From positions 1 to 54,973 of IMG/VR virus record IMGVR_UViG_3300050821_007283: a stretch of DNA of 54,973 nt; one strand, given 5' to 3'. Under the pieces are notes generated by a model, which made no database searches, was not told the DNA's origin, and saw only the letters and a list, made by a program, of their open reading frames with translations. A program made the translations under genes and the position numbers. This DNA is from a virus. This document shows positions 1-54,973 of the stretch, piece by piece; positions within the stretch are counted from its first letter, which is position 1; each line of letters starts with the position of its first letter.

Positions 1-400
1 CGCGGGACAGCGACGGCAGGCGCTGGGTCAGCAGCCCGTGCAGGATCGCGGTGACCAAGCCCGATGCCCCGACGCTGACCTTGAGGTACTGCGCGGCGGA
101 CGGGAGGTCGGCACAGTCCACGTAGAAGCTCGCCGTGCCGGACGCGATGACGACCGTGGATGCCGCTGCCTGGGTTGCCTCCACCCACGCCGCACCGCCC
201 GCTGTCGACGTGTTGGTGAAGTAGTGGGTGATGCTCGCCAGCGGAGTTGTCGACCCGTTCTGGGTCGCTGCTGATGCCAGGGTGAAGGTGTCGTTGCCGG
301 TGACAATGAACTCCACCCCGGCGCAGTCCTTAACCGAGATGAGCGTGCCCGCCGCGATCGGCACGACGTTGAAGATGCGGCCGAGGCCTTCCATGCCCAT
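1..400 (-). CDS. Partial phage structural protein (head region)
   Basis: At least 133 codons; the 3' end runs off the left edge. Start ATG at 400 with a perfect Shine-Dalgarno AAGGAGG at 412-406, five bases upstream. The protein begins MGMEGLGRIFNVVPIAAGT and continues as alternating Thr/Ala/Val/Gly-rich segments with few charges, a beta-rich composition usual for head-decoration, fibre or head-tail proteins. It is the first gene downstream of the capsid gene, 30 bp away. Position argues for a virion component, but I do not recognise the family. Confidence 0.7.
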   Translation of the reverse strand, partial: MGMEGLGRIFNVVPIAAGTLISVKDCAGVEFIVTGNDTFTLASAATQNGSTTPLASITHYFTNTSTAGGAAWVEATQAAASTVVIASGTASFYVDCADLPSAAQYLKVSVGASGLVTAILHGLLTQRLPSLSR

Positions 401-430
401 TGCTGCCTCCTTAAAGGCCTTGATCCGCTA

Positions 431-1969
431 TCAGGCGTGCGGGGTGTCGAGGAGAACGACCGGCGACAGCGTGTTGCTGGAGCCGTTCTGGGGGGTGATG
501 GCGCTCTGCTGCCAGATCCGGCCGTCGAGCCGCTCGATCACGCGGTAAGCGACGAGGTCCGAGGCGAACAGGTATTCCTCGCTCGTGGCGATCTGCATGC
601 TCTGCCGGTCGCCCAGAAGGTAGTAATCTAGGTCAATAAAGGACAAAGCGCCCGAAGTGGTCGTGTTGCCGCTGCCCGAGGACGGCATCTTCTCGCTGAC
701 GATCAGCGGCCGGCCCATGAGCCGGTAGTTGATGCCGTCGCCCCGGCCGCCGCCCGGCGTCTCGATGGCCTGCATCCCGGTCAGCCATCCCGGAGGCGCG
801 ACCGCCTGGGTGGTACCCGCCGAGACGGGGGTGACGGCCATCTGCAGGAGCTGGAGCAGCGCGTCCGGGGAGCACAGCCAGACCGCGCTGTTCAGCGACG
901 CCGGCCACATCCGCGAGTACATCGTCGCGATATCCGTGAAGTCGATCTTATTCGTGGTGTCGGAGTTCAGCTTGATCGCGGCCGGGCTGTTCAGGAACCC
1001 CTGCGGCTCGCCCACGCCGGTACCCGAGATGAACGCGACGTCCTCGAACCACGCCATGGCGCGGGGGAAGAACATGTTGAACCAGGTGTCCAGCGGGGTA
1101 ACGGCGTCTTGCAGAAGCTCGTTCGGGATGGTCGTGTAGGCGGTCAGCTTCCTGGCCTCCAGGTCGACCCGTCCCCACCTCGGCGCCGAAGCTGCCAGGG
1201 TCGCGCCCTCAGCGGTCCAGTAGGCCGCCACGCCGCCGTAGACGTTCGAGCTGTGGTCCTTGTCGTCGATCGCGGGCAGCGGCACGCGCAGCGAGTCCAT
1301 CGGGATGACCCGCGCCCTCGGCCTGATCACGGCCTGCTCCAGGGCGATCATCAGGATCTCGGAGCGCAGCACCTCCGGCACCAGGAAGCCGCCCTCGGCC
1401 GGGATCCGCTCGGCCATTCCCGCGTTGGACGGGCGGCCGTGCAGCAGCGCCTCGAACAGCTTGCGCTTGTACTCCTTGACCTTCTCGACGGTCTCGGCGT
1501 CGCCGGCGTCCTTCGCCCTCGGCTCGGCCTTCCACATCGTGTACAGGAAGGCCCGCATGCTCTCGGCGTACGGCTCGTCGTCGAACGGGGCGCCCATCGC
1601 GTTCGGGCTGAACGCCATCTGCTGCTCGGCCTGCCACTCGGCGTCCGGCATCCTGCGCTTCGCCCTGGCGATGGAGGCGGCCATGCGCCGGTCCCGCCGG
1701 TTCCCCTGCGGCGCCCCGCCCGGCCGGAACCCCGCCGACGGGGCGTAGCCCTGCTCGGCCTGGTCGCGGAGGAACTCCTGCAGCCCGAGCTGGGTCTGCT
1801 CGTGGAACCGCTTGATGGTCTCCTCGTTGACGGCCGCGAACTTCGCGACGTAATCCTTCACCAGGCCCGGGAAGGTGCCGTCGGTGAGTGCCGCGCCGAG
1901 CCGGTCAGTGTCGTGGAGCAGCTCCTCGAACTCGTCCTGGTCCTGGGGAACTGCGGTCTGCCCCTTCAT
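431..1969 (-). CDS. HK97-family major capsid protein
   Basis: 512 aa. The first 190 residues are charged and partly helical (scaffold or delta-domain-like). From about residue 190 the sequence follows the HK97 capsid fold: AEGGFLVPEVLRSEILMIAL, then a shell domain with ARKLTAYTTIPNELLQDA and GTGVGEPQGFLNSPAAI. It would assemble the icosahedral shell after cleavage by the neighbouring protease. The start ATG at 1969 overlaps the protease stop (ATGA), so the two are translationally coupled. It lies in the order portal, phosphoesterase, protease, capsid. Family assignment is firm; the cleavage site was not located. Confidence 0.95.
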   Translation of the reverse strand: MKGQTAVPQDQDEFEELLHDTDRLGAALTDGTFPGLVKDYVAKFAAVNEETIKRFHEQTQLGLQEFLRDQAEQGYAPSAGFRPGGAPQGNRRDRRMAASIARAKRRMPDAEWQAEQQMAFSPNAMGAPFDDEPYAESMRAFLYTMWKAEPRAKDAGDAETVEKVKEYKRKLFEALLHGRPSNAGMAERIPAEGGFLVPEVLRSEILMIALEQAVIRPRARVIPMDSLRVPLPAIDDKDHSSNVYGGVAAYWTAEGATLAASAPRWGRVDLEARKLTAYTTIPNELLQDAVTPLDTWFNMFFPRAMAWFEDVAFISGTGVGEPQGFLNSPAAIKLNSDTTNKIDFTDIATMYSRMWPASLNSAVWLCSPDALLQLLQMAVTPVSAGTTQAVAPPGWLTGMQAIETPGGGRGDGINYRLMGRPLIVSEKMPSSGSGNTTTSGALSFIDLDYYLLGDRQSMQIATSEEYLFASDLVAYRVIERLDGRIWQQSAITPQNGSSNTLSPVVLLDTPHA

Positions 1970-3390
1970 GCCGTTGCCCCTTTCAGAGCCTCACTGAGCT
2001 GGTTGCCGAGTTGCTCCAGGTCGATCCCGGAGAGGTCTAGGCCGGCCTTGTCGTCGGTGCCGTCGCCGTCATCTGTGCCGCCGGCCGCGGACTGGTGCGA
2101 CCTCAGGTGCGACTCGGCCGCGGACTTGTTCTTGAGGCCCTCCGCCTGCCCGAGGCGGCCGAGTGCCGCCGAGACGCCGTGCGCGTTCGGCGGGTCGCCC
2201 GCGTGCTTGTGGTGGGGCAGCGACCAGTGGTCCTGCGTGCCCGGGTCGCCGTCTGTCTTCTCGCCCGCGCAGATGGCCTTGAACGCCGCTGCGGGGTCGT
2301 CCTGGGAACTCGCCCACGACATCGCGGCCGGGCCGTCCCACGGCGTCTCGTCCACCACTGCGGCCAGGATCTGGTGGCCCATCGCGTCGGTCAGGGGCTT
2401 GCCCGGCACCGGCTTGAGCTGCTTGCCGTCCTCGGACCAGTAGTCGTGGTCGGTGTCGCCTTCCGGGCAGGCGTCGCAGTCCCCGTCGCCGTCCGGGTCG
2501 TACTTCTCGTGGTCGCCGTGCATCGGCTTCTTGTCCGCTGCGGCGATCTCGTCCCTGGCGATGGCACGCACCTGGTCGGCGGTCAGCGAGTCAGAGGTCC
2601 CGGCGTCCTTGCAGCACTGGTGGCCGAGGTCCGCGCACGTCTTCTCCGGCGTCGCGCCGTGGTCCTGCGGTTCCGTGCCGCTGGCGGCCGGGGCCGGGTC
2701 GCCCTGGTCCCCGCCGGGCGCCCGGGCGGCGTTCTCCGGCCGCTGCCTTACCGCGACCGGCATCTCCCGGAGCCTCGCGGCGATCCGGCCGGGGACCGTC
2801 GTGAACGCGGCCACGTCCAGGCCCGGGGGAAGCTCGGCGCTGCCCTTCCCCACCTCGTCGGCCAGGCCGTCCGCGACCTGCTCCTCGGCGGTGTACCACC
2901 TCTCGGCCTTCATCACCGCCCGCCATGACTCGGCGGTGCCGCCGGCCCGGCTGGCGTAGATGCTGGCGATGTTGTCGCTGACCTTGTCCAGCGTCCCGGC
3001 CATCCGCGCCATATCCGAGGCGTCGCCCATGCAGCCGCCGAAGGCGTCGTGGATCATCTGCATCGAGCCTTCTTGCGCGACCCGCTTCTTGCCTGCCTGG
3101 AAAATCACCGAGGCGATGGACGCGGCGATGCCGTCGTTGAAGGTCGCGGTGTCGCCCGGGTGGGAGCGGATGGCGTTGCCGATCGCCACCCCGTCGAACA
3201 CGTCCCCGCCGCCGCTGTTGATGTGCACTTCCAGCGCGCCGCGGACGGCTGACACCTGGGACACGAACTCCTGGGCGCTGATCCCGCCGGACCAGCCGTA
3301 GTCGCCTATATCGTCGTAGACGTCCACTCTGGTGACGCCGCCGTCCTCGTCGCGGATGCGGCACTTGAGGGGATAGACGGGTCCGGTCAT
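1966..3390 (-). CDS. ClpP-like prohead protease with extra C-terminal domain
   Basis: 474 aa from ATG 3390, which forms ATGA with the upstream stop; ten more in-frame codons exist upstream but this overlap and a GGGAGG nearby favour 3390. Residues about 20-180 are a Clp/crotonase-type serine protease: HINSGGGDVFDGVAIGNAI, the nucleophile region DGIAASIASVI and the His in MQMIHDAFGG. It should cleave capsid and scaffold during head maturation. After a low-complexity linker come an acidic D-rich stretch (DPDGDGDCDACPEGDTD, Ca-binding-like) and a Trp/His-rich module (WDGPAAMSWASSQDDP, HWSLPHHKH, ESHLRSH) that I know from other actinophage proteases but whose role is unknown. Confidence 0.92.
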   Translation of the reverse strand: MTGPVYPLKCRIRDEDGGVTRVDVYDDIGDYGWSGGISAQEFVSQVSAVRGALEVHINSGGGDVFDGVAIGNAIRSHPGDTATFNDGIAASIASVIFQAGKKRVAQEGSMQMIHDAFGGCMGDASDMARMAGTLDKVSDNIASIYASRAGGTAESWRAVMKAERWYTAEEQVADGLADEVGKGSAELPPGLDVAAFTTVPGRIAARLREMPVAVRQRPENAARAPGGDQGDPAPAASGTEPQDHGATPEKTCADLGHQCCKDAGTSDSLTADQVRAIARDEIAAADKKPMHGDHEKYDPDGDGDCDACPEGDTDHDYWSEDGKQLKPVPGKPLTDAMGHQILAAVVDETPWDGPAAMSWASSQDDPAAAFKAICAGEKTDGDPGTQDHWSLPHHKHAGDPPNAHGVSAALGRLGQAEGLKNKSAAESHLRSHQSAAGGTDDGDGTDDKAGLDLSGIDLEQLGNQLSEALKGATA

Positions 3391-3974
3391 CTGATCGCGG
3401 CCTCCCTCAGCCCGGCCCATCCGGCCGCCGCCTGCGGCTCGCTGAACGGGTACGACGTGCGCTGGTCGCCGTGGGTCGCGGTGACCGCGCCGAAAGTGAC
3501 CGGGAACGCGCTGATCCGCCCGACCGGGTCCGGGCCGGCGGGGTCCTGGTAGCAGATCGTCATGTGCGGCGTGAACCCGTGCTCCGAGGGCAGCCCGATG
3601 CCCTGCGCCTCCAGCAGCGACTCGGCGTCGCGGCGCAGCGCGTCCACCGCCGGGGAGTCGGCCAGGGCGACGATCACGTCGCCGTCCTCGCCGCCCGTGA
3701 AGCGCGCGTGGCCGGACACGGTCCCGGTGACCGGAGGCCGGGCCGACAGTGCCTGCGCGACCGACGAGAGCGCGGCCGTGTCGATATCGGCGGCGTCGCC
3801 CGTGTAGGCGAGCGTCAGGTGCATCTCACCCGGCGGCAGCCCGGCCTCGGTCGCTAGCTTCGCCGCGACATCGGCGGGCGGGTAGAGCGCGAGCATGCAC
3901 GAGCCCGAATAGTCCGGCTGCGGCACGGCACTCCCTGCCGCGAGCACTGCGAGGTCATCCCAGACGGCGGTCAC
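3387..3974 (-). CDS. 2H phosphoesterase / 2'-5' RNA ligase-like protein
   Basis: 195 aa from GTG 3974, which overlaps the portal stop as GTGA. It carries the two HxT motifs of the 2H superfamily, HLTLAYTG (His52, Thr54) and HMTICYQ (His137, Thr139), about 85 residues apart as expected. Family members cleave or ligate 2',3'-cyclic and 2'-5' phosphodiester bonds in RNA or small nucleotides; some phage ones degrade cyclic-oligonucleotide or 2'-5' signals. Sitting between portal and protease genes is common in actinophages, so a head role or an anti-defence role are both open. Fold call is firm, substrate unknown. Confidence 0.85.
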   Translation of the reverse strand: MTAVWDDLAVLAAGSAVPQPDYSGSCMLALYPPADVAAKLATEAGLPPGEMHLTLAYTGDAADIDTAALSSVAQALSARPPVTGTVSGHARFTGGEDGDVIVALADSPAVDALRRDAESLLEAQGIGLPSEHGFTPHMTICYQDPAGPDPVGRISAFPVTFGAVTATHGDQRTSYPFSEPQAAAGWAGLREAAIR

Positions 3975-5359
3975 CTGGCACCCGCCAGCGCGTTCCAGGC
4001 GGCCATCTGCCGCTCCAGCACGTCCCACGGGGGCAGTCGCAAAAGGTTCTGCGCACTGCCGTCCTGACCCTGGTCATCAGCCATGCCCGGCGCGGGGAGG
4101 AAGGCGTTCGGGCTGCCCACCGGAAGCCCGCCGGGCGGGGGCGCGGTGATGGTCTTCATCGCCGGCAGGCCGACCACCGTCGTTACGTCTGCCGGGTCGT
4201 AGCCCGCCTGGCACAGGTACAGGGCGGACTGGGCCTTGCCGAGCAGTTCCTTGTTGTCCGCCTCCCGGTTGACCGGGGTCGGGTACACGAAGTCGAACTC
4301 GACGTCGTTCTCCGCGCCGAACCTCGGCAGGTACTGGAAGTTCAGGACGTCCCGCCACCTGCGCAGCCGGGGCGCGACCTTCCACGCGGCGAAGATCTCC
4401 TCGCCGGTCTGGGCGTTGGCCCGGTTCACGTCGTCCACCAGGCCGGTCATGATCTTGTGCATGCCGGCGGCCTCGCGGATGCGGTCCCCCCCGGTGCTCA
4501 TGAGGTTCGCGAAGTCCATGTCGCGGGGCGCGGTGGATGTCGGCACCCAGGTGACGCCTTCCAGGACCGCGACCCGGTGAGCCCTGGACACTCCCCGGTG
4601 CGCTTCCCGCCACCGGTCGGTCAGGTCGTCCCATTCCTCGTCGGACACCTGGTGGTCCACGCTCAGCACCCCGTCAGGCCGGGCTGAGTTCTGGAAGAAG
4701 TTCCGGTTGTACTGCGCCGCGTACCTCACGGCGTCGATCTCGGTCAGCACCGACTGGACCGGGCCGGTGCCGCCGTAGGAGTCCACCGGGTCCGGCAGCG
4801 GGTTGTAGATCACCTCGTCCGGGGTCAGCGCGACGACCTCGCGCCCCCCCGGGGCCGTGTACAGCCAGCCGAGCAGGTACTTGTCGGGGTCCGGGACGGG
4901 CTGCATCCGGTCCGGGCGCACCGGCCAGATGCCGGTCGGGATGCCCATCTGGGAGGTCAGCACCAGGTGGCACTTGCCGGCCAGATCCTGGTAAAGCTGG
5001 GAGATCTCGAACAGCCGGAACCGCGACCAGTACTTATTCGGGCTGGACAGCAGGTTCAGCGCCGCGTGCTGCAGGACTTCCACCCGCTGGTCGGAGCCCT
5101 GGTCTGAGGTGGTGTACCGGCGCCGGCCGTCCAGCGGCTTCTTGCGGAACAGCACCCACTCCGGCCCGGCCGTGGCCGAGGCCAGCAGCGACATGTTGCT
5201 GTAGACGGTGCCGTTGGCTCCGTAGGCCCGCAGGAACGCCTCATCCGGCGCCCCGGCGCGGTGCGCGGCCGATGGCATCGACCAGACGCCGGTCTCGGCG
5301 AGCGGCACCGGGGGCTTCGGGTCCGGCCTGGCCAGCGCCTTGCCGATGAGCGAGCCCAC
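3971..5359 (-). CDS. Phage portal protein (HK97 type)
   Basis: 462 aa, start GTG 5359, one base after the stop of the upstream gene. Recognised by the typical portal pattern: an N-terminal stretch with NMSLLASATAGPEWVLFRK, then ISQLYQDLAGKCHLVL, EVIYNPLPDPVDSYGGTGPV, RNFFQNSARPDGVLSVD, REAAGMHKIMTGLVDDVNRA and RRWRDVLNFQYLPRFGAE. It forms the dodecameric ring at one capsid vertex through which DNA enters, docking with the terminase encoded on the opposite strand next door. The C-terminus is Pro-rich. Length fits the family. Confidence 0.93.
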   Translation of the reverse strand: MGSLIGKALARPDPKPPVPLAETGVWSMPSAAHRAGAPDEAFLRAYGANGTVYSNMSLLASATAGPEWVLFRKKPLDGRRRYTTSDQGSDQRVEVLQHAALNLLSSPNKYWSRFRLFEISQLYQDLAGKCHLVLTSQMGIPTGIWPVRPDRMQPVPDPDKYLLGWLYTAPGGREVVALTPDEVIYNPLPDPVDSYGGTGPVQSVLTEIDAVRYAAQYNRNFFQNSARPDGVLSVDHQVSDEEWDDLTDRWREAHRGVSRAHRVAVLEGVTWVPTSTAPRDMDFANLMSTGGDRIREAAGMHKIMTGLVDDVNRANAQTGEEIFAAWKVAPRLRRWRDVLNFQYLPRFGAENDVEFDFVYPTPVNREADNKELLGKAQSALYLCQAGYDPADVTTVVGLPAMKTITAPPPGGLPVGSPNAFLPAPGMADDQGQDGSAQNLLRLPPWDVLERQMAAWNALAGAR

Positions 5360-5360
5360 G

Positions 5361-5615
5361 TCAGCCCGCTACGTCGAAGTGCAGGGCCAGGATGCTCGCG
5401 CCCAGCACGAACCAGCCGCCGTGGTGGAACACCGTGAACCCGCCCAGGTCCGCCGCCGTGAGTGCCGCGGCGGTCATGACGTGCTGCCTGGCCGCGGTGA
5501 CGACCGTGGCGATGCGGGACCGGGACCGGGGCGAGCGGGACCGTACGGCGATCGCCGATGCGAGCTTGGCGAGAAGGGGCCGCCCATCGGCGGCGGGAAT
5601 GGCCGCGGCGGTCAC
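5361..5615 (-). CDS. Small membrane protein upstream of portal
   Basis: 84 aa, start GTG 5615. The N-terminal half is basic (RSRSPRSRSR); the C-terminal part (GGFTVFHHGGWFVLGASILA) is a single hydrophobic segment likely to cross the membrane, followed by a short tail. It lies directly before the portal gene and is probably the first gene of the leftward head operon. Function unknown. The start is uncertain because no good ribosome site precedes it. Confidence 0.6.
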   Translation of the reverse strand: MTAAAIPAADGRPLLAKLASAIAVRSRSPRSRSRIATVVTAARQHVMTAAALTAADLGGFTVFHHGGWFVLGASILALHFDVAG

Positions 5616-5802
5616 GAAGAAGCCGCCCGCCGGAGCGGGGCAGGAACCGTGACGACCGCCACGCAGACCTCCATCACCCCTCGGGCGCCGCGCGACCGCG
5701 TGACATCCCTAGCAGAGCATATTGGACTTCTGTAACACTGACAACACCAGTCACAGACGTCACATCGGCGGCTTAAACGGAGGCGGCAATGGCGGCCAGG
5801 CG
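5616..5802. promoter_or_regulatory. Divergent intergenic region between head and terminase genes
   Basis: 187 bp separate the leftward membrane/portal genes from the rightward terminase genes, so promoters for both directions are expected here. I see a good Shine-Dalgarno (GGAGG at 5779-5783) before an ATG at 5789 that opens only a five-codon reading frame ending as GTGA on the next gene's GTG start, and no clear -10/-35 pair. Nothing else recognisable. Confidence 0.3.
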
Positions 5803-6156
5803 GTGAGAGCGGTCCGCGACGCCGGCGGCGACCTGCTCACCCACGTCGCCGCGACCCTGGACGCCCTCGGCGACAAGCTCACCGGGGCCGACGACGCGGC
5901 AAAGCACCTAGCCAGGAAGTACGCGGAAGTCATCGACACGTCCAATGGTCACTGCCAGGCATGCGACGACCCTGAATGCAGGCGCGCGAGCACCTCGGCC
6001 TGGAGCATGCGCTGGCTCGGGCCGCTGCTGCTGGACTGCCTGGCCCAGCTCGGCGCGACACCGGCCGCGAGGGCGGCGATCACCAAGAAGGACAAGCCGG
6101 CCGCGGGCGGCCAGAAAAGCGGGCTGCAGGCGCTGCGCGACTCCTGGACCGCTTAG
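5803..6156 (+). CDS. Candidate terminase small subunit
   Basis: 117 aa from GTG 5803; the frame stays open upstream to a TTG at 5722, but G/C-ending codon use and the GTGA junction favour 5803. The N-terminal half is helical; a Cys cluster HCQACDDPECRR follows, then a hydrophobic helix and a Lys-rich C-terminus. It sits 12 bp before the large terminase, where small subunits are encoded, so a DNA-recognition role in packaging is inferred by position only. I do not recognise a known TerS family in the sequence. Confidence 0.5.
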   Translation: MRAVRDAGGDLLTHVAATLDALGDKLTGADDAAKHLARKYAEVIDTSNGHCQACDDPECRRASTSAWSMRWLGPLLLDCLAQLGATPAARAAITKKDKPAAGGQKSGLQALRDSWTA

Positions 6157-6168
6157 CCCGGCCCTGCC

Positions 6169-7782
6169 GTGAGCACCAGGACCGCGCCCAAGCGCACCCG
6201 CTGCACCAAGGACGGCTGCCGGAGGCTGGCAAAGCCCGGCCGGAAGCGGTGCGAGGACCACAAGCCCGGGAACCGGCCCCCGGATAACCGGCCCGCCACG
6301 CGGAAGGTCTACGGCTTCACCGAGGCCCGGATCGCAACCCCTCCGCTGCGCCCGCTGACGCGGGAGACGTCGCTCGGCTGGGAGGTCATCGACTTCGCCC
6401 GGCTCATCGGCGAGCCCCTGCTGCCGTGGCAGGAATGGGCGGTCATCCGGGCACTGGAGACGCTGCCGGACGGGTCGCTCCGGTTCCGGACAGTCCTCAT
6501 AAAAGTTGCCAGACAGAACGGGAAATCGGCGCTAAAGCGGGTAATAACGCTCTGGCGGATGTACAAGTACCCGCGATGCCGCGTCCTCGGCATCGCGCAG
6601 GACGTCTCCCTCGCCCGCGAGCAGTGGACTCTCTGCCAGGACACCATCCACGCCTGCCCGGACCTGGAGGAGGAGTTCCTCAGGCCCCGGAACGTCAACG
6701 GCGACGAGATGTTCTGGCTTGCCAACGGCTCCCGGTACGCCATCAAGGCGGCCAACCGGCGGGCCGGGCGGGGCGGCTCCAATGACGAGGTCAACGTCGA
6801 CGAGCTCCGCGAGCAGAGGGACTGGGCGGCCTGGGGAGCGGTCTCCAAGACCACGATGGCCCGCGCCGACGGCCAGGTCTGGGCCATGTCCAACGAGGGC
6901 GACGACGAATCCGTCGTCCTCAACCAGCTCACCGACGTAGCCGACGCCGGGACCGACCCGACGCTCTGCCGCCTCGAATGGTCCGCGCCCGAAGGCTGCG
7001 AGCTCGACGACATCACCGGCTGGCGGCACGCCAACCCCGGTCTCGGCTACATCATCACCGAGGCGGCGATCAGGTCGGCTCTCGCCACCGACCCTCCCGA
7101 GGTCTTCCGGACTGAAGTTCTCTGCCAGCGGGTCAGGAACCTGTCCGGAGCGGTCGACATGGCCGCGTGGAGGGCGTGTGCCGACGAGATGGGCACCATG
7201 GCCGCGCTCCGCGACCGCATCGCCGCGGTCGTCGACGTAGCCCCGGACGGCAAGCACGTGACCCTGGCCGTCGCCGCCATGCTCGACGACGGACGGCCCC
7301 GCATCGAGATCGCGGGCGCGTGGAAGAGCACCGCCGAGGCGATGGCCGCCCTCCCGGACCTCCTCGGCGCCATCAGGCCCGCCTGGTTCGGATGGTTCCC
7401 CGGCGGCCCCGCCGCGGGCATCGCCCCGCTCTGCCGCTCCCAGGCGGTGAAGTGGAACGCCGCCCACGCCCGGCCCAAGCGCAAGAACGACCCTCCCGGC
7501 CCTCCGGCTGACGGCGAGATCAAGGGCTCCTCCGTCTCCGAGGCATGCCAGGGACTCGCGGCGCTCGCCCAGGGACGCCGGCTCCTGCACTCCGCCGACC
7601 CGCCCCTCAACGCCCAGGTGTCCGGGGCGAAGAAACTGCTGTCAGGCGACTCGTGGCGGTTCACCCGCGGCGGCGGATCCGCCGCCGGCCATGTGGATGC
7701 CGCCTACGCCGCGGCGGGAGCAGTCCAGGGAGCGCTCATCATGCCAGCCCCGCGCCGCGCCCGGATCAGGATGCTCGCCTGA
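6169..7782 (+). CDS. terL: Terminase large subunit
   Basis: 537 aa, start GTG 6169. The ATPase domain has Walker A VARQNGKS (residues 113-120) and a Walker B-like VNVDEL with Asp211/Glu212, separated as in phage terminases. The C-terminal half holds the RNase H-like nuclease with AAVVDVAPDGKHVTLAVAA. It pumps DNA into the prohead and cuts the concatemer. An unusual N-terminal extension contains RCTKDGCRRLAKPGRKRCED, a small Cys/His cluster that may bind zinc and DNA. Divergent from the portal and capsid genes rather than in the same operon. It ends 4 bp from a convergent gene. Confidence 0.95.
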   Translation: MSTRTAPKRTRCTKDGCRRLAKPGRKRCEDHKPGNRPPDNRPATRKVYGFTEARIATPPLRPLTRETSLGWEVIDFARLIGEPLLPWQEWAVIRALETLPDGSLRFRTVLIKVARQNGKSALKRVITLWRMYKYPRCRVLGIAQDVSLAREQWTLCQDTIHACPDLEEEFLRPRNVNGDEMFWLANGSRYAIKAANRRAGRGGSNDEVNVDELREQRDWAAWGAVSKTTMARADGQVWAMSNEGDDESVVLNQLTDVADAGTDPTLCRLEWSAPEGCELDDITGWRHANPGLGYIITEAAIRSALATDPPEVFRTEVLCQRVRNLSGAVDMAAWRACADEMGTMAALRDRIAAVVDVAPDGKHVTLAVAAMLDDGRPRIEIAGAWKSTAEAMAALPDLLGAIRPAWFGWFPGGPAAGIAPLCRSQAVKWNAAHARPKRKNDPPGPPADGEIKGSSVSEACQGLAALAQGRRLLHSADPPLNAQVSGAKKLLSGDSWRFTRGGGSAAGHVDAAYAAAGAVQGALIMPAPRRARIRMLA

Positions 7783-7786
7783 CCGG

Positions 7787-8212
7787 TCACCCGCACTTCC
7801 GGCACGCCGCGGTGTGATTCCCTCCGCAGGACGGCGGGCAGTGGGTGCAGCAATCGAACTTGCCATTCCGTTTCGCCGGCGGCGCGAGCGGGTTAACCGG
7901 AGGGTCGCTGAACGCGGCTTGCGGGACCGGTGCCTTGCCCGTGCGGCCAGCGGACCGGGATCGCCGCTCGGATGGCGTGCGCCCCGTCCCGTCGGGCCGG
8001 TTGCGGTAGACATCGTCTATCAGGGACTGGCCCTCGGGCGTCACGGCGCGCGTCACGCCAGCCGGAAGCCCTGCGGCACGGTCAAGCGCCGAGCGAACCC
8101 AGTCCGCCAGGGGAACGTCGCCGCGCGCAGTGTCGTAGGCGGCCTGCTGGGCCTCGGAGACCTTGAGGGCGAGCAGCACTCGCTTGCCGGCTGGTGACTT
8201 CGTGCGGGTCAT
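7787..8212 (-). CDS. RHH-type DNA-binding protein with Cys-rich tail
   Basis: 141 aa, ATG 8212. Residues about 9-48 (KRVLLALKVSEAQQAAYD, then a helix PLADWVRSALDRAAG) fit a ribbon-helix-helix fold: one beta strand and two helices. A disordered Arg/Pro linker leads to a C-terminal cluster FDCCTHCPPSCGGNHTAACR that looks like a zinc site. Three GTTAACC motifs lie just upstream (8219-8259), plausible autoregulatory operators. Convergent with the terminase. Function as a regulator is inferred. Confidence 0.6.
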   Translation of the reverse strand: MTRTKSPAGKRVLLALKVSEAQQAAYDTARGDVPLADWVRSALDRAAGLPAGVTRAVTPEGQSLIDDVYRNRPDGTGRTPSERRSRSAGRTGKAPVPQAAFSDPPVNPLAPPAKRNGKFDCCTHCPPSCGGNHTAACRKCG

Positions 8213-8218
8213 AGTCCA

Positions 8219-8259
8219 GGTTAACCGTTAACCGGCTAGATCGCATTCCGGTTAACCGG
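8219..8259. promoter_or_regulatory. Triple GTTAACC operator cluster
   Basis: GGTTAACC at 8219-8226, GTTAACCGG at 8227-8235 and the perfect 12-bp palindrome CCGGTTAACCGG at 8248-8259, immediately upstream of the RHH gene starting at 8212. Repeated palindromes beside an RHH gene usually are its own operators. A fourth GGTTAACCGG (7891-7900) lies inside the gene and may be chance, since it encodes part of PPVNP. Confidence 0.5.
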
Positions 8260-8596
8260 AAACTACCGCGAGATGCACGGCAGATACCGCCCGCAACGCC
8301 CTGATAGGTGCCCGGAACACGCGGAGGGTGACCATCCCCGGCCGGAAAGCATTGAGGTGCCCCCCCGAATGCCGGAAATTGGCCGGGGAGAAATATTGAC
8401 AGACCCCTGCTCTGGGGACCCTTTGCACTTTTTGGACATTTCGACTTATCGATGATGCAAGGTGCGCAAGTGATGTAGCGGACATATCAGCAATCCGCCT
8501 GAGGGTGCCCGCGGCCAGCGTCGCATTACGGGAAGGGACCGGCCCGAGGGTGACCGGCGGCCGGGCTGCCGATGCGGACGGGCCGGGCGGCCGGTC
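8260..8596. other. Apparently non-coding stretch
   Basis: About 340 bp without a convincing gene on either strand; open frames here have poor codon use. It contains a TTGACA at 8396-8401 without a matching -10, a CCCC/GGGG inverted repeat near 8404-8417 and a run of five T at 8428-8432. Nothing more could be assigned. Confidence 0.4.
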
Positions 8597-8803
8597 CTAC
8601 GGCTGGCCTGCGGCCGGCGCGGCTTCCGCGGCCCGTGCCTGGCGCTCGAGCTGCCGTCGCCGCCTGGCCACGTGGGCACGGGCCAGCTCCCGGAGGATGG
8701 CGGACCGGTCGGTGCCGTCGAGCTCGGCCACCTGGCCCAGGTCGTCCCAGAGCTGGGCGTCCATGGCGACGAACCGGCCTGGCGTCTTGCGCTGGTTGGG
8801 CAT
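8597..8803 (-). CDS. Small ribbon-helix-helix regulator
   Basis: 68 aa from ATG 8803. GRFVAMDAQLWDDLGQVA and TDRSAILRELARAHVARR match the strand-helix-helix pattern of CopG/Arc-type repressors; the tail is Arg/Ala-rich. Start 8803 is chosen because a near-perfect promoter (TTGCCA 8839-8834, 18 bp, CATACT 8815-8810) places transcription start on this ATG. It is divergent from the accessory operon at 8885, and both promoters carry the same GGTGCATA operator half-sites, so it probably represses both. Identity as RHH is fairly sure; its targets are inferred. Confidence 0.7.
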   Translation of the reverse strand: MPNQRKTPGRFVAMDAQLWDDLGQVAELDGTDRSAILRELARAHVARRRRQLERQARAAEAAPAAGQP

Positions 8804-8884
8804 GGCCCAAGTATGCGAGGTGCATAGGCAGTTTGGCAAGTCAAACCCTTGCGGGTGCATATGCACCTACGGTAGACTGGACCC
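8804..8884. promoter_or_regulatory. Divergent promoter pair with GGTGCATA operators
   Basis: Rightward promoter: TTGCGG 8849-8854, 18 bp, TAGACT 8873-8878, with transcription expected at the ATG at 8885 (leaderless). Leftward promoter: TTGCCA 8839-8834, 18 bp, CATACT 8815-8810, start expected at ATG 8803. A perfect 14-bp palindrome GGTGCATATGCACC (8854-8867) fills the rightward spacer, and one half-site GGTGCATA (8819-8826) lies in the leftward spacer. This is the layout of a repressor-controlled genetic switch. Confidence 0.75.
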
Positions 8885-9079
8885 ATGATGAGCAGCCAGG
8901 ACACAAGCCAGGTACCGACTCCCGCGCAGCTCCGGGACGCGCGGGCGTGGATAGCGGATTGCGAGTGGGACGACCTCACCCGCGCCGCTATCCGCAGGAT
9001 GCCGGCTGACCGGGTGGTGCGGGGTATCGAGCGGAACTACTGCGGCGGCTGGGCTCAGTTCGTCGCGGACGGCGAGTGA
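8885..9079 (+). CDS. First small protein of rightward accessory operon
   Basis: 64 aa starting at ATG 8885 (a second ATG follows directly). No Shine-Dalgarno precedes it; the -10 TAGACT ends six bases upstream, so the mRNA is probably leaderless. The product is acidic and Trp/Arg-rich (RDARAWIADCEWDDLTRAAI) and would fold as short helices. Unknown family. Being first in the operon under the switch, it is the best candidate for a regulator or early effector. Confidence 0.65.
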   Translation: MMSSQDTSQVPTPAQLRDARAWIADCEWDDLTRAAIRRMPADRVVRGIERNYCGGWAQFVADGE

Positions 9080-9092
9080 AAGGGAGCGAGTG

Positions 9093-9191
9093 ATGATGCT
9101 GCACCTGATAGCGGGAGCGGTGACCTTGATCATGCAGTTCGGTCACTACGGGCACGGGTGGCTGACGTGGCTGATCGAGGTGGCGTGGTGA
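9093..9191 (+). CDS. 32-aa hydrophobic micropeptide
   Basis: ATG 9093 (followed by a second ATG), preceded by AGGGAG. MMLHLIAGAVTLIMQF and WLTWLIEVAW form one amphipathic or membrane-inserted helix with a central GHYGHGW turn. It sits between two real small genes and its stop overlaps the next gene's GTG (GTGA), which supports translation. Function unknown; small phage membrane peptides often act on host envelope proteins, but that is only a possibility. Confidence 0.5.
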   Translation: MMLHLIAGAVTLIMQFGHYGHGWLTWLIEVAW

Positions 9192-9349
9192 CGGGCGTCA
9201 GGGACATCGGAAGCGCGCCGATGCCGGAGCGGTCGCCGTACGCGGTGACGGTGCAGGCAACGGCGGAGGAGCTGGATCACCTGAGGGCATGCCGTGACCC
9301 GCGGTGCTCGAGGTGCACGGAGATCGTGATGAGAGGCGAGCAGTCGTGA
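9188..9349 (+). CDS. 53-aa Cys-containing protein
   Basis: Start GTG 9188 overlaps the preceding stop (GTGA). The C-terminal half HLRACRDPRCSRCTEI has three Cys and one His in a small zinc-binding arrangement, and the first part (SPYAVTVQATAEELDHL) looks like a strand and helix. Its stop overlaps the next start. No family recognised. Confidence 0.6.
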   Translation: MTGVRDIGSAPMPERSPYAVTVQATAEELDHLRACRDPRCSRCTEIVMRGEQS

Positions 9350-9573
9350 GCATGCCCGTGGCCGTATGCCCGTGCTGCCAGCGTGAGCGTGACGAGTGCT
9401 GGGCGACGCGATCCGGGCAGCGCGAACTTCACGACCTGCGCCAGTGCGGCCACTACGCCGCTGGCGTTCTGTGCGCCGATTGCCTTGACGCTGGCGACGA
9501 TGACCAGGCGTTCGGGACGGGTGAGGTTCCGTACCCGTACTGCGGTGCGACCGATTCGAGTCCGCTGGCCTAG
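9346..9573 (+). CDS. 75-aa zinc-ribbon-like protein
   Basis: Start GTG 9346 overlaps the previous stop; an ATG two codons later is the alternative. CPCCQRERDECW near the N-terminus, then CGHYAAGVLCADCLDAG and PYCGA give several Cys pairs typical of a treble-clef or zinc ribbon. Third in a string of overlapping tiny genes. Function unknown. Confidence 0.6.
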   Translation: MSMPVAVCPCCQRERDECWATRSGQRELHDLRQCGHYAAGVLCADCLDAGDDDQAFGTGEVPYPYCGATDSSPLA

Positions 9574-9627
9574 CTCAATCGCCTGACTGGCAGGCACTCG
9601 CGTTCGAGCCGCGGGCAGGCACGACAG
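9574..9627 (+). repeat. Leader hairpin element A (T-arm-like)
   Basis: Lies between two genes and is about 85-90% identical to the element at 9844-9899. At 9597-9615 a 6-bp stem (CTCGCG/CGCGGG) closes the 7-nt loop TTCGAGC, which matches the T-loop consensus TTCRANY of tRNAs. It is enclosed by GCCTG/CAGGC and followed by CACGACAG. No full tRNA can be folded around it. Confidence 0.6.
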
Positions 9628-9654
9628 TGATTCACGAGGCTAGGGAGGGAAGCA

Positions 9655-9843
9655 ATGGCCAGCTATACGCCGTGCGACGGTTCAGGCGAGAACGCCGTGA
9701 ACATGCAGCGCTACCCGTCGCGGCCGGACGGGCTCGGCATGACCAGGGCCAAGACATTCGGCGAGTGCCCTGGCTGCGGCCGGATTGTCATGAGCTACGG
9801 CATGGCCGCAAAGGTCACGCGGCACAAGCCTCAGCAGCAGTAA
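9655..9843 (+). CDS. 62-aa protein with CPGC motif
   Basis: ATG 9655 with a strong GGGAGG ribosome site ten bases upstream. One CxxC pair (GECPGCGRIV) and a basic C-terminus (AKVTRHKPQQQ) suggest half of a zinc ribbon and nucleic-acid affinity. It is bracketed by the two T-arm-like elements. Family unknown. Confidence 0.65.
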   Translation: MASYTPCDGSGENAVNMQRYPSRPDGLGMTRAKTFGECPGCGRIVMSYGMAAKVTRHKPQQQ

Positions 9844-9911
9844 CTCGATTCGCCTGGCTGGCAGGCACCGCGGTTCGAGCCCGCGGCAGGCACGACAGGG
9901 AAGCTCCGCCA
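9844..9911 (+). repeat. Leader hairpin element B with CTCCGCCA box
   Basis: Near-copy of element A. Stem CCGCGG/CCGCGG around the loop TTCGAGC at 9868-9886; the stem differs from A but still pairs. It is closed by GCCTG (9852-9856)/CAGGC (9886-9890 region) and followed by CACGACAGG and the box CTCCGCCA (9904-9911), 17 bases before the next start codon. Confidence 0.6.
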
Positions 9912-9928
9912 CTAGGGAGGGATCAGGG

Positions 9929-10315
9929 ATGACGACAGCAGCAGCGTGTGAGCTAGCGGCGGGCGTCGACGAGCAGGCGATAGCGGACTACTGGCGGGTA
10001 TGGCCGGAGTTCGTGGCGGCCGTTCCGGGCGCGGCCGACCAGCTCACCTCGGCGAGCGTGCGCATGCGGCAGGCAGCCGATCCGGTGACCGGGCTCGCGT
10101 TGCTGCCTGGTCATGCGGTCGGCTTTGATGACCAGTTCGCAGACGGCAGCTACATAGCGGGCAGTGCGTCGGACGGGCCGGACCATGCGTACGTGATCCG
10201 GACAGGCGGGTACGGCAATTCGCTGCCGCTGTCCGGGCGGATGGGCCACCGCGAGCTTGTGGCGGTCAAGCCGGGCCGGACGTGGTTCGCGATGGCATCT
10301 AGGCGCGCGTCGTGA
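9929..10315 (+). CDS. Hypothetical protein, accessory operon
   Basis: 128 aa, ATG 9929 after AGGGAGGGATCAGGG. The N-terminal third is helical and acidic (DEQAIADYWRVWPEFVAAVP); the rest is beta-like with Gly and aromatic residues (GGYGNSLPLSGRMGH, GRTWFAM). No motif recognised. Its stop overlaps the next gene's GTG. Confidence 0.65.
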   Translation: MTTAAACELAAGVDEQAIADYWRVWPEFVAAVPGAADQLTSASVRMRQAADPVTGLALLPGHAVGFDDQFADGSYIAGSASDGPDHAYVIRTGGYGNSLPLSGRMGHRELVAVKPGRTWFAMASRRAS

Positions 10316-10605
10316 CCGGCCTGAACCTCACGACCGACCAGCTAGGCGCGGCAGCTAGCTACGTTGCCCGTGAGTGGGGTGACTTCGGGTACCGGATAGA
10401 GGGCATCGAGTCGCCTACCTCACGCGTGTCGCTGTTCTACGTGCGCGCGTCGGACGGCTCGAGGTTCGTCGTGGCTGCGGACATGTGGGGCAACTGCCGG
10501 CATGCCAGTGAAGTTGACTGGCGCGGCTACGCGACCGACGAGACCACGGCCAAGTTGGGCGAGCTCGTGACCGTGATGCATGAGGCGGCCAATCCGCTCG
10601 CCTAG
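10312..10605 (+). CDS. Hypothetical protein, accessory operon
   Basis: 97 aa, GTG 10312 in a GTGA overlap with the preceding gene, so both are translated together. Predicted alpha/beta content (SYVAREWGDFGYRIEGIE, SLFYVRASDGSRFVVAADMW). It ends before a long hairpin. No family recognised. Confidence 0.65.
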   Translation: MTGLNLTTDQLGAAASYVAREWGDFGYRIEGIESPTSRVSLFYVRASDGSRFVVAADMWGNCRHASEVDWRGYATDETTAKLGELVTVMHEAANPLA

Positions 10606-10613
10606 CCAGATCA

Positions 10614-10683
10614 GCCTGCCGTGCGGTCACCACGTGACGCTACGGCTTCGATGCAGCGGCAGGCACGAAACAGAACTCCGCCA
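10614..10683 (+). repeat. Leader hairpin element C with CTCCGCCA box
   Basis: An 8-bp closing stem GCCTGCCG (10614-10621)/CGGCAGGC (10657-10664), with an inner GTCAC/GTGAC stem, then CACGAAACAG and CTCCGCCA (10676-10683), 18 bases before the next start codon. Same layout as elements A and B with a different interior. Confidence 0.55.
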
Positions 10684-10701
10684 GTGAAGGGACAGATTCA
10701 G

Positions 10702-11184
10702 ATGGCAAGCACCTACAGGTCAGGATGGGTAACGGGCGACATCATCGCCAGCGAGGATGACCCGAACCGGGGAAGATGGCTCACGGTCTGGGGTTCGGCT
10801 CACCGCTCGCCAGTGCTGCACGCGAACCGCCGTGACGCGGTCGCGTCGGATCTTCGCGGCGATTCGGTCGCGCAGGTGACCGAGTACCCGATGCCGGGCG
10901 CGTCGTCCCGGTGCTGCTACCGGATCGCTCCGGGCACGCTCGGCAAGCGCGGCGAGCCGCAGCGCGAGCTGGCTGAGGCTGACGGCAGCCTCTACAACCC
11001 CGTGGTGCGCTGCGGGACGTGCCGCTACCTGTCGCCGGCGACGTTCACCGCGCCCGTTGAGTGCCCCGCGTGCGCGCTTGACGGCACGGTCACCGTGATG
11101 GGCGAGACCGCGCTTACCTCAGATGAGTACCGGGACGCGCTCGCCGCGTGGCTGGACTCACTCAAGGCCATTCCGGCCGCCTAG
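10702..11184 (+). CDS. Hypothetical protein with zinc-ribbon segment
   Basis: 160 aa from ATG 10702, chosen over in-frame upstream GTG because of the AAGGGACAG ribosome site and conserved leader box. The C-terminal half has CGTCRYLSP and ECPACALDG, two CxxC knuckles forming a probable zinc ribbon, then a helix. The N-terminal part is beta-rich. Unknown role. Confidence 0.65.
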   Translation: MASTYRSGWVTGDIIASEDDPNRGRWLTVWGSAHRSPVLHANRRDAVASDLRGDSVAQVTEYPMPGASSRCCYRIAPGTLGKRGEPQRELAEADGSLYNPVVRCGTCRYLSPATFTAPVECPACALDGTVTVMGETALTSDEYRDALAAWLDSLKAIPAA

Positions 11185-11193
11185 GCACCACCA

Positions 11194-11249
11194 GGCCCGG
11201 CTAGCCCTCACAGGCCGGCGGCCGGGCCGCGCAGGAACCAACTCCGCCA
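11194..11249 (+). repeat. Leader hairpin element D with CTCCGCCA box
   Basis: Perfect 8-bp stem GGCCCGGC (11194-11201)/GCCGGGCC (11221-11228), then CTCCGCCA at 11242-11249, 22 bases before the start of the next small gene. Fourth intergenic copy of the hairpin-plus-box layout. Confidence 0.5.
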
Positions 11250-11271
11250 CAGAGACCGAAGGGAACCGAGG

Positions 11272-11367
11272 ATGACAAGAGCACTCAGGTACGCGGGCTA
11301 CGTGCTGCTGGCCGCCGCTGGACTGGCCGGGTACGTGCTGCAGGTCGTAAGCAAGCCTGGACTGTAG
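11272..11367 (+). CDS. 31-aa single-pass membrane peptide
   Basis: ATG 11272 preceded by AAGGGAACCGAGG. YAGYVLLAAAGLAGYVLQVV is one hydrophobic helix flanked by basic residues at the N-terminus (TRALR), predicting N-in insertion. It lies 14 bp before the methyltransferase gene. It has its own copy of the leader box, which supports expression. Function unknown. Confidence 0.5.
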   Translation: MTRALRYAGYVLLAAAGLAGYVLQVVSKPGL

Positions 11368-11381
11368 GGAGACAGCGAGAG

Positions 11382-13151
11382 ATGACAACGACCATGAGCG
11401 AGTTGCGCAAGTGGCAGAACGTCAGCGCCGGCCCCAGGCAGGCTAAGGACTTCAACCGCGCGGCTGCCAGGCTTCGCGCCGAGGGCCAGTCACGGGACGA
11501 GCTTTACGGCGTCATCGGCGGCACCGAGCGCAAGTCAACCGTGATGGCCATGTGCAGCCCCGTGCGACCCGAGGTCACCGCGCTCGATGAGGCTATCCGC
11601 GAGAAGTACGGCTACGAGGTCACCAGCGCCAGCGTGCGGCAGATCATCGCCGACTACGAGGCGGCCACCATCGAGGCGGCCAAGACTCGGCCAGTGGAAG
11701 ACAACCGCGTCACGCCTGAGGAGCAGGCCGAGCGGAACGCCGTGTCAGCGGCACGCGAAGCGGCGTACCAGGCCCAGCGCGACGCGGAGCAGTCAGTCAT
11801 GCGGACTGTCATCGCCAAAGCGCCGGCCGGGGCTAAGGCGCTGATCTTCGCCGAGTACCACGTAGACAACTCCGACCCGATGACTGACTACTTCGACTCG
11901 CGGACCGTGCGGACTGTCGCGATCGGCTGGCGGCTCACCTCGCGCGAGGACTTCCGGGCGCTGAGGTCGGCGGCCGGCCAGTTCGCCGAGACCGCGCATC
12001 TCGCCAGCGGCGACGTCGAGCACCGCGACAACTACAGCATGGGGGGCGGGAACTACCTCAGTGACCACGGCTCCGACCGGTCAGGCACGGGCTGGGTTGT
12101 CAGGTCACGCGAACTGCCGTGCACCTACGTCCAGCTCACCGAGGACGCCATACCCGAGACTGCCGCCGCTCCCGTCGCGGCTGGGAGCGTGACCGTCACT
12201 CCGTCATCGCTCGGCCGTGAGGGCATCGTGGAAGTCAGGTTTGCCGAGCGCCCGGCTTATGACGTGCTCGAAGGCTTGAAGGCTCACGGCTTCCGCTGGG
12301 CTCGCGCTAACCGGTGCTGGTACGGCAAGGATGCCGCCTACGCCCAGTCGCTCGCTGACGCGTCAGGAACGCCCGCCGCCGCACCGCCAGCGGTTCCGGA
12401 CGGCGCGCAGGGCAAGGTCATTCCGGCTGACGTGCTCGAAGTGCTCGGATCGGCAACCGCCAGCGGCAGCGTGCTCAGCCTGCCCGGCCACCTTGACCGC
12501 GCGCTGTACCTCAAGGTTGACAAGGTGCTGAACGCGGCGGGCGGCAAGTGGGACCGGCACCAGCGCGGGCACGTGTTCGACGGCGACGCGGCCGACGCGG
12601 CCGACCAGCTCATCACGACCGGCCGCTACGTCACCAATCAGGATCTCGGCTACTTCCCGACCCCGGCGCCGGTCGTCTCGCGGCTGATCGATCTCGCGGA
12701 GCCAGGCGAGTCAATGACGGTGCTCGAGCCGTCGGCGGGCGATGGCACCATCGCGTCAGCTGTCGCGCCGCTCGTCGCCGCTGTCGACTGCACGGAGCTA
12801 GATGCGGGCCGGGCCGGGAAGATACGGGCGGGCGGCTACGCGCGTGAGGTGACGGCGGGCGATTTCCTGGCCAGCACGCCTGCACCCGAATACGACCTCG
12901 TCATCATGAACCCCCCGTTCGCGCGGAAGGCTGACATTGCCCACGTGCGTCACGCGCTGGGATTCGTGAAGCCAGGCGGCCGGCTGGTGTCCGTGATGTC
13001 GCTGGGCGTGATGTTCCGGCAGGACAAGGCAACCGCCGAGTTCCGCGACCTGGTCACCGGCAGCGGCGGATGGTTCGAGGAGCTTCCCGCCGACGCGTTC
13101 AAGGTGTCCGGCACCGGAGTCCGCACTGTCATCTCCGTAATCAACGCCTGA
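11382..13151 (+). CDS. DNA N6-adenine methyltransferase, orphan
   Basis: 589 aa, ATG 11382. The C-terminal third is a Rossmann methyltransferase: motif I VLEPSAGDGTIA (from residue 447) and motif IV NPPF (from 510), the N6-adenine signature. Before it are two modules seen in actinobacterial mobile elements: RPAYDVLEGLKAHGFRWARA and a PGHLDRALYLKVDKVLNAAG/GKWDRHQRGHVF block. The N-terminal 250 residues are helical and charged, unknown. No restriction enzyme gene is adjacent, so it probably protects phage DNA from host restriction or marks DNA for regulation. Confidence 0.85.
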   Translation: MTTTMSELRKWQNVSAGPRQAKDFNRAAARLRAEGQSRDELYGVIGGTERKSTVMAMCSPVRPEVTALDEAIREKYGYEVTSASVRQIIADYEAATIEAAKTRPVEDNRVTPEEQAERNAVSAAREAAYQAQRDAEQSVMRTVIAKAPAGAKALIFAEYHVDNSDPMTDYFDSRTVRTVAIGWRLTSREDFRALRSAAGQFAETAHLASGDVEHRDNYSMGGGNYLSDHGSDRSGTGWVVRSRELPCTYVQLTEDAIPETAAAPVAAGSVTVTPSSLGREGIVEVRFAERPAYDVLEGLKAHGFRWARANRCWYGKDAAYAQSLADASGTPAAAPPAVPDGAQGKVIPADVLEVLGSATASGSVLSLPGHLDRALYLKVDKVLNAAGGKWDRHQRGHVFDGDAADAADQLITTGRYVTNQDLGYFPTPAPVVSRLIDLAEPGESMTVLEPSAGDGTIASAVAPLVAAVDCTELDAGRAGKIRAGGYAREVTAGDFLASTPAPEYDLVIMNPPFARKADIAHVRHALGFVKPGGRLVSVMSLGVMFRQDKATAEFRDLVTGSGGWFEELPADAFKVSGTGVRTVISVINA

Positions 13152-13225
13152 TCTGGTGTCCATGGCCGGGCGCGAGCGCTAGTCACAGGTTCGCGCCTGA
13201 CCACGGGTAACCAGGCCCGGAAGGC

Positions 13226-13267
13226 TTGACAGGTAGTAATACAACCGGCTAAGGTAGTACTACAACC
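13226..13267 (+). promoter_or_regulatory. Promoter with paired GGTAGTA-TACAACC operators
   Basis: TTGACA (13226-13231), 18 bp, TAAGGT (13250-13255). Two near-identical 15-mers, GGTAGTAATACAACC (13232-13246) and GGTAGTACTACAACC (13253-13267), start exactly 21 bp apart, two helical turns, so a protein could sit on one DNA face. The second contains the palindrome GTAGTACTAC. One copy fills the spacer and the other covers the -10 and start point. Confidence 0.7.
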
Positions 13268-13548
13268 TAGCGAGAACAACTCAACAGAGGGCAGGCAGCC
13301 ATTTGAGGGTGTGCGCGCGGGCTAGCTGACTACCGCTAGCGGGGCCAGAAGGAAGCGCAACACGCCTGGTCATGTCCGGTAGCCAATCCGGTCCATGGTG
13401 GGGAGAAGCCACGAGCAAGCTCGGGTCTCGTTGAAACAGTGTGAACAGAGAGATCGGGCCGGCAGTGATGCCGGATCTATCCCACGTGCCGCGCGCACGA
13501 CCTCATGTGGCTGCCTGCCCGGAACGGAACGAACGGAACGCAAGGGAA
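13268..13548 (+). other. 281-nt leader, possibly structured RNA
   Basis: No gene fits here. Transcription from the promoter at 13226 would give a leader of about 280 nt before ATG 13549. It holds hairpins such as GCTAGC(8 nt)GCTAGC near 13322-13341 and GAGCAAGCTC near 13413-13422, and the repeated GGAACGGAACGAACGGAACG just before the gene. It could be a regulatory leader or a separate small RNA; no known riboswitch was recognised. Confidence 0.4.
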
Positions 13549-13830
13549 ATGATCACCTACACGGCCTTCATCACCACCGAGGCCAACCGCCCGACCGGTG
13601 CCGACCCCGGCCTGCTGATCCAGGCGAACGACGAGGAAGACGGCCAGTCGCACTACCAGGGCGACGCGGCACGGATCGACGGCCCGGACTTCGCGCTCGC
13701 CGACGAGGACGGCGAGCTTGACCTGACCGCAGCGGACCGCCTTCTCGCAGACGCCGGCTTCCGGCTGGCCGACTCGGGCTGGCGGCTCAGCGGCGGCCAG
13801 TGGGCCGCGAAGGTTGAGCCCGTTGCCTAA
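13549..13830 (+). CDS. Hypothetical acidic protein
   Basis: 93 aa, ATG 13549 with AAGGGAA upstream; an in-frame GTG 36 codons earlier is less likely. Acidic and Asp/Ala-rich (DEDGELDLTAADRLLADAGF), ending in an amphipathic repeat of Gly-Trp. First gene behind the operator-controlled promoter. Its reading frame overlaps the following RHH gene by eight bases. Confidence 0.6.
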   Translation: MITYTAFITTEANRPTGADPGLLIQANDEEDGQSHYQGDAARIDGPDFALADEDGELDLTAADRLLADAGFRLADSGWRLSGGQWAAKVEPVA

Positions 13831-13987
13831 CAAGCCCAAGCACGACCCGATCAGCTACCGGCCAGACGCGGCCAGCGGCCTCAGGGAGCGGCTGCTGGCC
13901 TACGCGGAACGCACCGGCAAGGCCGTGAACGCTGTCATCAACGACGCGGTGGCGGCGTACCTGGACCAGCACGACAGCGACGCGTGA
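13823..13987 (+). CDS. 54-aa ribbon-helix-helix protein
   Basis: Start TTG 13823 (or TTG 13814). HDPISYRPDAASGLRERLLA and RTGKAVNAVINDAVAAYLDQ match the strand-helix-helix of RHH antitoxin/repressor proteins. It overlaps the acidic protein gene before it, an arrangement also seen in toxin-antitoxin or repressor pairs. The twin operators at 13232-13267 are candidate binding sites. Family call moderate; pairing with the upstream gene is inference. Confidence 0.6.
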   Translation: MPNKPKHDPISYRPDAASGLRERLLAYAERTGKAVNAVINDAVAAYLDQHDSDA

Positions 13988-14020
13988 CGGCCAGCACCTA
14001 GACCTATCCCCCCGAAGCAA

Positions 14021-14028
14021 CTCCGCCA
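14021..14028 (+). repeat. CTCCGCCA leader box
   Basis: Fifth intergenic region with a CTCCGCCA-type leader in the operon (four exact boxes: 9904, 10676, 11242, 14021), here without a hairpin, 17 bases before the GTG start at 14046. Confidence 0.5.
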
Positions 14029-14045
14029 AGAGAAGGACAACGAAG

Positions 14046-14276
14046 GTGAAGGCATCACGCACTCCCGAGGCCGGCACTGGCCGCCGGGCACGAGCCTACA
14101 GGTCAGCAACCACCCAGGATCACGCCGCTACCTGCATTCACTGCGAGCAGCCCGTGATCCCGCACCGCCCGCAGCACGGCACTGACCCGTGCCTCGTGCG
14201 CGAGACGACCGGCCTGCACGGCTGCGAGGGTTCCGGCCTTGACGGGCCGATGGCCGAGATAGCCGCAACGCCATGA
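14046..14276 (+). CDS. Small Cys/His protein upstream of FtsK-like gene
   Basis: 76 aa, GTG 14046 preceded by AAGGACAACGAAG. Basic N-terminus, then [30 protein letters not shown]: a CxxC followed by spaced Cys and His residues, probably a zinc finger. The stop overlaps the next start (ATGA). Common type of small gene in Streptomyces mobile elements; function unknown. Confidence 0.6.
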
Positions 14277-16651
14277 CCGCCGTACTGGAGCACGCCGCGC
14301 ACGTACGGCGCGCCGCGCGCCGTACCGCTCAGGACGAGTGGCGCGAGATGGCCCATGCCCAGTACCTCGCGGCCGAGAAGTACACCAGCGGCTTCATGGT
14401 CAGCAAGCGCGGCCGGGCGGCCGGAATCGATCCCTGGACCCTGTGGAGCGGGACGCAGGCACGGGCCGACGCCTACGCCAGCGAGGAGCTTAAGGAGTTC
14501 TGGGCCGACTGGCCCTGCATCACCATCACCGAATACCAGCGGCAGGAACGACAGCAGCGGAGGATCTACGATGACGAGCTGGACCGAGATGAAGCAGACG
14601 GCTTTCGACGCGTCGCTGAGGAAGCAGCGCGAGTTCAACGAGACGGCGGCGGACACGATGTTTCCAGAGCTCGAGGCTCCGGTGAAGCGCAACCCCAAGG
14701 GCACCGTGACCCAGCCGATGCCGGGCGAGGTGCCGCTGTTCGGGGCACCGTAACCGCGCCGTCGGCCGACCCGTACGCCGATGTCCTGGCAGCCGGCAGC
14801 GTCAAGCCCGCCGAGGAGGCACCGCCAGCCGGCACCGCGCGAGACGCCATCGCCGCCGTGCTGGCCGAGTTCGGGCTGGACGCGAGAGTGACCGGCTTCA
14901 CCCGCGGTCCCACGGTCACCCGCTACCAGATCGAGATCGGGCCGGGCGTCATGGTCGGCAAGATCATGAGCCTCGCCCGGAACTTCGCCTACGCGGCAGG
15001 TACCGCCCACGTGAGGATGCTCGCGCCCATCGAGGGCATGTCGGCGATAGGCGTCGAGATCCCGAACGCGGAACGGGAGATCGTGACGCTCGCCGAGGTA
15101 CTGGCTTCGCCGGAAGCGGTCGCCGACAGCCACCCGCTGACTGTCGGCCTGGGCAAGGACGTCGAAGGCCGGCCGGTCGTGGCGTGCCTCGCGAAGATGC
15201 CCCACCTGCTGATCGCGGGCGCTACCGGGGCGGGCAAGAGCGCGTGCGTGAACTCGCTCATCACCTCGGTCCTGATGCGCGCCGCGCCCGAGGAAGTGCG
15301 CATGCTGCTGATCGACCCCAAGCGCGTGGAGCTTACCGCGTACGCAGGGATACCGCACCTGGTCACGCCCATCGTGACGGACCCGCAGAAAGCCGCCGAC
15401 GCGCTGCGGTGGGTGGTGTCAGAGATGGAGCGGCGGTACGAGGATCTTGCCGCGGCTGGCGTCCGGCACATCGACGACTTCAACGAGCTCGCGGCGAAAG
15501 GCGAGTTCACGCGGGAAGGCGAGGAAGATCCCGCTAAGCCTTACCCGTACCTGCTCACCTTCATCGACGAGCTAGCCGACCTGATGACCGTGGCGAAGGA
15601 CGCCGTGTCAGACTCGGTGGTCCGCATCAGCCAACTTGCCCGCGCGGCCGGGATTCACCTCGTGCTCGCGACGCAGCGGCCGAGCGTCGACGTCGTCACC
15701 GGGCTGATCAAGGCCAACGTGCCCTCGCGCCTCGCGTTCGCGACATCGAGCGGAACCGACTCGCGGGTCGTGCTCGACCAGGTGGGAGCGGAGAAGCTGA
15801 CCGGCAAGGGCGACGCGCTTTTCCTGCCGGCAGGTGCGGGCAGGGCGGTGCGGATACAGGGCGCGTACGTCACCGGTAAGGAGATCGCCGAGGCGGTCTG
15901 GCTGGCCCGTGCGGCGGCAGGCGACCCGGTCATAGCCGGGGATGACGCCGAGGCACCGGAAGCCGAGCCCGAGCCGGACGACGACGGCCAGGGCGATGAG
16001 TTCGACGGATGCGGCGACGTCGCCGACGATGACGACGAGCTCGCGGAACTGCTGGCCGCGTCGCTGGCCGCCCGCGCGGTGCCCGTGCCCCAGCCGGCGC
16101 CTGAGCCGGTCCCCGAGCCCGAGCCGCCAGCGCCGGCACCACAGGCCGCGCCCAGCATTCAAGCGGCAGCACCGCGCCCGGCACCGGCCGCGCCGTCCAG
16201 TCCGCCAGCCGCGCGCCGTCCCGTCCCGCCGACGTCCCGGACCGCGCCCGTGCGGCCCGCTGCGGCACCGTCCCGGCCGCGCCCGGCCGTTGCGCGCAGG
16301 CGCCCGCCGGCGCGCCTGGAGAGGCTCAGGGGCGCGGCCAGGGGCAACGCGAAACTGGTCACGGTGCTTAGCCTGATGGCGTTCTGCGTCGCGCTCGCGG
16401 TCGTGACGTGGGCGCAGCCGCACGCCCACGCGGCCGTCTGGCACGCAGTGCACTACGGTCACGGGCACGCGAGGGCGGCAGCGTCGCGCACCGGGCAGAA
16501 GATGAGCCTGGCACGCCACGCGGCCAGGAGTGGGCATCACCGCATCGGCATCCTGCGGGCACTCATGCGCCTGCACCGGCTGCACCGGGTGCTTCACCCG
16601 CGCGGGCTGAGGATACGGCGGCTGTGGCGTCCGTGGTGGCTCGGAGGGTGA
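14273..16651 (+). CDS. FtsK/SpoIIIE-like DNA translocase with C-terminal membrane anchor
   Basis: One open frame of 792 codons from ATG 14273. Residues 185-555 are an FtsK motor: [15 protein letters not shown], Walker A GATGAGKS (316-323), [16 protein letters not shown], Walker [12 protein letters not shown] (about 427-437), [20 protein letters not shown]. Such motors move double-stranded DNA. Unlike FtsK, no N-terminal membrane helices and no winged-helix gamma domain are present; instead an acidic, then Pro/Ala/Arg-rich linker leads to one hydrophobic helix (about 694-713) and a very basic tail. Residues 101-160 overlap a separate small gene in another frame with better codon use, so the true N-terminus of the motor is uncertain (next in-frame GTG is 14858). 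Confidence 0.8.
14571..14753 (+). CDS. 60-aa protein nested in the FtsK-like frame
   Basis: ATG 14571 with a textbook GGAGG at 14559-14563. Codons of this frame end almost always in G/C, while the enclosing 14273 frame over the same bases uses many A/T-ending codons, so this is the real coding frame here. The product ([20 protein letters not shown], then a Pro-rich end EVPLFGAP) resembles no family I know. Upstream codons (14273-14570) and downstream codons (after 14753) look coding in the other frame. Confidence 0.65.
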
Positions 16652-16736
16652 GCCGGGTAAGGTCAGAAGCGAACGGCCGGCCACGGGCGACGGCCCGAGG
16701 GGACGCTGATCATCCGCAATGATCGCCGGCAGGGGC

Positions 16737-16762
16737 CAGGCGGGAGCTTGCGGAGACGCCTG
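16737..16762. terminator. Candidate terminator between convergent operons
   Basis: CAGGCG (16737-16742)/CGCCTG (16757-16762) can pair around a 14-nt loop between the stop of the translocase and the stop of the leftward HNH gene. No T-run follows, so this is only a weak candidate. Confidence 0.3.
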
Positions 16763-16788
16763 CCTGTCCCTCCGGCCATGCCTCGCCC

Positions 16789-17118
16789 TCACGCCCACTT
16801 GGTCCGGGGGGCCGGCTCGGGGTCGGCCTGCCGGTCCCGTCTCGCAGCGTGCCCTTCCCGCGAGGTCTTGACGTCGTGGTGCCGCTTGCACAGCACCTGG
16901 AGGTTGCCGAGGGAATGGTCAGCGTGGCCTGTTGCCGCGACGTTGCTGATGTGGTCGACCTGGACGCGGTCCCTGCTGCCGCAGCGGCGGCCCTCCGCCG
17001 TTTCCTCGCACGCGCCGCCCGCCCGTCTCAGCGCTGCCTGGCGGTTCCGCTGGTAGATCGGGTCCGCATAGATGGCCGCGTCGCGGCGGCGCTTAGCGGG
17101 GCTGTTGTCCCACGGCAT
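16789..17118 (-). CDS. HNH endonuclease
   Basis: 109 aa from ATG 17118, overlapping the upstream gene by 26 bp. The core has CEETAEGRRCG, QVDHISNVAA (Asp-His), LGNLQVLCKRHHDVKTSREG (Asn and His-His-Lys), the full HNH beta-beta-alpha metal motif with two Cys pairs expected for structural zinc. Terminal gene of the 26-16.8 kb leftward operon. Stand-alone HNH nucleases in actinophages assist packaging or act as homing nucleases; here it is about 10 kb from the terminase, so the role is open. Confidence 0.88.
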   Translation of the reverse strand: MPWDNSPAKRRRDAAIYADPIYQRNRQAALRRAGGACEETAEGRRCGSRDRVQVDHISNVAATGHADHSLGNLQVLCKRHHDVKTSREGHAARRDRQADPEPAPRTKWA

Positions 17119-17386
17119 GGCCGGCCAGCGCCCGGCCTGAGGCGATGACATCGCCTCCCGAGCGAAGTTCCCAGGCGTCGGCTGGCAACTCGCCGTCGAT
17201 GACGAGCTGACAGCCCTCGATGCTGCTGGCCGGCGCGAGCACGCCGCGCGACGCCAGATCCTGCCGCAACTCGTCCGCGACCAGCGGGCCGACCGCCAGG
17301 GTTTCGGGGTCATGCGGGAAGTACGCGTTCACGAGGTTGCGGAAGCCGTCTGCCGTCACCCGCACGGCACCGTAGTCGACGGTCAC
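17093..17386 (-). CDS. Hypothetical protein
   Basis: 97 aa, GTG 17386 in a GTGA overlap with the upstream gene. Mixed alpha/beta sequence with VTADGFRNLVNAYFPHDPET and VADELRQDLASRGVL; no motif or membrane segment. Translated together with its neighbours. Unknown family. Confidence 0.6.
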   Translation of the reverse strand: MTVDYGAVRVTADGFRNLVNAYFPHDPETLAVGPLVADELRQDLASRGVLAPASSIEGCQLVIDGELPADAWELRSGGDVIASGRALAGHAVGQQPR

Positions 17387-17613
17387 AACGGCTCGCCGGT
17401 TACTTCGACGCAGGTCCGGGTCCGGTCGTAACGGGCTTTCCAGCCCGGGTGCGGCGAGCCGTCAAAGGGCCGGTACTCGACGCCGAAGGAACCGTCTTCG
17501 TCAGGGTGGCCGATCAGGATCACTCCGGTCGCACCCCCCTGCTCGCTGATCGCCACCGCGATGCTGGCGTATTCGCCTGCGTCCACGGGCGGCGTGATCG
17601 CGCAGTTGGCCAC
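17383..17613 (-). CDS. Hypothetical protein
   Basis: 76 aa, GTG 17613. Beta-rich: ASIAVAISEQGGATGVILIG, FGVEYRPFDGSPHPGWKA, ending in a short CVEV strand. Two Cys only. Ten bases separate it from the upstream stop. No family recognised. Confidence 0.6.
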   Translation of the reverse strand: MANCAITPPVDAGEYASIAVAISEQGGATGVILIGHPDEDGSFGVEYRPFDGSPHPGWKARYDRTRTCVEVTGEPL

Positions 17614-17623
17614 GGGATCAAGC

Positions 17624-17896
17624 CTAGCCCGCTGGCGGCTCGCTGGCCGCTGCCCACCCGAAGCGCACGTCGTCAGGCAGGATCGCGGCGAAGCGCTCGT
17701 TCAGCACCCTCGCGTGCTCGCGCATCGCGCCTTGAAGCCAGGCGCGGTACTCGGCTTCGGTGAGCACTCGGCCGTCCTCGCTCGGCGGCATCACGTCGCC
17801 GTCCGGCTCGGCACGGCCACGGGAGACGGATCTCGGCACCCTGACCGGAGGGTCCGGCAGGATGGCGTGACCTGAGATCCTGAGCGGCCTAAGCAT
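17624..17896 (-). CDS. Hypothetical protein
   Basis: 90 aa from ATG 17896, overlapping the upstream gene by eight bases; a longer frame to 17911 is less likely. N-terminus basic and Pro-rich, C-terminal helix TEAEYRAWLQGAMREHARVL. No motif recognised. Confidence 0.55.
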   Translation of the reverse strand: MLRPLRISGHAILPDPPVRVPRSVSRGRAEPDGDVMPPSEDGRVLTEAEYRAWLQGAMREHARVLNERFAAILPDDVRFGWAAASEPPAG

Positions 17897-18248
17897 TACG
17901 CGACCTCGCATCGGCGGCGATCCCGATCAGCGCGTCCGTGAGCTTGTCCACCCTGCCGCGCTCGTGCAGGAGGTCGTCTCTCGCAGCCTTGGCCGGGCCC
18001 GTGCCGCCGTAGAACGCGGCCAGGGCATCAAGCAGCGCGCGGCCCTCAGCCTCGGTGAGGCTGAGCGTCGGCGTGGCGGCAAGCTGCACGTCTGGCAGTT
18101 CCTGGTAGTCGAGGACGGCGCCCTGGTGCGGATCGGCCAGCACGCTGGCGATGCGGCGCGGCTGCACATCGGGGTCGCCCGAGGCGAACCGGACAGCGAT
18201 GCGGTCGGCGGCGAACAGGTACAGGTCGGCGACGTGAACCCTGATCAC
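17889..18248 (-). CDS. Hypothetical protein
   Basis: 119 aa, GTG 18248 in GTGA overlap. The N-terminal half is a beta-rich domain (DLYLFAADRIAVRFASGDP); the C-terminal half is helical with LTEAEGRALLDALAAFYGG and LLHERGRVDKLTDALIGIA. Seen as a type in actinophage genomes, but no function is known to me. Confidence 0.6.
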   Translation of the reverse strand: MIRVHVADLYLFAADRIAVRFASGDPDVQPRRIASVLADPHQGAVLDYQELPDVQLAATPTLSLTEAEGRALLDALAAFYGGTGPAKAARDDLLHERGRVDKLTDALIGIAADARSRNA

Positions 18249-18559
18249 CAGTCGTCGCCTCCCCGCTCTATCTCATGACCCGCTATCAGCGGGTAAGCCC
18301 ACTCTGCCACCTTCTCGCGGGCGTCCCTGATGCGCCACCTGAGCCGCCTGCGCCGCGAGATGACCACAGGCGGGCGGGTGTCCGGTATCACCCCGGCGTC
18401 CATGAGCAAGACGGTCAGTTCCTCCGCCAGCGGCGGCGGGACCAGGTGGCCTTCGCCGTGGTCGAATGGCTTCGTCAGCCTGGCGTCCAATTCGGACAGC
18501 AGGTCACCGAGCGTGAACGGCAGGCCGTCCGCGCCGAGGAACTCCGCCTGCTGGCCCAT
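18245..18559 (-). CDS. Hypothetical protein with basic C-terminal segment
   Basis: 104 aa, ATG 18559. N-terminal helices (FTLGDLLSELDARLTKPFDH), then VVISRRRRLRWRIRDAREKV, an Arg cluster that could bind nucleic acid. Its stop overlaps the next start. Family unknown. Confidence 0.6.
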   Translation of the reverse strand: MGQQAEFLGADGLPFTLGDLLSELDARLTKPFDHGEGHLVPPPLAEELTVLLMDAGVIPDTRPPVVISRRRRLRWRIRDAREKVAEWAYPLIAGHEIERGGDDW

Positions 18560-18586
18560 GTTCCCGTCAAGTGCACCAGGTGATGG

Positions 18587-18859
18587 TCAGGGTGCTATCG
18601 CCCAGTCGTCTGACAGGACGTCAGGCTGGCTGGCCGCCCACGGCACGAAATCGCCCTGAGCGGTCCGCATCATGAGGTAGGGCAGGAACCTGCATGCCGT
18701 GCCCTCGGGGATTCCGGTCGCCGCGGCGGTGTTCGCGTTGATGCCGATGCCGTCCGGGTAGCCCGGCTGGTACGCGACATACATTTCCTTGCCGTTCCAG
18801 CCGGCACGGGCTATTCTCGCGCCCAGCTTGACCTGCTCCAGCGCGTCGCCGAAATTCAT
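18587..18859 (-). CDS. Tad2-like (DUF2829) protein, candidate anti-Thoeris
   Basis: 90 aa, ATG 18859 in ATGA overlap. It matches the DUF2829 pattern end to end: MNFGDALEQVKLG, ARAGWNGKEMYV, a variable middle, PYLMMRTAQGDFVPWAASQ and DVLSDDW. DUF2829 is the family of Tad2, a phage protein that sequesters the cyclic-ADP-ribose-type signal of the Thoeris defence system as a tetramer. Sequence shows the family; sponge activity for this member is inferred and family members may bind other nucleotides. Located among small accessory genes, as expected for anti-defence. Confidence 0.85.
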   Translation of the reverse strand: MNFGDALEQVKLGARIARAGWNGKEMYVAYQPGYPDGIGINANTAAATGIPEGTACRFLPYLMMRTAQGDFVPWAASQPDVLSDDWAIAP

Positions 18860-19161
18860 GCCGCCGACTGGTCGGACGGGACGTCGCCAGCGCCGGATTC
18901 CTCTGGCGTCCCGGCCGGCGCGGCAGGCTGCGACCGCAGCGACGGGATCTTGGCGATGATGTCAGCCGCCCACGCCTCCTCCGCCGGGCTCAGGAACGCC
19001 GCCTCAATCGCCTTGGTGATCGGGTTGCCGGCTACCGCCTTGATGTCGGCCTCAGCGGCGGGCAGGTGGGTTTCGGCGACGGTCGTCAGCCAGTTGATGG
19101 CGTTCTGGACGCCATCGCGGATGTCTGTTACCACGGTCTTCTCGATGCTGCCCAGGCTCAC
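18856..19161 (-). CDS. Hypothetical helical protein
   Basis: 101 aa from GTG 19161, chosen for the AAGGAGC ribosome site at 19173-19167; an ATG at 19248 lacks one. Amphipathic helices (VVTDIRDGVQNAINWLTTVA, AFLSPAEEAWAADIIAKI) and an acidic Pro/Ala tail. A tail- or membrane-associated role is possible; no family recognised. Confidence 0.6.
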   Translation of the reverse strand: MSLGSIEKTVVTDIRDGVQNAINWLTTVAETHLPAAEADIKAVAGNPITKAIEAAFLSPAEEAWAADIIAKIPSLRSQPAAPAGTPEESGAGDVPSDQSAA

Positions 19162-19199
19162 GGCGGGCTCCTTCGGGACGTATGCAGATCTGCCCTCAT

Positions 19200-19227
19200 A
19201 TGGTAGCGCTGTTACGCGTGATTCCAA
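19200..19227 (-). promoter_or_regulatory. Possible leftward internal promoter
   Basis: On the minus strand TTGGAA (19227-19222), 16 bp, TACCAT (19205-19200), located before the gene starting at 19161 and within the gap after the upstream TM gene. Spacing is short and the hexamers imperfect. Confidence 0.3.
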
Positions 19228-19238
19228 TGGGGCAGAAG

Positions 19239-19394
19239 TTAGCGCCATGCCAGGAGCGCGATCACGGCGGCCAGGACGGCCAGCGAAGGGATGGTTGCTG
19301 CACCCGAGGCAGCCGAGCCCCCCGGCGCTTGCGCCTCACCTTGGGCGGCGGGCGGTAGGGCGGAGGGGTTCCATGGCGGTCCCGGGCTGCTCAT
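19239..19394 (-). CDS. 51-aa C-terminal membrane protein
   Basis: ATG 19394 in an ATGA overlap. Pro/Ala-rich N-terminal 32 residues and a terminal hydrophobic segment (IPSLAVLAAVIALLAWR) ending in Arg, a tail-anchored topology. The frame extends upstream but that part is a shadow of the overlapping gene. Function unknown. Confidence 0.55.
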   Translation of the reverse strand: MSSPGPPWNPSALPPAAQGEAQAPGGSAASGAATIPSLAVLAAVIALLAWR

Positions 19395-19720
19395 TCCGGC
19401 CATTCCCCGATGTAGCCGTCGACCGCGAACGTGTGCTCTGTGATGCGGTAGACCACGTTGCGGTTCGCTCCCCGGATCTTCATCAGCGCGCCCAGGAAAC
19501 CGTCCCCGCCCGTCTCGCCTGCCGGCAAGTCCAGCGACACGCACTCGCGGGCACCGCCCTGGCTGATCATGGTCAGCAACTCGGCGCTGATCAGGATGCG
19601 CGGGTCGGCGCGGTCCACGACCAGCTCGCCATCTACCGTGCTGCACGAGAACTCGCCTCGCGGCAGGTCCAGCGGGCGGGCGCATCCCTCGCGCACGGCC
19701 AGTTCCGGGCGGTCGCTCAC
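19391..19720 (-). CDS. Hypothetical protein
   Basis: 109 aa, GTG 19720 in GTGA overlap. Beta-rich with two Cys early (REGCARPLDLPRGEFSC) and RNVVYRITEHTFAVDGYIGE at the end. No family recognised. Confidence 0.6.
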   Translation of the reverse strand: MSDRPELAVREGCARPLDLPRGEFSCSTVDGELVVDRADPRILISAELLTMISQGGARECVSLDLPAGETGGDGFLGALMKIRGANRNVVYRITEHTFAVDGYIGEWPE

Positions 19721-20190
19721 TGCTCCCTGCCCACCAGCTCGGCGAACGGGTGCAGGTGGGAGCCGTGGCCGTTCACCGGGTTGGCGAAACCCGCCTGCGG
19801 GCAGTTAGGGGCGCACTGGTACTGGCCGTTGACGCCGGTCCGGTAGGTCGCGCCGACGCTGTCCGCTAGCTGCTTCACCTGCTCCCGGCATGCTGCCACC
19901 TCGGCCGCCACTACCCGCTCCATTTCCAGCGGAGGCGACCCGATCGCCCGTACCGCCATCTTGCCCGGCTCGCCCAGGTGGCGGCGGATGGCGATGCTGA
20001 GGTCGTGGGCGCGTCGTGCTTCCGGTCCGATCGTGTGCGTCCACGGGGTCAGGTCCGGGCAGTCCGGATAAGGCCGGTCGATGCTCGGCTTGGCGGCCAG
20101 CGCCCGGAGGGCGAAGCTCATCAGCGCGTTCGCGGCGTCGGCCAGCAGGGTCACTGAGTCGACGGCCTCGGCCTGGACTTGAGCGGTCAC
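19717..20190 (-). CDS. Hypothetical protein with His/Cys-rich end
   Basis: 157 aa from GTG 20190 (GTGA overlap). Mostly helical; middle segment RRAHDLSIAIRRHLGEPGKM, then a coiled-coil-like stretch. The C-terminal third has QCAPNCPQAG and HGSHLHPF, possible metal ligands. Function unknown. Confidence 0.6.
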   Translation of the reverse strand: MTAQVQAEAVDSVTLLADAANALMSFALRALAAKPSIDRPYPDCPDLTPWTHTIGPEARRAHDLSIAIRRHLGEPGKMAVRAIGSPPLEMERVVAAEVAACREQVKQLADSVGATYRTGVNGQYQCAPNCPQAGFANPVNGHGSHLHPFAELVGREQ

Positions 20191-20486
20191 GGCGTCTCGA
20201 TTCCGGCGGCTGCCCGGCATACCGGGCAGGTCACCAGCCGCGATTCGTCAGTGGTGCTGACGCCCTCGAATGCCCATGCGCGGCACGCGACCTGGTCGCC
20301 TAGCCCGGACCGCAAGTGGACGGCCTCTCCGTTGCGCGCGGCCATCAGCTCTAGCTCGTCGGCCAGCGCCGTCATGTGCTTAGCCACGATGCGAGCGAAC
20401 TCGGCCAGCCCGCGCGGGTCGGCCCTGACTGGCAGCGTGATGCCGGGAGCGGTCGCCATGCTGGCTATCTTCCCATCAACGGTCAC
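20187..20486 (-). CDS. Hypothetical protein with CxxC end
   Basis: 99 aa from GTG 20486 (GTGA overlap); the longer upstream frame shadows another gene. A central helix (LAEFARIVAKHMTALADELE) and a C-terminal LVTCPVCRAAAG pair that could be half a zinc site. Unknown family. Confidence 0.6.
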   Translation of the reverse strand: MTVDGKIASMATAPGITLPVRADPRGLAEFARIVAKHMTALADELELMAARNGEAVHLRSGLGDQVACRAWAFEGVSTTDESRLVTCPVCRAAAGIETP

Positions 20487-20701
20487 AGCCGCCACAGCCA
20501 CGCCGCGACGGCGGACCCTCGCGGCGTCCGGGTGAGCCAGATGAGCGCCGAGTTGGCCATGCGCTGGCGCCACAGCGCGAACCGCGCCTTGCGCGTCAGG
20601 TTCCGTCGCAGGTTCTCCCGGTGGTTGCGGCGCAGCGCTCGCGGGTCGGCGGTCGCCTTGTGCCACGCGGCCTCAAGTTGCCTGATCTCCGCTTCGGTCA
20701 C
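20483..20701 (-). CDS. Small basic helical protein
   Basis: 72 aa, GTG 20701. Strongly basic centre (RRNHRENLRRNLTRKARFAL) and a Trp-rich C-terminus (SAVAAWLWRL). Overlaps both neighbours by four bases. Could bind nucleic acid or membrane; unknown. Confidence 0.6.
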   Translation of the reverse strand: MTEAEIRQLEAAWHKATADPRALRRNHRENLRRNLTRKARFALWRQRMANSALIWLTRTPRGSAVAAWLWRL

Positions 20702-21027
20702 GGCACCGGCTCGTAGAACTGCTCGATGCCTGCCGAGTCGTCGTCGAACAGCGACCCGTTGCCGTGGCTGTAGACCAGCCAGTCACCGGGAATGACTGTG
20801 TCGTAGGTCTTCCTTGCCCCGCTGTCGCCGATGTCGGTCCAGGCGACGACCAGGACCGAGCCGCTCGGCAGGGCGCACTCGGCGATCTCGCCCTCGTATG
20901 CCATGGCGGCAACCTCGCGCAGGTCGTCTAGCGGCTCGCCGTGCTGGTAGCGGGCCGCCGTGATCTGGCCGTCGTCGCTCGCCGACTGCGGTTTCCTTCG
21001 ATAGCGGCTGATGCTCAAGGCTTCCAT
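20698..21027 (-). CDS. Hypothetical phage protein (PGDWLV type)
   Basis: 109 aa, ATG 21027 with GGGAGGA immediately upstream. YRRKP at the N-terminus, VIPGDWLVYSHGNGSLF and a C-terminal FYEPVP recall a widespread small phage family of unknown function with the pattern YRKKP...PGDWII...F...YEP. The resemblance is partial. Confidence 0.6.
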   Translation of the reverse strand: MEALSISRYRRKPQSASDDGQITAARYQHGEPLDDLREVAAMAYEGEIAECALPSGSVLVVAWTDIGDSGARKTYDTVIPGDWLVYSHGNGSLFDDDSAGIEQFYEPVP

Positions 21028-21061
21028 TCCTCCCTGTAGCGAGGCGGCAGGACCACGCCTA

Positions 21062-21340
21062 TCAGAATGGCACGACAGTGAGCACGGTCCGGCCGATCCT
21101 GACCTTGTCGCCCTTGCTCAGCTTCACCGGGCCGTAGACGCGCTCCGGGCCGTTCAGCCAGGTTCCGTTAGTCGACGCCATGTCCTCGGCAAGCCAGTGC
21201 TCTCCCTGCGGCCAGAACACCACGTGAGGCGCTGACAGGTACTCGTCGGCGACGACGATGTCGGCGTTTGCCTTGCCCACGGTGAACCGGCCGTGCATGA
21301 CCTCGGTGTTGCCGTAGTCCCAGGAGATGAGCAGCGGCAC
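21062..21340 (-). CDS. FHA-domain phosphothreonine-binding protein
   Basis: 92 aa, a stand-alone forkhead-associated domain. Visible: VGKANADIVVAD, then SAPH (Ser36, His39), LAEDMASTNGTWLNG (Asn58-Gly59-Thr60, Asn63) and KLSKGDKVRIGRTVL. The usual Gly-Arg that contacts the phosphate is Gly-Lys (Lys23). FHA domains bind pThr peptides made by host Ser/Thr kinases (PknB type in actinobacteria). In a phage this could tether the protein to phosphorylated host signalling or cell-wall proteins. Family is clear; partner unknown. Confidence 0.85.
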   Translation of the reverse strand: MPLLISWDYGNTEVMHGRFTVGKANADIVVADEYLSAPHVVFWPQGEHWLAEDMASTNGTWLNGPERVYGPVKLSKGDKVRIGRTVLTVVPF

Positions 21341-21343
21341 AGC

Positions 21344-21580
21344 TTAGACCGGGCCGTCCGGGGCAACCTCGCGCCACAGTGCCCGCTTGCCCGGCTTGAA
21401 GGTCAGGTTCAGGTGCGCCGCGCCGAGCTTGCGGTGAAGCGCCCCGCAGCCAGGGCACCCGGCGTCCTTGCACGAGATGTCCAGGACATCGCACGGAGTG
21501 CGGAAGCCCGCGACGTCGTCGGTGTCGTAGACCAGTTCAAGGGACTTCGCGGGATCGCGGTAGGCGACCATCTCGGTCAT
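21344..21580 (-). CDS. Hypothetical protein with Cys cluster
   Basis: 78 aa, ATG 21580. Central DISCKDAGCPGCGALHRK has four Cys in zinc-finger spacing; the end (LNLTFKPGKRALWREV) is basic. Lies just upstream of the FHA gene in the same operon. Unknown family. Confidence 0.6.
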   Translation of the reverse strand: MTEMVAYRDPAKSLELVYDTDDVAGFRTPCDVLDISCKDAGCPGCGALHRKLGAAHLNLTFKPGKRALWREVAPDGPV

Positions 21581-21583
21581 GGC

Positions 21584-21802
21584 TCAGCCCACCTCGTTAC
21601 AGAACCGCGTAAGCCCGAGTTGCGCCTGAGCCTCCGCTACCTGCCCGGCCCAGTAGTCCCCCGCCCGGCAGTTGCCGTGTCCCGGCCTGCATCCGTGCTC
21701 GGCTATGTGGAGACCCTGCTGGCGCGAGGCTTCGTCAAGGTCTGCCTGCATGCCCTTGAGGACCGCTCGCAGGGCCGGCGGGCGCTCGGTGCCGGCGGTC
21801 AC
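21584..21802 (-). CDS. Hypothetical small protein
   Basis: 72 aa, GTG 21802 (GTGA overlap). Helical, with AEHGCRPGHGNCRAGDYW in the middle, Cys/His residues that could bind metal. No family recognised. Confidence 0.6.
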   Translation of the reverse strand: MTAGTERPPALRAVLKGMQADLDEASRQQGLHIAEHGCRPGHGNCRAGDYWAGQVAEAQAQLGLTRFCNEVG

Positions 21803-22104
21803 TGCGGATCGCCCGGAATCAGCCGCTCACTGATGCCCGAGTCGCCGTCAGCGAGGATAGTCACATCGCGCGGGAAACGCCACGGCGCGGCCATCAGCGC
21901 GTCGCGAAGCGCCGACCAGTCGAGGTAGCTGAACGACGCGGCCCAGACGCGGGCAGTGATGACCTTGGAGCCGCCTGCCGCGCTCATGTCGAGCGGCCTC
22001 AGGCACTGCTCCTCGCCCGCTGCGGCCAGCGCGGCGTTCACGTGGCTTATCGCATCTGCCTCACTGTACATCGCGACGACCACAACGTCGGTGATCATGC
22101 TCAC
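21799..22104 (-). CDS. Conserved-type phage protein, unknown function
   Basis: 101 aa, ATG 22104 (ATGA overlap). MITDVVVVAMYSEADAISHV followed by an LDMSAAGGSKVITARVW block and WRFPRDVTILADG resembles a small protein family frequent in actinophages (strand, helix, strand). Role unknown. Confidence 0.6.
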   Translation of the reverse strand: MSMITDVVVVAMYSEADAISHVNAALAAAGEEQCLRPLDMSAAGGSKVITARVWAASFSYLDWSALRDALMAAPWRFPRDVTILADGDSGISERLIPGDPQ

Positions 22105-22691
22105 TGAGGCTCGCCCCAGCAGGACAGCCGCAGCCGGACGAACGCAGCCTCACCGGCAGCGCACTCGCTTGACACCGAGTCGAAGCCGTTCCGGGCCAGG
22201 ATCCTCATGTACAGCACCGACCGTTCGTCGGCCTCGCCGTCGTCGAGCACCAGGCCGAGCTTCGCGGCTATCGGGCCGGCTTGCTCGCGCAGGGTCGCCC
22301 AGCACTGCTCCTGGCCGCCCGCCGCGTTCCAGGTCGCCATCTGGTAGTCGCCTGCCACGTCGATCTGCGTTCGCGTCTTCATGGTCGCGTCCCATCCTGC
22401 GTAGCCCGGCCTGTCCTCGTAAACGCGCGCCATCTCGGCCGCGACCCACTCAGGCAGGTCCGCGATGAGCAGTGCCCGCTTGAACGCGGATTCTCGCAGC
22501 ATCCGCTCCGCGTGAGCGTGATAGTCCGCCGGCAGGCTCAGCCAGTCCCGAGCCCACGCCTCATCCGCATCTACCTGTTCGGCCAGCCACCGCGCGAGCC
22601 CGGCCGATGCCGTTTCTCGCGCGCGGCGCTCCTCGTGCCGCCGGCGACGGTCGCTCGCCAGCAGTTCCTGACGTTCGGCTTTCGATGTCAC
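22101..22691 (-). CDS. DUF6221-like protein
   Basis: 196 aa, GTG 22691. The first 130 residues follow the DUF6221 pattern of Streptomyces: GLARWLAEQVDADEAWARDW, AHAERMLRESAFKRALL, VYEDRPGY. A C-terminal extension of about 65 residues (LGLVLDDGEADERSVL) is unfamiliar. A second DUF6221 gene is at 24918-25334. Function of the family unknown. Confidence 0.65.
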   Translation of the reverse strand: MTSKAERQELLASDRRRRHEERRARETASAGLARWLAEQVDADEAWARDWLSLPADYHAHAERMLRESAFKRALLIADLPEWVAAEMARVYEDRPGYAGWDATMKTRTQIDVAGDYQMATWNAAGGQEQCWATLREQAGPIAAKLGLVLDDGEADERSVLYMRILARNGFDSVSSECAAGEAAFVRLRLSCWGEPQ

Positions 22692-22692
22692 C

Positions 22693-22935
22693 TCAGCCCG
22701 CCTGCGCCAGCGGGTCCGGCTGCGGCGATCGCACCGGCTTCTCGGCTGGCTCGTAGTACACGGCCTGATAGGTGCCGGGCCGGAAATCCCCTGCTGGCTT
22801 CGCGCCTGACCAGAGCCGCATCAGCCCGTCATCCTCGACCACGTAGTCGGTCACGCCGTCCACGACGACCGGTGCCCTCTCGATGACCAGCCGCCTGCCG
22901 GGCTCGCCGTCCCCGGAGACTGACCTGATGCCCAT
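22693..22935 (-). CDS. Hypothetical protein
   Basis: 80 aa from ATG 22935 with AGGGGGC upstream. Beta-rich: RRLVIERAPVVVDGVTDYVV, then GTYQAVYYEPAEKP. No motif. First gene after a 70-bp gap, so it may have its own promoter. Confidence 0.55.
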   Translation of the reverse strand: MGIRSVSGDGEPGRRLVIERAPVVVDGVTDYVVEDDGLMRLWSGAKPAGDFRPGTYQAVYYEPAEKPVRSPQPDPLAQAG

Positions 22936-23006
22936 ATGCCGCCCCCTGGTGAGAAGTCGTGGTGACAATGGTATTGCGCCAGTGGCTCAGGGTGACGGGG
23001 GCGCGG

Positions 23007-23273
23007 CTAGGTGGCGACCTTGCCGTGCCGTTCGCACTCGCCGTTCACCAGCACCTTGCCGCAGCGGGCCGCAGCCGCGCAGAACTCGGCGTCAGCCAGA
23101 ATCCACTGCGGCTCGCCCGCCGTCATCTGCTCGCCGATGTCGCGAAGCTCGTTCTCGGTGAAGCTGTACGGCAGGCCATCGGGCCACGAAAGCTCGACGC
23201 GCGCGCCGAAGATCCGGCAGCCGCCCTTGAGCAGGCCGCCGACGATCCGCCTCTCGGTGCTATCCCGCGTCAC
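23007..23273 (-). CDS. Hypothetical protein
   Basis: 88 aa, GTG 23273 (GTGA overlap). Contains RRIVGGLLKGGCRIFGARVE and a C-terminal half with three Cys (AEFCAAAARCGKVLVNGECE). Possible metal binding. Unknown family. Confidence 0.6.
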   Translation of the reverse strand: MTRDSTERRIVGGLLKGGCRIFGARVELSWPDGLPYSFTENELRDIGEQMTAGEPQWILADAEFCAAAARCGKVLVNGECERHGKVAT

Positions 23274-23614
23274 GGGGCAGCCGCAGCCTTCGCCGGGCGC
23301 TTCGCCCCAGGGCGTCCAGAGCGCGCGGCAGGTGGTTCAGCCTTCCCGTCGTCGCCGGATGGTTCCGTCTGGTGGCCAGGCTCGCCCGGATCCGCGCCGG
23401 CTGGCTGGCTCGCGGCTAGCTCAAGATCGGCCGCCGCCTCGCTGGCCGCTCCCGCCGAGTATTCCGCCACCGCGCCCAGGATGGAGGCGACCGCCTCGTC
23501 ATCCCAGTCCGCGTGGTCTGGCTGGCGGGCTAGCTGCAGCCGCCTCCGCAGCGCCAGGCGGACGCGGAGCTCAAGCTCATCAGTTGCCACGGTCACGCCG
23601 GCTGGTTCGCTCAT
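23270..23614 (-). CDS. Hypothetical protein with histone-like tail
   Basis: 114 aa from ATG 23614. Helical N-terminal half (ELRVRLALRRRLQLARQP, then acidic helices) and a Lys/Ala/Pro tail GRPGAKRPAKAAAAP similar to the C-termini of actinobacterial histone-like proteins. DNA binding by the tail is an inference. Confidence 0.6.
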   Translation of the reverse strand: MSEPAGVTVATDELELRVRLALRRRLQLARQPDHADWDDEAVASILGAVAEYSAGAASEAAADLELAASQPAGADPGEPGHQTEPSGDDGKAEPPAARSGRPGAKRPAKAAAAP

Positions 23615-23701
23615 GGGCGCCAGCCTAGCCAGCCGTCCCCGCCATCGCACCTGGCCGCCGAGCACCGTCCGCCACATGCGTCACGTCCGCCACATTGGCC
23701 G

Positions 23702-23714
23702 TAGGCTGTGCCAG
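23702..23714 (+). promoter_or_regulatory. Leaderless -10 element
   Basis: TAGGCT (23702-23707) followed by seven bases and the GTG start of the only rightward gene in this stretch. No clear -35. Confidence 0.4.
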
Positions 23715-24068
23715 GTGAGCACGCTTCCTCCGGAATGGGACCACCGAAAGGTGCTGCACCGCATCCTGGAGACCCTCTGCAGCATCGACCTGAAAGTGAG
23801 CCTCCTCATGAGCGAAGACGCAGCGGTGGCAGCGGTTGCCGCCGACATCGAGACCCAGGTGGCAGCGCTGACCGCCGCGACCGCCGCATCAACGGCCGCG
23901 ATCAACGCCGTGCTCGCCGAAGTGGCGAACGGCACCACGAGCGTGTCGGCCGCGACCCTGGCCGCGCTGCAGCAGGCTCAGGCAAATCTTGACGCGGCGA
24001 ACACGGCCAACACCGCCGCCGTGGCGCAGGAGACCGCCGAGTCGCAGCCGCCAGCGCCCCCGGCCTGA
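23715..24068 (+). CDS. Ala/Thr-rich coiled-coil protein
   Basis: 117 aa from GTG 23715, against the direction of its neighbours. After 30 residues (VLHRILETLCSIDLKVSLLM) comes a long alanine-rich heptad-like helix (VAADIETQVAALTAATAAST, LAALQQAQANLDAANTANTA) ending in Pro-rich residues. Similar small coiled-coil proteins in phages attach to tails or host envelope; here the role is unknown. It is closed by a strong terminator and looks like a self-contained inserted unit. Confidence 0.7.
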   Translation: MSTLPPEWDHRKVLHRILETLCSIDLKVSLLMSEDAAVAAVAADIETQVAALTAATAASTAAINAVLAEVANGTTSVSAATLAALQQAQANLDAANTANTAAVAQETAESQPPAPPA

Positions 24069-24081
24069 CCTCAGCGATCGC

Positions 24082-24112
24082 AGCCCCGATCACGCGCGAG
24101 GTGATCGGGGCT
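24082..24112. terminator. Strong hairpin terminator, both directions
   Basis: Perfect 12-bp stem AGCCCCGATCAC/GTGATCGGGGCT with a 7-nt loop, followed by GTTCC. It separates the rightward coiled-coil gene from the leftward operon and overlaps the stop codon (24090-24092) of the converging gene. Confidence 0.7.
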
Positions 24113-24311
24113 GTTCCGTGCGCGCCGACCTCAGATCCGCTGACGTGATCAGCCGGCCTTCCGTCGCGCACACCTTGTCGGCCAGCGACTGCAACTCTGC
24201 GTCGGCGAACCGGAAGGCGAACCGCGCGGCGCGCTCATCCTCGTAGACGCCGGGCAGCCAGACCTGATGCGAGGAGATCACGAAGCCGCCGCCGTCCGCC
24301 TCGCGGATCAC
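24090..24311 (-). CDS. Hypothetical protein
   Basis: 73 aa from GTG 24311 (GTGA overlap). VIREADGGGFVISSHQVWLP, then helix FRFADAELQSLADKVCA and a C-terminal strand. Its stop lies in the terminator stem. No family recognised. Confidence 0.55.
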   Translation of the reverse strand: MIREADGGGFVISSHQVWLPGVYEDERAARFAFRFADAELQSLADKVCATEGRLITSADLRSARTEQPRSPRA

Positions 24312-24622
24312 GGCCGCATCGCCTCGCACCTTCTCAGCGTGTGCTTGCGCCCGGTCTCCGGCTCCCAGATGGCACGCTCCCACCGTCGCGACCCCGGCGG
24401 GTCACCGGGGTCCGGGGCCAGGATGTACTCGGGCACCGAAATGACGAACGCCCGGCACCGCTCGCACCTCATCAGCCCACGCGACTTCTCAACGCGGATC
24501 ACGTAGGGCGATGACTCGCTCAGGGAGTTCAAGTCCTCGATGATGTCCGGGTCGCCCGCCTCGACCAGTTGCCTCAGGTTCTCTATGCCGGCGGCCAGTT
24601 CCGCTTCGCTGACGGCCGGCAT
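24308..24622 (-). CDS. Hypothetical protein with CxxC pair
   Basis: 104 aa from ATG 24622 with GGGAG nine bases upstream. N-terminal helices (SEAELAAGIENLRQLVEAGD), central MRCERCRAF pair, C-terminal RRWERAIWEPETGRKHTLRR. Probable small zinc site. Unknown. Confidence 0.6.
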   Translation of the reverse strand: MPAVSEAELAAGIENLRQLVEAGDPDIIEDLNSLSESSPYVIRVEKSRGLMRCERCRAFVISVPEYILAPDPGDPPGSRRWERAIWEPETGRKHTLRRCEAMRP

Positions 24623-24627
24623 GCGGA

Positions 24628-24921
24628 TTACTCCCACCAGTCCGGCACCTCCCCGGCAAGCGCCTCTTTCAGCGCTTCCTCGACGCAATGGAGCCGGTAG
24701 CGCAGCACCCGCAGTTCTGACTCAGCTTTACCGGCCCGCAGCACAGCCGCCTCGGCCGTGGCCCTCATCTGCTCATCGGCCTGCGAGCGGCGCACGGCCA
24801 GGATCTCGGACGCCGCGCTAGCCGACAGCCCGCACGACGGGCACGGCCGGCCTTCCTGGTGCGCCCGGAGGACCGCAGACAGGTGGGCGCCGCAGCCGGG
24901 GCAGGTCATCTTGTCACTCAC
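24628..24921 (-). CDS. Zinc ribbon plus coiled-coil protein
   Basis: 97 aa, GTG 24921 (GTGA overlap). TCPGCGAHLSAV and RPCPSCGLSAS form a complete four-Cys zinc ribbon; residues 45-85 are a charged coiled coil (ESELRVLRYRLHCVEEALKE). A common type in actinophage operons; function unknown. Confidence 0.65.
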   Translation of the reverse strand: MSDKMTCPGCGAHLSAVLRAHQEGRPCPSCGLSASAASEILAVRRSQADEQMRATAEAAVLRAGKAESELRVLRYRLHCVEEALKEALAGEVPDWWE

Positions 24922-25334
24922 GCCGCAGCCTTCCTGGCTGCCGCGTAATCGGGATGCTCCCGGTACTCGTAAGCCTTCATCCGCAGCACGGCGCTGAGCG
25001 CGAGCCGGCAGCCAATCACGCTCTCGGCGCCCTTGTACTTGGCGTCAAGACCGCTGGCCGCGTACTCCAGCATGACCTTCCGCCATGTGTCGACTTCCCT
25101 GAGCGCCGAGGCAGGGTCGTTGCGGGCGATGTGGCGGCCGGTGAACCATCGTTCGCTCTCCACGTCGTAGTGCTCGGCCACCGAGTAGCCCAGGCCGTTG
25201 ACGACCTTGTGATTGCCGCCCGGCGTATCGGCGTAGGTCCATACGCCGCCGAGGTCGCCCTTGGCCTCGATCGCGTCGGCTTCTACCTCATCTAGCCGTG
25301 CCCGCAGGAAGGCCAGTTCCGCTTCGCTGATCAC
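24918..25334 (-). CDS. DUF6221 family protein
   Basis: 138 aa, GTG 25334 (GTGA overlap). Typical features: AFLRARLDEVEADAIEA near the start, RHIARNDPASALREVDTWRK in the middle and YEYREHPDY at the end. Widespread in Streptomyces and its phages with unknown function. Paralogue of 22101-22691. Confidence 0.8.
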   Translation of the reverse strand: MISEAELAFLRARLDEVEADAIEAKGDLGGVWTYADTPGGNHKVVNGLGYSVAEHYDVESERWFTGRHIARNDPASALREVDTWRKVMLEYAASGLDAKYKGAESVIGCRLALSAVLRMKAYEYREHPDYAAARKAAA

Positions 25335-25666
25335 TGCCCGCCATCCTTCCCGAGTCCGCCGATCGCCAGCGCCTCGTCAGCAGCGAACACCGCCTTGATG
25401 TCCGCGAGCGTCATGCTCTCCAGCGAGACCGTGCAGTCCGGGCACGGCAGCCCGTCACCCGGTATGGGCTTCCCGCAGTAGCGGCACGGGTCGCCGGCCA
25501 TCTCGCGCGGACCCTGGCACGGGCCGTCGTGGGGGTGGGCACCCGCGAAGCAGATGCCTTCCCGCTCAGCCGCGCAGTCGCGGCACAGACCGGTCGACGG
25601 CTCCCGCCAGTGCGGCTGGAACCTGTCGCCGCACCCGGTGCAGGTGAATGTCCCGCGTTCTGTCAT
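25331..25666 (-). CDS. Cys-rich multi-zinc protein
   Basis: 111 aa, ATG 25666. Ten Cys: FTCTGCGDRFQPHW, GLCRDCAAER, CRYCGKPIPGDG and PCPDCTVSLE give at least two zinc ribbons, then a C-terminal helix. Could bind nucleic acids; no family recognised. Confidence 0.65.
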   Translation of the reverse strand: MTERGTFTCTGCGDRFQPHWREPSTGLCRDCAAEREGICFAGAHPHDGPCQGPREMAGDPCRYCGKPIPGDGLPCPDCTVSLESMTLADIKAVFAADEALAIGGLGKDGGQ

Positions 25667-25667
25667 C

Positions 25668-25781
25668 TCACCCCTCCCCGAGTTCGTAGGCGCGCTTCAT
25701 CGCCTCGATCCAGTACTCGACTGAGCCAGGCTCGCCCCACGGCTGAGGGTTGCCGTCCTCGTGACGCCCGCGCAGCCTCAC
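25668..25781 (-). CDS. 37-aa microprotein
   Basis: GTG 25781 in GTGA overlap with the HTH gene; stop just before the next gene. MRLRGRHEDGNPQPWGEP then helix SVEYWIEAMKRAYELGEG. The overlaps at both ends support it being translated. Confidence 0.5.
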   Translation of the reverse strand: MRLRGRHEDGNPQPWGEPGSVEYWIEAMKRAYELGEG

Positions 25782-26008
25782 GCTGCCTTCCTTCCCAGCC
25801 TGGCCAGAAGCCGCCCGTATGCCAGCGCGCATTCCGCTGACGGAACGTGCTTGCCTGATTCCCACCCCGATACCCGCTGATGCGAGACGCCGAGAGCGCG
25901 GGCCATGTCCGCCAGGCTGACGCCAGCTTCAAGCCGCCGCCGCCGCGCCGATCCGTCTTTCAGGTCGTCGCGGGCAGCTAGCGCGAGTGCCAGTTCGGCC
26001 GGTTTCAC
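25778..26008 (-). CDS. XRE-type HTH protein next to integrase
   Basis: 76 aa, GTG 26008. A Cro/C1-type helix-turn-helix: RRRRLEAGVSLADMARALGV, SHQRVSGWESGKH. A -10 TACGCT ends six bases before the GTG, so it is probably leaderless. It is divergent from the integrase, and four 11-bp-spaced repeats lie between them. Candidate repressor of integrase or a directionality factor; first gene of the leftward operon. Confidence 0.8.
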   Translation of the reverse strand: MKPAELALALAARDDLKDGSARRRRLEAGVSLADMARALGVSHQRVSGWESGKHVPSAECALAYGRLLARLGRKAA

Positions 26009-26035
26009 GGGTCAAGCGTAGCGCTGCCAGAGGTT

Positions 26036-26073
26036 CGCAAGAGTCCCGCAAGGAACCCGCAAACTGGCCGCAA
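26036..26073. repeat. Four 11-bp-spaced CGCAA iterons
   Basis: CGCAA at 26036, 26047, 26058 and 26069, each exactly 11 bp apart, three preceded by C or CC. One helical turn spacing puts all four on one DNA face between the HTH gene and the integrase gene. On the minus strand each reads TTGCG, the -35 type of this phage. Confidence 0.65.
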
Positions 26074-26092
26074 ACGGCTTCCGCCAAGTACT

Positions 26093-26117
26093 GGATAATG
26101 CACGTTATCCTTTACTC
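26093..26117 (+). promoter_or_regulatory. Integrase -10 and dyad
   Basis: GGATAA (26093-26098)/TTATCC (26105-26110) inverted repeat with a 6-bp spacer. TATCCT at 26106-26111 is a good -10 ending six bases before the integrase ATG, so the transcript is probably leaderless and the dyad overlaps the -10. No clear -35. Confidence 0.5.
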
Positions 26118-27110
26118 ATGGCTGAGATCGAACTGACCGGCCGCGTGCTTCCCGCGCGAGCCTGCGAACCGGCACCCCGGGACGACCTGCTCCGGGTGCT
26201 CACCATGGCGTGGCTGGACTCGCAGCCGAGCGGCCACACCAAGGCCGCCTATGAGCGCGACCTGAAATCCTGGCTCGGCTGGTGCGAGGGCATCGGCGTT
26301 CACCCGCTGCGCATCGCCAAGCCCGACGTTGACAACTGGATCTCGGCCCAGCGCGATCACGGCGTTCGGCCAGGCGGTCCTCCCGCGGCCAAGAGCAGCA
26401 TCGCCCGCCGGGTGTCCGTCGTCGCATCGTGGTACGACTACCTGATCGAGAGCACCGCATCGGATGACGAGCCGGTCATCAGGTACAACCCGGCCCACAC
26501 GAAGGCGCGGCCGAAGGTCGACAAGGATCACTCGCCCACGGTGGGGCTCAGCCGCAGCGAAAGCGACCGCCTCATCGCCGCAGCCGACGCGGACAGCCCG
26601 AGGTCGTCCGCGATCATCCGGCTGATGCTCACCAACGCGGTCCGCGCCAGCGTGATCGCGGAAGCCGAGATCGGCAGCCTAGGCCACGACCGCGGCCACC
26701 GCACCCTCACGATGATCTACAAGGGCGACAAGAAGGTGCGCGACCCGCTCCCGCCGCCGACCGCCGAGGCAATAGACGCCTACCTCGCCTCGCGCGGCTC
26801 GCCCGCCTCCGGGTTGCTGTTCTGCACGCGCACCGGCCGGCCGGTCGACGAGCCGCACCTGCGCAAGCTGGTCCGGCGGCTCGCGCGCAACGCCGGCATC
26901 CCGAGTGCTGACAACCTGTCCCCGCACTCTCTGCGGCACACGGCCATCACCGAGGCGCTGGACGCGACCGGCGACCTTCGCAAGGCGCAGGATCTCGCGC
27001 ACCACGCCGACCCGCGCACTACCCGGCTTTATGACCTCAGGCGCGGCGAACTCGACGGCCACGCGGCCTACGTGCTGGCAACACGGTACGGAACGAGGCG
27101 CGAGCAATAG
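26118..27110 (+). CDS. int: Tyrosine recombinase (phage integrase)
   Basis: 330 aa, ATG 26118. Residues 20-125 are a SAM-like core-binding domain (GHTKAAYERDLKSWLGWCEG); the catalytic domain shows Arg in TNAVRASVIAEAEI, Lys in YKGDKKVRDPL, His-x-x-Arg in SPHSLRHTAIT, His in AHHADPRTT and the nucleophile in TTRLYD. It would integrate and excise the phage at attP/attB. No arm-binding domain is obvious. Transcribed opposite to its neighbours, with iterons upstream. No tRNA fragment was found beside it, so attP is unlocated. Confidence 0.95.
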   Translation: MAEIELTGRVLPARACEPAPRDDLLRVLTMAWLDSQPSGHTKAAYERDLKSWLGWCEGIGVHPLRIAKPDVDNWISAQRDHGVRPGGPPAAKSSIARRVSVVASWYDYLIESTASDDEPVIRYNPAHTKARPKVDKDHSPTVGLSRSESDRLIAAADADSPRSSAIIRLMLTNAVRASVIAEAEIGSLGHDRGHRTLTMIYKGDKKVRDPLPPPTAEAIDAYLASRGSPASGLLFCTRTGRPVDEPHLRKLVRRLARNAGIPSADNLSPHSLRHTAITEALDATGDLRKAQDLAHHADPRTTRLYDLRRGELDGHAAYVLATRYGTRREQ

Positions 27111-27248
27111 GCTGCCCCTTTCCGCCGGTTCGGCCGTGGTCTGGGGTGGGCAAGTATCGCCATCGTGGGCCCCGGCCCTGACCAGCGATTACGCGGCAGC
27201 CAGTCAGGTACCTCCGGCGCTCGGCTGAACTGGAGATCAGTCCACGGC

Positions 27249-27446
27249 TCAGGCGTATCCCCGGACATGCACAGGAGCCTCGCCACCGCGAGCGCGCGTC
27301 ACCGCGTCGGCCGCGCGGTCAAGACCGCTCATCCCCGCCGTGGCGCTCTTGTAGGCCAGCTCGTAGATGTCCGGGTGCTCAGCGGCCAGCGCTTCCAGCA
27401 CGCGGGTTCGCATCGCCGGGAGCAGTTCGTATGGCTGAGGGATCAT
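27249..27446 (-). CDS. Hypothetical helical protein
   Basis: 65 aa, ATG 27446. Helical: ELLPAMRTRVLEALAAEHPD, DRAADAVTRARGGEA. TAGGCT (27458-27453) lies six bases before the start, suggesting a leaderless mRNA, and a 21-bp palindrome is just upstream. Convergent with the integrase. Unknown family. Confidence 0.6.
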   Translation of the reverse strand: MIPQPYELLPAMRTRVLEALAAEHPDIYELAYKSATAGMSGLDRAADAVTRARGGEAPVHVRGYA

Positions 27447-27476
27447 GCGGTCAGCCTACCGACGTGGTGACGAAGC

Positions 27477-27497
27477 CCGGATTAGTTGCTAATCCGG
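27477..27497. promoter_or_regulatory. 21-bp palindromic operator
   Basis: Perfect inverted repeat CCGGATTAG-TTG-CTAATCCGG, 9-bp arms, located over the -35 position of the gene starting at 27446 and before the stop of the gene at 27515. Probable binding site for a dimeric regulator. Confidence 0.55.
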
Positions 27498-27514
27498 TGG
27501 TGATTTCCGCTCGG

Positions 27515-27772
27515 TTAGGTGCTCTGACTGACCGGCTTCGGGTAGGCAACGACCTGAGCGCCGCCGCACGGCGGGTCGTGCCAGACTTCGCGGCAGCGGC
27601 CGGCGTCGCTCTTGCCAGCGCACTCGATGACGTGGTGACCGAGGTGGGCGGCGACTGCTGCCGGGCAACCGCAGGGCGTCCAGCTCAGCCGGTGGCTTCC
27701 CGGACTGTCCCAGTCGTGGCCCTCGCGGCAGGCTGAGGGACGCTGGCTGCTCGCGAACACCAGGACTGGCAC
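27515..27772 (-). CDS. Cys/His-rich hypothetical protein
   Basis: 85 aa, GTG 27772 (a later GTG at 27760 is possible). WTPCGCPAAVAAHLGHHVIE, then CAGKSDAGRCREVWHDPPC: several Cys and His in zinc-binding spacing. The opposite strand also has an open frame but with worse codon use. Unknown role. Confidence 0.55.
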   Translation of the reverse strand: MPVLVFASSQRPSACREGHDWDSPGSHRLSWTPCGCPAAVAAHLGHHVIECAGKSDAGRCREVWHDPPCGGAQVVAYPKPVSQST

Positions 27773-27818
27773 TCAGCTATTGGAACATGCGTTCGGGTGA
27801 ATGAGCCAGCGGGGTTGT

Positions 27819-27848
27819 AGGCGTGGCAAGGACGCCTCGTTTAACGAG
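27819..27848. other. Two adjacent hairpins in a non-coding gap
   Basis: Within the gene-free 27773-27941: AGGCGT/ACGCCT (27819-27837) and CTCGTTTAACGAG (27836-27848). They follow no gene on the plus strand and could be regulatory RNA or protein sites. Directly after the next gene's stop there is also AACGC/GCGTT (27930-27943), a weak leftward terminator. Confidence 0.35.
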
Positions 27849-27941
27849 CTTCCCGCCGAACGTGGGAACACACGCCGTCTCACCCGACTCGCCGCGAGAC
27901 GCTCTCCCCGCCGGCCCGCATGCAGGCTAACGCTCGGGCGT

Positions 27942-28622
27942 TCACGGCGTGGCTGTTTTTTCGCGCCCGTGGCCGCCATTGGCGCCCGGCCTCACGACAT
28001 AGAGGCCCTTCCCCGGCACCGTGTACAGCAAGCCCTCGCCTCTCAGCACCTCCACCGCCCGGTCGACGGTGTGGGCTCCTACCTCGTACTGCTCTACGAG
28101 AGCCCGCTTGGAAGGGATGGCGCGATCTGGCCGGATGCGGCCGTCGGCGATCTGGGCGCGGAGGATATCCGCGAGCTGGACCGACAAGGGAATGCTGCCC
28201 TCACGGTCGATCTGGGCACCGACGAGGGCTTCATTGACGACCACCAAGCCCCGTCGGACAGCAGTGCCGTCGCGCACTTGGTCGTCCGCGTTCTCGGCAG
28301 CCGAGCCGTAGGAGAGATTCACGAGCCGGTTGTCATAAGGGCCACCAGGGCCGTGCCGCGTCATCATGCCTGGCGGGAGCGGACCCAGGAAGGCTTCGCC
28401 CACCAGGCGATGGACGGGCCACGATTCGCGCACATGATCCTTGGACAGGTTAACCACAAGGTACGTTCCTGCGCTGGGCCGCAAAAACTTGCCCCGCGGC
28501 CGGCCCTGAGGGTGCAGGCTGCGCACGCGCCCCCAGTCCGATACCTCGTAGTAGCCTTCGTACCCGACGACCGGCAGCCATCGCTCAACCGGACCGATAG
28601 ATGCTGTGGCAGACTCGCTCAT
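27942..28622 (-). CDS. HNH homing-type nuclease fused to GntR DNA-binding domain
   Basis: 226 aa from ATG 28622 (GGAGGG upstream). Residues about 5-120 are NUMOD4 plus HNH: ERWLPVVGYEGYYEVSDWGR, PVHRLVGEAFLGPLPPG, TRHGPGGPYDNRLVNLSYGS, AAENADDQVRDG. Residues about 135-215 are a GntR winged helix: IPLSVQLADILRAQIADGRI, IPSKRALVEQYEVGAHTVDR, GEGLLYTVPGKGLYVV. The nuclease His is in RHGPGG rather than the usual Asn/Asp-His. The fusion may target the nuclease to a GntR-type operator or make a regulator of a former homing enzyme. Another GntR gene lies directly upstream. Confidence 0.85.
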   Translation of the reverse strand: MSESATASIGPVERWLPVVGYEGYYEVSDWGRVRSLHPQGRPRGKFLRPSAGTYLVVNLSKDHVRESWPVHRLVGEAFLGPLPPGMMTRHGPGGPYDNRLVNLSYGSAAENADDQVRDGTAVRRGLVVVNEALVGAQIDREGSIPLSVQLADILRAQIADGRIRPDRAIPSKRALVEQYEVGAHTVDRAVEVLRGEGLLYTVPGKGLYVVRPGANGGHGREKTATP

Positions 28623-28644
28623 AGCCGGACTCACCCTCCGGTCA

Positions 28645-28681
28645 GGGTCCGGCTAACGGTGTTATCGCACCGTCCGGACCC
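28645..28681. promoter_or_regulatory. Nested perfect hairpin in front of HNH-GntR gene
   Basis: GGGTCCGG (28645-28652) pairs with CCGGACCC (28674-28681); inside, ACGGTG (28656-28661) pairs with CACCGT (28668-28673) around TTATCG, with a three-base bulge. It sits about 25 bp before the HNH-GntR start and is followed on the plus side by GTTTTC. It may be a terminator of read-through or an operator with two nested dyads. Confidence 0.5.
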
Positions 28682-28744
28682 GTTTTCTATTGACTGAACA
28701 AGTCTATGCGCTCGGTAGCACGGACGTTCGGATTCTCGGATTCC

Positions 28745-28996
28745 TCAGGTGGCGTCCCCCGGCAGGTGCCTCGCGTAGCTCCCGAACCCCGGCGCGGTCA
28801 CCACGAGCCCTTCGTCGCGCAGCAGCCTGACCGCCCGCCGTGCCGTCGACCTCGCCACCCCGGTTTCCTGCACGATCCTGGACTCCGACGGGATCTTGCC
28901 GCCCGCCGGTATCTCCCCTGACTCGATCATGGCCTGTACCTGCCGCGCCACCTGCACGTAGGGCGCGACCGGGAGGTCATAGTCGACAAGATCCAC
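28745..28996 (-). CDS. GntR-family transcription regulator (short)
   Basis: 83 aa, GTG 28996. PYVQVARQVQAMIESGEIPA, KIPSESRIVQETGVARSTAR, LRDEGLVVTAPGFGSYAR: a GntR winged helix without an effector domain, as in conjugative-element and phage GntR proteins. A TAGAAC ends seven bases upstream. Divergent from the gene at 29081, with dyads between. Probably a local repressor; the sequence resembles the C-terminal half of the HNH-GntR fusion next door. Confidence 0.85.
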   Translation of the reverse strand: MDLVDYDLPVAPYVQVARQVQAMIESGEIPAGGKIPSESRIVQETGVARSTARRAVRLLRDEGLVVTAPGFGSYARHLPGDAT

Positions 28997-29080
28997 CCGG
29001 CCGTTCTACAACTCCCTAGTGCAGGGGGAGTGAAGGTCATACGGCTTCCTGCGTGTTAACACGAGTCATAGGATGCGACC
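28997..29080. promoter_or_regulatory. Divergent promoter region with two dyads
   Basis: Leftward -10 TAGAAC (29009-29004) for the GntR gene; rightward -10 TAGGAT (29069-29074), six bases before GTG 29081. Dyads: ACTCCC/GGGAGT (29012-29032) and the perfect palindrome CGTGTTAACACG (29052-29063), which lies in the rightward promoter spacer. Confidence 0.55.
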
Positions 29081-29275
29081 GTGGATGACGCTACCCGGAC
29101 AGCCGGCCGCGAAACTCTGCGGGACCGGCTCGGGCCGCTGGCGCCGACACGCCCGGGGGAAACCCGGTTCTGGTGCTCGTGCGACACCGCCCGCCAGCGC
29201 CCGTTCCTCTCGTCGGCCGCGCTGCTGGAGCACATCGAGGAAGCCAGGGCGATGCACCAGCCGGCGGAGTCGTGA
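29081..29275 (+). CDS. Hypothetical small protein
   Basis: 64 aa, GTG 29081, probably leaderless. RFWCSCDTARQRPFLSSAAL then helix EHIEEARAMHQ; two Cys and one His. Overlaps the next membrane-protein gene as GTGA. Unknown family. Confidence 0.6.
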   Translation: MDDATRTAGRETLRDRLGPLAPTRPGETRFWCSCDTARQRPFLSSAALLEHIEEARAMHQPAES

Positions 29276-29436
29276 CCGCGGTCGTCATCTTCGCTGCGGC
29301 GGCTGTGGCCGTCTTCGCGGCGCTGGCGGCCTGGCGGTACCGGCTGAGGCTGCCGTGGCGTGCCCGGAAGATCGAGTGGGTGAAGCCTCCGGACCGGCCG
29401 TACCCGTGGGAGACGCCGGGGCGCGAGAAGGACTAG
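29272..29436 (+). CDS. Small membrane protein
   Basis: 54 aa, GTG 29272 (GTGA overlap). TAVVIFAAAAVAVFAALAAW is a single N-terminal membrane helix followed by a basic segment (RYRLRLPWRARK) and a Pro-rich tail, predicting a cytosolic C-terminus. With the preceding gene it forms a two-gene rightward unit under the GntR-side promoter. Confidence 0.6.
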   Translation: MTAVVIFAAAAVAVFAALAAWRYRLRLPWRARKIEWVKPPDRPYPWETPGREKD

Positions 29437-29585
29437 CGCCCGGCCTTCCGTCGCTGCCGTGCTTTCTGCCGCCTCCGGTACTCGCGTCCGCCGGGAAGCG
29501 GCAACGGAGTACCGCCGCACGTGCAGTCCCGGGCGTGGTAGCGGACCCGGCGCGGGCGGGGCTTGTCACGCCTGGTCGCGCTCAT
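29433..29585 (-). CDS. 50-aa very basic protein
   Basis: ATG 29585, overlapping the upstream gene. About one third Arg/Lys (TRRDKPRPRRVRYHARDCTC, RRRQKARQRRKAGR) with one CxC. Likely nucleic-acid binding by charge. Stops overlap the convergent membrane-protein gene. Confidence 0.5.
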   Translation of the reverse strand: MSATRRDKPRPRRVRYHARDCTCGGTPLPLPGGREYRRRQKARQRRKAGR

Positions 29586-29964
29586 CGCCGTCCTCCGGTA
29601 GCCGGCACGCGGCGAACTGGCCGACAGCCAGCGCCTCGGCAGCAAGCCGCATCTTGTCGCCCTCCGTCAGGAACGCATGCGCCGCTACCCGTGCCGCGAT
29701 TCCGAAGTGGCGCCGGAACGCGTTGCGCGGGCGGTTGACCAGGTCGTCGTTCGCTGCGGGCAGCCGTTTCGGCCCGCGCGCTTCCATGTGCTCCAGTATC
29801 TTCGCCGAAACCGCCTCGCCGAGGTCTGCCGCTACAGCATCCAGTGCCACCCTCGCCAGCGCCTCATCTGAGTCCATCCACGTGTCGTGGCGCTGGTATG
29901 ACAGCAGTTCGCGGGTGATGGCCCCAGCGGCCTTGGCATAGATCTCTGGCGGGTAGTCAGGCAC
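29566..29964 (-). CDS. Hypothetical helical protein
   Basis: 132 aa, GTG 29964. All-helical with RVALDAVAADLGEAVSAKIL, EHMEARGPKRLPAAND; this resembles a small family common in Streptomyces phages with a conserved middle segment. No function known. Confidence 0.6.
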   Translation of the reverse strand: MPDYPPEIYAKAAGAITRELLSYQRHDTWMDSDEALARVALDAVAADLGEAVSAKILEHMEARGPKRLPAANDDLVNRPRNAFRRHFGIAARVAAHAFLTEGDKMRLAAEALAVGQFAACRLPEDGDERDQA

Positions 29965-30234
29965 CTAGTCCGCCCTCCTTGTGATCTTCACGTCCAGCCC
30001 GCACCGATGGCAGAACGCCGTCTTCCCGTCCTGGTGCAAGGTGGCGCTGCTGATGTCGCACCCGCATTCGAGTTCCTTGCCGTCGAGCCGGGTGCACCGC
30101 TTGCACATGAGCGCGTCCGGGGGGACTGAGGTGACACGCCGGAACCTGTCGTTCCACCGCCCGCACTTCGCCAGGCACCGGTTGACCATGCGGTGGACGG
30201 TCTGGCTGCCGTCCAGTTTCGCGAGTTCAGCCAT
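29965..30234 (-). CDS. Zinc-finger-like protein
   Basis: 89 aa, ATG 30234. Eight Cys: NRCLAKCGRW, LMCKRCTRLDG, LECGCDIS and AFCHRCGLDV, giving two likely zinc knuckles. Directly follows (1 bp) the next gene. Unknown role. Confidence 0.65.
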   Translation of the reverse strand: MAELAKLDGSQTVHRMVNRCLAKCGRWNDRFRRVTSVPPDALMCKRCTRLDGKELECGCDISSATLHQDGKTAFCHRCGLDVKITRRAD

Positions 30235-30475
30235 CGCCGCCCGCCTTAACGTCCGACTCGGGCAGCCTCAGGTACATCCGCAGCCGTTCGCTCAGGTGCT
30301 CGATCAGGTACGCCGCAAGAGCGGCACCGAAGGCATCAGAGCGGCCTGCTGTCACTTTGTCGATGGCCGCGCCGAGTTCGCGGGAAAGTTCGTACTGGGC
30401 GCTCCACGCCTGCATATGGGCGATGTCGCTGTCCTCGGGTCCGGTGGCCGGCGCGCCCGGTGGGTCAGTCATCAC
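30227..30475 (-). CDS. Hypothetical helical protein
   Basis: 82 aa, GTG 30475 (or ATG 30472). Acidic N-terminus, helices QYELSRELGAAIDKVTAGRS and EHLSERLRMYLRLPES. No motif. Confidence 0.6.
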   Translation of the reverse strand: MMTDPPGAPATGPEDSDIAHMQAWSAQYELSRELGAAIDKVTAGRSDAFGAALAAYLIEHLSERLRMYLRLPESDVKAGGDG

Positions 30476-30780
30476 GACGCCTCGGGCGCTGCGGGCCTGC
30501 GCGCGGACCGGGCGGCGTCGACAAGCTCGAACACGTTCACGGCGAACGCCTCGCGGTGAGCGGTGCTCGCCCGCCCGTCACTGTAGTTGTTCGTGTAGGT
30601 GCGCCTGAGCGCATCGCAGGCCGCCCACAGCATGTCATCGGAACTGACCGGTGCCGATGACTGGATGAACTGGCACGACGCCGGATCTTCGACTTCCACG
30701 ACCACGACGCCCGCGCGCTTGAGTTCGCGACGAGATGCCGCCGTTAGCTGGCCGGTCTTGCACAGGAATACCTCAGCCAT
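30472..30780 (-). CDS. Hypothetical protein
   Basis: 102 aa from ATG 30780, overlapping the upstream gene by eight bases. N-terminal alpha/beta (AEVFLCKTGQLTAASRRELK, GVVVVEVEDPASCQFI), then ALRRTYTNNYSDGRAS and a C-terminal helix. The C-terminal half resembles small actinophage proteins; unknown function. Confidence 0.6.
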   Translation of the reverse strand: MAEVFLCKTGQLTAASRRELKRAGVVVVEVEDPASCQFIQSSAPVSSDDMLWAACDALRRTYTNNYSDGRASTAHREAFAVNVFELVDAARSARRPAAPEAS

Positions 30781-31240
30781 TGCCGACCTCCAGCGCCTTG
30801 CGCTCGTTGTCCTGGTACGCCTGCCACAGGGTGCGCGACTCATCGACGTGCAGGTACGGGAGCATGACCTCGGTCAGGGTGGCCATCTGCGCGGCGATGA
30901 GCGCGAGGTTGGCCTCCAGCCAGTCCTTGACTACCCGCCACGCCACGTTCTCGGCGTGCTGCTCGCTGGTGAACCTGCCCGATGACTTCTTGAGCGACGC
31001 GAACTCGCCGCCCCGCTCGGCTTGCACCAGGACCGCGCGCATCGCCTTGACATCCACGGGCAGCGTGAAGTTCCGCTGGCCGTGCGGAGTCCGCAGCGAG
31101 AAGGACAGCCCGGCGGGCTTACCGTCCTCGAAATGGACGGCCACCGACGCAGCGCCAGCGGCACCGAGGATCGACTGGCATTCACCGACCGTCTGCGCGG
31201 CCGGGATGGCGGTCGTGTAATTTAGGGGCCTATTTGCCAT
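30773..31240 (-). CDS. Conserved phage protein of unknown function
   Basis: 155 aa from ATG 31240. LNYTTAIPAAQTVGECQSIL, AVHFEDGKPAGLSFSLRTPH, FTLPVDVKAMRAVL, AENVAWRVVKDWLEANLALI: this order matches a family found in many actinophages and their hosts' mobile elements. Function unknown; it is often near replication or early genes. Confidence 0.7.
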   Translation of the reverse strand: MANRPLNYTTAIPAAQTVGECQSILGAAGAASVAVHFEDGKPAGLSFSLRTPHGQRNFTLPVDVKAMRAVLVQAERGGEFASLKKSSGRFTSEQHAENVAWRVVKDWLEANLALIAAQMATLTEVMLPYLHVDESRTLWQAYQDNERKALEVGNG

Positions 31241-31688
31241 CGAATCCGATCCTCCGCGTCTTGATCCCGGCCCGCTCGGCGAGCCTTGCGCACTGCGTCG
31301 CACCGTGGCTGCCGTGCGGCTTCTTCCGGCCGCAGTCCGTCTTGGCGCACTCGTCGACCGCCGCGACGCACTCGTGCGCCCCCAGTCCCACCATGGCCGC
31401 GTTCCGGTTCATCCCGGCCGCCGGGTTGAACTTCCCGTCCGGGTACCACTGGAGGCGGGTTACCGGGTGACGCTCGGGCTTGCGTTTCATTCCGGGCAGC
31501 GGCGACGGGAGCAGCGCCCAGTCGTCGGCCATCTCATCGCCGCCCTTAGCTTTCCCGTGGATCACGATGATCAGGCGGTACCCGAGGTCCCAGGCGCGCC
31601 GTTCTGCTTCGTCCAGCGCGGCGTACAGCTTCGCCCGGGCGGTGTAGGTGCGCGATGAGGTGACTAGCACGCGGTAGGCGTCAGTCAT
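31230..31688 (-). CDS. SLOG-family (YspA/DUF2493-type) protein
   Basis: 152 aa from ATG 31688 (TGATG junction). YRVLVTSSRTYTARAKLYAA, RLIIVIHGKAKGGDEMADDW and CARLAERAGIKTRRI follow the Rossmann-like SLOG fold (G-G-D nucleotide-binding loop). SLOG proteins sense or process nucleotide-derived signals and occur in defence and phage operons. A Cys/His insert (HECVAAVDECAKTDCGRKKP) suggests a metal site. Substrate unknown. Confidence 0.75.
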   Translation of the reverse strand: MTDAYRVLVTSSRTYTARAKLYAALDEAERRAWDLGYRLIIVIHGKAKGGDEMADDWALLPSPLPGMKRKPERHPVTRLQWYPDGKFNPAAGMNRNAAMVGLGAHECVAAVDECAKTDCGRKKPHGSHGATQCARLAERAGIKTRRIGFDGK

Positions 31689-31969
31689 CAGGACGCGTCC
31701 CGCAGTCGGCCGAGGTCGCACGCCTCGGTGATCCCGGCCAGCACGCTCGCTTCTTCGTCGATCTGCTCGTCCATCCACCACACGCTCGCGAGCTTGCCCT
31801 TGACGACCACGCCGATGTTGAAGTCGTCGGACTCCCGGATCTCGAAGCCGTGGCTGACCGCCAGCGCCTTGTCGGTGAAGTGCGAGCCATCCCAGTAGTG
31901 ATAGATGTCGTAGCCCGTTTCGGGGGTGCCCTCGACCTGGGCTGTCAGCACGATGTAGACCTCGGCCAT
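31688..31969 (-). CDS. Hypothetical protein
   Basis: 93 aa from ATG 31969 (GTG 31972 equally possible). Beta-rich and acidic: EVYIVLTAQVEGTPETGYDI, FNIGVVVKGKLASVWWMDEQ. Overlaps both neighbours. No family recognised. Confidence 0.6.
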   Translation of the reverse strand: MAEVYIVLTAQVEGTPETGYDIYHYWDGSHFTDKALAVSHGFEIRESDDFNIGVVVKGKLASVWWMDEQIDEEASVLAGITEACDLGRLRDAS

Positions 31970-32472
31970 CACCGCTCCTTGTTAGCTAGGTCGATCAAGG
32001 TCAGGGCGTGACACGAACCTTGATCGTCGCAATAGCACGCCAGGTCAAGCCCGGCCAGTTCTTCCAGGTGGGCCAGCACCCACCGCCGGTCGTAGGTGAT
32101 CACGCCTGACCGGATCTGGTCGGGCAGGTCCGGGTCGGACCGCTCCAGCCACGCCCGGTGCAGCCGGACCACGAACTCGCGGGCCTGGGTGACTGTCTCC
32201 GCGCGCCCTTCCCGCAGTGCCCATTCGACGGTCCAGGGGTTGCCGAAACGGGACGGCCGGGCGACCGACCTCGCGCCCTCAGGGAGCCTGAAACCTCGCT
32301 GGCGTTTCAGCTGGAGCCGCCGTGGCGACACTGGTTCCGAGCCTGCCCCGGAGCATCGCACCGCGGGGAACCCCCTGGCAGGCTTAACCGGGTGAGCGCC
32401 TATCTTCCCGTCCTTGCGCACGGGAGCGGAAAGGCTGCACTCAGGGCAGCGGGCACGGGGGCGGTCAGGCAT
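31969..32472 (-). CDS. DUF4326 domain protein with zinc-ribbon start
   Basis: 167 aa from ATG 32472. N-terminal RCPECSLSAPVRKDGK (zinc ribbon half), then DUF4326: RPSRFGNPWTVEWALREG, AREFVVRLHRAWLE, LEELAGLDLACYCDDQGSC and HALTLIDLAN. The family is common in phages and actinobacteria; its Cys-His CYC..CH centre suggests a metal site. Activity unknown. Confidence 0.8.
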   Translation of the reverse strand: MPDRPRARCPECSLSAPVRKDGKIGAHPVKPARGFPAVRCSGAGSEPVSPRRLQLKRQRGFRLPEGARSVARPSRFGNPWTVEWALREGRAETVTQAREFVVRLHRAWLERSDPDLPDQIRSGVITYDRRWVLAHLEELAGLDLACYCDDQGSCHALTLIDLANKER

Positions 32473-32674
32473 CACGGATCTCCACCTGGTAGCTGAACAC
32501 GATCTCCTCATCGGCCGCCCTGACCGTGACGGTGTCGTCCCAGCCTCGCCTCTCCTCGGGCAACTCCCGTTCGATCATCGCGAGCAGCCGGCGCACCTGA
32601 ACCCAGTTGGTCGGGTTAGGGAGCGTGTATTCCTTCACGGTCGTGGTGACCGTGCGGTGTGACCAGTCAGCCAT
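32465..32674 (-). CDS. Hypothetical small phage protein
   Basis: 69 aa, ATG 32674. Beta strand, LPNPTNWVQVRRLLAMIERE, then DDTVTVRAADEEIVFSYQVE. The LPNPTNW pattern recurs in actinophage small proteins. Unknown function. Confidence 0.65.
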   Translation of the reverse strand: MADWSHRTVTTTVKEYTLPNPTNWVQVRRLLAMIERELPEERRGWDDTVTVRAADEEIVFSYQVEIRDA

Positions 32675-33089
32675 TGCCTGCCTCCGCCGGCGCTAGGTGG
32701 ATGGCTGCCACCAGGGTGCCCGTGGTCATTCCCTCGGCCGCCGCTATCCGGTCAAGAGCGGCACGAGTGAAGTCCTCGTCGGAGTCGTCGAGTGGGACGC
32801 CTGCCCGGCCCACGTCGGCTATCTTCACCCACATCGCGCCGGCCGGGCCTTCGCCGGACATCTGCCAGCCGTTCGCAGTCAGCCACGCGTGGATCTTGCT
32901 GACCGGCGGGTAGCCGTGCAAGAGGGTCAGGTTCATTCGTAATCCCGGCCCGGTGCGGCGGTTCAGCGGAGTCTCCTGCCGCTGGATCACGCAATAGCCG
33001 GGCAGCTCCTCGATGTACCGGGCGATCCTGGCTGAGTGCTCAGGAGTGCTGGTAATGCGGATGCTGGTGATATCGGACTGGTCAGGCAT
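32667..33089 (-). CDS. Hypothetical protein
   Basis: 140 aa, ATG 33089. Alpha/beta: SIRITSTPEHSARIARYIEE, YCVIQRQETPLNRRTGPG, LHGYPPVSKIHAWLTANGWQ, then an acidic helical tail. No catalytic motif visible. Confidence 0.6.
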   Translation of the reverse strand: MPDQSDITSIRITSTPEHSARIARYIEELPGYCVIQRQETPLNRRTGPGLRMNLTLLHGYPPVSKIHAWLTANGWQMSGEGPAGAMWVKIADVGRAGVPLDDSDEDFTRAALDRIAAAEGMTTGTLVAAIHLAPAEAGNG

Positions 33090-33975
33090 CGTCGCCCCCG
33101 TCCTTCACGTACAGCCCGGCTATAGCGTTCTGCGCTGCCTGCAAGCCCGCTGTCAGTTCCGTCGCGCAGCGGTGGCAGGCTCCGAGGTAGAGGCTGGCCG
33201 ACGCTACCTGGTCGCTGACCTCGCGGCACTGGTCGTCACCCAGGCGGCCCGTGCCGGCCTGCGAGTCCAGGAAGGCGGTTAGCTGTGCGAGTAGCTGCGG
33301 CAGCCGTCCCGTTGCCGTGTAGAGCGCGCCGAGGAGGGAGTAGGCGTCGGCCGGGTTCTCAAGGCCGCCGGCTCCGGGCATGGTCGCGTGGTTGAGGTAC
33401 CTGATTCCTTCGGCGAAAAGGTCGGCCGCCTCAAGGGTGGTCGCGGGAGTGTGAGGGCCGTCCATGTGGAAGTTGACCATGGCGATATAGCCTTCCGGGA
33501 AGTTGGGACAGGCGAACTCTCCGAAGATGCGCCGTGCGGCCACGTCGTAAGCGAATGCGGCCTCCATCTCCGTCGCGAACCGGCCGAGCCACTGAGCCTT
33601 GCCGCCCGCCTTGATCTTCGCTCCCCACTTGCCATTGCAAGGAGTAACGCCCTTATACCTGGACGCGCCGCGGTGGATGGGCCTGGCGTTTGCGTTGTTC
33701 TGCGCTCGCGTAGCAGGTCGGAGGTTGTGTCGCTGGTTGTCCAGGCCAAGGTGATTAATGTGGTCGGTCTGCGGCCAGCCGGTGATTAGCTTGTGCATGT
33801 ACATCAGTGCCGCACGTCGGTCAGATATTGGCCTACCTACGGCATATGGCCCATGGTTCTTTTCGCGGACCTCGTGGACCCACCAGCGATACGAAGCGAT
33901 CAAGGCGAAGTCGTCATCGTCGACCAGGGCCACGCGGCCAGCGGCCTTCTTGCCGTGGAGGGGAATCTCTCTCAC
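33082..33975 (-). CDS. AP2/HNH homing endonuclease fused to a resident gene
   Basis: 297 aa, GTG 33975. Residues 1-165: HNH nuclease (YMHKLITGWPQTDHINHLGL, DNQRHNLRPATRAQNNAN) then an AP2 DNA-binding domain (SRYKGVTPCNGKWGAKIKAG, LGRFATEMEAAFAYDVAARR). From about residue 166 the sequence is a different, helical protein (HTPATTLEAADLFAEGIRYL, LYTATGRLPQLLAQLTAFLD, ELTAGLQAAQNAIAGLYVKD) of a type common in Streptomyces mobile elements. An in-frame ATG with GGAAGG upstream (about residue 166) could still start the second protein alone. Confidence 0.85.
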   Translation of the reverse strand: MREIPLHGKKAAGRVALVDDDDFALIASYRWWVHEVREKNHGPYAVGRPISDRRAALMYMHKLITGWPQTDHINHLGLDNQRHNLRPATRAQNNANARPIHRGASRYKGVTPCNGKWGAKIKAGGKAQWLGRFATEMEAAFAYDVAARRIFGEFACPNFPEGYIAMVNFHMDGPHTPATTLEAADLFAEGIRYLNHATMPGAGGLENPADAYSLLGALYTATGRLPQLLAQLTAFLDSQAGTGRLGDDQCREVSDQVASASLYLGACHRCATELTAGLQAAQNAIAGLYVKDGGDDA

Positions 33976-34029
33976 CGCGTTGCCCTTCCGTCCGGGCTGT
34001 GGGGTCCGTCTGTTCTCAGGGGGACTGGC

Positions 34030-34383
34030 TCATCCATCGGGGTTCTCCTCAGTGCGGCTCGGGCGCGCCGGCTTCCCAGCGCCTTGCAGGAATTCGGCGA
34101 ACTCCAGCACCGCCGAGCGGTCGTGCTCGGACAGGTTCTCCACCTTGCGCAGCAAGGCCTGGTCAGGCGTGAAACGGGACTCTCCGGTGAACCACCCGAG
34201 CGGGCGGCGGTAGAGGCGCATCAGCCTGCGCAGTTGCTCGCCCGTGATGGTGGCTTCGCCTGCCTCGATGCGGGCCAGCAAGCCGATTGCCCAGCCGAGG
34301 GCGTCGGCTGCCTGGCTGAGGCTGATGCCGAGGTACTCGCGGGCGTCGCGGATACGGCCGGGCAGGATTCGCGTGTCAGGCAA
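34030..34383 (-). CDS. XRE-family HTH regulator
   Basis: 117 aa, ATG 34383. RIRDAREYLGISLSQAADAL, GLLARIEAGEATITGEQLRR is a Cro/C1 helix-turn-helix; the second half (YRRPLGWFTGESRF, LSEHDRSAVLEFAEFLQG) resembles HTH proteins paired with ImmA/IrrE peptidases, though none is adjacent. DNA binding is near certain; target unknown. Confidence 0.85.
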   Translation of the reverse strand: MPDTRILPGRIRDAREYLGISLSQAADALGWAIGLLARIEAGEATITGEQLRRLMRLYRRPLGWFTGESRFTPDQALLRKVENLSEHDRSAVLEFAEFLQGAGKPARPSRTEENPDG

Positions 34384-34600
34384 GGTGCCACGACCCGTCA
34401 GGCAGCCAGACCTCCACCAGGCTGGTCTCCGATCGCCAGCGGGCGAGCACGCGGCCGTTCCCGTCGCACGACGTGTGCGCGGGCGGGTCGTGGCCCGGGT
34501 CGTTGGTGCAGAGCTGGTAGCTTTCCGGCTTGCGCTTGATAAGCGGTTTGCTCATCGCCCCGCACATTCCGGCGCGCCTCGCGTCATCAGTCGTCGGCAT
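34376..34600 (-). CDS. Hypothetical protein
   Basis: 74 aa, ATG 34600 chosen for GGGAGG eight bases upstream (later ATGs at 34567 and 34555 exist). KPESYQLCTNDPGHDPPAHT, SCDGNGRV: two Cys and two His near one another, then SLVEVWLPDGSWHL. Unknown. Confidence 0.55.
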   Translation of the reverse strand: MPTTDDARRAGMCGAMSKPLIKRKPESYQLCTNDPGHDPPAHTSCDGNGRVLARWRSETSLVEVWLPDGSWHLA

Positions 34601-35021
34601 CCAGGGGCACCTCCCTGCTCAGGTACTCTCGCCACGGGACCGGGCCGGCGGGTGTCCAGAACCGCCAGTCGTCATGGTCCGGGCCGGTTATCACCAGCGT
34701 CCACAGGCAGCCATGGACGTCGGTGATGGCGTGGGCGGCCTTCCTGCGAACCGGCATGGGCCGGAAACGCCGGTGCGCCCGGAACACGTAACGCGAGCGG
34801 TCGGCCGCGTCCGGCCACAGCGACTCCTCGTAGGAACCGGACAGGACGATGCTGGCGAAAAACCACGGGTGATCATGCGGGTCAGGGTCAACATCCGGGC
34901 GGTGTATGAGGTGCAGGTAGACGCCGAACCACGGCGTCTTGACCAGCCTCAGCCGGTCAAGGAACAGGGCGTCGTCCCGCTGCACCCTCATGGCGCTGAG
35001 CGCCGACCAGTCACGAGCCAT
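34587..35021 (-). CDS. Cupin-like phage protein
   Basis: 144 aa from ATG 35021. YLHLIHRPDVDPDPHDHPWF has the His-x-His of a metal-binding cupin barrel; later HAITDVHGCLWTLVITG and GPVPWREYL complete a pattern seen in small phage cupin proteins. Enzyme activity, if any, is unknown. Confidence 0.7.
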   Translation of the reverse strand: MARDWSALSAMRVQRDDALFLDRLRLVKTPWFGVYLHLIHRPDVDPDPHDHPWFFASIVLSGSYEESLWPDAADRSRYVFRAHRRFRPMPVRRKAAHAITDVHGCLWTLVITGPDHDDWRFWTPAGPVPWREYLSREVPLDADD

Positions 35022-35535
35022 CCGCGGGCACCTCCCACGGCCCGTCAAGAGGCTCAGTCCCGCTAGCGCCGTGGACCGGGCAGCACGGATCGCCGACCCG
35101 GAAGCCTCCGGTGTCGCTGAACCTGACGCAGATGCACTCACCGTGCGCTGCGGGCACCTCCCCGAGTAGTTCCCTGGTGATGGCCATCCGCTCCGGGCAT
35201 GGCCACTCGTGCTCCCGGCAGTCCGGATTCACGCAGTGGAAGCGTTCCCGGTACGTGCAGTCCGGGCACTCCCTGACCTCGCTGAACGACCGGGCGGCCG
35301 ACTTAGTCCACTCGTGAGCGGGGCAGCGCAGGTCCAGGTCGTAGGAACGGACTGGCCGCTCCTGGCGCTGGTGACGTGCCAGCACCGCCTCAACCGCGTT
35401 CAGCAGGAGCGGGACATCGGCAGCCGACTCCATCAGGCATCGCACGCCGTCATCGGAGATCGGCAAGGCCGCGCCTAGCGGGCGCTCGCTGCGCTGCCGT
35501 ACCCCGGACAGGTGCGCCGTTAGCTGATCACTCAC
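35011..35535 (-). CDS. Cys-rich protein with Streptomyces-type N-terminal module
   Basis: 174 aa from GTG 35535. DQLTAHLSGVRQRSE and ADVPLLLNAVEAVLARHQRQ form a helical module shared with the gene at 35853. The second half has many Cys (RECPDCTYRERFHCVNPDC, RVGDPCCPVHG). Probably zinc-binding. Function unknown. Confidence 0.6.
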   Translation of the reverse strand: MSDQLTAHLSGVRQRSERPLGAALPISDDGVRCLMESAADVPLLLNAVEAVLARHQRQERPVRSYDLDLRCPAHEWTKSAARSFSEVRECPDCTYRERFHCVNPDCREHEWPCPERMAITRELLGEVPAAHGECICVRFSDTGGFRVGDPCCPVHGASGTEPLDGPWEVPADGS

Positions 35536-35860
35536 TGGTCTCTCCTGGCAGGTGCTTGCTGACGGCTTCCCGGAGCGCCGTGGCGCAGTCCGTGAGGCCC
35601 TGCGCTCTCGCGCTGAGCAGGATCGAGCGCGAACAGCTGAGCGGGCCAGCGGTGACCTCAGAGCGGCGGTCGCACTCCGCTGCGGAGGCTTCCCATTCCC
35701 CGGCCAGCGACAGCAGCGCGCTGAGCGCGTCAGCGAGACGCGGAACGTCCTCGCAGGACCAGCGCCCGGAGTCGGGCAGCACGAACCGTCGTTCCTCCGC
35801 TGCATGCTCTGCGGCGGCAGCCAGGTAGGCGGCGGCAGGATCAGTCTGGGTGTCACTCAT
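35528..35860 (-). CDS. Hypothetical helical protein
   Basis: 110 aa, ATG 35860. Helices AAAYLAAAAEHAAEERRF, VPRLADALSALLSLAGEWEA and ALREAVSKHLPGE; a DVPRLADAL segment echoes the ADVPxL module of both flanking genes, so the three may be related. No known function. Confidence 0.6.
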   Translation of the reverse strand: MSDTQTDPAAAYLAAAAEHAAEERRFVLPDSGRWSCEDVPRLADALSALLSLAGEWEASAAECDRRSEVTAGPLSCSRSILLSARAQGLTDCATALREAVSKHLPGETSE

Positions 35861-36305
35861 CGCGCTCTCCGAGTACCTTTCTGGTGATGGCTTCGATGGT
35901 CCGGCAGAACGGCTTGCCCGGCCCGTGCTCGTGGCTGCTGACGCAAGCCTCCGACTGCCCCATCCCCTCGGTGCAGCACTCGGTGCAGATCCGGTACATC
36001 AGGGCATCGGCGCAGGCATAGTGCAGGTTCGCGTCAACGGCGAACCCGCTGGCGAGGTCTTCCTCGGTGTGGTCGTGGCCGCATTCGTCGTAGATGCCGA
36101 ACGGCTTGTGGATCGAGCGGACCGCCTCAACCGCGCCGACAAGGCGGGGAACATCGGCCACGGACCGCAGGGCCTTGCTCACGAGTTCCAGGGCGGTCGC
36201 GTAGTCGTGCCATCTCGCCTTGTCCGCCATGGTCCAGCGTTCCCTGACCTCGGACAGGTGCGCGGTTAGCGGGTCAGGCTGGGCGGCGGCAGCGTCAGTT
36301 GGCAT
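35853..36305 (-). CDS. Hypothetical protein, paralogue of 35011-35535
   Basis: 150 aa from ATG 36305 (TGATG junction). DPLTAHLSEVRERWTMADKA and VADVPRLVGAVEAVRSIH repeat the N-terminal module of the gene at 35011. C-terminal Cys/His: YDECGHDHTEEDL, YRICTECCTEG, EACVSSHEHG. Likely zinc-binding. Confidence 0.6.
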   Translation of the reverse strand: MPTDAAAAQPDPLTAHLSEVRERWTMADKARWHDYATALELVSKALRSVADVPRLVGAVEAVRSIHKPFGIYDECGHDHTEEDLASGFAVDANLHYACADALMYRICTECCTEGMGQSEACVSSHEHGPGKPFCRTIEAITRKVLGERDE

Positions 36306-36580
36306 CAGCGGACTCCGTCGATGAACTTGCGCACCTCGGCGGGCGAGTTGAGGAAGCCGCTCATGGCCTCCAGCATCATCAGCTCGATGGCCGCGTGGCC
36401 GCACGTCTCCGGGTGCTTGCTCAGGTCGGACGTGAGCGATGCCATCGCGCCGGGCAGGTCGCCCGCGTCGGCGTACTCCAGCGCGCGCTCTTTGGCCCAC
36501 GCGACATGCCCGGCGCGGGTGCCCATGAATCCCCGCTCGTCGGCGACCTCGGGCAGTTCGGTGGGTTCGGTGTCAGGCAC
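36305..36580 (-). CDS. Conserved small phage protein
   Basis: 91 aa, ATG 36580. GFMGTRAGHVAWAKERALEY, ADAGDLPGAMASLTSDLSKH, PETCGHAAIEL, PAEVRKFIDG: a well-conserved helical protein in Streptomyces and mycobacterial phages. Function unknown. Confidence 0.7.
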   Translation of the reverse strand: MPDTEPTELPEVADERGFMGTRAGHVAWAKERALEYADAGDLPGAMASLTSDLSKHPETCGHAAIELMMLEAMSGFLNSPAEVRKFIDGVR

Positions 36581-36830
36581 TTGCTATCTCCCTCGCTCGC
36601 TTCTCCGCATAGGCCGCTGCCTCATCGCAGCCGTGACCGCTTCCGCTGCCGCCGAGGTGGACCTTGTGCCTCAGCCATTTGCGGTAGCCCATCTCGCCTC
36701 CGGGCGGCAGGCGGTGATCCTCGTACTTGTCGCCGGGGTAGATCGGCGTGGCGCACTGCCAGCCGTCGCAGCGGTGCTGTATCCGGGCTGTCCGGACCTT
36801 GACCGGGATGACCGGCTGGCAGCCGCTCAC
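36573..36830 (-). CDS. Hypothetical zinc-binding type protein
   Basis: 85 aa, GTG 36830 (GTGA). VKVRTARIQHRCDGWQCATP, YPGDKYEDHRLPPGG and a late GHGCDEAAAYAEK: the HxCDxxxC pattern of a small phage family that binds one zinc. Unknown role. Confidence 0.65.
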   Translation of the reverse strand: MSGCQPVIPVKVRTARIQHRCDGWQCATPIYPGDKYEDHRLPPGGEMGYRKWLRHKVHLGGSGSGHGCDEAAAYAEKRAREIASA

Positions 36831-37153
36831 GAAGCGGCCTCGGTGATGGACCCGAACATGACCCCGGCCGCTCCGCGAACCTCATCCCACTCCCAGTACC
36901 GGTCGTGACGGCGGATGGTCTCCCGCCACCAGCCCTGACGGGGGTCAGCCGGCTCACTGCGCGTGCCTACGTACTGCCGGGCGACGGCGCGGGCGAGATC
37001 CAGCGCCCGCACGACATCATGGGTGCCGGTCACCAGTACCGATGACTCGATGCCGTCTTCGTCGGTCAGGACCCGCGCGGACACCTTGCGCGGCCGGTAT
37101 AGGCGTCCGTTTGGCCGCTGGATCGGCGGGGGATTGGCTGCGGCGTCACTCAC
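36827..37153 (-). CDS. Conserved phage protein of unknown function
   Basis: 108 aa, GTG 37153. PPIQRPNGRLYRPRKVSARV, LVTGTHDVVRALDLARAVAR, WWRETIRRHDRYWEWDE: known to me as a recurring actinophage family (RPNGRxYRPRK, GTHD). No activity known. Confidence 0.65.
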   Translation of the reverse strand: MSDAAANPPPIQRPNGRLYRPRKVSARVLTDEDGIESSVLVTGTHDVVRALDLARAVARQYVGTRSEPADPRQGWWRETIRRHDRYWEWDEVRGAAGVMFGSITEAAS

Positions 37154-37568
37154 CGTCTTCCTCCGGGCACTTGTGGGCGGCTGCCGCGTCGATCAGGTCA
37201 CCAAGGACCGGGTCGTGATCTAGCTCGGTGCCGATGTCGGGAGTCCGGCCGTGGAACACCGCGTGCCCTTCGATCGTGACGTGCCTGCCGCAGTCCGGGC
37301 ACCCGGCCTCGGTGAAGCTGTCCGGGTCCAAGCCGAACGCCCGGACACGGGAAGCCTCCGCCTCGCCCGCGCTCACCGGGTCAGGCTGCGGGTCCGCCAG
37401 CAGCTGCGCCAGTTCCGGCCGGCGCCCGGCTATCTCCTGAACCTCAAGGGCCAGGTTGTCCAGCACCCAGCCTCTGTCCGCTCCCCCGTCGCGGGGCTTG
37501 GAGATGATTCCGTAAGCCGCTACGACAGCTTCCTCAAGCGCGGCCAGCCGGTCAGCGTTAGCGGTCAT
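37146..37568 (-). CDS. Hypothetical protein with CxxC
   Basis: 140 aa, ATG 37568. Helical first half (RLAALEEAVVAAYGIISKPR), central GCPDCGRHVTIEGHAVFHG and an acidic end with one Cys (HKCPEEDGE). Unknown. Confidence 0.6.
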   Translation of the reverse strand: MTANADRLAALEEAVVAAYGIISKPRDGGADRGWVLDNLALEVQEIAGRRPELAQLLADPQPDPVSAGEAEASRVRAFGLDPDSFTEAGCPDCGRHVTIEGHAVFHGRTPDIGTELDHDPVLGDLIDAAAAHKCPEEDGE

Positions 37569-37782
37569 CGAGCATCACTCCCTCAGTCCCGGTGTAGCCG
37601 CAGGACAGGCAGCGGTGGACGCCGACAGCCCCGAAGTGGCCGCGAGAGTGCTCCGTCCCGCACAGGCATCGCCAGCGCCGGGGCGGGTAACCGGCCGCGA
37701 GGTCCGCTCGCTCAGCGTCAAGCGCGTCAGCGATGACGCCGACGTTGATCGCCGGGTCGGGGTGGTAGCAGGTGGTGGTCAT
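37558..37782 (-). CDS. Zinc-ribbon protein
   Basis: 74 aa, ATG 37782. WRCLCGTEHSRGHFGAVGVH, RCLSCGYTGTEG: two Cys pairs with intervening His, a zinc ribbon. N-terminal helical part with one Cys/His. Unknown role. Confidence 0.6.
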   Translation of the reverse strand: MTTTCYHPDPAINVGVIADALDAERADLAAGYPPRRWRCLCGTEHSRGHFGAVGVHRCLSCGYTGTEGVMLDDR

Positions 37783-38162
37783 CGGGTCTCTCCTAGATAG
37801 GCGGTCGCTACCGCCAGGGCGGCGTCCCAGCAGGTGCAGACGGCATCCGCCTCGGTGTCGTCCTGATTACCGAACCAGAGGTCGCAGCGGTCGCAACTCC
37901 CGTCCGGGTGCAGGAAAGCCTCGGCCTCTGCCGCTAGTTGCTCAAGCCAGCCCGCGACAGCAAGGGTCACTGCCGGGTGCCATGAGGCGATGTACTGCGC
38001 CCGGACCGTCAGGTCCGCCGACGCGATCTCGTCAATGCCGTCGGCGGTCCATATGTCGTGCCCGGACGAGCACCACGGCGGCGGGGGCACCAGGGCCGCC
38101 CGCTCGCGCATCAGCTTCGCCGCCTCGCGGAGCAGTTCCGCCGGGCCCGGGGTGTCAGTCAT
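37779..38162 (-). CDS. Hypothetical protein of common Streptomyces type
   Basis: 127 aa from ATG 38162 (ATGA overlap). ELLREAAKLMRERAALVPPP, YIASWHPAVTLAVAGWLEQL, CDRCDLWFGNQD: the MRERA...HIASWHP pattern is frequent in Streptomyces genomes. Two Cys pairs. Function unknown. Confidence 0.65.
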   Translation of the reverse strand: MTDTPGPAELLREAAKLMRERAALVPPPPWCSSGHDIWTADGIDEIASADLTVRAQYIASWHPAVTLAVAGWLEQLAAEAEAFLHPDGSCDRCDLWFGNQDDTEADAVCTCWDAALAVATAYLGETR

Positions 38163-38518
38163 CGCCGTTCTCCTCCGCCAATGGCCATCACGGCCAGGTC
38201 CCTTGTCGCGTAGGTCAGCAGCACCTTGTCCATGCCCGTGACCCGGAGCACCTTGAGCACTTCCTCCCGGTCGCAGGCCAGCCGCAGCCAGCCGCCCCGT
38301 GCCCGTGCCCGCTTGAGGGCGGCCAGGATGACGCCCAGCCCAGGCGCGTCCAGGAACTCGCACCCGGTCAGGTCCAGCAGGACACGGGAGTGGCCGCGGT
38401 CGTCAAGCCGCATCAGCGACTGCCGGAGCAGCGGCGCCGTGTAGACGTCCACGTCTCCGGCCGCCTTGAGTACTGCGACCTCGCCTATGGCTCCCTCGGT
38501 GAGGGTGAGGGCGGTCAC
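38159..38518 (-). CDS. STAS-domain anti-anti-sigma-like protein without phosphosite
   Basis: 119 aa from GTG 38518 (GTGA overlap). A full STAS domain: VAVLKAAGDVDVYTAPLL, RVLLDLTGCEFLDAPGLGVI, LKRARARGGWLRLACDREEV, LRVTGMDKVL. In SpoIIAA-type antagonists the loop is Asp-Ser-Ser-Gly with the phosphorylated Ser; here it is Asp57-Ala58-Pro59-Gly60, so kinase control is lost. Such a protein could bind host anti-sigma factors permanently and free stress sigma factors. Family is clear; phage role inferred. Confidence 0.85.
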   Translation of the reverse strand: MTALTLTEGAIGEVAVLKAAGDVDVYTAPLLRQSLMRLDDRGHSRVLLDLTGCEFLDAPGLGVILAALKRARARGGWLRLACDREEVLKVLRVTGMDKVLLTYATRDLAVMAIGGGERR

Positions 38519-39048
38519 GGCTTGCCGCCCTGATCCGGGCACGCCTCGCTGAACTCGTACTGGCCGTCCGGGTCGCCGATGACCCAGAAGTCGCTCGCGC
38601 CGTCATCGAACCGGACCACGTAGCAGTCGCGGCCTTTCACCTGAACCTGGCCGGCCAGGGTGGCCCACTCGCCGCTGCGGTAGCCGTAAGGGTGCATCGT
38701 GCGGATGCTGGTCACGAGCCCACCGCCCTGGATCTCCTCGCCTAGGCGGGACACCTCGTCAGCGGCGGCTACGGCTTCCTCTCCTGAGTGCCTGATCTGG
38801 TGCCACCGGGCGAGCAGGCCCGCCGGGACCATCGACCTCATCAGGTCCGACGCGAGGGTGCCGGCGAACATCGGCAGGATGTCGTCTAGCAGTCGCTCCA
38901 GCTCGGCTATGCGGGCGTCAGCCTTCTCGTGCCGGGCGGTCACCTCGGCCAGCCGGCCTTGCAGCCTGCCGCGCTCGTCGTTCACGCCCGCACCGTAAGC
39001 GGCGCCCTCCGTACCGAGCCAGACCCGGCCTGATCCGCTGGTGCTCAT
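38515..39048 (-). CDS. Coiled-coil hypothetical protein
   Basis: 177 aa, ATG 39048. Residues 25-60 form a coiled coil (GRLAEVTARHEKADARIAEL); the C-terminal 70 residues are beta-rich (WATLAGQVQVKGRDCYVVRF, DFWVIGDPDGQYEF). Partner of the STAS gene only by overlap. Unknown. Confidence 0.6.
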   Translation of the reverse strand: MSTSGSGRVWLGTEGAAYGAGVNDERGRLQGRLAEVTARHEKADARIAELERLLDDILPMFAGTLASDLMRSMVPAGLLARWHQIRHSGEEAVAAADEVSRLGEEIQGGGLVTSIRTMHPYGYRSGEWATLAGQVQVKGRDCYVVRFDDGASDFWVIGDPDGQYEFSEACPDQGGKP

Positions 39049-39383
39049 CGCGCCTCACCGTCCAGGAGAGCGCCCATCTCGCCGCACCGGGGCAGGTGGG
39101 TGATGACGCTCTCGGTCAGCTCCGCGAGGCATCCCGCGCAGCGCCAGACTGCCTCGTGCAGCTCAAGCCGCTGGGTGACCGGGCGGGACCAGATGCGCTC
39201 TCGCTCGGCCGCGCGGATGGCCGGCGCGACGGCATCGAGGATGCACAGCGGCAAGTCGAAGTCCTGTTTCTCCGGGGCGTCGCAGAAGCATCCGGTACTG
39301 TCGCAGCCCATCTTGTGCATCCAGGCGCTGACGGCCTGCTCGGCGAGAGCGATCGCCTCGGGCGGTACGGGTGGCGTGGTCAC
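39045..39383 (-). CDS. Hypothetical Cys-containing protein
   Basis: 112 aa, GTG 39383. Helical start with GCDSTGCFCDAP, then a second Cys/His group (WRCAGCLAELTESVITHLPR, CGEMG). Zinc-binding likely. Unknown role. Confidence 0.6.
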   Translation of the reverse strand: MTTPPVPPEAIALAEQAVSAWMHKMGCDSTGCFCDAPEKQDFDLPLCILDAVAPAIRAAERERIWSRPVTQRLELHEAVWRCAGCLAELTESVITHLPRCGEMGALLDGEAR

Positions 39384-39655
39384 AGGTCGCCTCCGAGGCC
39401 AAGCACCGGGTACAGGTCAGGCATCCCGAGGCAGCCGTCGATTACGTTGGCAACGATCTGGCTGTCGGGCGGGACCGGCGAGCCCTTCGGGGCCATCGCG
39501 CCGTGAACGTAGCCCATGACCGCCGCTTCCCTGACGAGCTTCTGCTCGCGGTCAGTCAGCGCAGACCAGGCGGCGTTCCTCCGGGCGGCGCGCTCGGCGT
39601 CCCGGACTTCGAGGTACCGGACGATCGCCGGATCTACGGGTGCCGGGGTGGTCAT
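39380..39655 (-). CDS. Conserved small phage protein
   Basis: 91 aa from ATG 39655 (ATGA overlap). ALTDREQKLVREAAVMGYVH, SQIVANVIDGCLGMPDLYPV: a pattern I know from many actinophage operons. Helical, no catalytic motif. Confidence 0.65.
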   Translation of the reverse strand: MTTPAPVDPAIVRYLEVRDAERAARRNAAWSALTDREQKLVREAAVMGYVHGAMAPKGSPVPPDSQIVANVIDGCLGMPDLYPVLGLGGDL

Positions 39656-40131
39656 GCGTCCCACCTCGCCTGCACCGTGACCGAACCGGCCTCGTCCCCG
39701 TCCATCAGCATCCATGCGGTCTCGGCCAGGTGCGCGCCGCAAGCCTCAAGCACCTGGTAGGCAGGGTCGCGGTCGGACCGCTCCACGCGGAACCGGGACA
39801 GGCTCGCGCACTGCTCGTAGTCGTCCTCGGGGACGGCCATGTCCCAGTCGCAGCGGGTCCCGTCGTAAGTGAGTGGCACCGCGGGCTCAGGGAACGCCGC
39901 GCCGAGGGAGGACGCCCACTCGCGGAGCAGTTCCTCGGCTGCGGCTTTCAGTTCGTCAGCGTCGTCGCCGTACCGCACCTTCGGCCGGCCCGGCATCGTC
40001 GCCGACTGGAGCACCCACTCGTCCGAATCATGGTCCGGCTTCCAGATCTGGTACAGCCAGTCGCCTAGCGAGCCCGCGTACCCGAGGTAGCCGCCGTGGT
40101 CGTTGCCGGTCCACCGGATCAGCTCAGTCAT
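39652..40131 (-). CDS. Hypothetical protein
   Basis: 159 aa from ATG 40131. WTGNDHGGYLGYAGSLGDWL, ADELKAAAEELLREWASSLG; alternating beta and helix with many acidic and aromatic residues. No family recognised. Confidence 0.6.
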   Translation of the reverse strand: MTELIRWTGNDHGGYLGYAGSLGDWLYQIWKPDHDSDEWVLQSATMPGRPKVRYGDDADELKAAAEELLREWASSLGAAFPEPAVPLTYDGTRCDWDMAVPEDDYEQCASLSRFRVERSDRDPAYQVLEACGAHLAETAWMLMDGDEAGSVTVQARWDA

Positions 40132-40441
40132 CGGACTCCTCCTGCTTCGCCTTGGGCAGCGTGAGCTTGTAGCCGAACTCCTCGGCCGCCGCGCGTGCCT
40201 GGTCTTCATGTGCCGGGCAATAGTCCTTGCTCAGGAACGAGACTCGCTGATAGCGGACGAACAGCCATCCCTGCGACCTCGCCAGCTTCCGTGCCGCGAC
40301 CTGGGTGCGCGGGAACACCCATGAGCCGTCCGGCTGCTGGCCGCCCTTGACCTCCGCCGGGCATTGCGCCGTTCCCGAATCCGTCACGGCCGACGGCACC
40401 GTGGCGTCGCACTCGACGTGGGCACTGGTGTAGACGCTCAC
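40124..40441 (-). CDS. Hypothetical protein with scattered Cys
   Basis: 105 aa, GTG 40441. Early Cys (HVECDATVP, TAQCPAEVKG) and a late CPAHEDQA; middle KLARSQGWLFVRYQRVSFLS. Could be a zinc-binding fold. Unknown. Confidence 0.6.
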   Translation of the reverse strand: MSVYTSAHVECDATVPSAVTDSGTAQCPAEVKGGQQPDGSWVFPRTQVAARKLARSQGWLFVRYQRVSFLSKDYCPAHEDQARAAAEEFGYKLTLPKAKQEESDD

Positions 40442-40635
40442 CGGAACGCCCCCCTCAGCGCCTCGAACTGGGCGCTTATCGCGTCAAGCCGCGCCTGGTC
40501 GCAGTCCGGGCACCACAGCGGGCCCCACCACGTGCCAGCCGGGCTCTCGCAGCCGGGTTCTATGCAGGTCTTGCCGCTGGGCTCCTGGCAGACGTGCTTG
40601 CCCGCGTCGCGGCACTGCTGGTGGCTGAGGCTCAT
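40438..40635 (-). CDS. Small Cys-rich phage protein
   Basis: 65 aa from ATG 40635 (ATGA overlap). CIEPGCESPAGTWWGPLWCP, DCDQARLDAI: a four-Cys zinc site in a pattern common in actinophage and Streptomyces small proteins. Unknown function. Confidence 0.65.
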   Translation of the reverse strand: MSLSHQQCRDAGKHVCQEPSGKTCIEPGCESPAGTWWGPLWCPDCDQARLDAISAQFEALRGAFR

Positions 40636-41003
40636 AGTTCGCCCTCCTGCCTGCCCGGTGCCGCAGCGGCGATGGCCTCGCACCCGGCGGCATGCTCGGC
40701 CGCGTACCCCGCCAGCACCGCCGGGGCGTGCTGGGCGGCGAAGCCCAGGAACCACCCGCACGCCCGGCAGGCCAGGTACAGCCACGGACGGCCCTCATTC
40801 ACGCCCGCGAGCAGCATCACGTCGGCCGCCCACGGCTGGAAAGGCTGCACCGCCGGGTCAGTGGTAATCCACTCGGGCGGCACCGGGTCGGAGGTGTCGG
40901 CGTTGGCCTGGTCTGCGCCCATGATGGCGATGCGGCGGGCGAACATCTCGGAACCGCACGCTGGTCCGGGCCGGCTCGCGGCCGGGCTGTCATTCGTCGT
41001 CAT
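40632..41003 (-). CDS. Hypothetical protein
   Basis: 123 aa, ATG 41003. Acidic linker, hydrophobic beta region (RPWLYLACRACGWFLGF) and a helical end (VLAGYAAEHAAGCEAI). One CxxC. No family recognised. Confidence 0.6.
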   Translation of the reverse strand: MTTNDSPAASRPGPACGSEMFARRIAIMGADQANADTSDPVPPEWITTDPAVQPFQPWAADVMLLAGVNEGRPWLYLACRACGWFLGFAAQHAPAVLAGYAAEHAAGCEAIAAAAPGRQEGEL

Positions 41004-41006
41004 CGG

Positions 41007-41267
41007 TCAGCCTCCGTTCCGGGCGTGGAACATGTGCACCCTCGCGCCCTCAGCCCAGCCGCAGCGGCAGAAGCCGCCGGGAGGGTCGCCGGCACGGTCG
41101 AACGCGTGCGGCTTGCGCGGGTCAAGCGGGTTCCGGTGCCATGCGGCGGCGTCGCGGAAATAGGCAGCGAACTCCTCGTCGCCAGCCAGGCCGACCTCAT
41201 CGGCCAGGGCTTCCAGCGTCTCCGCGAACTCGAGGTCGGCTTGCTGGGGTGTCATCACGGCGTCCAT
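41007..41267 (-). CDS. Hypothetical protein
   Basis: 86 aa from ATG 41267, with AGGAG eight bases upstream. Helical QQADLEFAETLEALADEVGL, then HAFDRAGDPPGGFCRCGWAE and a His-containing end. Unknown. Confidence 0.6.
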   Translation of the reverse strand: MDAVMTPQQADLEFAETLEALADEVGLAGDEEFAAYFRDAAAWHRNPLDPRKPHAFDRAGDPPGGFCRCGWAEGARVHMFHARNGG

Positions 41268-41278
41268 CGGTCGCACTC

Positions 41279-41467
41279 CTAGTCGTCGTCGCGGCTGCGC
41301 AGCCGCTCCTCGCGCTCGGACATCCCGCCCGGATAGGCGGCCCCGTCTTCGGTTCGCTCGTCCTGGTCGGTGAAGGCCGGGTTGCGCGGTGCAAGGCCAG
41401 GCCAGTTCGGGAATTGCTCCTTGAACAGGTCGGCGTTCATGAGCAGCTCGGTTCCGGTGAAGGCCAT
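41279..41467 (-). CDS. Hypothetical small protein
   Basis: 62 aa from ATG 41467 (TGATG junction). ELLMNADLFKEQFPNWPGLA then an acidic/Arg-rich tail. No motif. Confidence 0.55.
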   Translation of the reverse strand: MAFTGTELLMNADLFKEQFPNWPGLAPRNPAFTDQDERTEDGAAYPGGMSEREERLRSRDDD

Positions 41468-41988
41468 CACGAGCCGTCCCTGACTGATACGAGCCATTCA
41501 GATGCCCGCCGCAGATGGTGGTCTTGCAGTCCGGCCCGGCCGTCAACCCGGATGACCTTGTGCGGCACCGCGCAGCGGCGCAGCTCGCGCGCTGCGTCCG
41601 GCTCGTCGTCGAGCCAGCAGAACGGCCGGTCCCCGGCGTAGGCGCGCATCGCTGCGGCTTTGGTGGTCCCGATCGAGACGTGCTCGCTGAACCTGCGCCC
41701 GGCCCTCCCCGGCTCCATCGGCACCCACGGCAGGACAGGAAGCCCGACCAGCGGAGCAATGTGCTTAACGGCCAGTTCCTCCCAGGTGGTGCACCACGTC
41801 AGTTCCGCGCCATGCTCAACTGCGACCGCCAGCAACTGCCTGCCGTGAGACGGATTGAAGCGGATGCGCAAGCCCATGACCTTCGTGTCCTGCCAGCCCT
41901 TAGGCGGGGTGCTCCCGCCGCTCAGGGCGTTCAGCACGCCGTCAACGTCGACCGCCAGAATCGGGCGGGGGGTTCCGGTGAGTGCCAT
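41467..41988 (-). CDS. HAD-superfamily hydrolase-like protein
   Basis: 173 aa from ATG 41988. Motif I ILAVDVDGVLN (nucleophile Asp and Asp+2), then ELTWCTTWEELAVKHIAPLV, AAAMRAYAGDRPFCWLDDEP (acidic motif IV). This matches the HAD phosphatase-type domain found with RNA-repair (Swiss-army-knife) proteins and in phages. Likely acts on a phosphorylated nucleotide or RNA end; substrate unknown. Interesting together with the Thg1-like and 2H genes. Confidence 0.75.
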   Translation of the reverse strand: MALTGTPRPILAVDVDGVLNALSGGSTPPKGWQDTKVMGLRIRFNPSHGRQLLAVAVEHGAELTWCTTWEELAVKHIAPLVGLPVLPWVPMEPGRAGRRFSEHVSIGTTKAAAMRAYAGDRPFCWLDDEPDAARELRRCAVPHKVIRVDGRAGLQDHHLRRASEWLVSVRDGS

Positions 41989-42281
41989 CACTTGCCGTCC
42001 TTCCTGACGACGACGCGGTTGACGTACTCCGGTGACCGCTTGTCGAACGTGCTGATACCGGGGGCACCGCGCAGCCACTCGAAGTACTGGCCGATCAGGA
42101 CGGGAAGGCACCCGCAGTCATCGGTGCCGGAGTGGTGGAAGCCGCCAGCGCAGCGGCTATCCGGGCAGCCGCACTCGTCGCCACACCACTTGCCGCTGCG
42201 CATGTAGTTGGCCCGTGCCCACGCGGCCTGGGTGATCCCGGCCTCTTTCAGCGTGGCCCTGGCGGTGGCGTTCAGTTTCAC
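41988..42281 (-). CDS. Cys-rich hypothetical protein
   Basis: 97 aa from GTG 42281 (GTGA overlap). Helix-turn-like start TLKEAGITQAAWARANYM, then SGKWCGDECGCPDSRCAGG and DDCGCLP: seven Cys clustered, probable zinc site. Unknown role. Confidence 0.6.
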   Translation of the reverse strand: MKLNATARATLKEAGITQAAWARANYMRSGKWCGDECGCPDSRCAGGFHHSGTDDCGCLPVLIGQYFEWLRGAPGISTFDKRSPEYVNRVVVRKDGK

Positions 42282-42541
42282 GACTCCGCTCCGAATGTGA
42301 TCGTGGTGATGTTCAGGCCGGTCATCCACGCCCACCACCGGCCGCAAGTCGGGCAGTGGTAGACAGCGGACGGCGGGACGTAATCGGCACCGTCCCAGCA
42401 CTCAGAGCAGCCGCAGTCGCCGCGCCCGGTAGGGGTGCCGCAGTGCCAGCAGTCCTCCGTCTCCTGTGGCTGGTAGCCGTCAGGAACTTCGCGCTGGTCC
42501 TCGGCGTCCTCGGGATGGCACCCGCGAAAATGCTCGGCCAT
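42278..42541 (-). CDS. Zinc-ribbon protein
   Basis: 87 aa from ATG 42541 (TGATG). EDCWHCGTPTGRGDCGCSEC and YHCPTCGRWWAWMT give two Cys-pair sets. Unknown function. Confidence 0.6.
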   Translation of the reverse strand: MAEHFRGCHPEDAEDQREVPDGYQPQETEDCWHCGTPTGRGDCGCSECWDGADYVPPSAVYHCPTCGRWWAWMTGLNITTITFGAES

Positions 42542-42807
42542 CACTTCGCCCCTTCCGTGCGCGCCAGCGGCTTGAACGGCACGACGTACCAGCCGGTCGC
42601 ATACAAGCCGTAACCGCCGCCAGTGCGGTGAAGGCGCTGAGTCCGGGCCTTGACGCGGTCCCACGCCCAGCCCTTGGCGAGCAATCCCCACGTGCCGTCG
42701 TGGTGCTTCGCTATCCCGGCCCAGTCGTACGCAGCAGCGGTGCGGATCTTGATCTCAGTACCGTCTGGCGCAGTTGCTACCAGGGTGACCTTTGGCTTGC
42801 TGTCCAT
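42541..42807 (-). CDS. Hypothetical protein
   Basis: 88 aa, ATG 42807. Beta-rich: KVTLVATAPDGTEIKIRTAA, WGLLAKGWAWDRVKARTQRL. The GGAGG ribosome site lies inside the end of the upstream gene. No family recognised. Confidence 0.6.
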   Translation of the reverse strand: MDSKPKVTLVATAPDGTEIKIRTAAAYDWAGIAKHHDGTWGLLAKGWAWDRVKARTQRLHRTGGGYGLYATGWYVVPFKPLARTEGAK

Positions 42808-43143
42808 CTACGCCACCTCCGCGCCCTCTGGCCGAACCGGGACCAGCGTCAGGAACAAGTCGTCCGGTCCCTGGCTCACTCCGCCGCCGTACAGCCGGAT
42901 GGTGCCGTCGTCGTCCATCTGAACCTGAGCGGCCTTCGGCCAGTCCACTGGCGCACCGTCCGGCCGGGTCCGGTGGGAGAGGTAGAACCGCGAGGCGCTG
43001 ACTCGCATGACCTCGCGACGCTGCGTGCCGAAACTCGGATGGTCGGGGCGCTGGATGTAGTGGTTCGTCACGTCGTAGACGCTTCCGGCCTGCACTCGCC
43101 GCTTGATCTCCGCGAGACTCGGGTGCCCCAATCCCTGGCCCAT
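42808..43143 (-). CDS. Hypothetical conserved-type protein
   Basis: 111 aa, ATG 43143. SLAEIKRRVQAGSVYDVTNH, RREVMRVSASRFYLS, AQVQMDDDGTIRLYGGG, PDDLFLTLVPV: a beta-rich protein type recurrent in actinophages. The stop-to-start junction at each end of this gene is an identical 17-bp sequence. Confidence 0.65.
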   Translation of the reverse strand: MGQGLGHPSLAEIKRRVQAGSVYDVTNHYIQRPDHPSFGTQRREVMRVSASRFYLSHRTRPDGAPVDWPKAAQVQMDDDGTIRLYGGGVSQGPDDLFLTLVPVRPEGAEVA

Positions 43144-43506
43144 CTACGCCACCTCCCTGGCCGCGTCGCCCATCGCTGCCGCGCAGCGGTGCTTGCACAG
43201 GTAGCCGAACGCCGCCGCCCTGCACTCGCAGGACAGCGAGGTGGCGGTGTACTCCCGCTTGCCATCGGTGCTCCTGACCGCCCACACGTTCTCCCGGACC
43301 GGCCTGAGCTTGCCCGCGATGATGAGGTCAGTGGCAGGGGCATTGAGTTTGCCGAACGGGACGGCTGCGAGGCGGGCGGCCTCGGCGCGCTTCTCGTCGC
43401 GGGCTATCGCGAAGCACCGGGCGCTCATCTTCCGGGCGATGCTGGCAGCCGAACGCAACGGCCTGCCGCATCCGTTCCGCTGGCACTTGATGACTTCGGG
43501 TGTCAT
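43144..43506 (-). CDS. SWIM-zinc-finger-like protein
   Basis: 120 aa from ATG 43506, which lies inside operator 1. N-terminal CQRNGCGRPLRSAASIARKM, C-terminal SLSCECRAAAFGYLCKHRCA, the CxC...CxH of a SWIM finger that binds DNA or proteins. A promoter TTGCGG (43542-43537), 18 bp, TATGGT (43518-43513) predicts transcription start at the ATG. First gene of the 43.5-29.4 kb leftward operon. Confidence 0.7.
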   Translation of the reverse strand: MTPEVIKCQRNGCGRPLRSAASIARKMSARCFAIARDEKRAEAARLAAVPFGKLNAPATDLIIAGKLRPVRENVWAVRSTDGKREYTATSLSCECRAAAFGYLCKHRCAAAMGDAAREVA

Positions 43507-43572
43507 GACACCACCATACCTGAGGGTGTCATGACACCGCAAGCCATCTGTAGTATCCTCGGTGTCATGACA
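43499..43572. promoter_or_regulatory. Divergent switch with three TGTCATGACA operators
   Basis: The 10-bp palindrome TGTCATGACA at 43501-43510, 43527-43536 and 43563-43572; the first two extend to GGTGTCATGACACC. The ATG inside operator 1 (read leftward) starts the SWIM gene and the ATG inside operator 3 (read rightward) starts the RHH gene. Leftward promoter TTGCGG/TATGGT has operator 2 in its spacer; rightward -10 TATCCT (43554-43559) has operator 2 over its -35. Confidence 0.8.
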
Positions 43573-43791
43573 GTAGAAGGGCACCGGATGCCGACGAAAG
43601 GCAACCCGCGCCGCACGTTCCGGTTCGAGCCGACCCTGTGGACGGCATTCACCGAGGCAGCGAAGCGCGATCCGCACAAGCGGTCCCCGACCGTCATCGT
43701 GCGTGACTTCATCGCGTGGTATGCAGGCCAGCGCGGTTTCGCGAGACCCGTGCGGCCCAGCGCCCGCGACAGCAAAGAGCAGCAGGACTGA
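43567..43791 (+). CDS. RHH repressor-like protein
   Basis: 74 aa from ATG 43567, in operator 3 (alternative ATG 43588). RRTFRFEPTLWTAFTEAAKR, SPTVIVRDFIAWYAGQRG is a ribbon-helix-helix with a basic strand; the tail is disordered. Likely binds the three TGTCATGACA sites and represses itself and the leftward operon. Monocistronic, closed by a strong terminator. Confidence 0.8.
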   Translation: MTVEGHRMPTKGNPRRTFRFEPTLWTAFTEAAKRDPHKRSPTVIVRDFIAWYAGQRGFARPVRPSARDSKEQQD

Positions 43792-43793
43792 GC

Positions 43794-43823
43794 GGCCCGG
43801 CGGTGTGCAACCACCGCCGGGCC
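43794..43823 (+). terminator. Strong intrinsic-type terminator hairpin
   Basis: Perfect 12-bp stem GGCCCGGCGGTG/CACCGCCGGGCC with loop TGCAAC, two bases after the RHH stop and followed by TTGCC. GC-rich with a short T tract, as usual in actinobacteria. Confidence 0.75.
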
Positions 43824-43934
43824 TTGCCACACCGACCTATCCAGAAGGACCGGTGCAACGATCATGAGGGTAACAACGCGCCCCGTTCGGCGACATCCGC
43901 CCGATGCGACCGGCACGGCGGCGACCGCCTTAGC

Positions 43935-44405
43935 GTGACGCTGCGATGCGGGGCGCGGACCCCGAAAGACTGCCTGGATGACGATGTGCGGCCGTTTCTG
44001 AAACAGCCGGTACTCAAACCCAACGGCAGTTACCGTGCACGCGCGACCTGCCACGACGACAAGAGCACCAGCGGCGACCTGCTGGTGAACGTGTTCATGG
44101 GGCGCGTGACCTGGAAGTGCTTCGCGGGATGCTCGCCCGCCAGATCCCGCAACGCGCTCATCCTGCTCGGCATCCGCGCGGCCTGCCTGATCCGCGCCGC
44201 TGCCGACCTGGCCGCCGACATGGACGCGATCAGGGCAGTCATCGAGGGCAAGGAAACGCCGGCCCACAAGGTGCTGCTGGTCGCGGCGATCCTCGAAACC
44301 TATGAGGAGCTGCCGCGCGGCCGGGCACTCGAAGCACTGGCCGAATTCTGCGGCATCACCGGACGCGAGGCTTACAAGGCGCGGCGCGCTGGCCTGCACC
44401 CGTGA
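43935..44405 (+). CDS. CHC2-like zinc-finger protein (primase-type)
   Basis: 156 aa from GTG 43935; the start is uncertain. A 24-codon frame (ATG 43864) ends as GTGA on this GTG and could couple translation. RARATCHDDKSTSGDLLVNV and VTWKCFAGCSPARSRNALIL reproduce the Cys-His...CFAGC zinc ribbon of DnaG-type primases; the remaining 90 residues are helical with no TOPRIM domain. It may bind single-stranded DNA or be a remnant of a primase. Rightward, between two regulatory regions. Confidence 0.65.
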   Translation: MTLRCGARTPKDCLDDDVRPFLKQPVLKPNGSYRARATCHDDKSTSGDLLVNVFMGRVTWKCFAGCSPARSRNALILLGIRAACLIRAAADLAADMDAIRAVIEGKETPAHKVLLVAAILETYEELPRGRALEALAEFCGITGREAYKARRAGLHP

Positions 44406-44596
44406 TCGATTACATGCGCACAAGATCGCGAATTCGTCAAGCGGCGCAGATGGCAGCCATCGGACTTCTGAACAGAGTTCGGTTCTCGGCCGACTAACTG
44501 AACAGAGTTCGGTTCGCGAACGGGCACAAACTAGGTCACGGACATCGCGGACCTGAACTGAGTTCAGTCGGATGTCCGGGGACAAAGCGGCTGACA
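44406..44596. promoter_or_regulatory. Gene-free region with three CTGAAC...GTTC sites
   Basis: CTGAACAGAGTTCGGTTC occurs at 44468-44485 and again at 44498-44515 (30 bp apart); a related perfect palindrome CTGAACTGAGTTCAG is at 44553-44567. These look like operators. They lie between the convergent ends of a rightward gene and the leftward operon, so no promoter is expected and their purpose is unclear. Confidence 0.6.
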
Positions 44597-44905
44597 TCAC
44601 GACCCTGCCCCCGCTACCTCAGGCCACTTCCGCCCCCGGTATTCCGCTACCTTCCTCTCGTCCTCCGGGTGCAGCCTGTACCTGGATACCGGCATGAGAC
44701 CGGCCGAGTCATGCTCGCCGCATTCAGGGCAGCCCGATGGCAGCGGCGGGAATCCCCTGCCGGGACCGCGAGGGCCGGTCATCACCAGGGACACGCCGGT
44801 CTCCCTGAGGCTCCGCTTGTTCACCCTCACCTCGGAGACGCGGACCACCTTGAACTTGTAGCCGCAGAGGTAGCAGGGAGTGGTGGCTATGAGGGAGACC
44901 ATCAT
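44597..44905 (-). CDS. Zinc-ribbon protein beside cytosine methyltransferase
   Basis: 102 aa, ATG 44905 overlapping the methyltransferase stop. PCYLCGYKFKVVRV and SGCPECGEHDSAG are two CxxC knuckles 50 residues apart; the end is basic. Last gene of the 54.7-44.6 kb operon. Could aid DNA recognition by the methyltransferase, but only proximity suggests it. Confidence 0.65.
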   Translation of the reverse strand: MMVSLIATTPCYLCGYKFKVVRVSEVRVNKRSLRETGVSLVMTGPRGPGRGFPPLPSGCPECGEHDSAGLMPVSRYRLHPEDERKVAEYRGRKWPEVAGAGS

Positions 44906-46791
44906 GCGGCTTCCCTGCCAAGATCAGCGCCGAGCGGCAGCGCCTCCCCGGTGATGGCCTCGACCAGCGCTGAGACGATGACCTCGGCGACCGGCGGGGT
45001 AACGGCGTTGCCGAACTGTCTCGTCTTCTCGCGCTTGTTGCCGAGCACGATGTAGGCCCCGCCGAACGCCATCGCCCGGCCTATCTCGCGGGGCTCCAGC
45101 ATCCGGAACAGCGCGTCCTCGATGTCGAACGCGCCCGACACCAGGGCGTACCGGTCCCTTGCGGTCAGCGTGCCGACCGGCCCGGCCACGTCCCGCGCCA
45201 CCCCGGTCCCGTAGTAGGGCACCAGGATGTCGGCCCAGGTCACCAGCGACTGGTGGCCCTTGGTGGTCATGGTCCGGGCGGGCTCGGTGACCGGCGTGCA
45301 CATCTCCCCGCCGTCGCCTGCCCGGGACGTGTTGTTGCGCATCAGCATCGCCAGCGGCACCCAGCCGGACGGCTGGACCAGGCCGTGGTTCGCGCCGTCC
45401 GCGACGATCGTGGCCAGCGGGTCGGACTCGGCCCGGATGGTGCGCGGGCGGCCTGACCGCAGCGGCACCAGGAACGGCGGCGTGGTCAGCCCGTGATGCG
45501 CGCCCATCGTGGTCACGGTCCCGAGCGGGTCCGTGACCGAGGTTGCCGGGCTGTTGTTGCGCAGGACCGTGATGAACGGCGGAGCGACCAGGCCGAAATG
45601 GTTGCCTGACGCGGTCACGCCCTGCAGCGGGTCCCCGACATCGCCGATCCGGATCTCGTCGGGGCCGCCTCGGTGCACGGTCAGGAACGGCGGGCAGGCT
45701 ATGCCGTCGTTCTCCCGCGTGGTCCTGGTGCCCATCGGGTCGGTGACCGGCTGGCCTTCCTCGCGCCACGTCCCGCCCGCCGGCACCAGGACGGGCGGCA
45801 CCGCGAGAGCCTGCGTGGCCGTTGCCGTCTGCGTCGCGACCGGCGCATCGGCCGGGTAGGTACGGCTGCCGGGCCCGCGATCGCTGCAGCCCGTCTGGAG
45901 CGTGATCGGCCGGGCGTACCGCTCGAAGCCGGCGCGGATCCGCGCGAGGGTCTTCGGCGACAGCGGCTTGTCCCGGTCCCCGATCCGCTGGCCGGGATGA
46001 TCCCAGTCGATCGCGGCGGCGGCCGGGAGCGCGCCCGGCTCGACGGCCTGCCCTCGGCACGCCACTTTCGGGCACCGGTACAGGTACTGCTGGCGGTACC
46101 GGCCCATGTCGTTCCCGGCCCGCTTGAACACCTGGAGCGCGGTCACGTACTGGCCGCACGACGGGCACCATGCCTGCGGGCGCAGCCACTTGTCCCAGTC
46201 CGGGTCGCGGCCCAGCGACTTGAGCCAGTACGCCAGGTACAGGCGGTCCCTTGACTGCGGCGCCAGGAGGGTCATGCGCGGCCGGGCGTGCATCGAGTTC
46301 AGCGCGATCAGCTTCGTCCGGTAGCCGAGGTCGGCGATGGACGCCACCCACTCCCGCCACCGGTCCCACTGCCGCACGTCGGCCACGTTCTCGACCACCC
46401 CGGCAAGCACCGGCTCGCCCCGGAGCTTCATCGCCCCGAGGTAGCGGGGCACGTCCCACATCAGCGCTCTCGACCGCTCCGTCGCCTCGTCGGGCAGCGT
46501 GTCGCCGAACAGGTCAGGCTGGCGGTCGTAGTCCCGCTGAACCCCCCGCGCCTGAGACCACGTCGGGCACTCGGGGGACGCCCAGAACAGGTCGCCTCTC
46601 GGCAGCACCGACATGTCCAGGTCGCGGATGTCGCCCTGGTAGTGGGTTGTGTCGGGGAAGTTCGCGGCGTGCGATTCGAGAGCGCGGGCCCAGTGGTTCG
46701 CCGCCGCCATCACCTCAACGCCCGGCACGGTCGCCGCGCCCTGCGAGCTGCCGCCCGCGCCGCAGAAAAAGTCCACCATCCGGAGTGTCAT
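44902..46791 (-). CDS. C5-cytosine DNA methyltransferase, orphan
   Basis: 629 aa, ATG 46791. Motif I MVDFFCGAGGSSQG, motif IV WASPECPTWSQ (catalytic Cys75, with Ser-Pro-Glu-Cys instead of Pro-Pro-Cys), motif VI GVVENVADV (Glu134), motif VIII PQSRDRLYLAYW, motifs IX-X LEPREIGRAMAFGGAYI and QFGNAVTPPV. The long target region has a zinc ribbon (WCPSCGQYVTA) and about six degenerate repeats of the type DPxGTxTxxxxHGLxxPPF. No cognate nuclease nearby; probably protects phage DNA from restriction. Confidence 0.93.
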   Translation of the reverse strand: MTLRMVDFFCGAGGSSQGAATVPGVEVMAAANHWARALESHAANFPDTTHYQGDIRDLDMSVLPRGDLFWASPECPTWSQARGVQRDYDRQPDLFGDTLPDEATERSRALMWDVPRYLGAMKLRGEPVLAGVVENVADVRQWDRWREWVASIADLGYRTKLIALNSMHARPRMTLLAPQSRDRLYLAYWLKSLGRDPDWDKWLRPQAWCPSCGQYVTALQVFKRAGNDMGRYRQQYLYRCPKVACRGQAVEPGALPAAAAIDWDHPGQRIGDRDKPLSPKTLARIRAGFERYARPITLQTGCSDRGPGSRTYPADAPVATQTATATQALAVPPVLVPAGGTWREEGQPVTDPMGTRTTRENDGIACPPFLTVHRGGPDEIRIGDVGDPLQGVTASGNHFGLVAPPFITVLRNNSPATSVTDPLGTVTTMGAHHGLTTPPFLVPLRSGRPRTIRAESDPLATIVADGANHGLVQPSGWVPLAMLMRNNTSRAGDGGEMCTPVTEPARTMTTKGHQSLVTWADILVPYYGTGVARDVAGPVGTLTARDRYALVSGAFDIEDALFRMLEPREIGRAMAFGGAYIVLGNKREKTRQFGNAVTPPVAEVIVSALVEAITGEALPLGADLGREAA

Positions 46792-46997
46792 CGCGAGTCC
46801 CCCACCTGGCGCAGCACCGGCCGCTCAGCGTGCCTGCCCCCGTTACCGCCCTGCCGTCGCGTAGTCCTCGCGCAAGCGTCGATCGACGCCGCCGCGTACT
46901 CGTCGGCTGCGGCCAGTACCTGGTTCCGGACCGTGGCGCTCAGCCCCGCCCGGTGAAGTACCTGGCTCAGTGCCTCGCGGGCTTCGGCGGGTGTCAC
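46788..46997 (-). CDS. Hypothetical small protein
   Basis: 69 aa from GTG 46997 (GTGA overlap). Helical PAEAREALSQVLHRAGLSAT, VRNQVLAAADEYAAASIDA, then a basic tail. Directly before the methyltransferase. Unknown. Confidence 0.6.
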   Translation of the reverse strand: MTPAEAREALSQVLHRAGLSATVRNQVLAAADEYAAASIDACARTTRRQGGNGGRHAERPVLRQVGDSR

Positions 46998-47260
46998 CGC
47001 AGGGCCTCGATCCTCAGCAGGGTCACGACCGCGTTGTAGCACCGGGCCACGAACCTCCCGGCAGCGACCCGGCTGTCGGCATCCACCCGGTCACGGTGAG
47101 GGCCGCAGAGAAGCATCGGGTTGACCGACAAGCCGCAGCAGTCGATGTCCCAGAACGCGACCGCCACGGCTGAGGACTCGCAGTGTCCCCGGTTCCAGTC
47201 GCAGTCCGGGGCAAGGTCTCCGAGGGAGGTCAGGTCCAGGTCTTCGGCTATGGCGGTCAT
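46994..47260 (-). CDS. Hypothetical Cys/His protein
   Basis: 88 aa from ATG 47260 (ATGA overlap). DCDWNRGHCESSAVAVAFWD, DCCGLSVNPMLLCGPHRDRV: five Cys and two His in probable zinc sites, then a helix. No family recognised. Confidence 0.6.
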   Translation of the reverse strand: MTAIAEDLDLTSLGDLAPDCDWNRGHCESSAVAVAFWDIDCCGLSVNPMLLCGPHRDRVDADSRVAAGRFVARCYNAVVTLLRIEALR

Positions 47261-47484
47261 GAGGCCGGCTCCGCGAGGTCGTCGAACTCCCCGGCCTTGG
47301 CCGCAGCGAGGAACTCGCCGAACTCGGCCCGGCTCAGCGCCGCGAACCAGATCTCGGTCCCGTGCTCGTCGAACGCGTCCAGGCTGTGCCGGATCTCGAC
47401 ATGGCCGTCTCCGCAGAGGCGAAGCTCGGCTCCGTGGTCCCTGGTGCCCGAGGGCTTTCTCCAAGGGGTGGGCAGGGCGGTCAC
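47257..47484 (-). CDS. Hypothetical small protein
   Basis: 75 aa from GTG 47484 (GTGA overlap). Beta-rich ELRLCGDGHVEIRHSLDAFD, then ALSRAEFGEFLAAAKAGEFD, a pattern (W/F-A-x-L-x-R-x-E-F...FL) seen in DUF397-like short Streptomyces proteins, but the match is weak. Confidence 0.55.
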   Translation of the reverse strand: MTALPTPWRKPSGTRDHGAELRLCGDGHVEIRHSLDAFDEHGTEIWFAALSRAEFGEFLAAAKAGEFDDLAEPAS

Positions 47485-47867
47485 GGCTGGCTCCGGGTGA
47501 TGACGTGGCGCTCCCACGGCAGCGCGAACTCATCAAGCGAGGTGAGCGGCGTACCCGTGCCCAGCGGCACGCCGCACAGGCAGGTCGCTATCAGCTCCTC
47601 GTCGCCGAACTCGACCACCAGGGCGTGACCGCCTCGCACCGTGGCCGGGAACTCGTCGTCCATCTCGTCGTACACGGCGTCGAAGAGGACGGTGTTGAAC
47701 TCGCCGTCGACCCCTGCGAGCTTGAATGACGACGAGGACCGGCCGACCTCCAGCGAGCGGATTACGTAGACCTCGCCTTCGGCCAGCCCGTGTTCCTTCG
47801 CCCGCTCGCCCTGGCCCGGCCAGCCGTGACCTGGATGAGCGAACCTGACGCTCAGCGGGAACTTCAT
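47481..47867 (-). CDS. Hypothetical protein
   Basis: 128 aa from ATG 47867 with GGAAGGA upstream. Beta-rich: GEVYVIRSLEVGRSSSSFKL, FPATVRGGHALVVEFGDEEL, CLCGVPLG. First gene after the hairpin that closes the lipoprotein cassette. Unknown family. Confidence 0.6.
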   Translation of the reverse strand: MKFPLSVRFAHPGHGWPGQGERAKEHGLAEGEVYVIRSLEVGRSSSSFKLAGVDGEFNTVLFDAVYDEMDDEFPATVRGGHALVVEFGDEELIATCLCGVPLGTGTPLTSLDEFALPWERHVITRSQP

Positions 47868-47905
47868 TTGCGGGGGTCCTTCCTTCGGTGCTATCGGGGG
47901 CGGTG

Positions 47906-47962
47906 GTGCGCACCCGGTCCCCGGGGGGTCTTCGGGGGAAAGGACCGGAACCGGGTGCGCAC
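47906..47962 (-). terminator. Hairpin downstream of lipoprotein cassette
   Basis: GTGCGCACCCGGT (47906-47918)/ACCGGGTGCGCAC (47950-47962), 13 perfect pairs, with a further C/G-rich inner stem. Flanked by GGTG on one side and GTCTTGGGGG on the other, matching the flanks of the hairpin at 49074-49113. Ends transcription or processes mRNA after the lipoprotein gene. Confidence 0.6.
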
Positions 47963-47973
47963 GTCTTGGGGGC

Positions 47974-48609
47974 CTACTTGACGCAGGTCTCCTCGGCCTT
48001 GTGCTTGGCCGCGTTGAGGATCTTGACCTTGCAGACGGGCATGACGGGGGCACCCGTGACGACGATCTGGCCGGTAGTGCCGTCCCAGTGCGCGGTCGCG
48101 GTCACGGTGTCGTCGTAGCCCTCGTTGTAGTGGTCGTAGGGGACGCCAGCCGAGTCCAGGCAGAGCACGTTGGTCCCGGTGGAGTCGCCCTGGTAGATGC
48201 CGTTCGGGTCTTCCTGCGGGATGATCACGCTGCCGGGGTTGTTCGTCGAGTACGTGTTGTTCGGGTCGGGCAGGATCTGCGACGGGTTCGAGAGCTGGTC
48301 GGTGACCGGGATCGGCAGGCCCAGCGACGGGCACGACCAGACCGGGTGAGTGAAGTTGCCCGGCATGAACCCGAACGTCGTCGACTGGATGCCCAGTGCC
48401 TGGATGGCCTCGACCTCAACCAGGTCCTGCCGGATCTGGCTGAAAGGGAAGTTCGGGATGGGGATGACGTACTCCAGGCGCTGGCTGTCAGCGCCTTGCT
48501 GCTGGCTCTCGTTCTGGTTGGCCGAAATGGCCGGGCTGCTGTAGTTGCTGCACGCCGTGAGCAGCACCGTTACGACGAGAGCGGCCACGGCGAGGATTCC
48601 TGATCTCAA
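47974..48609 (-). CDS. Phage-encoded lipoprotein
   Basis: 211 aa from TTG 48609, overlapping the stop of the membrane-protein gene (TTGA). Signal peptide LRSGILAVAALVVTVLLTAC with lipobox LTAC, then a Gln/Asn/Ser-rich linker and a secreted domain (YVIPIPNFPFSQIRQDLVEV, HPVWSCPSLGLPIPVTDQLS, PVCKVKIL). Anchored outside the membrane after lipidation. Lipoproteins in lysogens often cause superinfection exclusion or alter the host surface; that role is inferred. The longer frame upstream is not coding. Confidence 0.75.
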   Translation of the reverse strand: MRSGILAVAALVVTVLLTACSNYSSPAISANQNESQQQGADSQRLEYVIPIPNFPFSQIRQDLVEVEAIQALGIQSTTFGFMPGNFTHPVWSCPSLGLPIPVTDQLSNPSQILPDPNNTYSTNNPGSVIIPQEDPNGIYQGDSTGTNVLCLDSAGVPYDHYNEGYDDTVTATAHWDGTTGQIVVTGAPVMPVCKVKILNAAKHKAEETCVK

Positions 48610-49040
48610 TTTCCCGTTCCTGTCCTGATAGGGGATGCGGGGCTGACGGCCCCGGCTGAGCAATTCGCGGCTATCCACGACCTCATGGATGCCGGAGCGG
48701 GCACGCTGCCCGTGAGCAGGCTTGCTTCCTGGCATGCCTGATTGCCGATGCCGAGCGCCTCGGCAAGGTCGGCGGCCTTGGATGACCCGGCTGAGGGGAT
48801 CTGGGCTATCACGCCGTCGATCTGCGCCACGTCGCCGCCAATGGCGGCGATGTAGCCCTCCTGCGTGTTGTAGTTGTTCTGGACCAGGTGCGCCTGCCTG
48901 GTGGCGTTGGCGTTCGTGAAGATCCACCCCGCCTGCCACATGCCGACTACGGCCCCGGTGATCAGGACGAGCGCGAGAACGCCGGTCCCGAACCACTTCC
49001 AGAAGGCCGTAATCACGCTGGCCGGTGTTATCTCGCTCAT
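48606..49040 (-). CDS. Single-pass membrane protein paired with lipoprotein
   Basis: 144 aa from ATG 49040 with AGGAAGC upstream. One N-terminal membrane helix (GTGVLALVLITGAVVGMWQA) followed by an extracytoplasmic coiled-coil-like domain (NYNTQEGYIAAIGGDVAQID) with two Cys near the end (NQACQEAS, AANCSAG). Translationally coupled to the lipoprotein gene, so the two probably form an envelope complex. The pair is bracketed by two related hairpins. Confidence 0.75.
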   Translation of the reverse strand: MSEITPASVITAFWKWFGTGVLALVLITGAVVGMWQAGWIFTNANATRQAHLVQNNYNTQEGYIAAIGGDVAQIDGVIAQIPSAGSSKAADLAEALGIGNQACQEASLLTGSVPAPASMRSWIAANCSAGAVSPASPIRTGTGN

Positions 49041-49073
49041 CTCGCTTGCTTCCTGTTCTCTCGGGGTTTGGTG

Positions 49074-49113
49074 GTGCGGGCCGGGCAAGCGGGGGAACTA
49101 GCCCGGCCCGCAC
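49074..49113 (-). terminator. Hairpin upstream of membrane/lipoprotein cassette
   Basis: GTGCGGGCCGGGC (49074-49086)/GCCCGGCCCGCAC (49101-49113), 13 perfect pairs with a 14-nt loop, directly after the Thg1-like stop. Flanks GGTG and GTCTAGGGGG match those of the hairpin at 47906-47962, while the stems differ but stay paired. Confidence 0.6.
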
Positions 49114-49115
49114 GT

Positions 49116-49949
49116 CTAGGGGGTTCCGGTCGTCTCGCCCTGGATGGCAGCCTCAAGCGACGGCAGCGGCGGGATGATCGCAGCGAGGAACGAGCCGGGC
49201 GTCGCCGTGAAGCGCGGCGCAGGCCGGGTCACCCAGCGGGAGCGGACTGCGGTCGTCGTGACCTGCTCGCCGCTGCGCTTGTGGACGTAGGAGATTTCCT
49301 CCTCGCCGGCTTCGCGCACGCACACCCGGCCGCGCTTGAAGCCATCCGGGTAGTCGTTCCAGTTCACGCCCTTCTCGGCGAACAGCCGCTCCTGCATCTG
49401 GCTGCCGTTCAGCCCGTGCAGCGATGTGTGGGAGAAATGCGCCTGCGCCGCCATCGACACGCTGTTGCGCACCGCGTCCCGCTGCCGCCACAGGAAGTAG
49501 TTCGCGACCTCCACCGAACCCGGGATGGTGAACACCCGGCCGTCGAACTGCGGCAGGCCGCAAGAGCGGTACGGGTGCGGCTCGGTGCGCCGGGTGGCGT
49601 GTGCCAGCGCGGCAGTCGCGGTCGACGCGGCCACCGACGCCATCTTCTGCACCACGCCGCCGAACCACGGCTCGGTGTGGACCGACCCGAAATCGGCGGC
49701 GAGCACCGACACCTCATCGGACTCGGCGAAGGCCAGGACCGAGCCTGAGATCTCGGCGCACAGGGCTCGCGCCACCGAGTCCATCGCCTCGCTGAACCCG
49801 GCATCGAACGGGCGCTCGGCCTTGCGCAGGTACGCGTGGAAAGCGCGGCCGTCGACCCTGATCACCGTGTAGGTGCGGCGCGGCAGCACAGCTCTCGTGG
49901 CTGCCTCGTAGAGCTTCATGCGGTCACCGAGGGCGCTCGTGTCCGTCAT
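49116..49949 (-). CDS. Thg1-like 3'-5' nucleotidyltransferase
   Basis: 277 aa, ATG 49949. GDRMKLYEAA, VIRVDGRAFHAYLR (metal ligand Asp33), FDAGFSEAMDSVARALC, AESDEVSVL (Asp78, Glu79) and NYFLWRQRDAVRNSVSM are the hallmarks of tRNA-His guanylyltransferase and Thg1-like proteins, which add nucleotides in the 3'-5' direction to repair tRNA 5' ends. Many actinophages carry one. It may mend tRNAs cut by host defence nucleases (inference). Confidence 0.92.
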   Translation of the reverse strand: MTDTSALGDRMKLYEAATRAVLPRRTYTVIRVDGRAFHAYLRKAERPFDAGFSEAMDSVARALCAEISGSVLAFAESDEVSVLAADFGSVHTEPWFGGVVQKMASVAASTATAALAHATRRTEPHPYRSCGLPQFDGRVFTIPGSVEVANYFLWRQRDAVRNSVSMAAQAHFSHTSLHGLNGSQMQERLFAEKGVNWNDYPDGFKRGRVCVREAGEEEISYVHKRSGEQVTTTAVRSRWVTRPAPRFTATPGSFLAAIIPPLPSLEAAIQGETTGTP

Positions 49950-50080
49950 CCGGCATCCTGCCCTTCGCCCTCGATGGCCTCAGGCGGCGCTGAGCCTGTC
50001 CCTGGCGGGTTTTCAGGCCCTGGCGCGGGTGTCCGGACGCCGGAACCCTTAGAAATGCGCTGAGCGCTGCCGGCGGCCAT
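49946..50080 (-). CDS. 44-aa microprotein between Thg1-like and next gene
   Basis: ATG 50080 shares a base with the upstream stop (TGATG), and its stop overlaps the Thg1-like ATG (ATGA). Both junctions plus G/C-rich codon ends argue it is translated. Sequence is Gly/Pro/Ser-rich, without structure (GSGVRTPAPGPENPP), acidic at the end. Unknown function. Confidence 0.55.
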   Translation of the reverse strand: MAAGSAQRISKGSGVRTPAPGPENPPGTGSAPPEAIEGEGQDAG

Positions 50081-50862
50081 CAGAACGGCGGCTCTGCGTC
50101 GCCGGCCTCAGCGGTGAAGTCGCGCTCGATGATCGCCCTCACTTCGGCCAGGGCCTGGTCGCCTTCCAGGAACCCCGCCGCCCATTCGCTCAGCGCCGCG
50201 ATTTTCAGGTGCGCTGCCGCCAGCAGCCTCCGTGACGCGGCCACCTCGCTTCTCGCGGCCTCAACCTCGGTCGGGCCTGCCCACGGGTCTGGCTGCTCAG
50301 GCTCGCTGCCTGGTTCCGGCTGGGCGCTGATCAGGTGCACCGACGAGCGCGGGAACACCTCGGCGAACGCGCCGTCCTTGTCCCGCAGCACCACCATGTG
50401 CGGGTCGCCCAGCCACTGGCCGGTGAACAGGTAGCCGTCCCGCTCGATGAACCCCTTGATGGCCGCGTGCACGTAGGTTCCCTCGGGCACCAGCGGCGGC
50501 GGCTCGGGATGCTCGCCCAGCCGGGCGATGGTCTCCAGCGCTCCCGCCGCGCGGCCTCTCATCGCCGCGATCTCGTCGGCGTCGCCTCCCCGGTCCGGGT
50601 CGGTCAGCCGGCCGCCTGGTGCCATCTCGCGCAGCACTGCCATCGCCGCCGCCAGCCGGGCTTCCGCCAGCACTGACGGCGATGCGGCCCGTGCTTCCTC
50701 CAGCAGGCGCAAGATCAGCGGCTCGGCGTCAGTGACGAGCAGCTTGCGGTCCCCGTCGCTGATCGGCTCGTACTGGGCCGCTACCGCGCACAGGATCTCG
50801 CGGACTTTGACGGGGCCGGTGAGGTCTTCCAGCCAGTCAGGCCAGGGTGCCGGGTCAGCCAT
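50080..50862 (-). CDS. Hypothetical protein, replication operon
   Basis: 260 aa, ATG 50862. N-terminal helical region (PDWLEDLTGPVKVREILCAV, AEARLAAAMAVLREMAPGGR), middle beta segment (FIERDGYLFTGQWLGDPHMV), Pro/Glu-rich linker and C-terminal helices. No catalytic motif. Unknown. Confidence 0.65.
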   Translation of the reverse strand: MADPAPWPDWLEDLTGPVKVREILCAVAAQYEPISDGDRKLLVTDAEPLILRLLEEARAASPSVLAEARLAAAMAVLREMAPGGRLTDPDRGGDADEIAAMRGRAAGALETIARLGEHPEPPPLVPEGTYVHAAIKGFIERDGYLFTGQWLGDPHMVVLRDKDGAFAEVFPRSSVHLISAQPEPGSEPEQPDPWAGPTEVEAARSEVAASRRLLAAAHLKIAALSEWAAGFLEGDQALAEVRAIIERDFTAEAGDAEPPF

Positions 50863-51085
50863 TGGAGGCCACCGCCTCGGCGCCGAGCAGTCCTGCTGCC
50901 GCCGCTACCCGGTTCCACGCTGCCGGGTCACTCGGGGTCAGGCGGGCGGCATCAGCGAGGACGGCCCGCAGGTCGGACTGGTCCACTGCGCCCCAGCCAG
51001 CCGGGGAGCCCGTGCCGAACCGGCTTACGTGCGGATCCGGGATGACTGCCACCCCGTCGCTGAGGTAGGGCTCGCGGTCAGGCAT
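50855..51085 (-). CDS. Hypothetical small protein
   Basis: 76 aa, ATG 51085. Pro/Gly-rich start and helices SDLRAVLADAARLTPSDPAA, WNRVAAAAGLLGAEAV. Unknown. Confidence 0.6.
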   Translation of the reverse strand: MPDREPYLSDGVAVIPDPHVSRFGTGSPAGWGAVDQSDLRAVLADAARLTPSDPAAWNRVAAAAGLLGAEAVASNG

Positions 51086-51650
51086 CGAAGGTCTCCTTGT
51101 CGTGGTTCGGTTTCGCGGCTCTCTTCGCCGCCGTGGCCTGGACCGCGCGCATCAGCGCCACCAGCCGGGTAGGCGGCATCGGCTCGGCCTCGCGTCTCGG
51201 CGCCGCCTTCACCGCGCGCAGCGTCTTCCCGGCCAGCGCCAGCAGTCCCCAGCCCTCGGGAAGTTCCCCGTCCCTGAGCAGCCGGGCGTCGGGAACTACC
51301 AGCCACCAGCGGTTAACGAACGGGATGAACTCGGCGGCCTTCTCCGGCTCCTTGAGCTCGCGCAGCCAGTCCGAGCGGGACACCTTGACCTCGTGGCCGA
51401 TCAGGTCGAACCGCCCGGTGACCTCCCAGCAGTCCGCCGCGATGAAGTCGGCCGTCCGCCGGCCGAATCCCGCGCCGGCCCGGACGTGCTCGGCTACGAC
51501 GTAGCGGCGGCCGTTGCCGTACCGCCTGCCGTACCGCTGGTGCAGGGCGTCCAGCATCACCCGCTCCGTCGCGGTCACAAGCGGAACCGGCACCGGCTCG
51601 GGCATGACGACCGGGGGCAGGCCGAACAGGGCGGCATCGGAGTCAGGCAA
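51078..51650 (-). CDS. PD-(D/E)XK nuclease-like protein
   Basis: 190 aa, start TTG 51650 with AAGGAG upstream. RRTADFIAADCWEVTGRFDL carries the Asp and GHEVKVSRSDWLREL the Glu-x-Lys of the PD-(D/E)XK core; EKAAEFIPFVNRWWLVVPDA and LPEGWGLLALAG follow as in the MmcB-like DNA-repair type. It may cleave or process DNA during replication/recombination. In the replication operon. Confidence 0.75.
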   Translation of the reverse strand: MPDSDAALFGLPPVVMPEPVPVPLVTATERVMLDALHQRYGRRYGNGRRYVVAEHVRAGAGFGRRTADFIAADCWEVTGRFDLIGHEVKVSRSDWLRELKEPEKAAEFIPFVNRWWLVVPDARLLRDGELPEGWGLLALAGKTLRAVKAAPRREAEPMPPTRLVALMRAVQATAAKRAAKPNHDKETFDA

Positions 51651-52014
51651 CGTCCCGTTCTCCTTCGTCGTCGTGGTTGTCCTCGTCCAGTCCCTGCCGC
51701 CTGCGGCTCAGCCAGGCGTCAACGGCCTGGTCCAGCACGTAGCGGCGGAAAGCGGCCTGGTCCGGTGACGGGGCATCCGGGGCCGCGTTCGCCCGCCTCA
51801 GCGCGAACTCGGCCGCCGGGCGCACGTCATCGGGCAGCGTCTCCGTCCTCCTCAGGTCCGCGTAGTCGTCAGCCGCGGCCCTGACGCACTCGATGGCGCA
51901 CCGCCGCGCCCTGCCGTCCGGCGACATCAGGTGCGGGACGTTGGCCCAGACCGCGCTCTCGAACTGGTCGATCGCCGGGTCGCGGGACGGTCCGCGCTGC
52001 CGGTGGGCGCTCAC
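51643..52014 (-). CDS. Hypothetical helical protein
   Basis: 123 aa from GTG 52014 (GTGA overlap). All-helical, charged (ARRCAIECVRAAADDYADLR, AAFRRYVLDQAVDAWLSRRR) with an acidic tail. Unknown. Confidence 0.6.
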   Translation of the reverse strand: MSAHRQRGPSRDPAIDQFESAVWANVPHLMSPDGRARRCAIECVRAAADDYADLRRTETLPDDVRPAAEFALRRANAAPDAPSPDQAAFRRYVLDQAVDAWLSRRRQGLDEDNHDDEGERDVA

Positions 52015-52157
52015 GACGCCGCCCCGTACCCGCACCCGTCAGCAGGGCAGTCCCACCGGGTGTCCCAGCCAGGCGAGTCCTGGTCAGGGCTGAGGGCAAG
52101 CCCGGGGCCGTGGTCCGGGCATTCCAGGTCTTCTCTGGTGAGGAGTTCGTTGGGCAT
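52011..52157 (-). CDS. 48-aa protein with two Cys groups
   Basis: ATG 52157 (TGATG with the upstream stop), stop overlapping the next GTG (GTGA). RREDLECPDHGPGLAL-like start (actual TREDLECPDHGPGL) and WDCPADGCGYGAAS: CPDH and CxxxxC could bind one zinc. Overlap at both ends supports expression. Confidence 0.55.
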   Translation of the reverse strand: MPNELLTREDLECPDHGPGLALSPDQDSPGWDTRWDCPADGCGYGAAS

Positions 52158-52573
52158 CAGGCGGCCACCTCCTCCCGCAGCCGCGCCTCGTAGCGCTCGG
52201 CGGTCCGCATCGACACGCCGACGCGCCGGGCGGCGGCCTCCTTCGACTCGCCGAGCCCGCGCAGCCAGGCGTAGTCCTCGGCCCGGCCTGCCGCGACGGT
52301 GCGCTGCCTCGGCCGGGCTGGCCGTCGCGGGCGTGCCGGGCGTGCCCTGCGGGCCGGCGGGCGCTGGTGCTTCGGCTCAGCAGGCGGCGGGGTCCACCCG
52401 GACGCCCGCAGCCTGGCCTCGTACTGCGCCCCCGTGCTGCGGGCCACGCCCGCGCCGCCTGCCGCCCCGGCGACGGTCTCGCCCGCGTCCCTCAGTGCCC
52501 GGTAGGCCGCGAAGTGCCGGGCCGCCTTCTGCCGCCATGCCTCCTGGGCAGCGGCGACCTGCGCCGCGCTCAC
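52157..52573 (-). CDS. Protein with two similar HTH segments
   Basis: 138 aa, GTG 52573 (GTGA). Two related segments, AYRALRDAGETVAGAAGGAG...VARSTGAQYEARLR and DYAWLRGLGESKEAAARRVG...VSMRTAERYEARLR, each look like a helix-turn-helix, joined by an Arg/Pro-rich linker. An internal duplication is visible. Probably binds DNA; in the replication operon, so a regulator or replication helper. Confidence 0.7.
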   Translation of the reverse strand: MSAAQVAAAQEAWRQKAARHFAAYRALRDAGETVAGAAGGAGVARSTGAQYEARLRASGWTPPPAEPKHQRPPARRARPARPRRPARPRQRTVAAGRAEDYAWLRGLGESKEAAARRVGVSMRTAERYEARLREEVAA

Positions 52574-53106
52574 TGCCCCGCCTCCGCGTCGAGAGCCAAG
52601 GCGTCCTCAACCAGCGCCAGCAGCGCCGCGCGCCTACGCGAATCGTTCCGGTTGCCGTTGAACATCTCCGGCGGGATGAAGCCGGCCCACTGGCTTGCAT
52701 AGGCGTAGCCCAGCGGCTCGGCCAGCAGCCGGGCCGACAGCGGCGGGGTGTCGTCGTCCTCGGGCGGCTTCGAGCCGAGCACCAGTGCGCGGCGCGACTC
52801 GCTCGCCGCCGCCGCCTCGGTCAGGGCCGCCTCCCACATCCGGTGCCAGCGGTCCGGGTCCGGGGCCATCCGCGGCCGCAGCGGGATGACCGGCGCGACA
52901 GGTGCTTCCGGGACGCGGCACCGGTTCCAGATGTCGGCGGGCATGATCTGGCTCGTGGACTCCTGGTAGTGCGCGACCACGGCCGCCATCGCCTCGTCCA
53001 GGTCGAGCTGGTAGAGCGCGTGGTGCCACGAGTCGGGGCGCTCGGGCGCGGGCAGCCCGTAGCCGCCGGCGAACGCCAGCAGGTCGCTGATCTCGGCCGG
53101 GCTCAT
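52570..53106 (-). CDS. Replication-operon protein (helicase-loader partner type)
   Basis: 178 aa, ATG 53106. AEISDLLAFAGGYGLPAPER, WHHALYQLDLDEAMAAVVAH and YQESTSQIMPADIWNRCR resemble small proteins encoded next to replication ATPases in Streptomyces phages (helical N-terminal domain ending in MPADI). Its exact function is unknown; co-transcription with the DnaC-like gene suggests a role in replication. Confidence 0.6.
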   Translation of the reverse strand: MSPAEISDLLAFAGGYGLPAPERPDSWHHALYQLDLDEAMAAVVAHYQESTSQIMPADIWNRCRVPEAPVAPVIPLRPRMAPDPDRWHRMWEAALTEAAAASESRRALVLGSKPPEDDDTPPLSARLLAEPLGYAYASQWAGFIPPEMFNGNRNDSRRRAALLALVEDALALDAEAGQ

Positions 53107-53822
53107 GCCGCCGGCATCCTTCGGTCATCGCCCGTCATGGGGACCACGACGCACATCTCGGCGAGGCGGCTGGCGGTGCGCTTGCCGGTCTGCTCGGCGA
53201 GCGCGGCCGGCGGCAGGTTGCTGGTGACGATCAGCGGGCGGCAGTGCACGTAGCGCTGGTCGATGATGCTGTAAAGGCGTTCCTGCGTCCACTCGGACGC
53301 CTTCTCCGCGCCGATGTCGTCCAGCGCCAGAAGGTCGGCGCCCTGGCAGTCGCGGATGCGCTGCCGCCCGTCGTCACCTGGCCGCAGGTCGTCTAGCAGG
53401 TCGGTCATCCGGGTGAATATGACGGTCGGCCCCTGCCTGCCGTACCAGTCGTCGGTGACCGTCGAGTCCGGCACGGTGCCGGTCGCGAGGCACCAGGCCG
53501 CGAGCGCCGCCCACGCCGCGTGCGTCTTGCCGGTGCCCACCGGGCCGGTCAGGTACAGGCCCTGCGCCTTCTGGCCGCGCGCCGCCCACTCGGCGATCGC
53601 GTGCGGCGCGTCAATGGCGTCGCGGAAGCGGGGCGGCGTGAACGCGCCGATGGACCCCAGGAGCCTGCCGCGCTCGCAGGCCGCGCAGTTAACCGAGCCG
53701 CTGCGGCGAACGTCCTCGTCCGGGTAGATGACCAGGACGAATCCGTGGCCGTCGCACTCAGCGCTGACGGAGCCGGGATAGGCATCGATCAGGTTGGCGT
53801 GCGTGATGTTAGCTCCAGCCAC
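53103..53822 (-). CDS. DnaC/IstB-like AAA+ ATPase (helicase loader)
   Basis: 239 aa from GTG 53822, chosen because GAGGAG lies seven bases upstream (an in-frame ATG at 53837 lacks a site). Three Cys early (SAECDGHG, NCAACERG), then Walker A GPVGTGKT (93-100), Walker B LLALDDIGA (Asp168/169), sensor I TSNLPP and ASRLAEM arginine region. It would load the host replicative helicase at the phage origin, as lambda P or DnaC do. Directly downstream of the initiator. Confidence 0.9.
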   Translation of the reverse strand: MAGANITHANLIDAYPGSVSAECDGHGFVLVIYPDEDVRRSGSVNCAACERGRLLGSIGAFTPPRFRDAIDAPHAIAEWAARGQKAQGLYLTGPVGTGKTHAAWAALAAWCLATGTVPDSTVTDDWYGRQGPTVIFTRMTDLLDDLRPGDDGRQRIRDCQGADLLALDDIGAEKASEWTQERLYSIIDQRYVHCRPLIVTSNLPPAALAEQTGKRTASRLAEMCVVVPMTGDDRRMPAA

Positions 53823-54744
53823 GGTTGTACTCCTCATCGGTGAAATTGGTCGGGCGCGTGCCGTTGGCCGGCTGCGGCCTCGGGGGCTCGGGCTCGTCCA
53901 TCCAGCACTTGCCGCGCAGCCACCGGGCGGGGGACTTGACGTAGCCGCTGAGGACGCGCTGGTCGGTGCGGTAACTCGTGGCGGCCTCGGTGAGCATGAC
54001 CGGGTCGACGCCAGCGGCCATTACCGTCGCCCACACCGCCTCGGCGTCACCCCGGTCGACGTGCTTCGGGTACGCGGCGTACCAGGCATCGAAGCGGGGG
54101 TCGGTCCCCGGCTTGAGCCGCCTGCCGCGCTTAGGCTCAGCGGGCGGGGCGTCGAACAGCGCGTCCGGGCTTTTTGCGGGTTCTTTAGATTTTGAGGTTG
54201 TCTTTTTATCTTCAGTAGTGGGTGGTTTGGGTGAAGCCGGCTTCACCCCATTGGTTTCGCCATGGGGTGAAGTGGACTGCACCCCATCGGATTCGCGCAG
54301 GTCAGGGCCACGCGCCTCGCCATGGGGTGAAGTGGACTGCACCCCATCATGGGGTGAAGTGGGCTTCATCTGATGAAGTGGGCTGCACCCCATGTGGGGT
54401 GAAGTGGACTTCACCCCATCGACCGCAGGAGAGTGCTCCATCACGAGGTCGTAGACGACAGGGCGGCGGTGCGCGGGAAGCCGTGCGGCCTGCGCCTGGT
54501 CACCCCGCCTGATCAGGCCGGCAGCCGCGAGCGCGTCAACATCGTTCTGCACCTGCCGCCTGCTCTTGCGCGCGTACGCGGCCAGCGTCGCCTCGCTCGG
54601 GTAGGCGTTCCGCCCGTCCTCGTCGGCGTGGTGGGCGAGTCCCATCAGCGCGCCGACACAGTGAGCGGGCACGCCTGGGGCGTCCGTCAGTGCCCAGACC
54701 ATCGCCTCAACGCTCATTACGGGGAGTGCCCCTGTCATCCGCAT
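53809..54744 (-). CDS. Replication initiator with winged-helix domain
   Basis: 311 aa from ATG 54744 (AGGGA upstream; ATGs at 54765 and further upstream are alternatives). N-terminal winged helix: VWALTDAPGVPAHCVGALMG, YPSEATLAAYARKSRRQVQN, AAAGLIRRGD. The middle is made of repeats (GVKSTSPH, GVQSTSPHGE) encoded by iterons, then a Lys/Thr/Ser linker; C-terminal FDAWYAAYPKHVDRGDAEAV resembles replication protein O-like ends. It binds the internal origin and recruits the loader. Confidence 0.85.
   Translation of the reverse strand: MRMTGALPVMSVEAMVWALTDAPGVPAHCVGALMGLAHHADEDGRNAYPSEATLAAYARKSRRQVQNDVDALAAAGLIRRGDQAQAARLPAHRRPVVYDLVMEHSPAVDGVKSTSPHMGCSPLHQMKPTSPHDGVQSTSPHGEARGPDLRESDGVQSTSPHGETNGVKPASPKPPTTEDKKTTSKSKEPAKSPDALFDAPPAEPKRGRRLKPGTDPRFDAWYAAYPKHVDRGDAEAVWATVMAAGVDPVMLTEAATSYRTDQRVLSGYVKSPARWLRGKCWMDEPEPPRPQPANGTRPTNFTDEEYNRGWS
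54165..54419. other. Putative replication origin inside initiator gene
   Basis: Iterons: perfect 20-bp dyad GGGTGAAGCC/GGCTTCACCC (54229-54248); two identical 26-bp dyads starting ATGGGGTGAAGTGG and ending GCACCCCAT (54262-54287, 54322-54347, 60 bp apart); half-sites 54349-54370 and 54371-54393; and a perfect dyad TGGGGTGAAGT/ACTTCACCCCA (54395-54418). Next to them 54170-54222 is strikingly AT-rich (runs of T) for this GC-rich DNA, a likely unwinding element. Confidence 0.8.
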
Positions 54745-54784
54745 GCCGTCCCTGACTGTCATCATCGCGATGTCCGCTGTGATG

Positions 54785-54881
54785 ATCCTACGCATGCGCT
54801 GCCGCATGCTGCAAGTTATGCGGTGGCGCATGCGTGCGGTGGTGGCGTGGTATCATGACTCCGGGCATGCGGTCGCGCATG
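54785..54881. promoter_or_regulatory. Replication promoter with ATGCG-N4-CGCAT operators
   Basis: Leftward promoter: TTGCAG (54814-54809), 18 bp, TAGGAT (54790-54785). Operators: GCATGCG-CTGC-CGCATGC (54792-54809, in the spacer), ATGCG-GTGG-CGCAT (54818-54831) and CATGCG-GTCG-CGCATG (54866-54881). The third lies nearer the rightward partial gene at 54920. Confidence 0.7.
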
Positions 54882-54919
54882 ACCTTGCATCGTGACGGCC
54901 GGTCACGGACACTGGGAGC

Positions 54920-54973
54920 GTGACGGACGTGGTAGAGGAGCTGAAGAGGCGCGCTGGCGTGGCCAAGCGGCAC
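54920..54973 (+). CDS. Partial rightward gene, divergent from replication operon
   Basis: GTG 54920 opens 18 codons (VTDVVEELKRRAGVAKRH) to the window end. TTGCAT (54885-54890), 17 bp, GACACT (54908-54913) and a six-base gap would make it leaderless. Its place across the operators from the replication genes suggests a repressor, but only the N-terminus is visible. Confidence 0.4.
   Translation, partial: MTDVVEELKRRAGVAKRH

What the first reader, a model, noticed from the sequence alone, without database searches (positions are those of the whole stretch)
43499..43572. Start codons of two divergent genes sit at the centre of repressor palindromes
TGTC-ATG-ACA occurs three times; in two copies the central ATG is the start codon of a leaderless gene, one leftward (SWIM) and one rightward (RHH). 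The middle copy lies in one promoter's spacer and over the other's -35. One 10-bp sequence thus acts as operator, transcription start and start codon at once, an unusually economical switch.
Basis: partly seen in the sequence, partly recalled or inferred. Interest (0 to 1): 0.82.

Follow-up and report, generated by a model that had tools for sequence, protein, structure and literature searches.

The report
Phage repressor sites centred on start codons
In this actinobacterial phage, and in many relatives, a small DNA-binding protein appears to control its own gene and a back-to-back neighbour through a 14-letter DNA palindrome whose middle is where RNA copying, and at least in some genes protein making, begins, so one short sequence seems to do three jobs.

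Summary
TGTCATGACA occurs exactly three times in the window, all inside 72 bp, and the left two copies extend to the perfect 14-mer GGTGTCATGACACC. Comparative data support most of the interpretation. The same palindrome, in pairs 24-27 bp apart, lies beside ribbon-helix-helix (RHH) genes of one family in many actinobacterial phages, prophages and chromosomes. In loci with the RHH gene, a TANNNT -10 element sits 6-7 nt before the central ATG at 37 of 163 strand-resolved sites (shuffles: mean 2.6, maximum 9). It does so at 0 of 122 sites in GC-rich loci without the gene. Where coding periodicity is clear, 17 of 18 such sites are in frame with that ATG; without a -10 the figure is 36 of 71. The operator sequence also follows the RHH beta-strand across the family. 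So the palindrome is very probably an RHH operator centred on the transcription start, and its ATG is often a leaderless start codon. For the SWIM gene this is well supported. For the window's RHH gene it is likely but open, because an in-frame ATG 21 nt downstream has a Shine-Dalgarno. It is a recurrent, lineage-specific layout, not a one-off. No binding or 5'-end data exist.

The parts
43499..43512 (.). Operator O1, GGTGTCATGACACC; centre = predicted leftward transcription start and SWIM start codon (43506)
   Evidence: -10 spacing
43525..43538 (.). Operator O2, GGTGTCATGACACC; in the spacer of the leftward promoter and over the -35 of the rightward one
43561..43574 (.). Operator O3, GGTGTCATGACAGT; centre = predicted rightward transcription start and candidate RHH start codon (43567)
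43537..43542 (-). -35 element TTGCGG of the leftward (SWIM) promoter
   Evidence: the same TTGCGG with 16-18 nt spacer in 12 other loci
43513..43518 (-). -10 element TATGGT of the leftward promoter, ends at -7 from A of ATG
43144..43506 (-). SWIM / DUF6011-like 120-aa protein, predicted leaderless
   Evidence: weak Pfam matches SWIM E=0.0025, DUF6011 E=0.0019
43531..43536 (+). -35 element ATGACA of the rightward promoter (inside O2)
43554..43559 (+). -10 element TATCCT of the rightward promoter, ends at -8 from A of ATG (TAGTAT 43551-43556 is an alternative)
43567..43791 (+). RHH repressor gene, 74 aa from the palindromic ATG
   Evidence: (family profile E=1e-24)
43575..43590 (+). Shine-Dalgarno AGAAGG (43575-43580) and alternative in-frame RHH start ATG (43588-43590)
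   Evidence: sequence
8597..8867 (-). Second RHH gene of the family in the same phage, with its own operator GGTGCATATGCACC (8854-8867) and TACCGT -10 ending at -8 from the operator centre

Best explanation
This is the autoregulatory, divergent control region of an RHH (Arc/CopG/omega-type) repressor in a temperate actinobacterial phage. RHH dimers bind three copies of GGTGTCATGACACC. O1 and O3 are each centred on a transcription start, and O2 covers the spacer of the SWIM promoter and the -35 of the RHH promoter, so filling them shuts both promoters. Because the operator's centre reads ATG and lies at +1, the SWIM mRNA (and the mRNAs of unrelated genes in sister elements) begins with AUG and is translated without a leader. 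The window's RHH mRNA would also begin with AUG; the ribosome may use that AUG or the Shine-Dalgarno-led AUG 21 nt later in the same frame. Shown: the sequences, the family-wide link of operator and RHH gene, the -10 geometry, the frame preference and the co-variation of operator with beta-strand. Inferred: binding, repression and 5' ends.
For: (1) An independent scan of genomes for two tandem palindromes brought in loci with an RHH gene of the same family next to them in Streptomyces, Saccharothrix, Umezawaea, Actinomadura, Arthrobacter, Pseudarthrobacter, Aeromicrobium and others. (2) In 30 virus records the exact palindrome occurs 1-5 times; the RHH-type ones form one local cluster. (3) TANNNT ends at -8/-7 from the central A at 37/163 sites in RHH loci (shuffle mean 2.6, maximum 9) and 0/122 in GC-rich palindrome loci without RHH. 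(4) Of -10-bearing sites with clear coding periodicity, 17/18 are in frame with the ATG; without -10, 36/71; Fisher p=4e-4. (5) Six further loci found by another pattern again show RHH and divergent genes opening at palindromic ATGs, for example a protein with a signal-peptide-like N-terminus, MTHVRRVVATIATILVTGAVLAGAATAQ. (6) The leftward promoter TTGCGG-N16/18-TANNNT-N6/7-ATG is shared with 12 other loci. (7) A search by RHH profile, not by operator, in 395 Actinomycetes genomes found operators that track the beta-strand: RRTIR/RQTIR/RRSIR with GGTGTC..GACACC, ARQIR with GGTGTAGCTACACC, HRSVR with GGTGTACGTACACC, HGVR/RGIR with GGTGTG..CACACC. [quoted passage not shown]
Against: No binding, TSS or protein data. 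Many loci share ancestry and the two strands of one operator pair share a spacer, so the counts overstate independence. The window RHH has a Shine-Dalgarno-led in-frame ATG at 43588. In the Streptomyces MPNVEKTP branch the RHH start is Shine-Dalgarno-led and the operator ATG is in frame only 3 times in 11. N-terminal extensions encoded from the palindromic ATG are poorly conserved. No close homologue of SWIM with an alignable N-terminus was found.
Confidence: 0.75

Rival explanations
1. The palindromes are RHH operators centred on the transcription starts, but the window's RHH protein is made from the Shine-Dalgarno-led ATG at 43588; the ATG in O3 is only part of the operator and is in frame by chance. 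Only SWIM uses an operator ATG.
For: AGAAGG lies 7 nt before ATG 43588, and MPTKG matches the usual M/V-P-N start of the family. In the Streptomyces branch the same nearest operator is out of frame and the start is Shine-Dalgarno-led.
Against: With the predicted start at 43566/43567 the mRNA begins with, or one base before, AUG in the same frame. In mycobacteria 5' AUG suffices for translation. In related phage loci the ATG (once GTG) is kept in frame with gaps of 21, 24 and 27 nt to the inner start.
Confidence: 0.4
2. The palindromes bind another regulator (for example the HTH protein at 34030-34383 or a host factor), and the RHH gene is only a neighbour.
For: The phage has an HTH regulator of its own.
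Against: Operator and RHH gene travel together across unrelated elements and hosts; the operator core changes with the RHH beta-strand in samples picked by protein, not by DNA; copies are confined to the RHH locus.
Confidence: 0.06
3. In operon-type relatives the palindrome at the RHH start reflects only a TC-ATGA-C stop/start overlap plus a conserved MTP start, not an operator.
For: In L018, L031, L082, L084, L094, L158 the upstream frame ends at the TGA inside ATGA.
Against: The full 10-mer is exact in L018, L021, L071 and L084, which were found by other copies of the 14-mer elsewhere in the same contigs. This does not apply to the window, where neither start overlaps an upstream gene.
Confidence: 0.05

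Closest known systems
RHH repressors with autoregulation (Arc, CopG, omega, ParG, NikR type)
   Same: Small protein with strand then two helices, upstream repeated inverted operators over its own promoter; profile matches to AvtR, SeqA, NikA, VapB26, omega, ORF56 and ParG
   Different: Operator is 14 bp, repeated every 24-27 bp, and centred on the transcription start of one or both divergent genes; in this lineage its centre is the start codon
CvkR/cas12k divergent pair of cyanobacterial CAST elements (PMC9938897)
   Same: Divergent regulator and target, both leaderless, palindromic operator that itself contains ATG, overlapping promoters
   Different: MerR-type protein; the motif lies mainly in the -35/-10 spacer of cas12k rather than at its start codon, and autoregulation was not supported there
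Leaderless genes of actinobacteria (PMC4633059)
   Same: ATG at +1 is enough for translation; [quoted passage not shown]
   Different: Those are general; here the +1 ATG is at the same time the centre of a repressor site in gene after gene
Arc-like repressors of Gordonia and Rhodococcus phages (Hedwig, Ecliptus, Phistory, Mbo4)
   Same: Homologous RHH proteins; upstream GGTG...CACC inverted repeats in Hedwig, Ecliptus and Phistory
   Different: Operators are GGTGCCAATGCACC or GGTGTGGGCACACC, without ATG at the exact centre

Membership tests
Ribbon-helix-helix (RHH) DNA-binding superfamily | Sequence relation to proven RHH proteins | tested here: met
   Family profile matches RHH chains: AvtR 2e-5, SeqA 0.003, NikA 0.006, VapB26 0.007, omega 0.04; PHROG Arc-like repressor E=0.018 for the window protein
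Ribbon-helix-helix (RHH) DNA-binding superfamily | Short N-terminal strand followed by two helices | tested here: inconclusive
   AlphaFold2 monomer with alignment gives helices 22-33 and 41-52 at good confidence but no formed strand, as expected for a monomer; best PDB neighbour is the RHH protein ArtA, with weak scores (Foldseek E 3.3, Z 2.6)
Ribbon-helix-helix (RHH) DNA-binding superfamily | Binds inverted-repeat operators through the strand | tested here: inconclusive
   Co-variation of strand residues with operator core; no binding assay possible
Leaderless actinobacterial gene (SWIM) | -10 element (TANNNT) ending about 7 nt before the start codon, and no Shine-Dalgarno | tested here: met
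   TATGGT ends at -7; no Shine-Dalgarno upstream
Leaderless actinobacterial gene (RHH) | -10 element ending about 7 nt before the start codon, and no Shine-Dalgarno-led alternative | tested here: inconclusive
   TATCCT ends at -8, but ATG 43588 in the same frame has AGAAGG upstream
Leaderless actinobacterial gene (SWIM and RHH) | Measured transcript 5' end at the start codon | not testable with these tools
   No transcript data

The most novel reading that the evidence does not exclude
The operator is a portable start-codon operator: any gene placed behind TANNNT-N6/7 with this palindrome at its 5' end becomes leaderless and repressible at once. Phages reuse it for unrelated genes (SWIM, HNH nuclease, membrane, secreted and methylase proteins), so one 14-bp element couples repression, transcription start and translation start, and its RHH family reads a simple base code.
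Probability: 0.5. Interest if true: 0.72.

Novelty: new variant of a known kind. Interest (0 to 1): 0.6.

Why it matters
It gives a concrete case in which repressor site, transcription start and start codon are one sequence, repeated across unrelated genes and hosts. This constrains how operators and leaderless genes can co-evolve. The RHH family with its several operator types offers a natural test set for a protein-DNA recognition code. The element could be a very compact regulated expression cassette for actinobacteria.

Tried and rejected
DNA and protein searches of the phage and plasmid collections with the window's own genes found nothing; a Streptomyces RHH query also found nothing there. 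Searches of papers for TGTCATGACA and GTGTCATGACAC found no operator use. A generic test for any clustered 10-bp palindrome in Markov-shuffled DNA was uninformative: 19 of 200 shuffles reached three or more copies, probably through CG-rich repeats, which I did not check. I first thought that the operator ATG was never the RHH start (from the Streptomyces branch); the larger set showed that this depends on lineage. In-frame spacing of 24 nt in the operon-type phages could reflect operator phasing and shared descent, so I do not count it as strong evidence. Codon variation in the N-terminal extensions gave no clear sign of protein-level constraint. A fold search of the RHH model gave only a weak match to ArtA. 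SWIM homologues were too distant to test its N-terminus. Single palindromes in low-GC contigs and in loci without the RHH gene were set aside; the GC-rich ones serve as the negative control.

Full report
What is there. The window is a virus record of 54,973 bp. By protein families it is a temperate tailed phage: terminase, portal, head protease, major head protein, tyrosine integrase, HTH regulator and replication initiator. TGTCATGACA occurs at 43501, 43527 and 43563 and nowhere else. The first two copies are 14-bp perfect palindromes, GGTGTCATGACACC (O1, O2); the third is GGTGTCATGACAGT (O3). The minus-strand ATG in O1 opens a 120-aa SWIM/DUF6011-like protein, and the plus-strand ATG in O3 opens a 74-aa RHH protein.

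Promoters. The leftward promoter reads TTGCGG, 18 nt (which include O2), TATGGT, 6 nt, ATG. The rightward one reads ATGACA (inside O2), 17 nt, TATCCT, 7 nt, ATG.

A recurring module. Scanning virus contigs for the 14-mer gave many GC-rich contigs with two to four copies 24-27 bp apart. Scanning 84,980 genomes for two tandem copies gave 72 loci. A profile of RHH proteins found beside the first set matched ORFs in 44 of the fetched loci. They span Streptomyces, Saccharothrix, Umezawaea, Actinomadura, Arthrobacter, Pseudarthrobacter, Aeromicrobium and phages. In 30 virus records the exact palindrome occurs 1 to 5 times, in one local cluster where it accompanies the RHH gene.

The centre is the transcription start. 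I asked where TANNNT falls relative to the central A on either strand. In RHH loci 27 end at -8 and 10 at -7, no other position holds more than 5, and shuffled flanks give a mean of 2.6 (maximum 9). In GC-rich palindrome loci without the RHH gene the number is 0 of 122. Twelve other loci share the leftward promoter TTGCGG-N16/18-TANNNT-N6/7-ATG. In several loci the two -10 elements lie back to back in the gap between two operators, for example AAGCTAGCAT in L080, so both divergent starts fall on operator centres.

The ATG is used. At -10-bearing sites, 24 of 37 ATGs open a frame of 50 codons or more, against 38 of 126 other sites in the same loci (Fisher p=2e-4). Where coding periodicity is clear, 17 of 18 are in the ATG's frame, against 36 of 71 for sites without a -10 (p=4e-4). 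The proteins are unrelated: SWIM, an HNH-like protein, small membrane-type proteins, a 141-aa protein, RHH itself (apart from SWIM and RHH these names rest on reading the sequences, not on a family search). A second scan with a different pattern brought six more loci, again with an RHH gene on one side and a divergent gene on the other, opening at palindromic ATGs; one divergent product has a signal-peptide-like N-terminus. Five of those six are one lineage. That pattern required the -10, so only the frame result counts as replication.

Where it is not used. In the Streptomyces MPNVEKTP branch the nearest operator (TGTCATGACG) is out of frame and the RHH start has GGAGAG upstream; the middle operator is in frame in 3 of 11, as chance gives. 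In the VTSKG/VTGRSG branch the middle operator is in frame in 8 of 8, with no Shine-Dalgarno before the inner start, and in the six new loci as well. So operator-at-start is general, while start-codon use depends on lineage.

The window's own genes. For SWIM the ATG at 43506 is the only credible start: the cysteine motif begins at residue 8, there is no Shine-Dalgarno, and the promoter is the conserved one. For RHH, ATG 43567 is at the predicted start, but ATG 43588 in the same frame has AGAAGG upstream and fits the family N-terminus. Both may be used. I give about 0.6 to use of 43567.

Who binds. A search by RHH profile in 395 genomes, independent of operator sequence, found 20 places in 15 genomes. 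Their upstream palindromes vary with the beta-strand. T or S (RRTIR, RQTIR, RRSIR) goes with GGTGTC..GACACC, ARQIR with GGTGTAGCTACACC, HRSVR with GGTGTACGTACACC, HGVR or RGIR with GGTGTG..CACACC. HRQVR also goes with GGTGTACGTACACC and NRTLR with GGTGCCAATGCACC, so the rule is not one residue alone. This is what direct reading by an RHH strand would give. These other operators also have some -10 elements at -9 to -7 from the centre, in a small sample (6 of 45 sites); having no ATG there, most cannot supply a start codon.

Mechanism proposed. RHH dimers fill O1-O3; O1 and O3 cover the two starts, O2 the core promoter elements; both genes are repressed and RHH limits itself. When repression lifts, mRNAs start with AUG. 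In mycobacteria a 5' ATG or GTG is necessary and sufficient for leaderless translation (PMC4633059); the window's host is not known, so this is carried over. Repression, binding and 5' ends remain inferred.

Known or new. RHH autoregulation, operators over starts and leaderless genes are each known. CvkR/cas12k is a leaderless divergent pair with a palindromic operator, but there the operator is mainly in the spacer. I found no paper with this operator, within an open-access library only. I therefore call it a new variant of a known kind.

Noticed in passing
window 8597-8867 (-): A second RHH gene of the same family with a different strand (GRFVAM) and its own operator GGTGCATATGCACC at 8854-8867, with a TACCGT -10 ending at -8; the ATG in this operator is also in frame with the gene. 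One phage thus carries two RHH/operator pairs of different sequence.
   Followed up: partly
window 49116-49949 (-): A Thg1-family (tRNA-His guanylyltransferase-like) protein, Pfam E=6.5e-24, in an actinophage.
   Followed up: no
window 54849-54862: GGTATCATGACTCC, two mismatches from the operator, just upstream of the replication initiator frame; may be chance.
   Followed up: no
L207, L214, L215, L209, L212, L220, L211: In RHH relatives with non-ATG operators the RHH start itself looks leaderless, TACGGT or TACCRT then 6 nt then ATG/GTG.
   Followed up: partly
L206/L219 (one actinobacterial genome): Five RHH relatives in one genome, two of them in tandem with slightly different operators.
   Followed up: no
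L084:2219-3610: Four operators at exact 24-bp steps before a methylase-like frame that starts at an operator ATG; the RHH gene follows with another copy at its ATGA overlap.
   Followed up: partly
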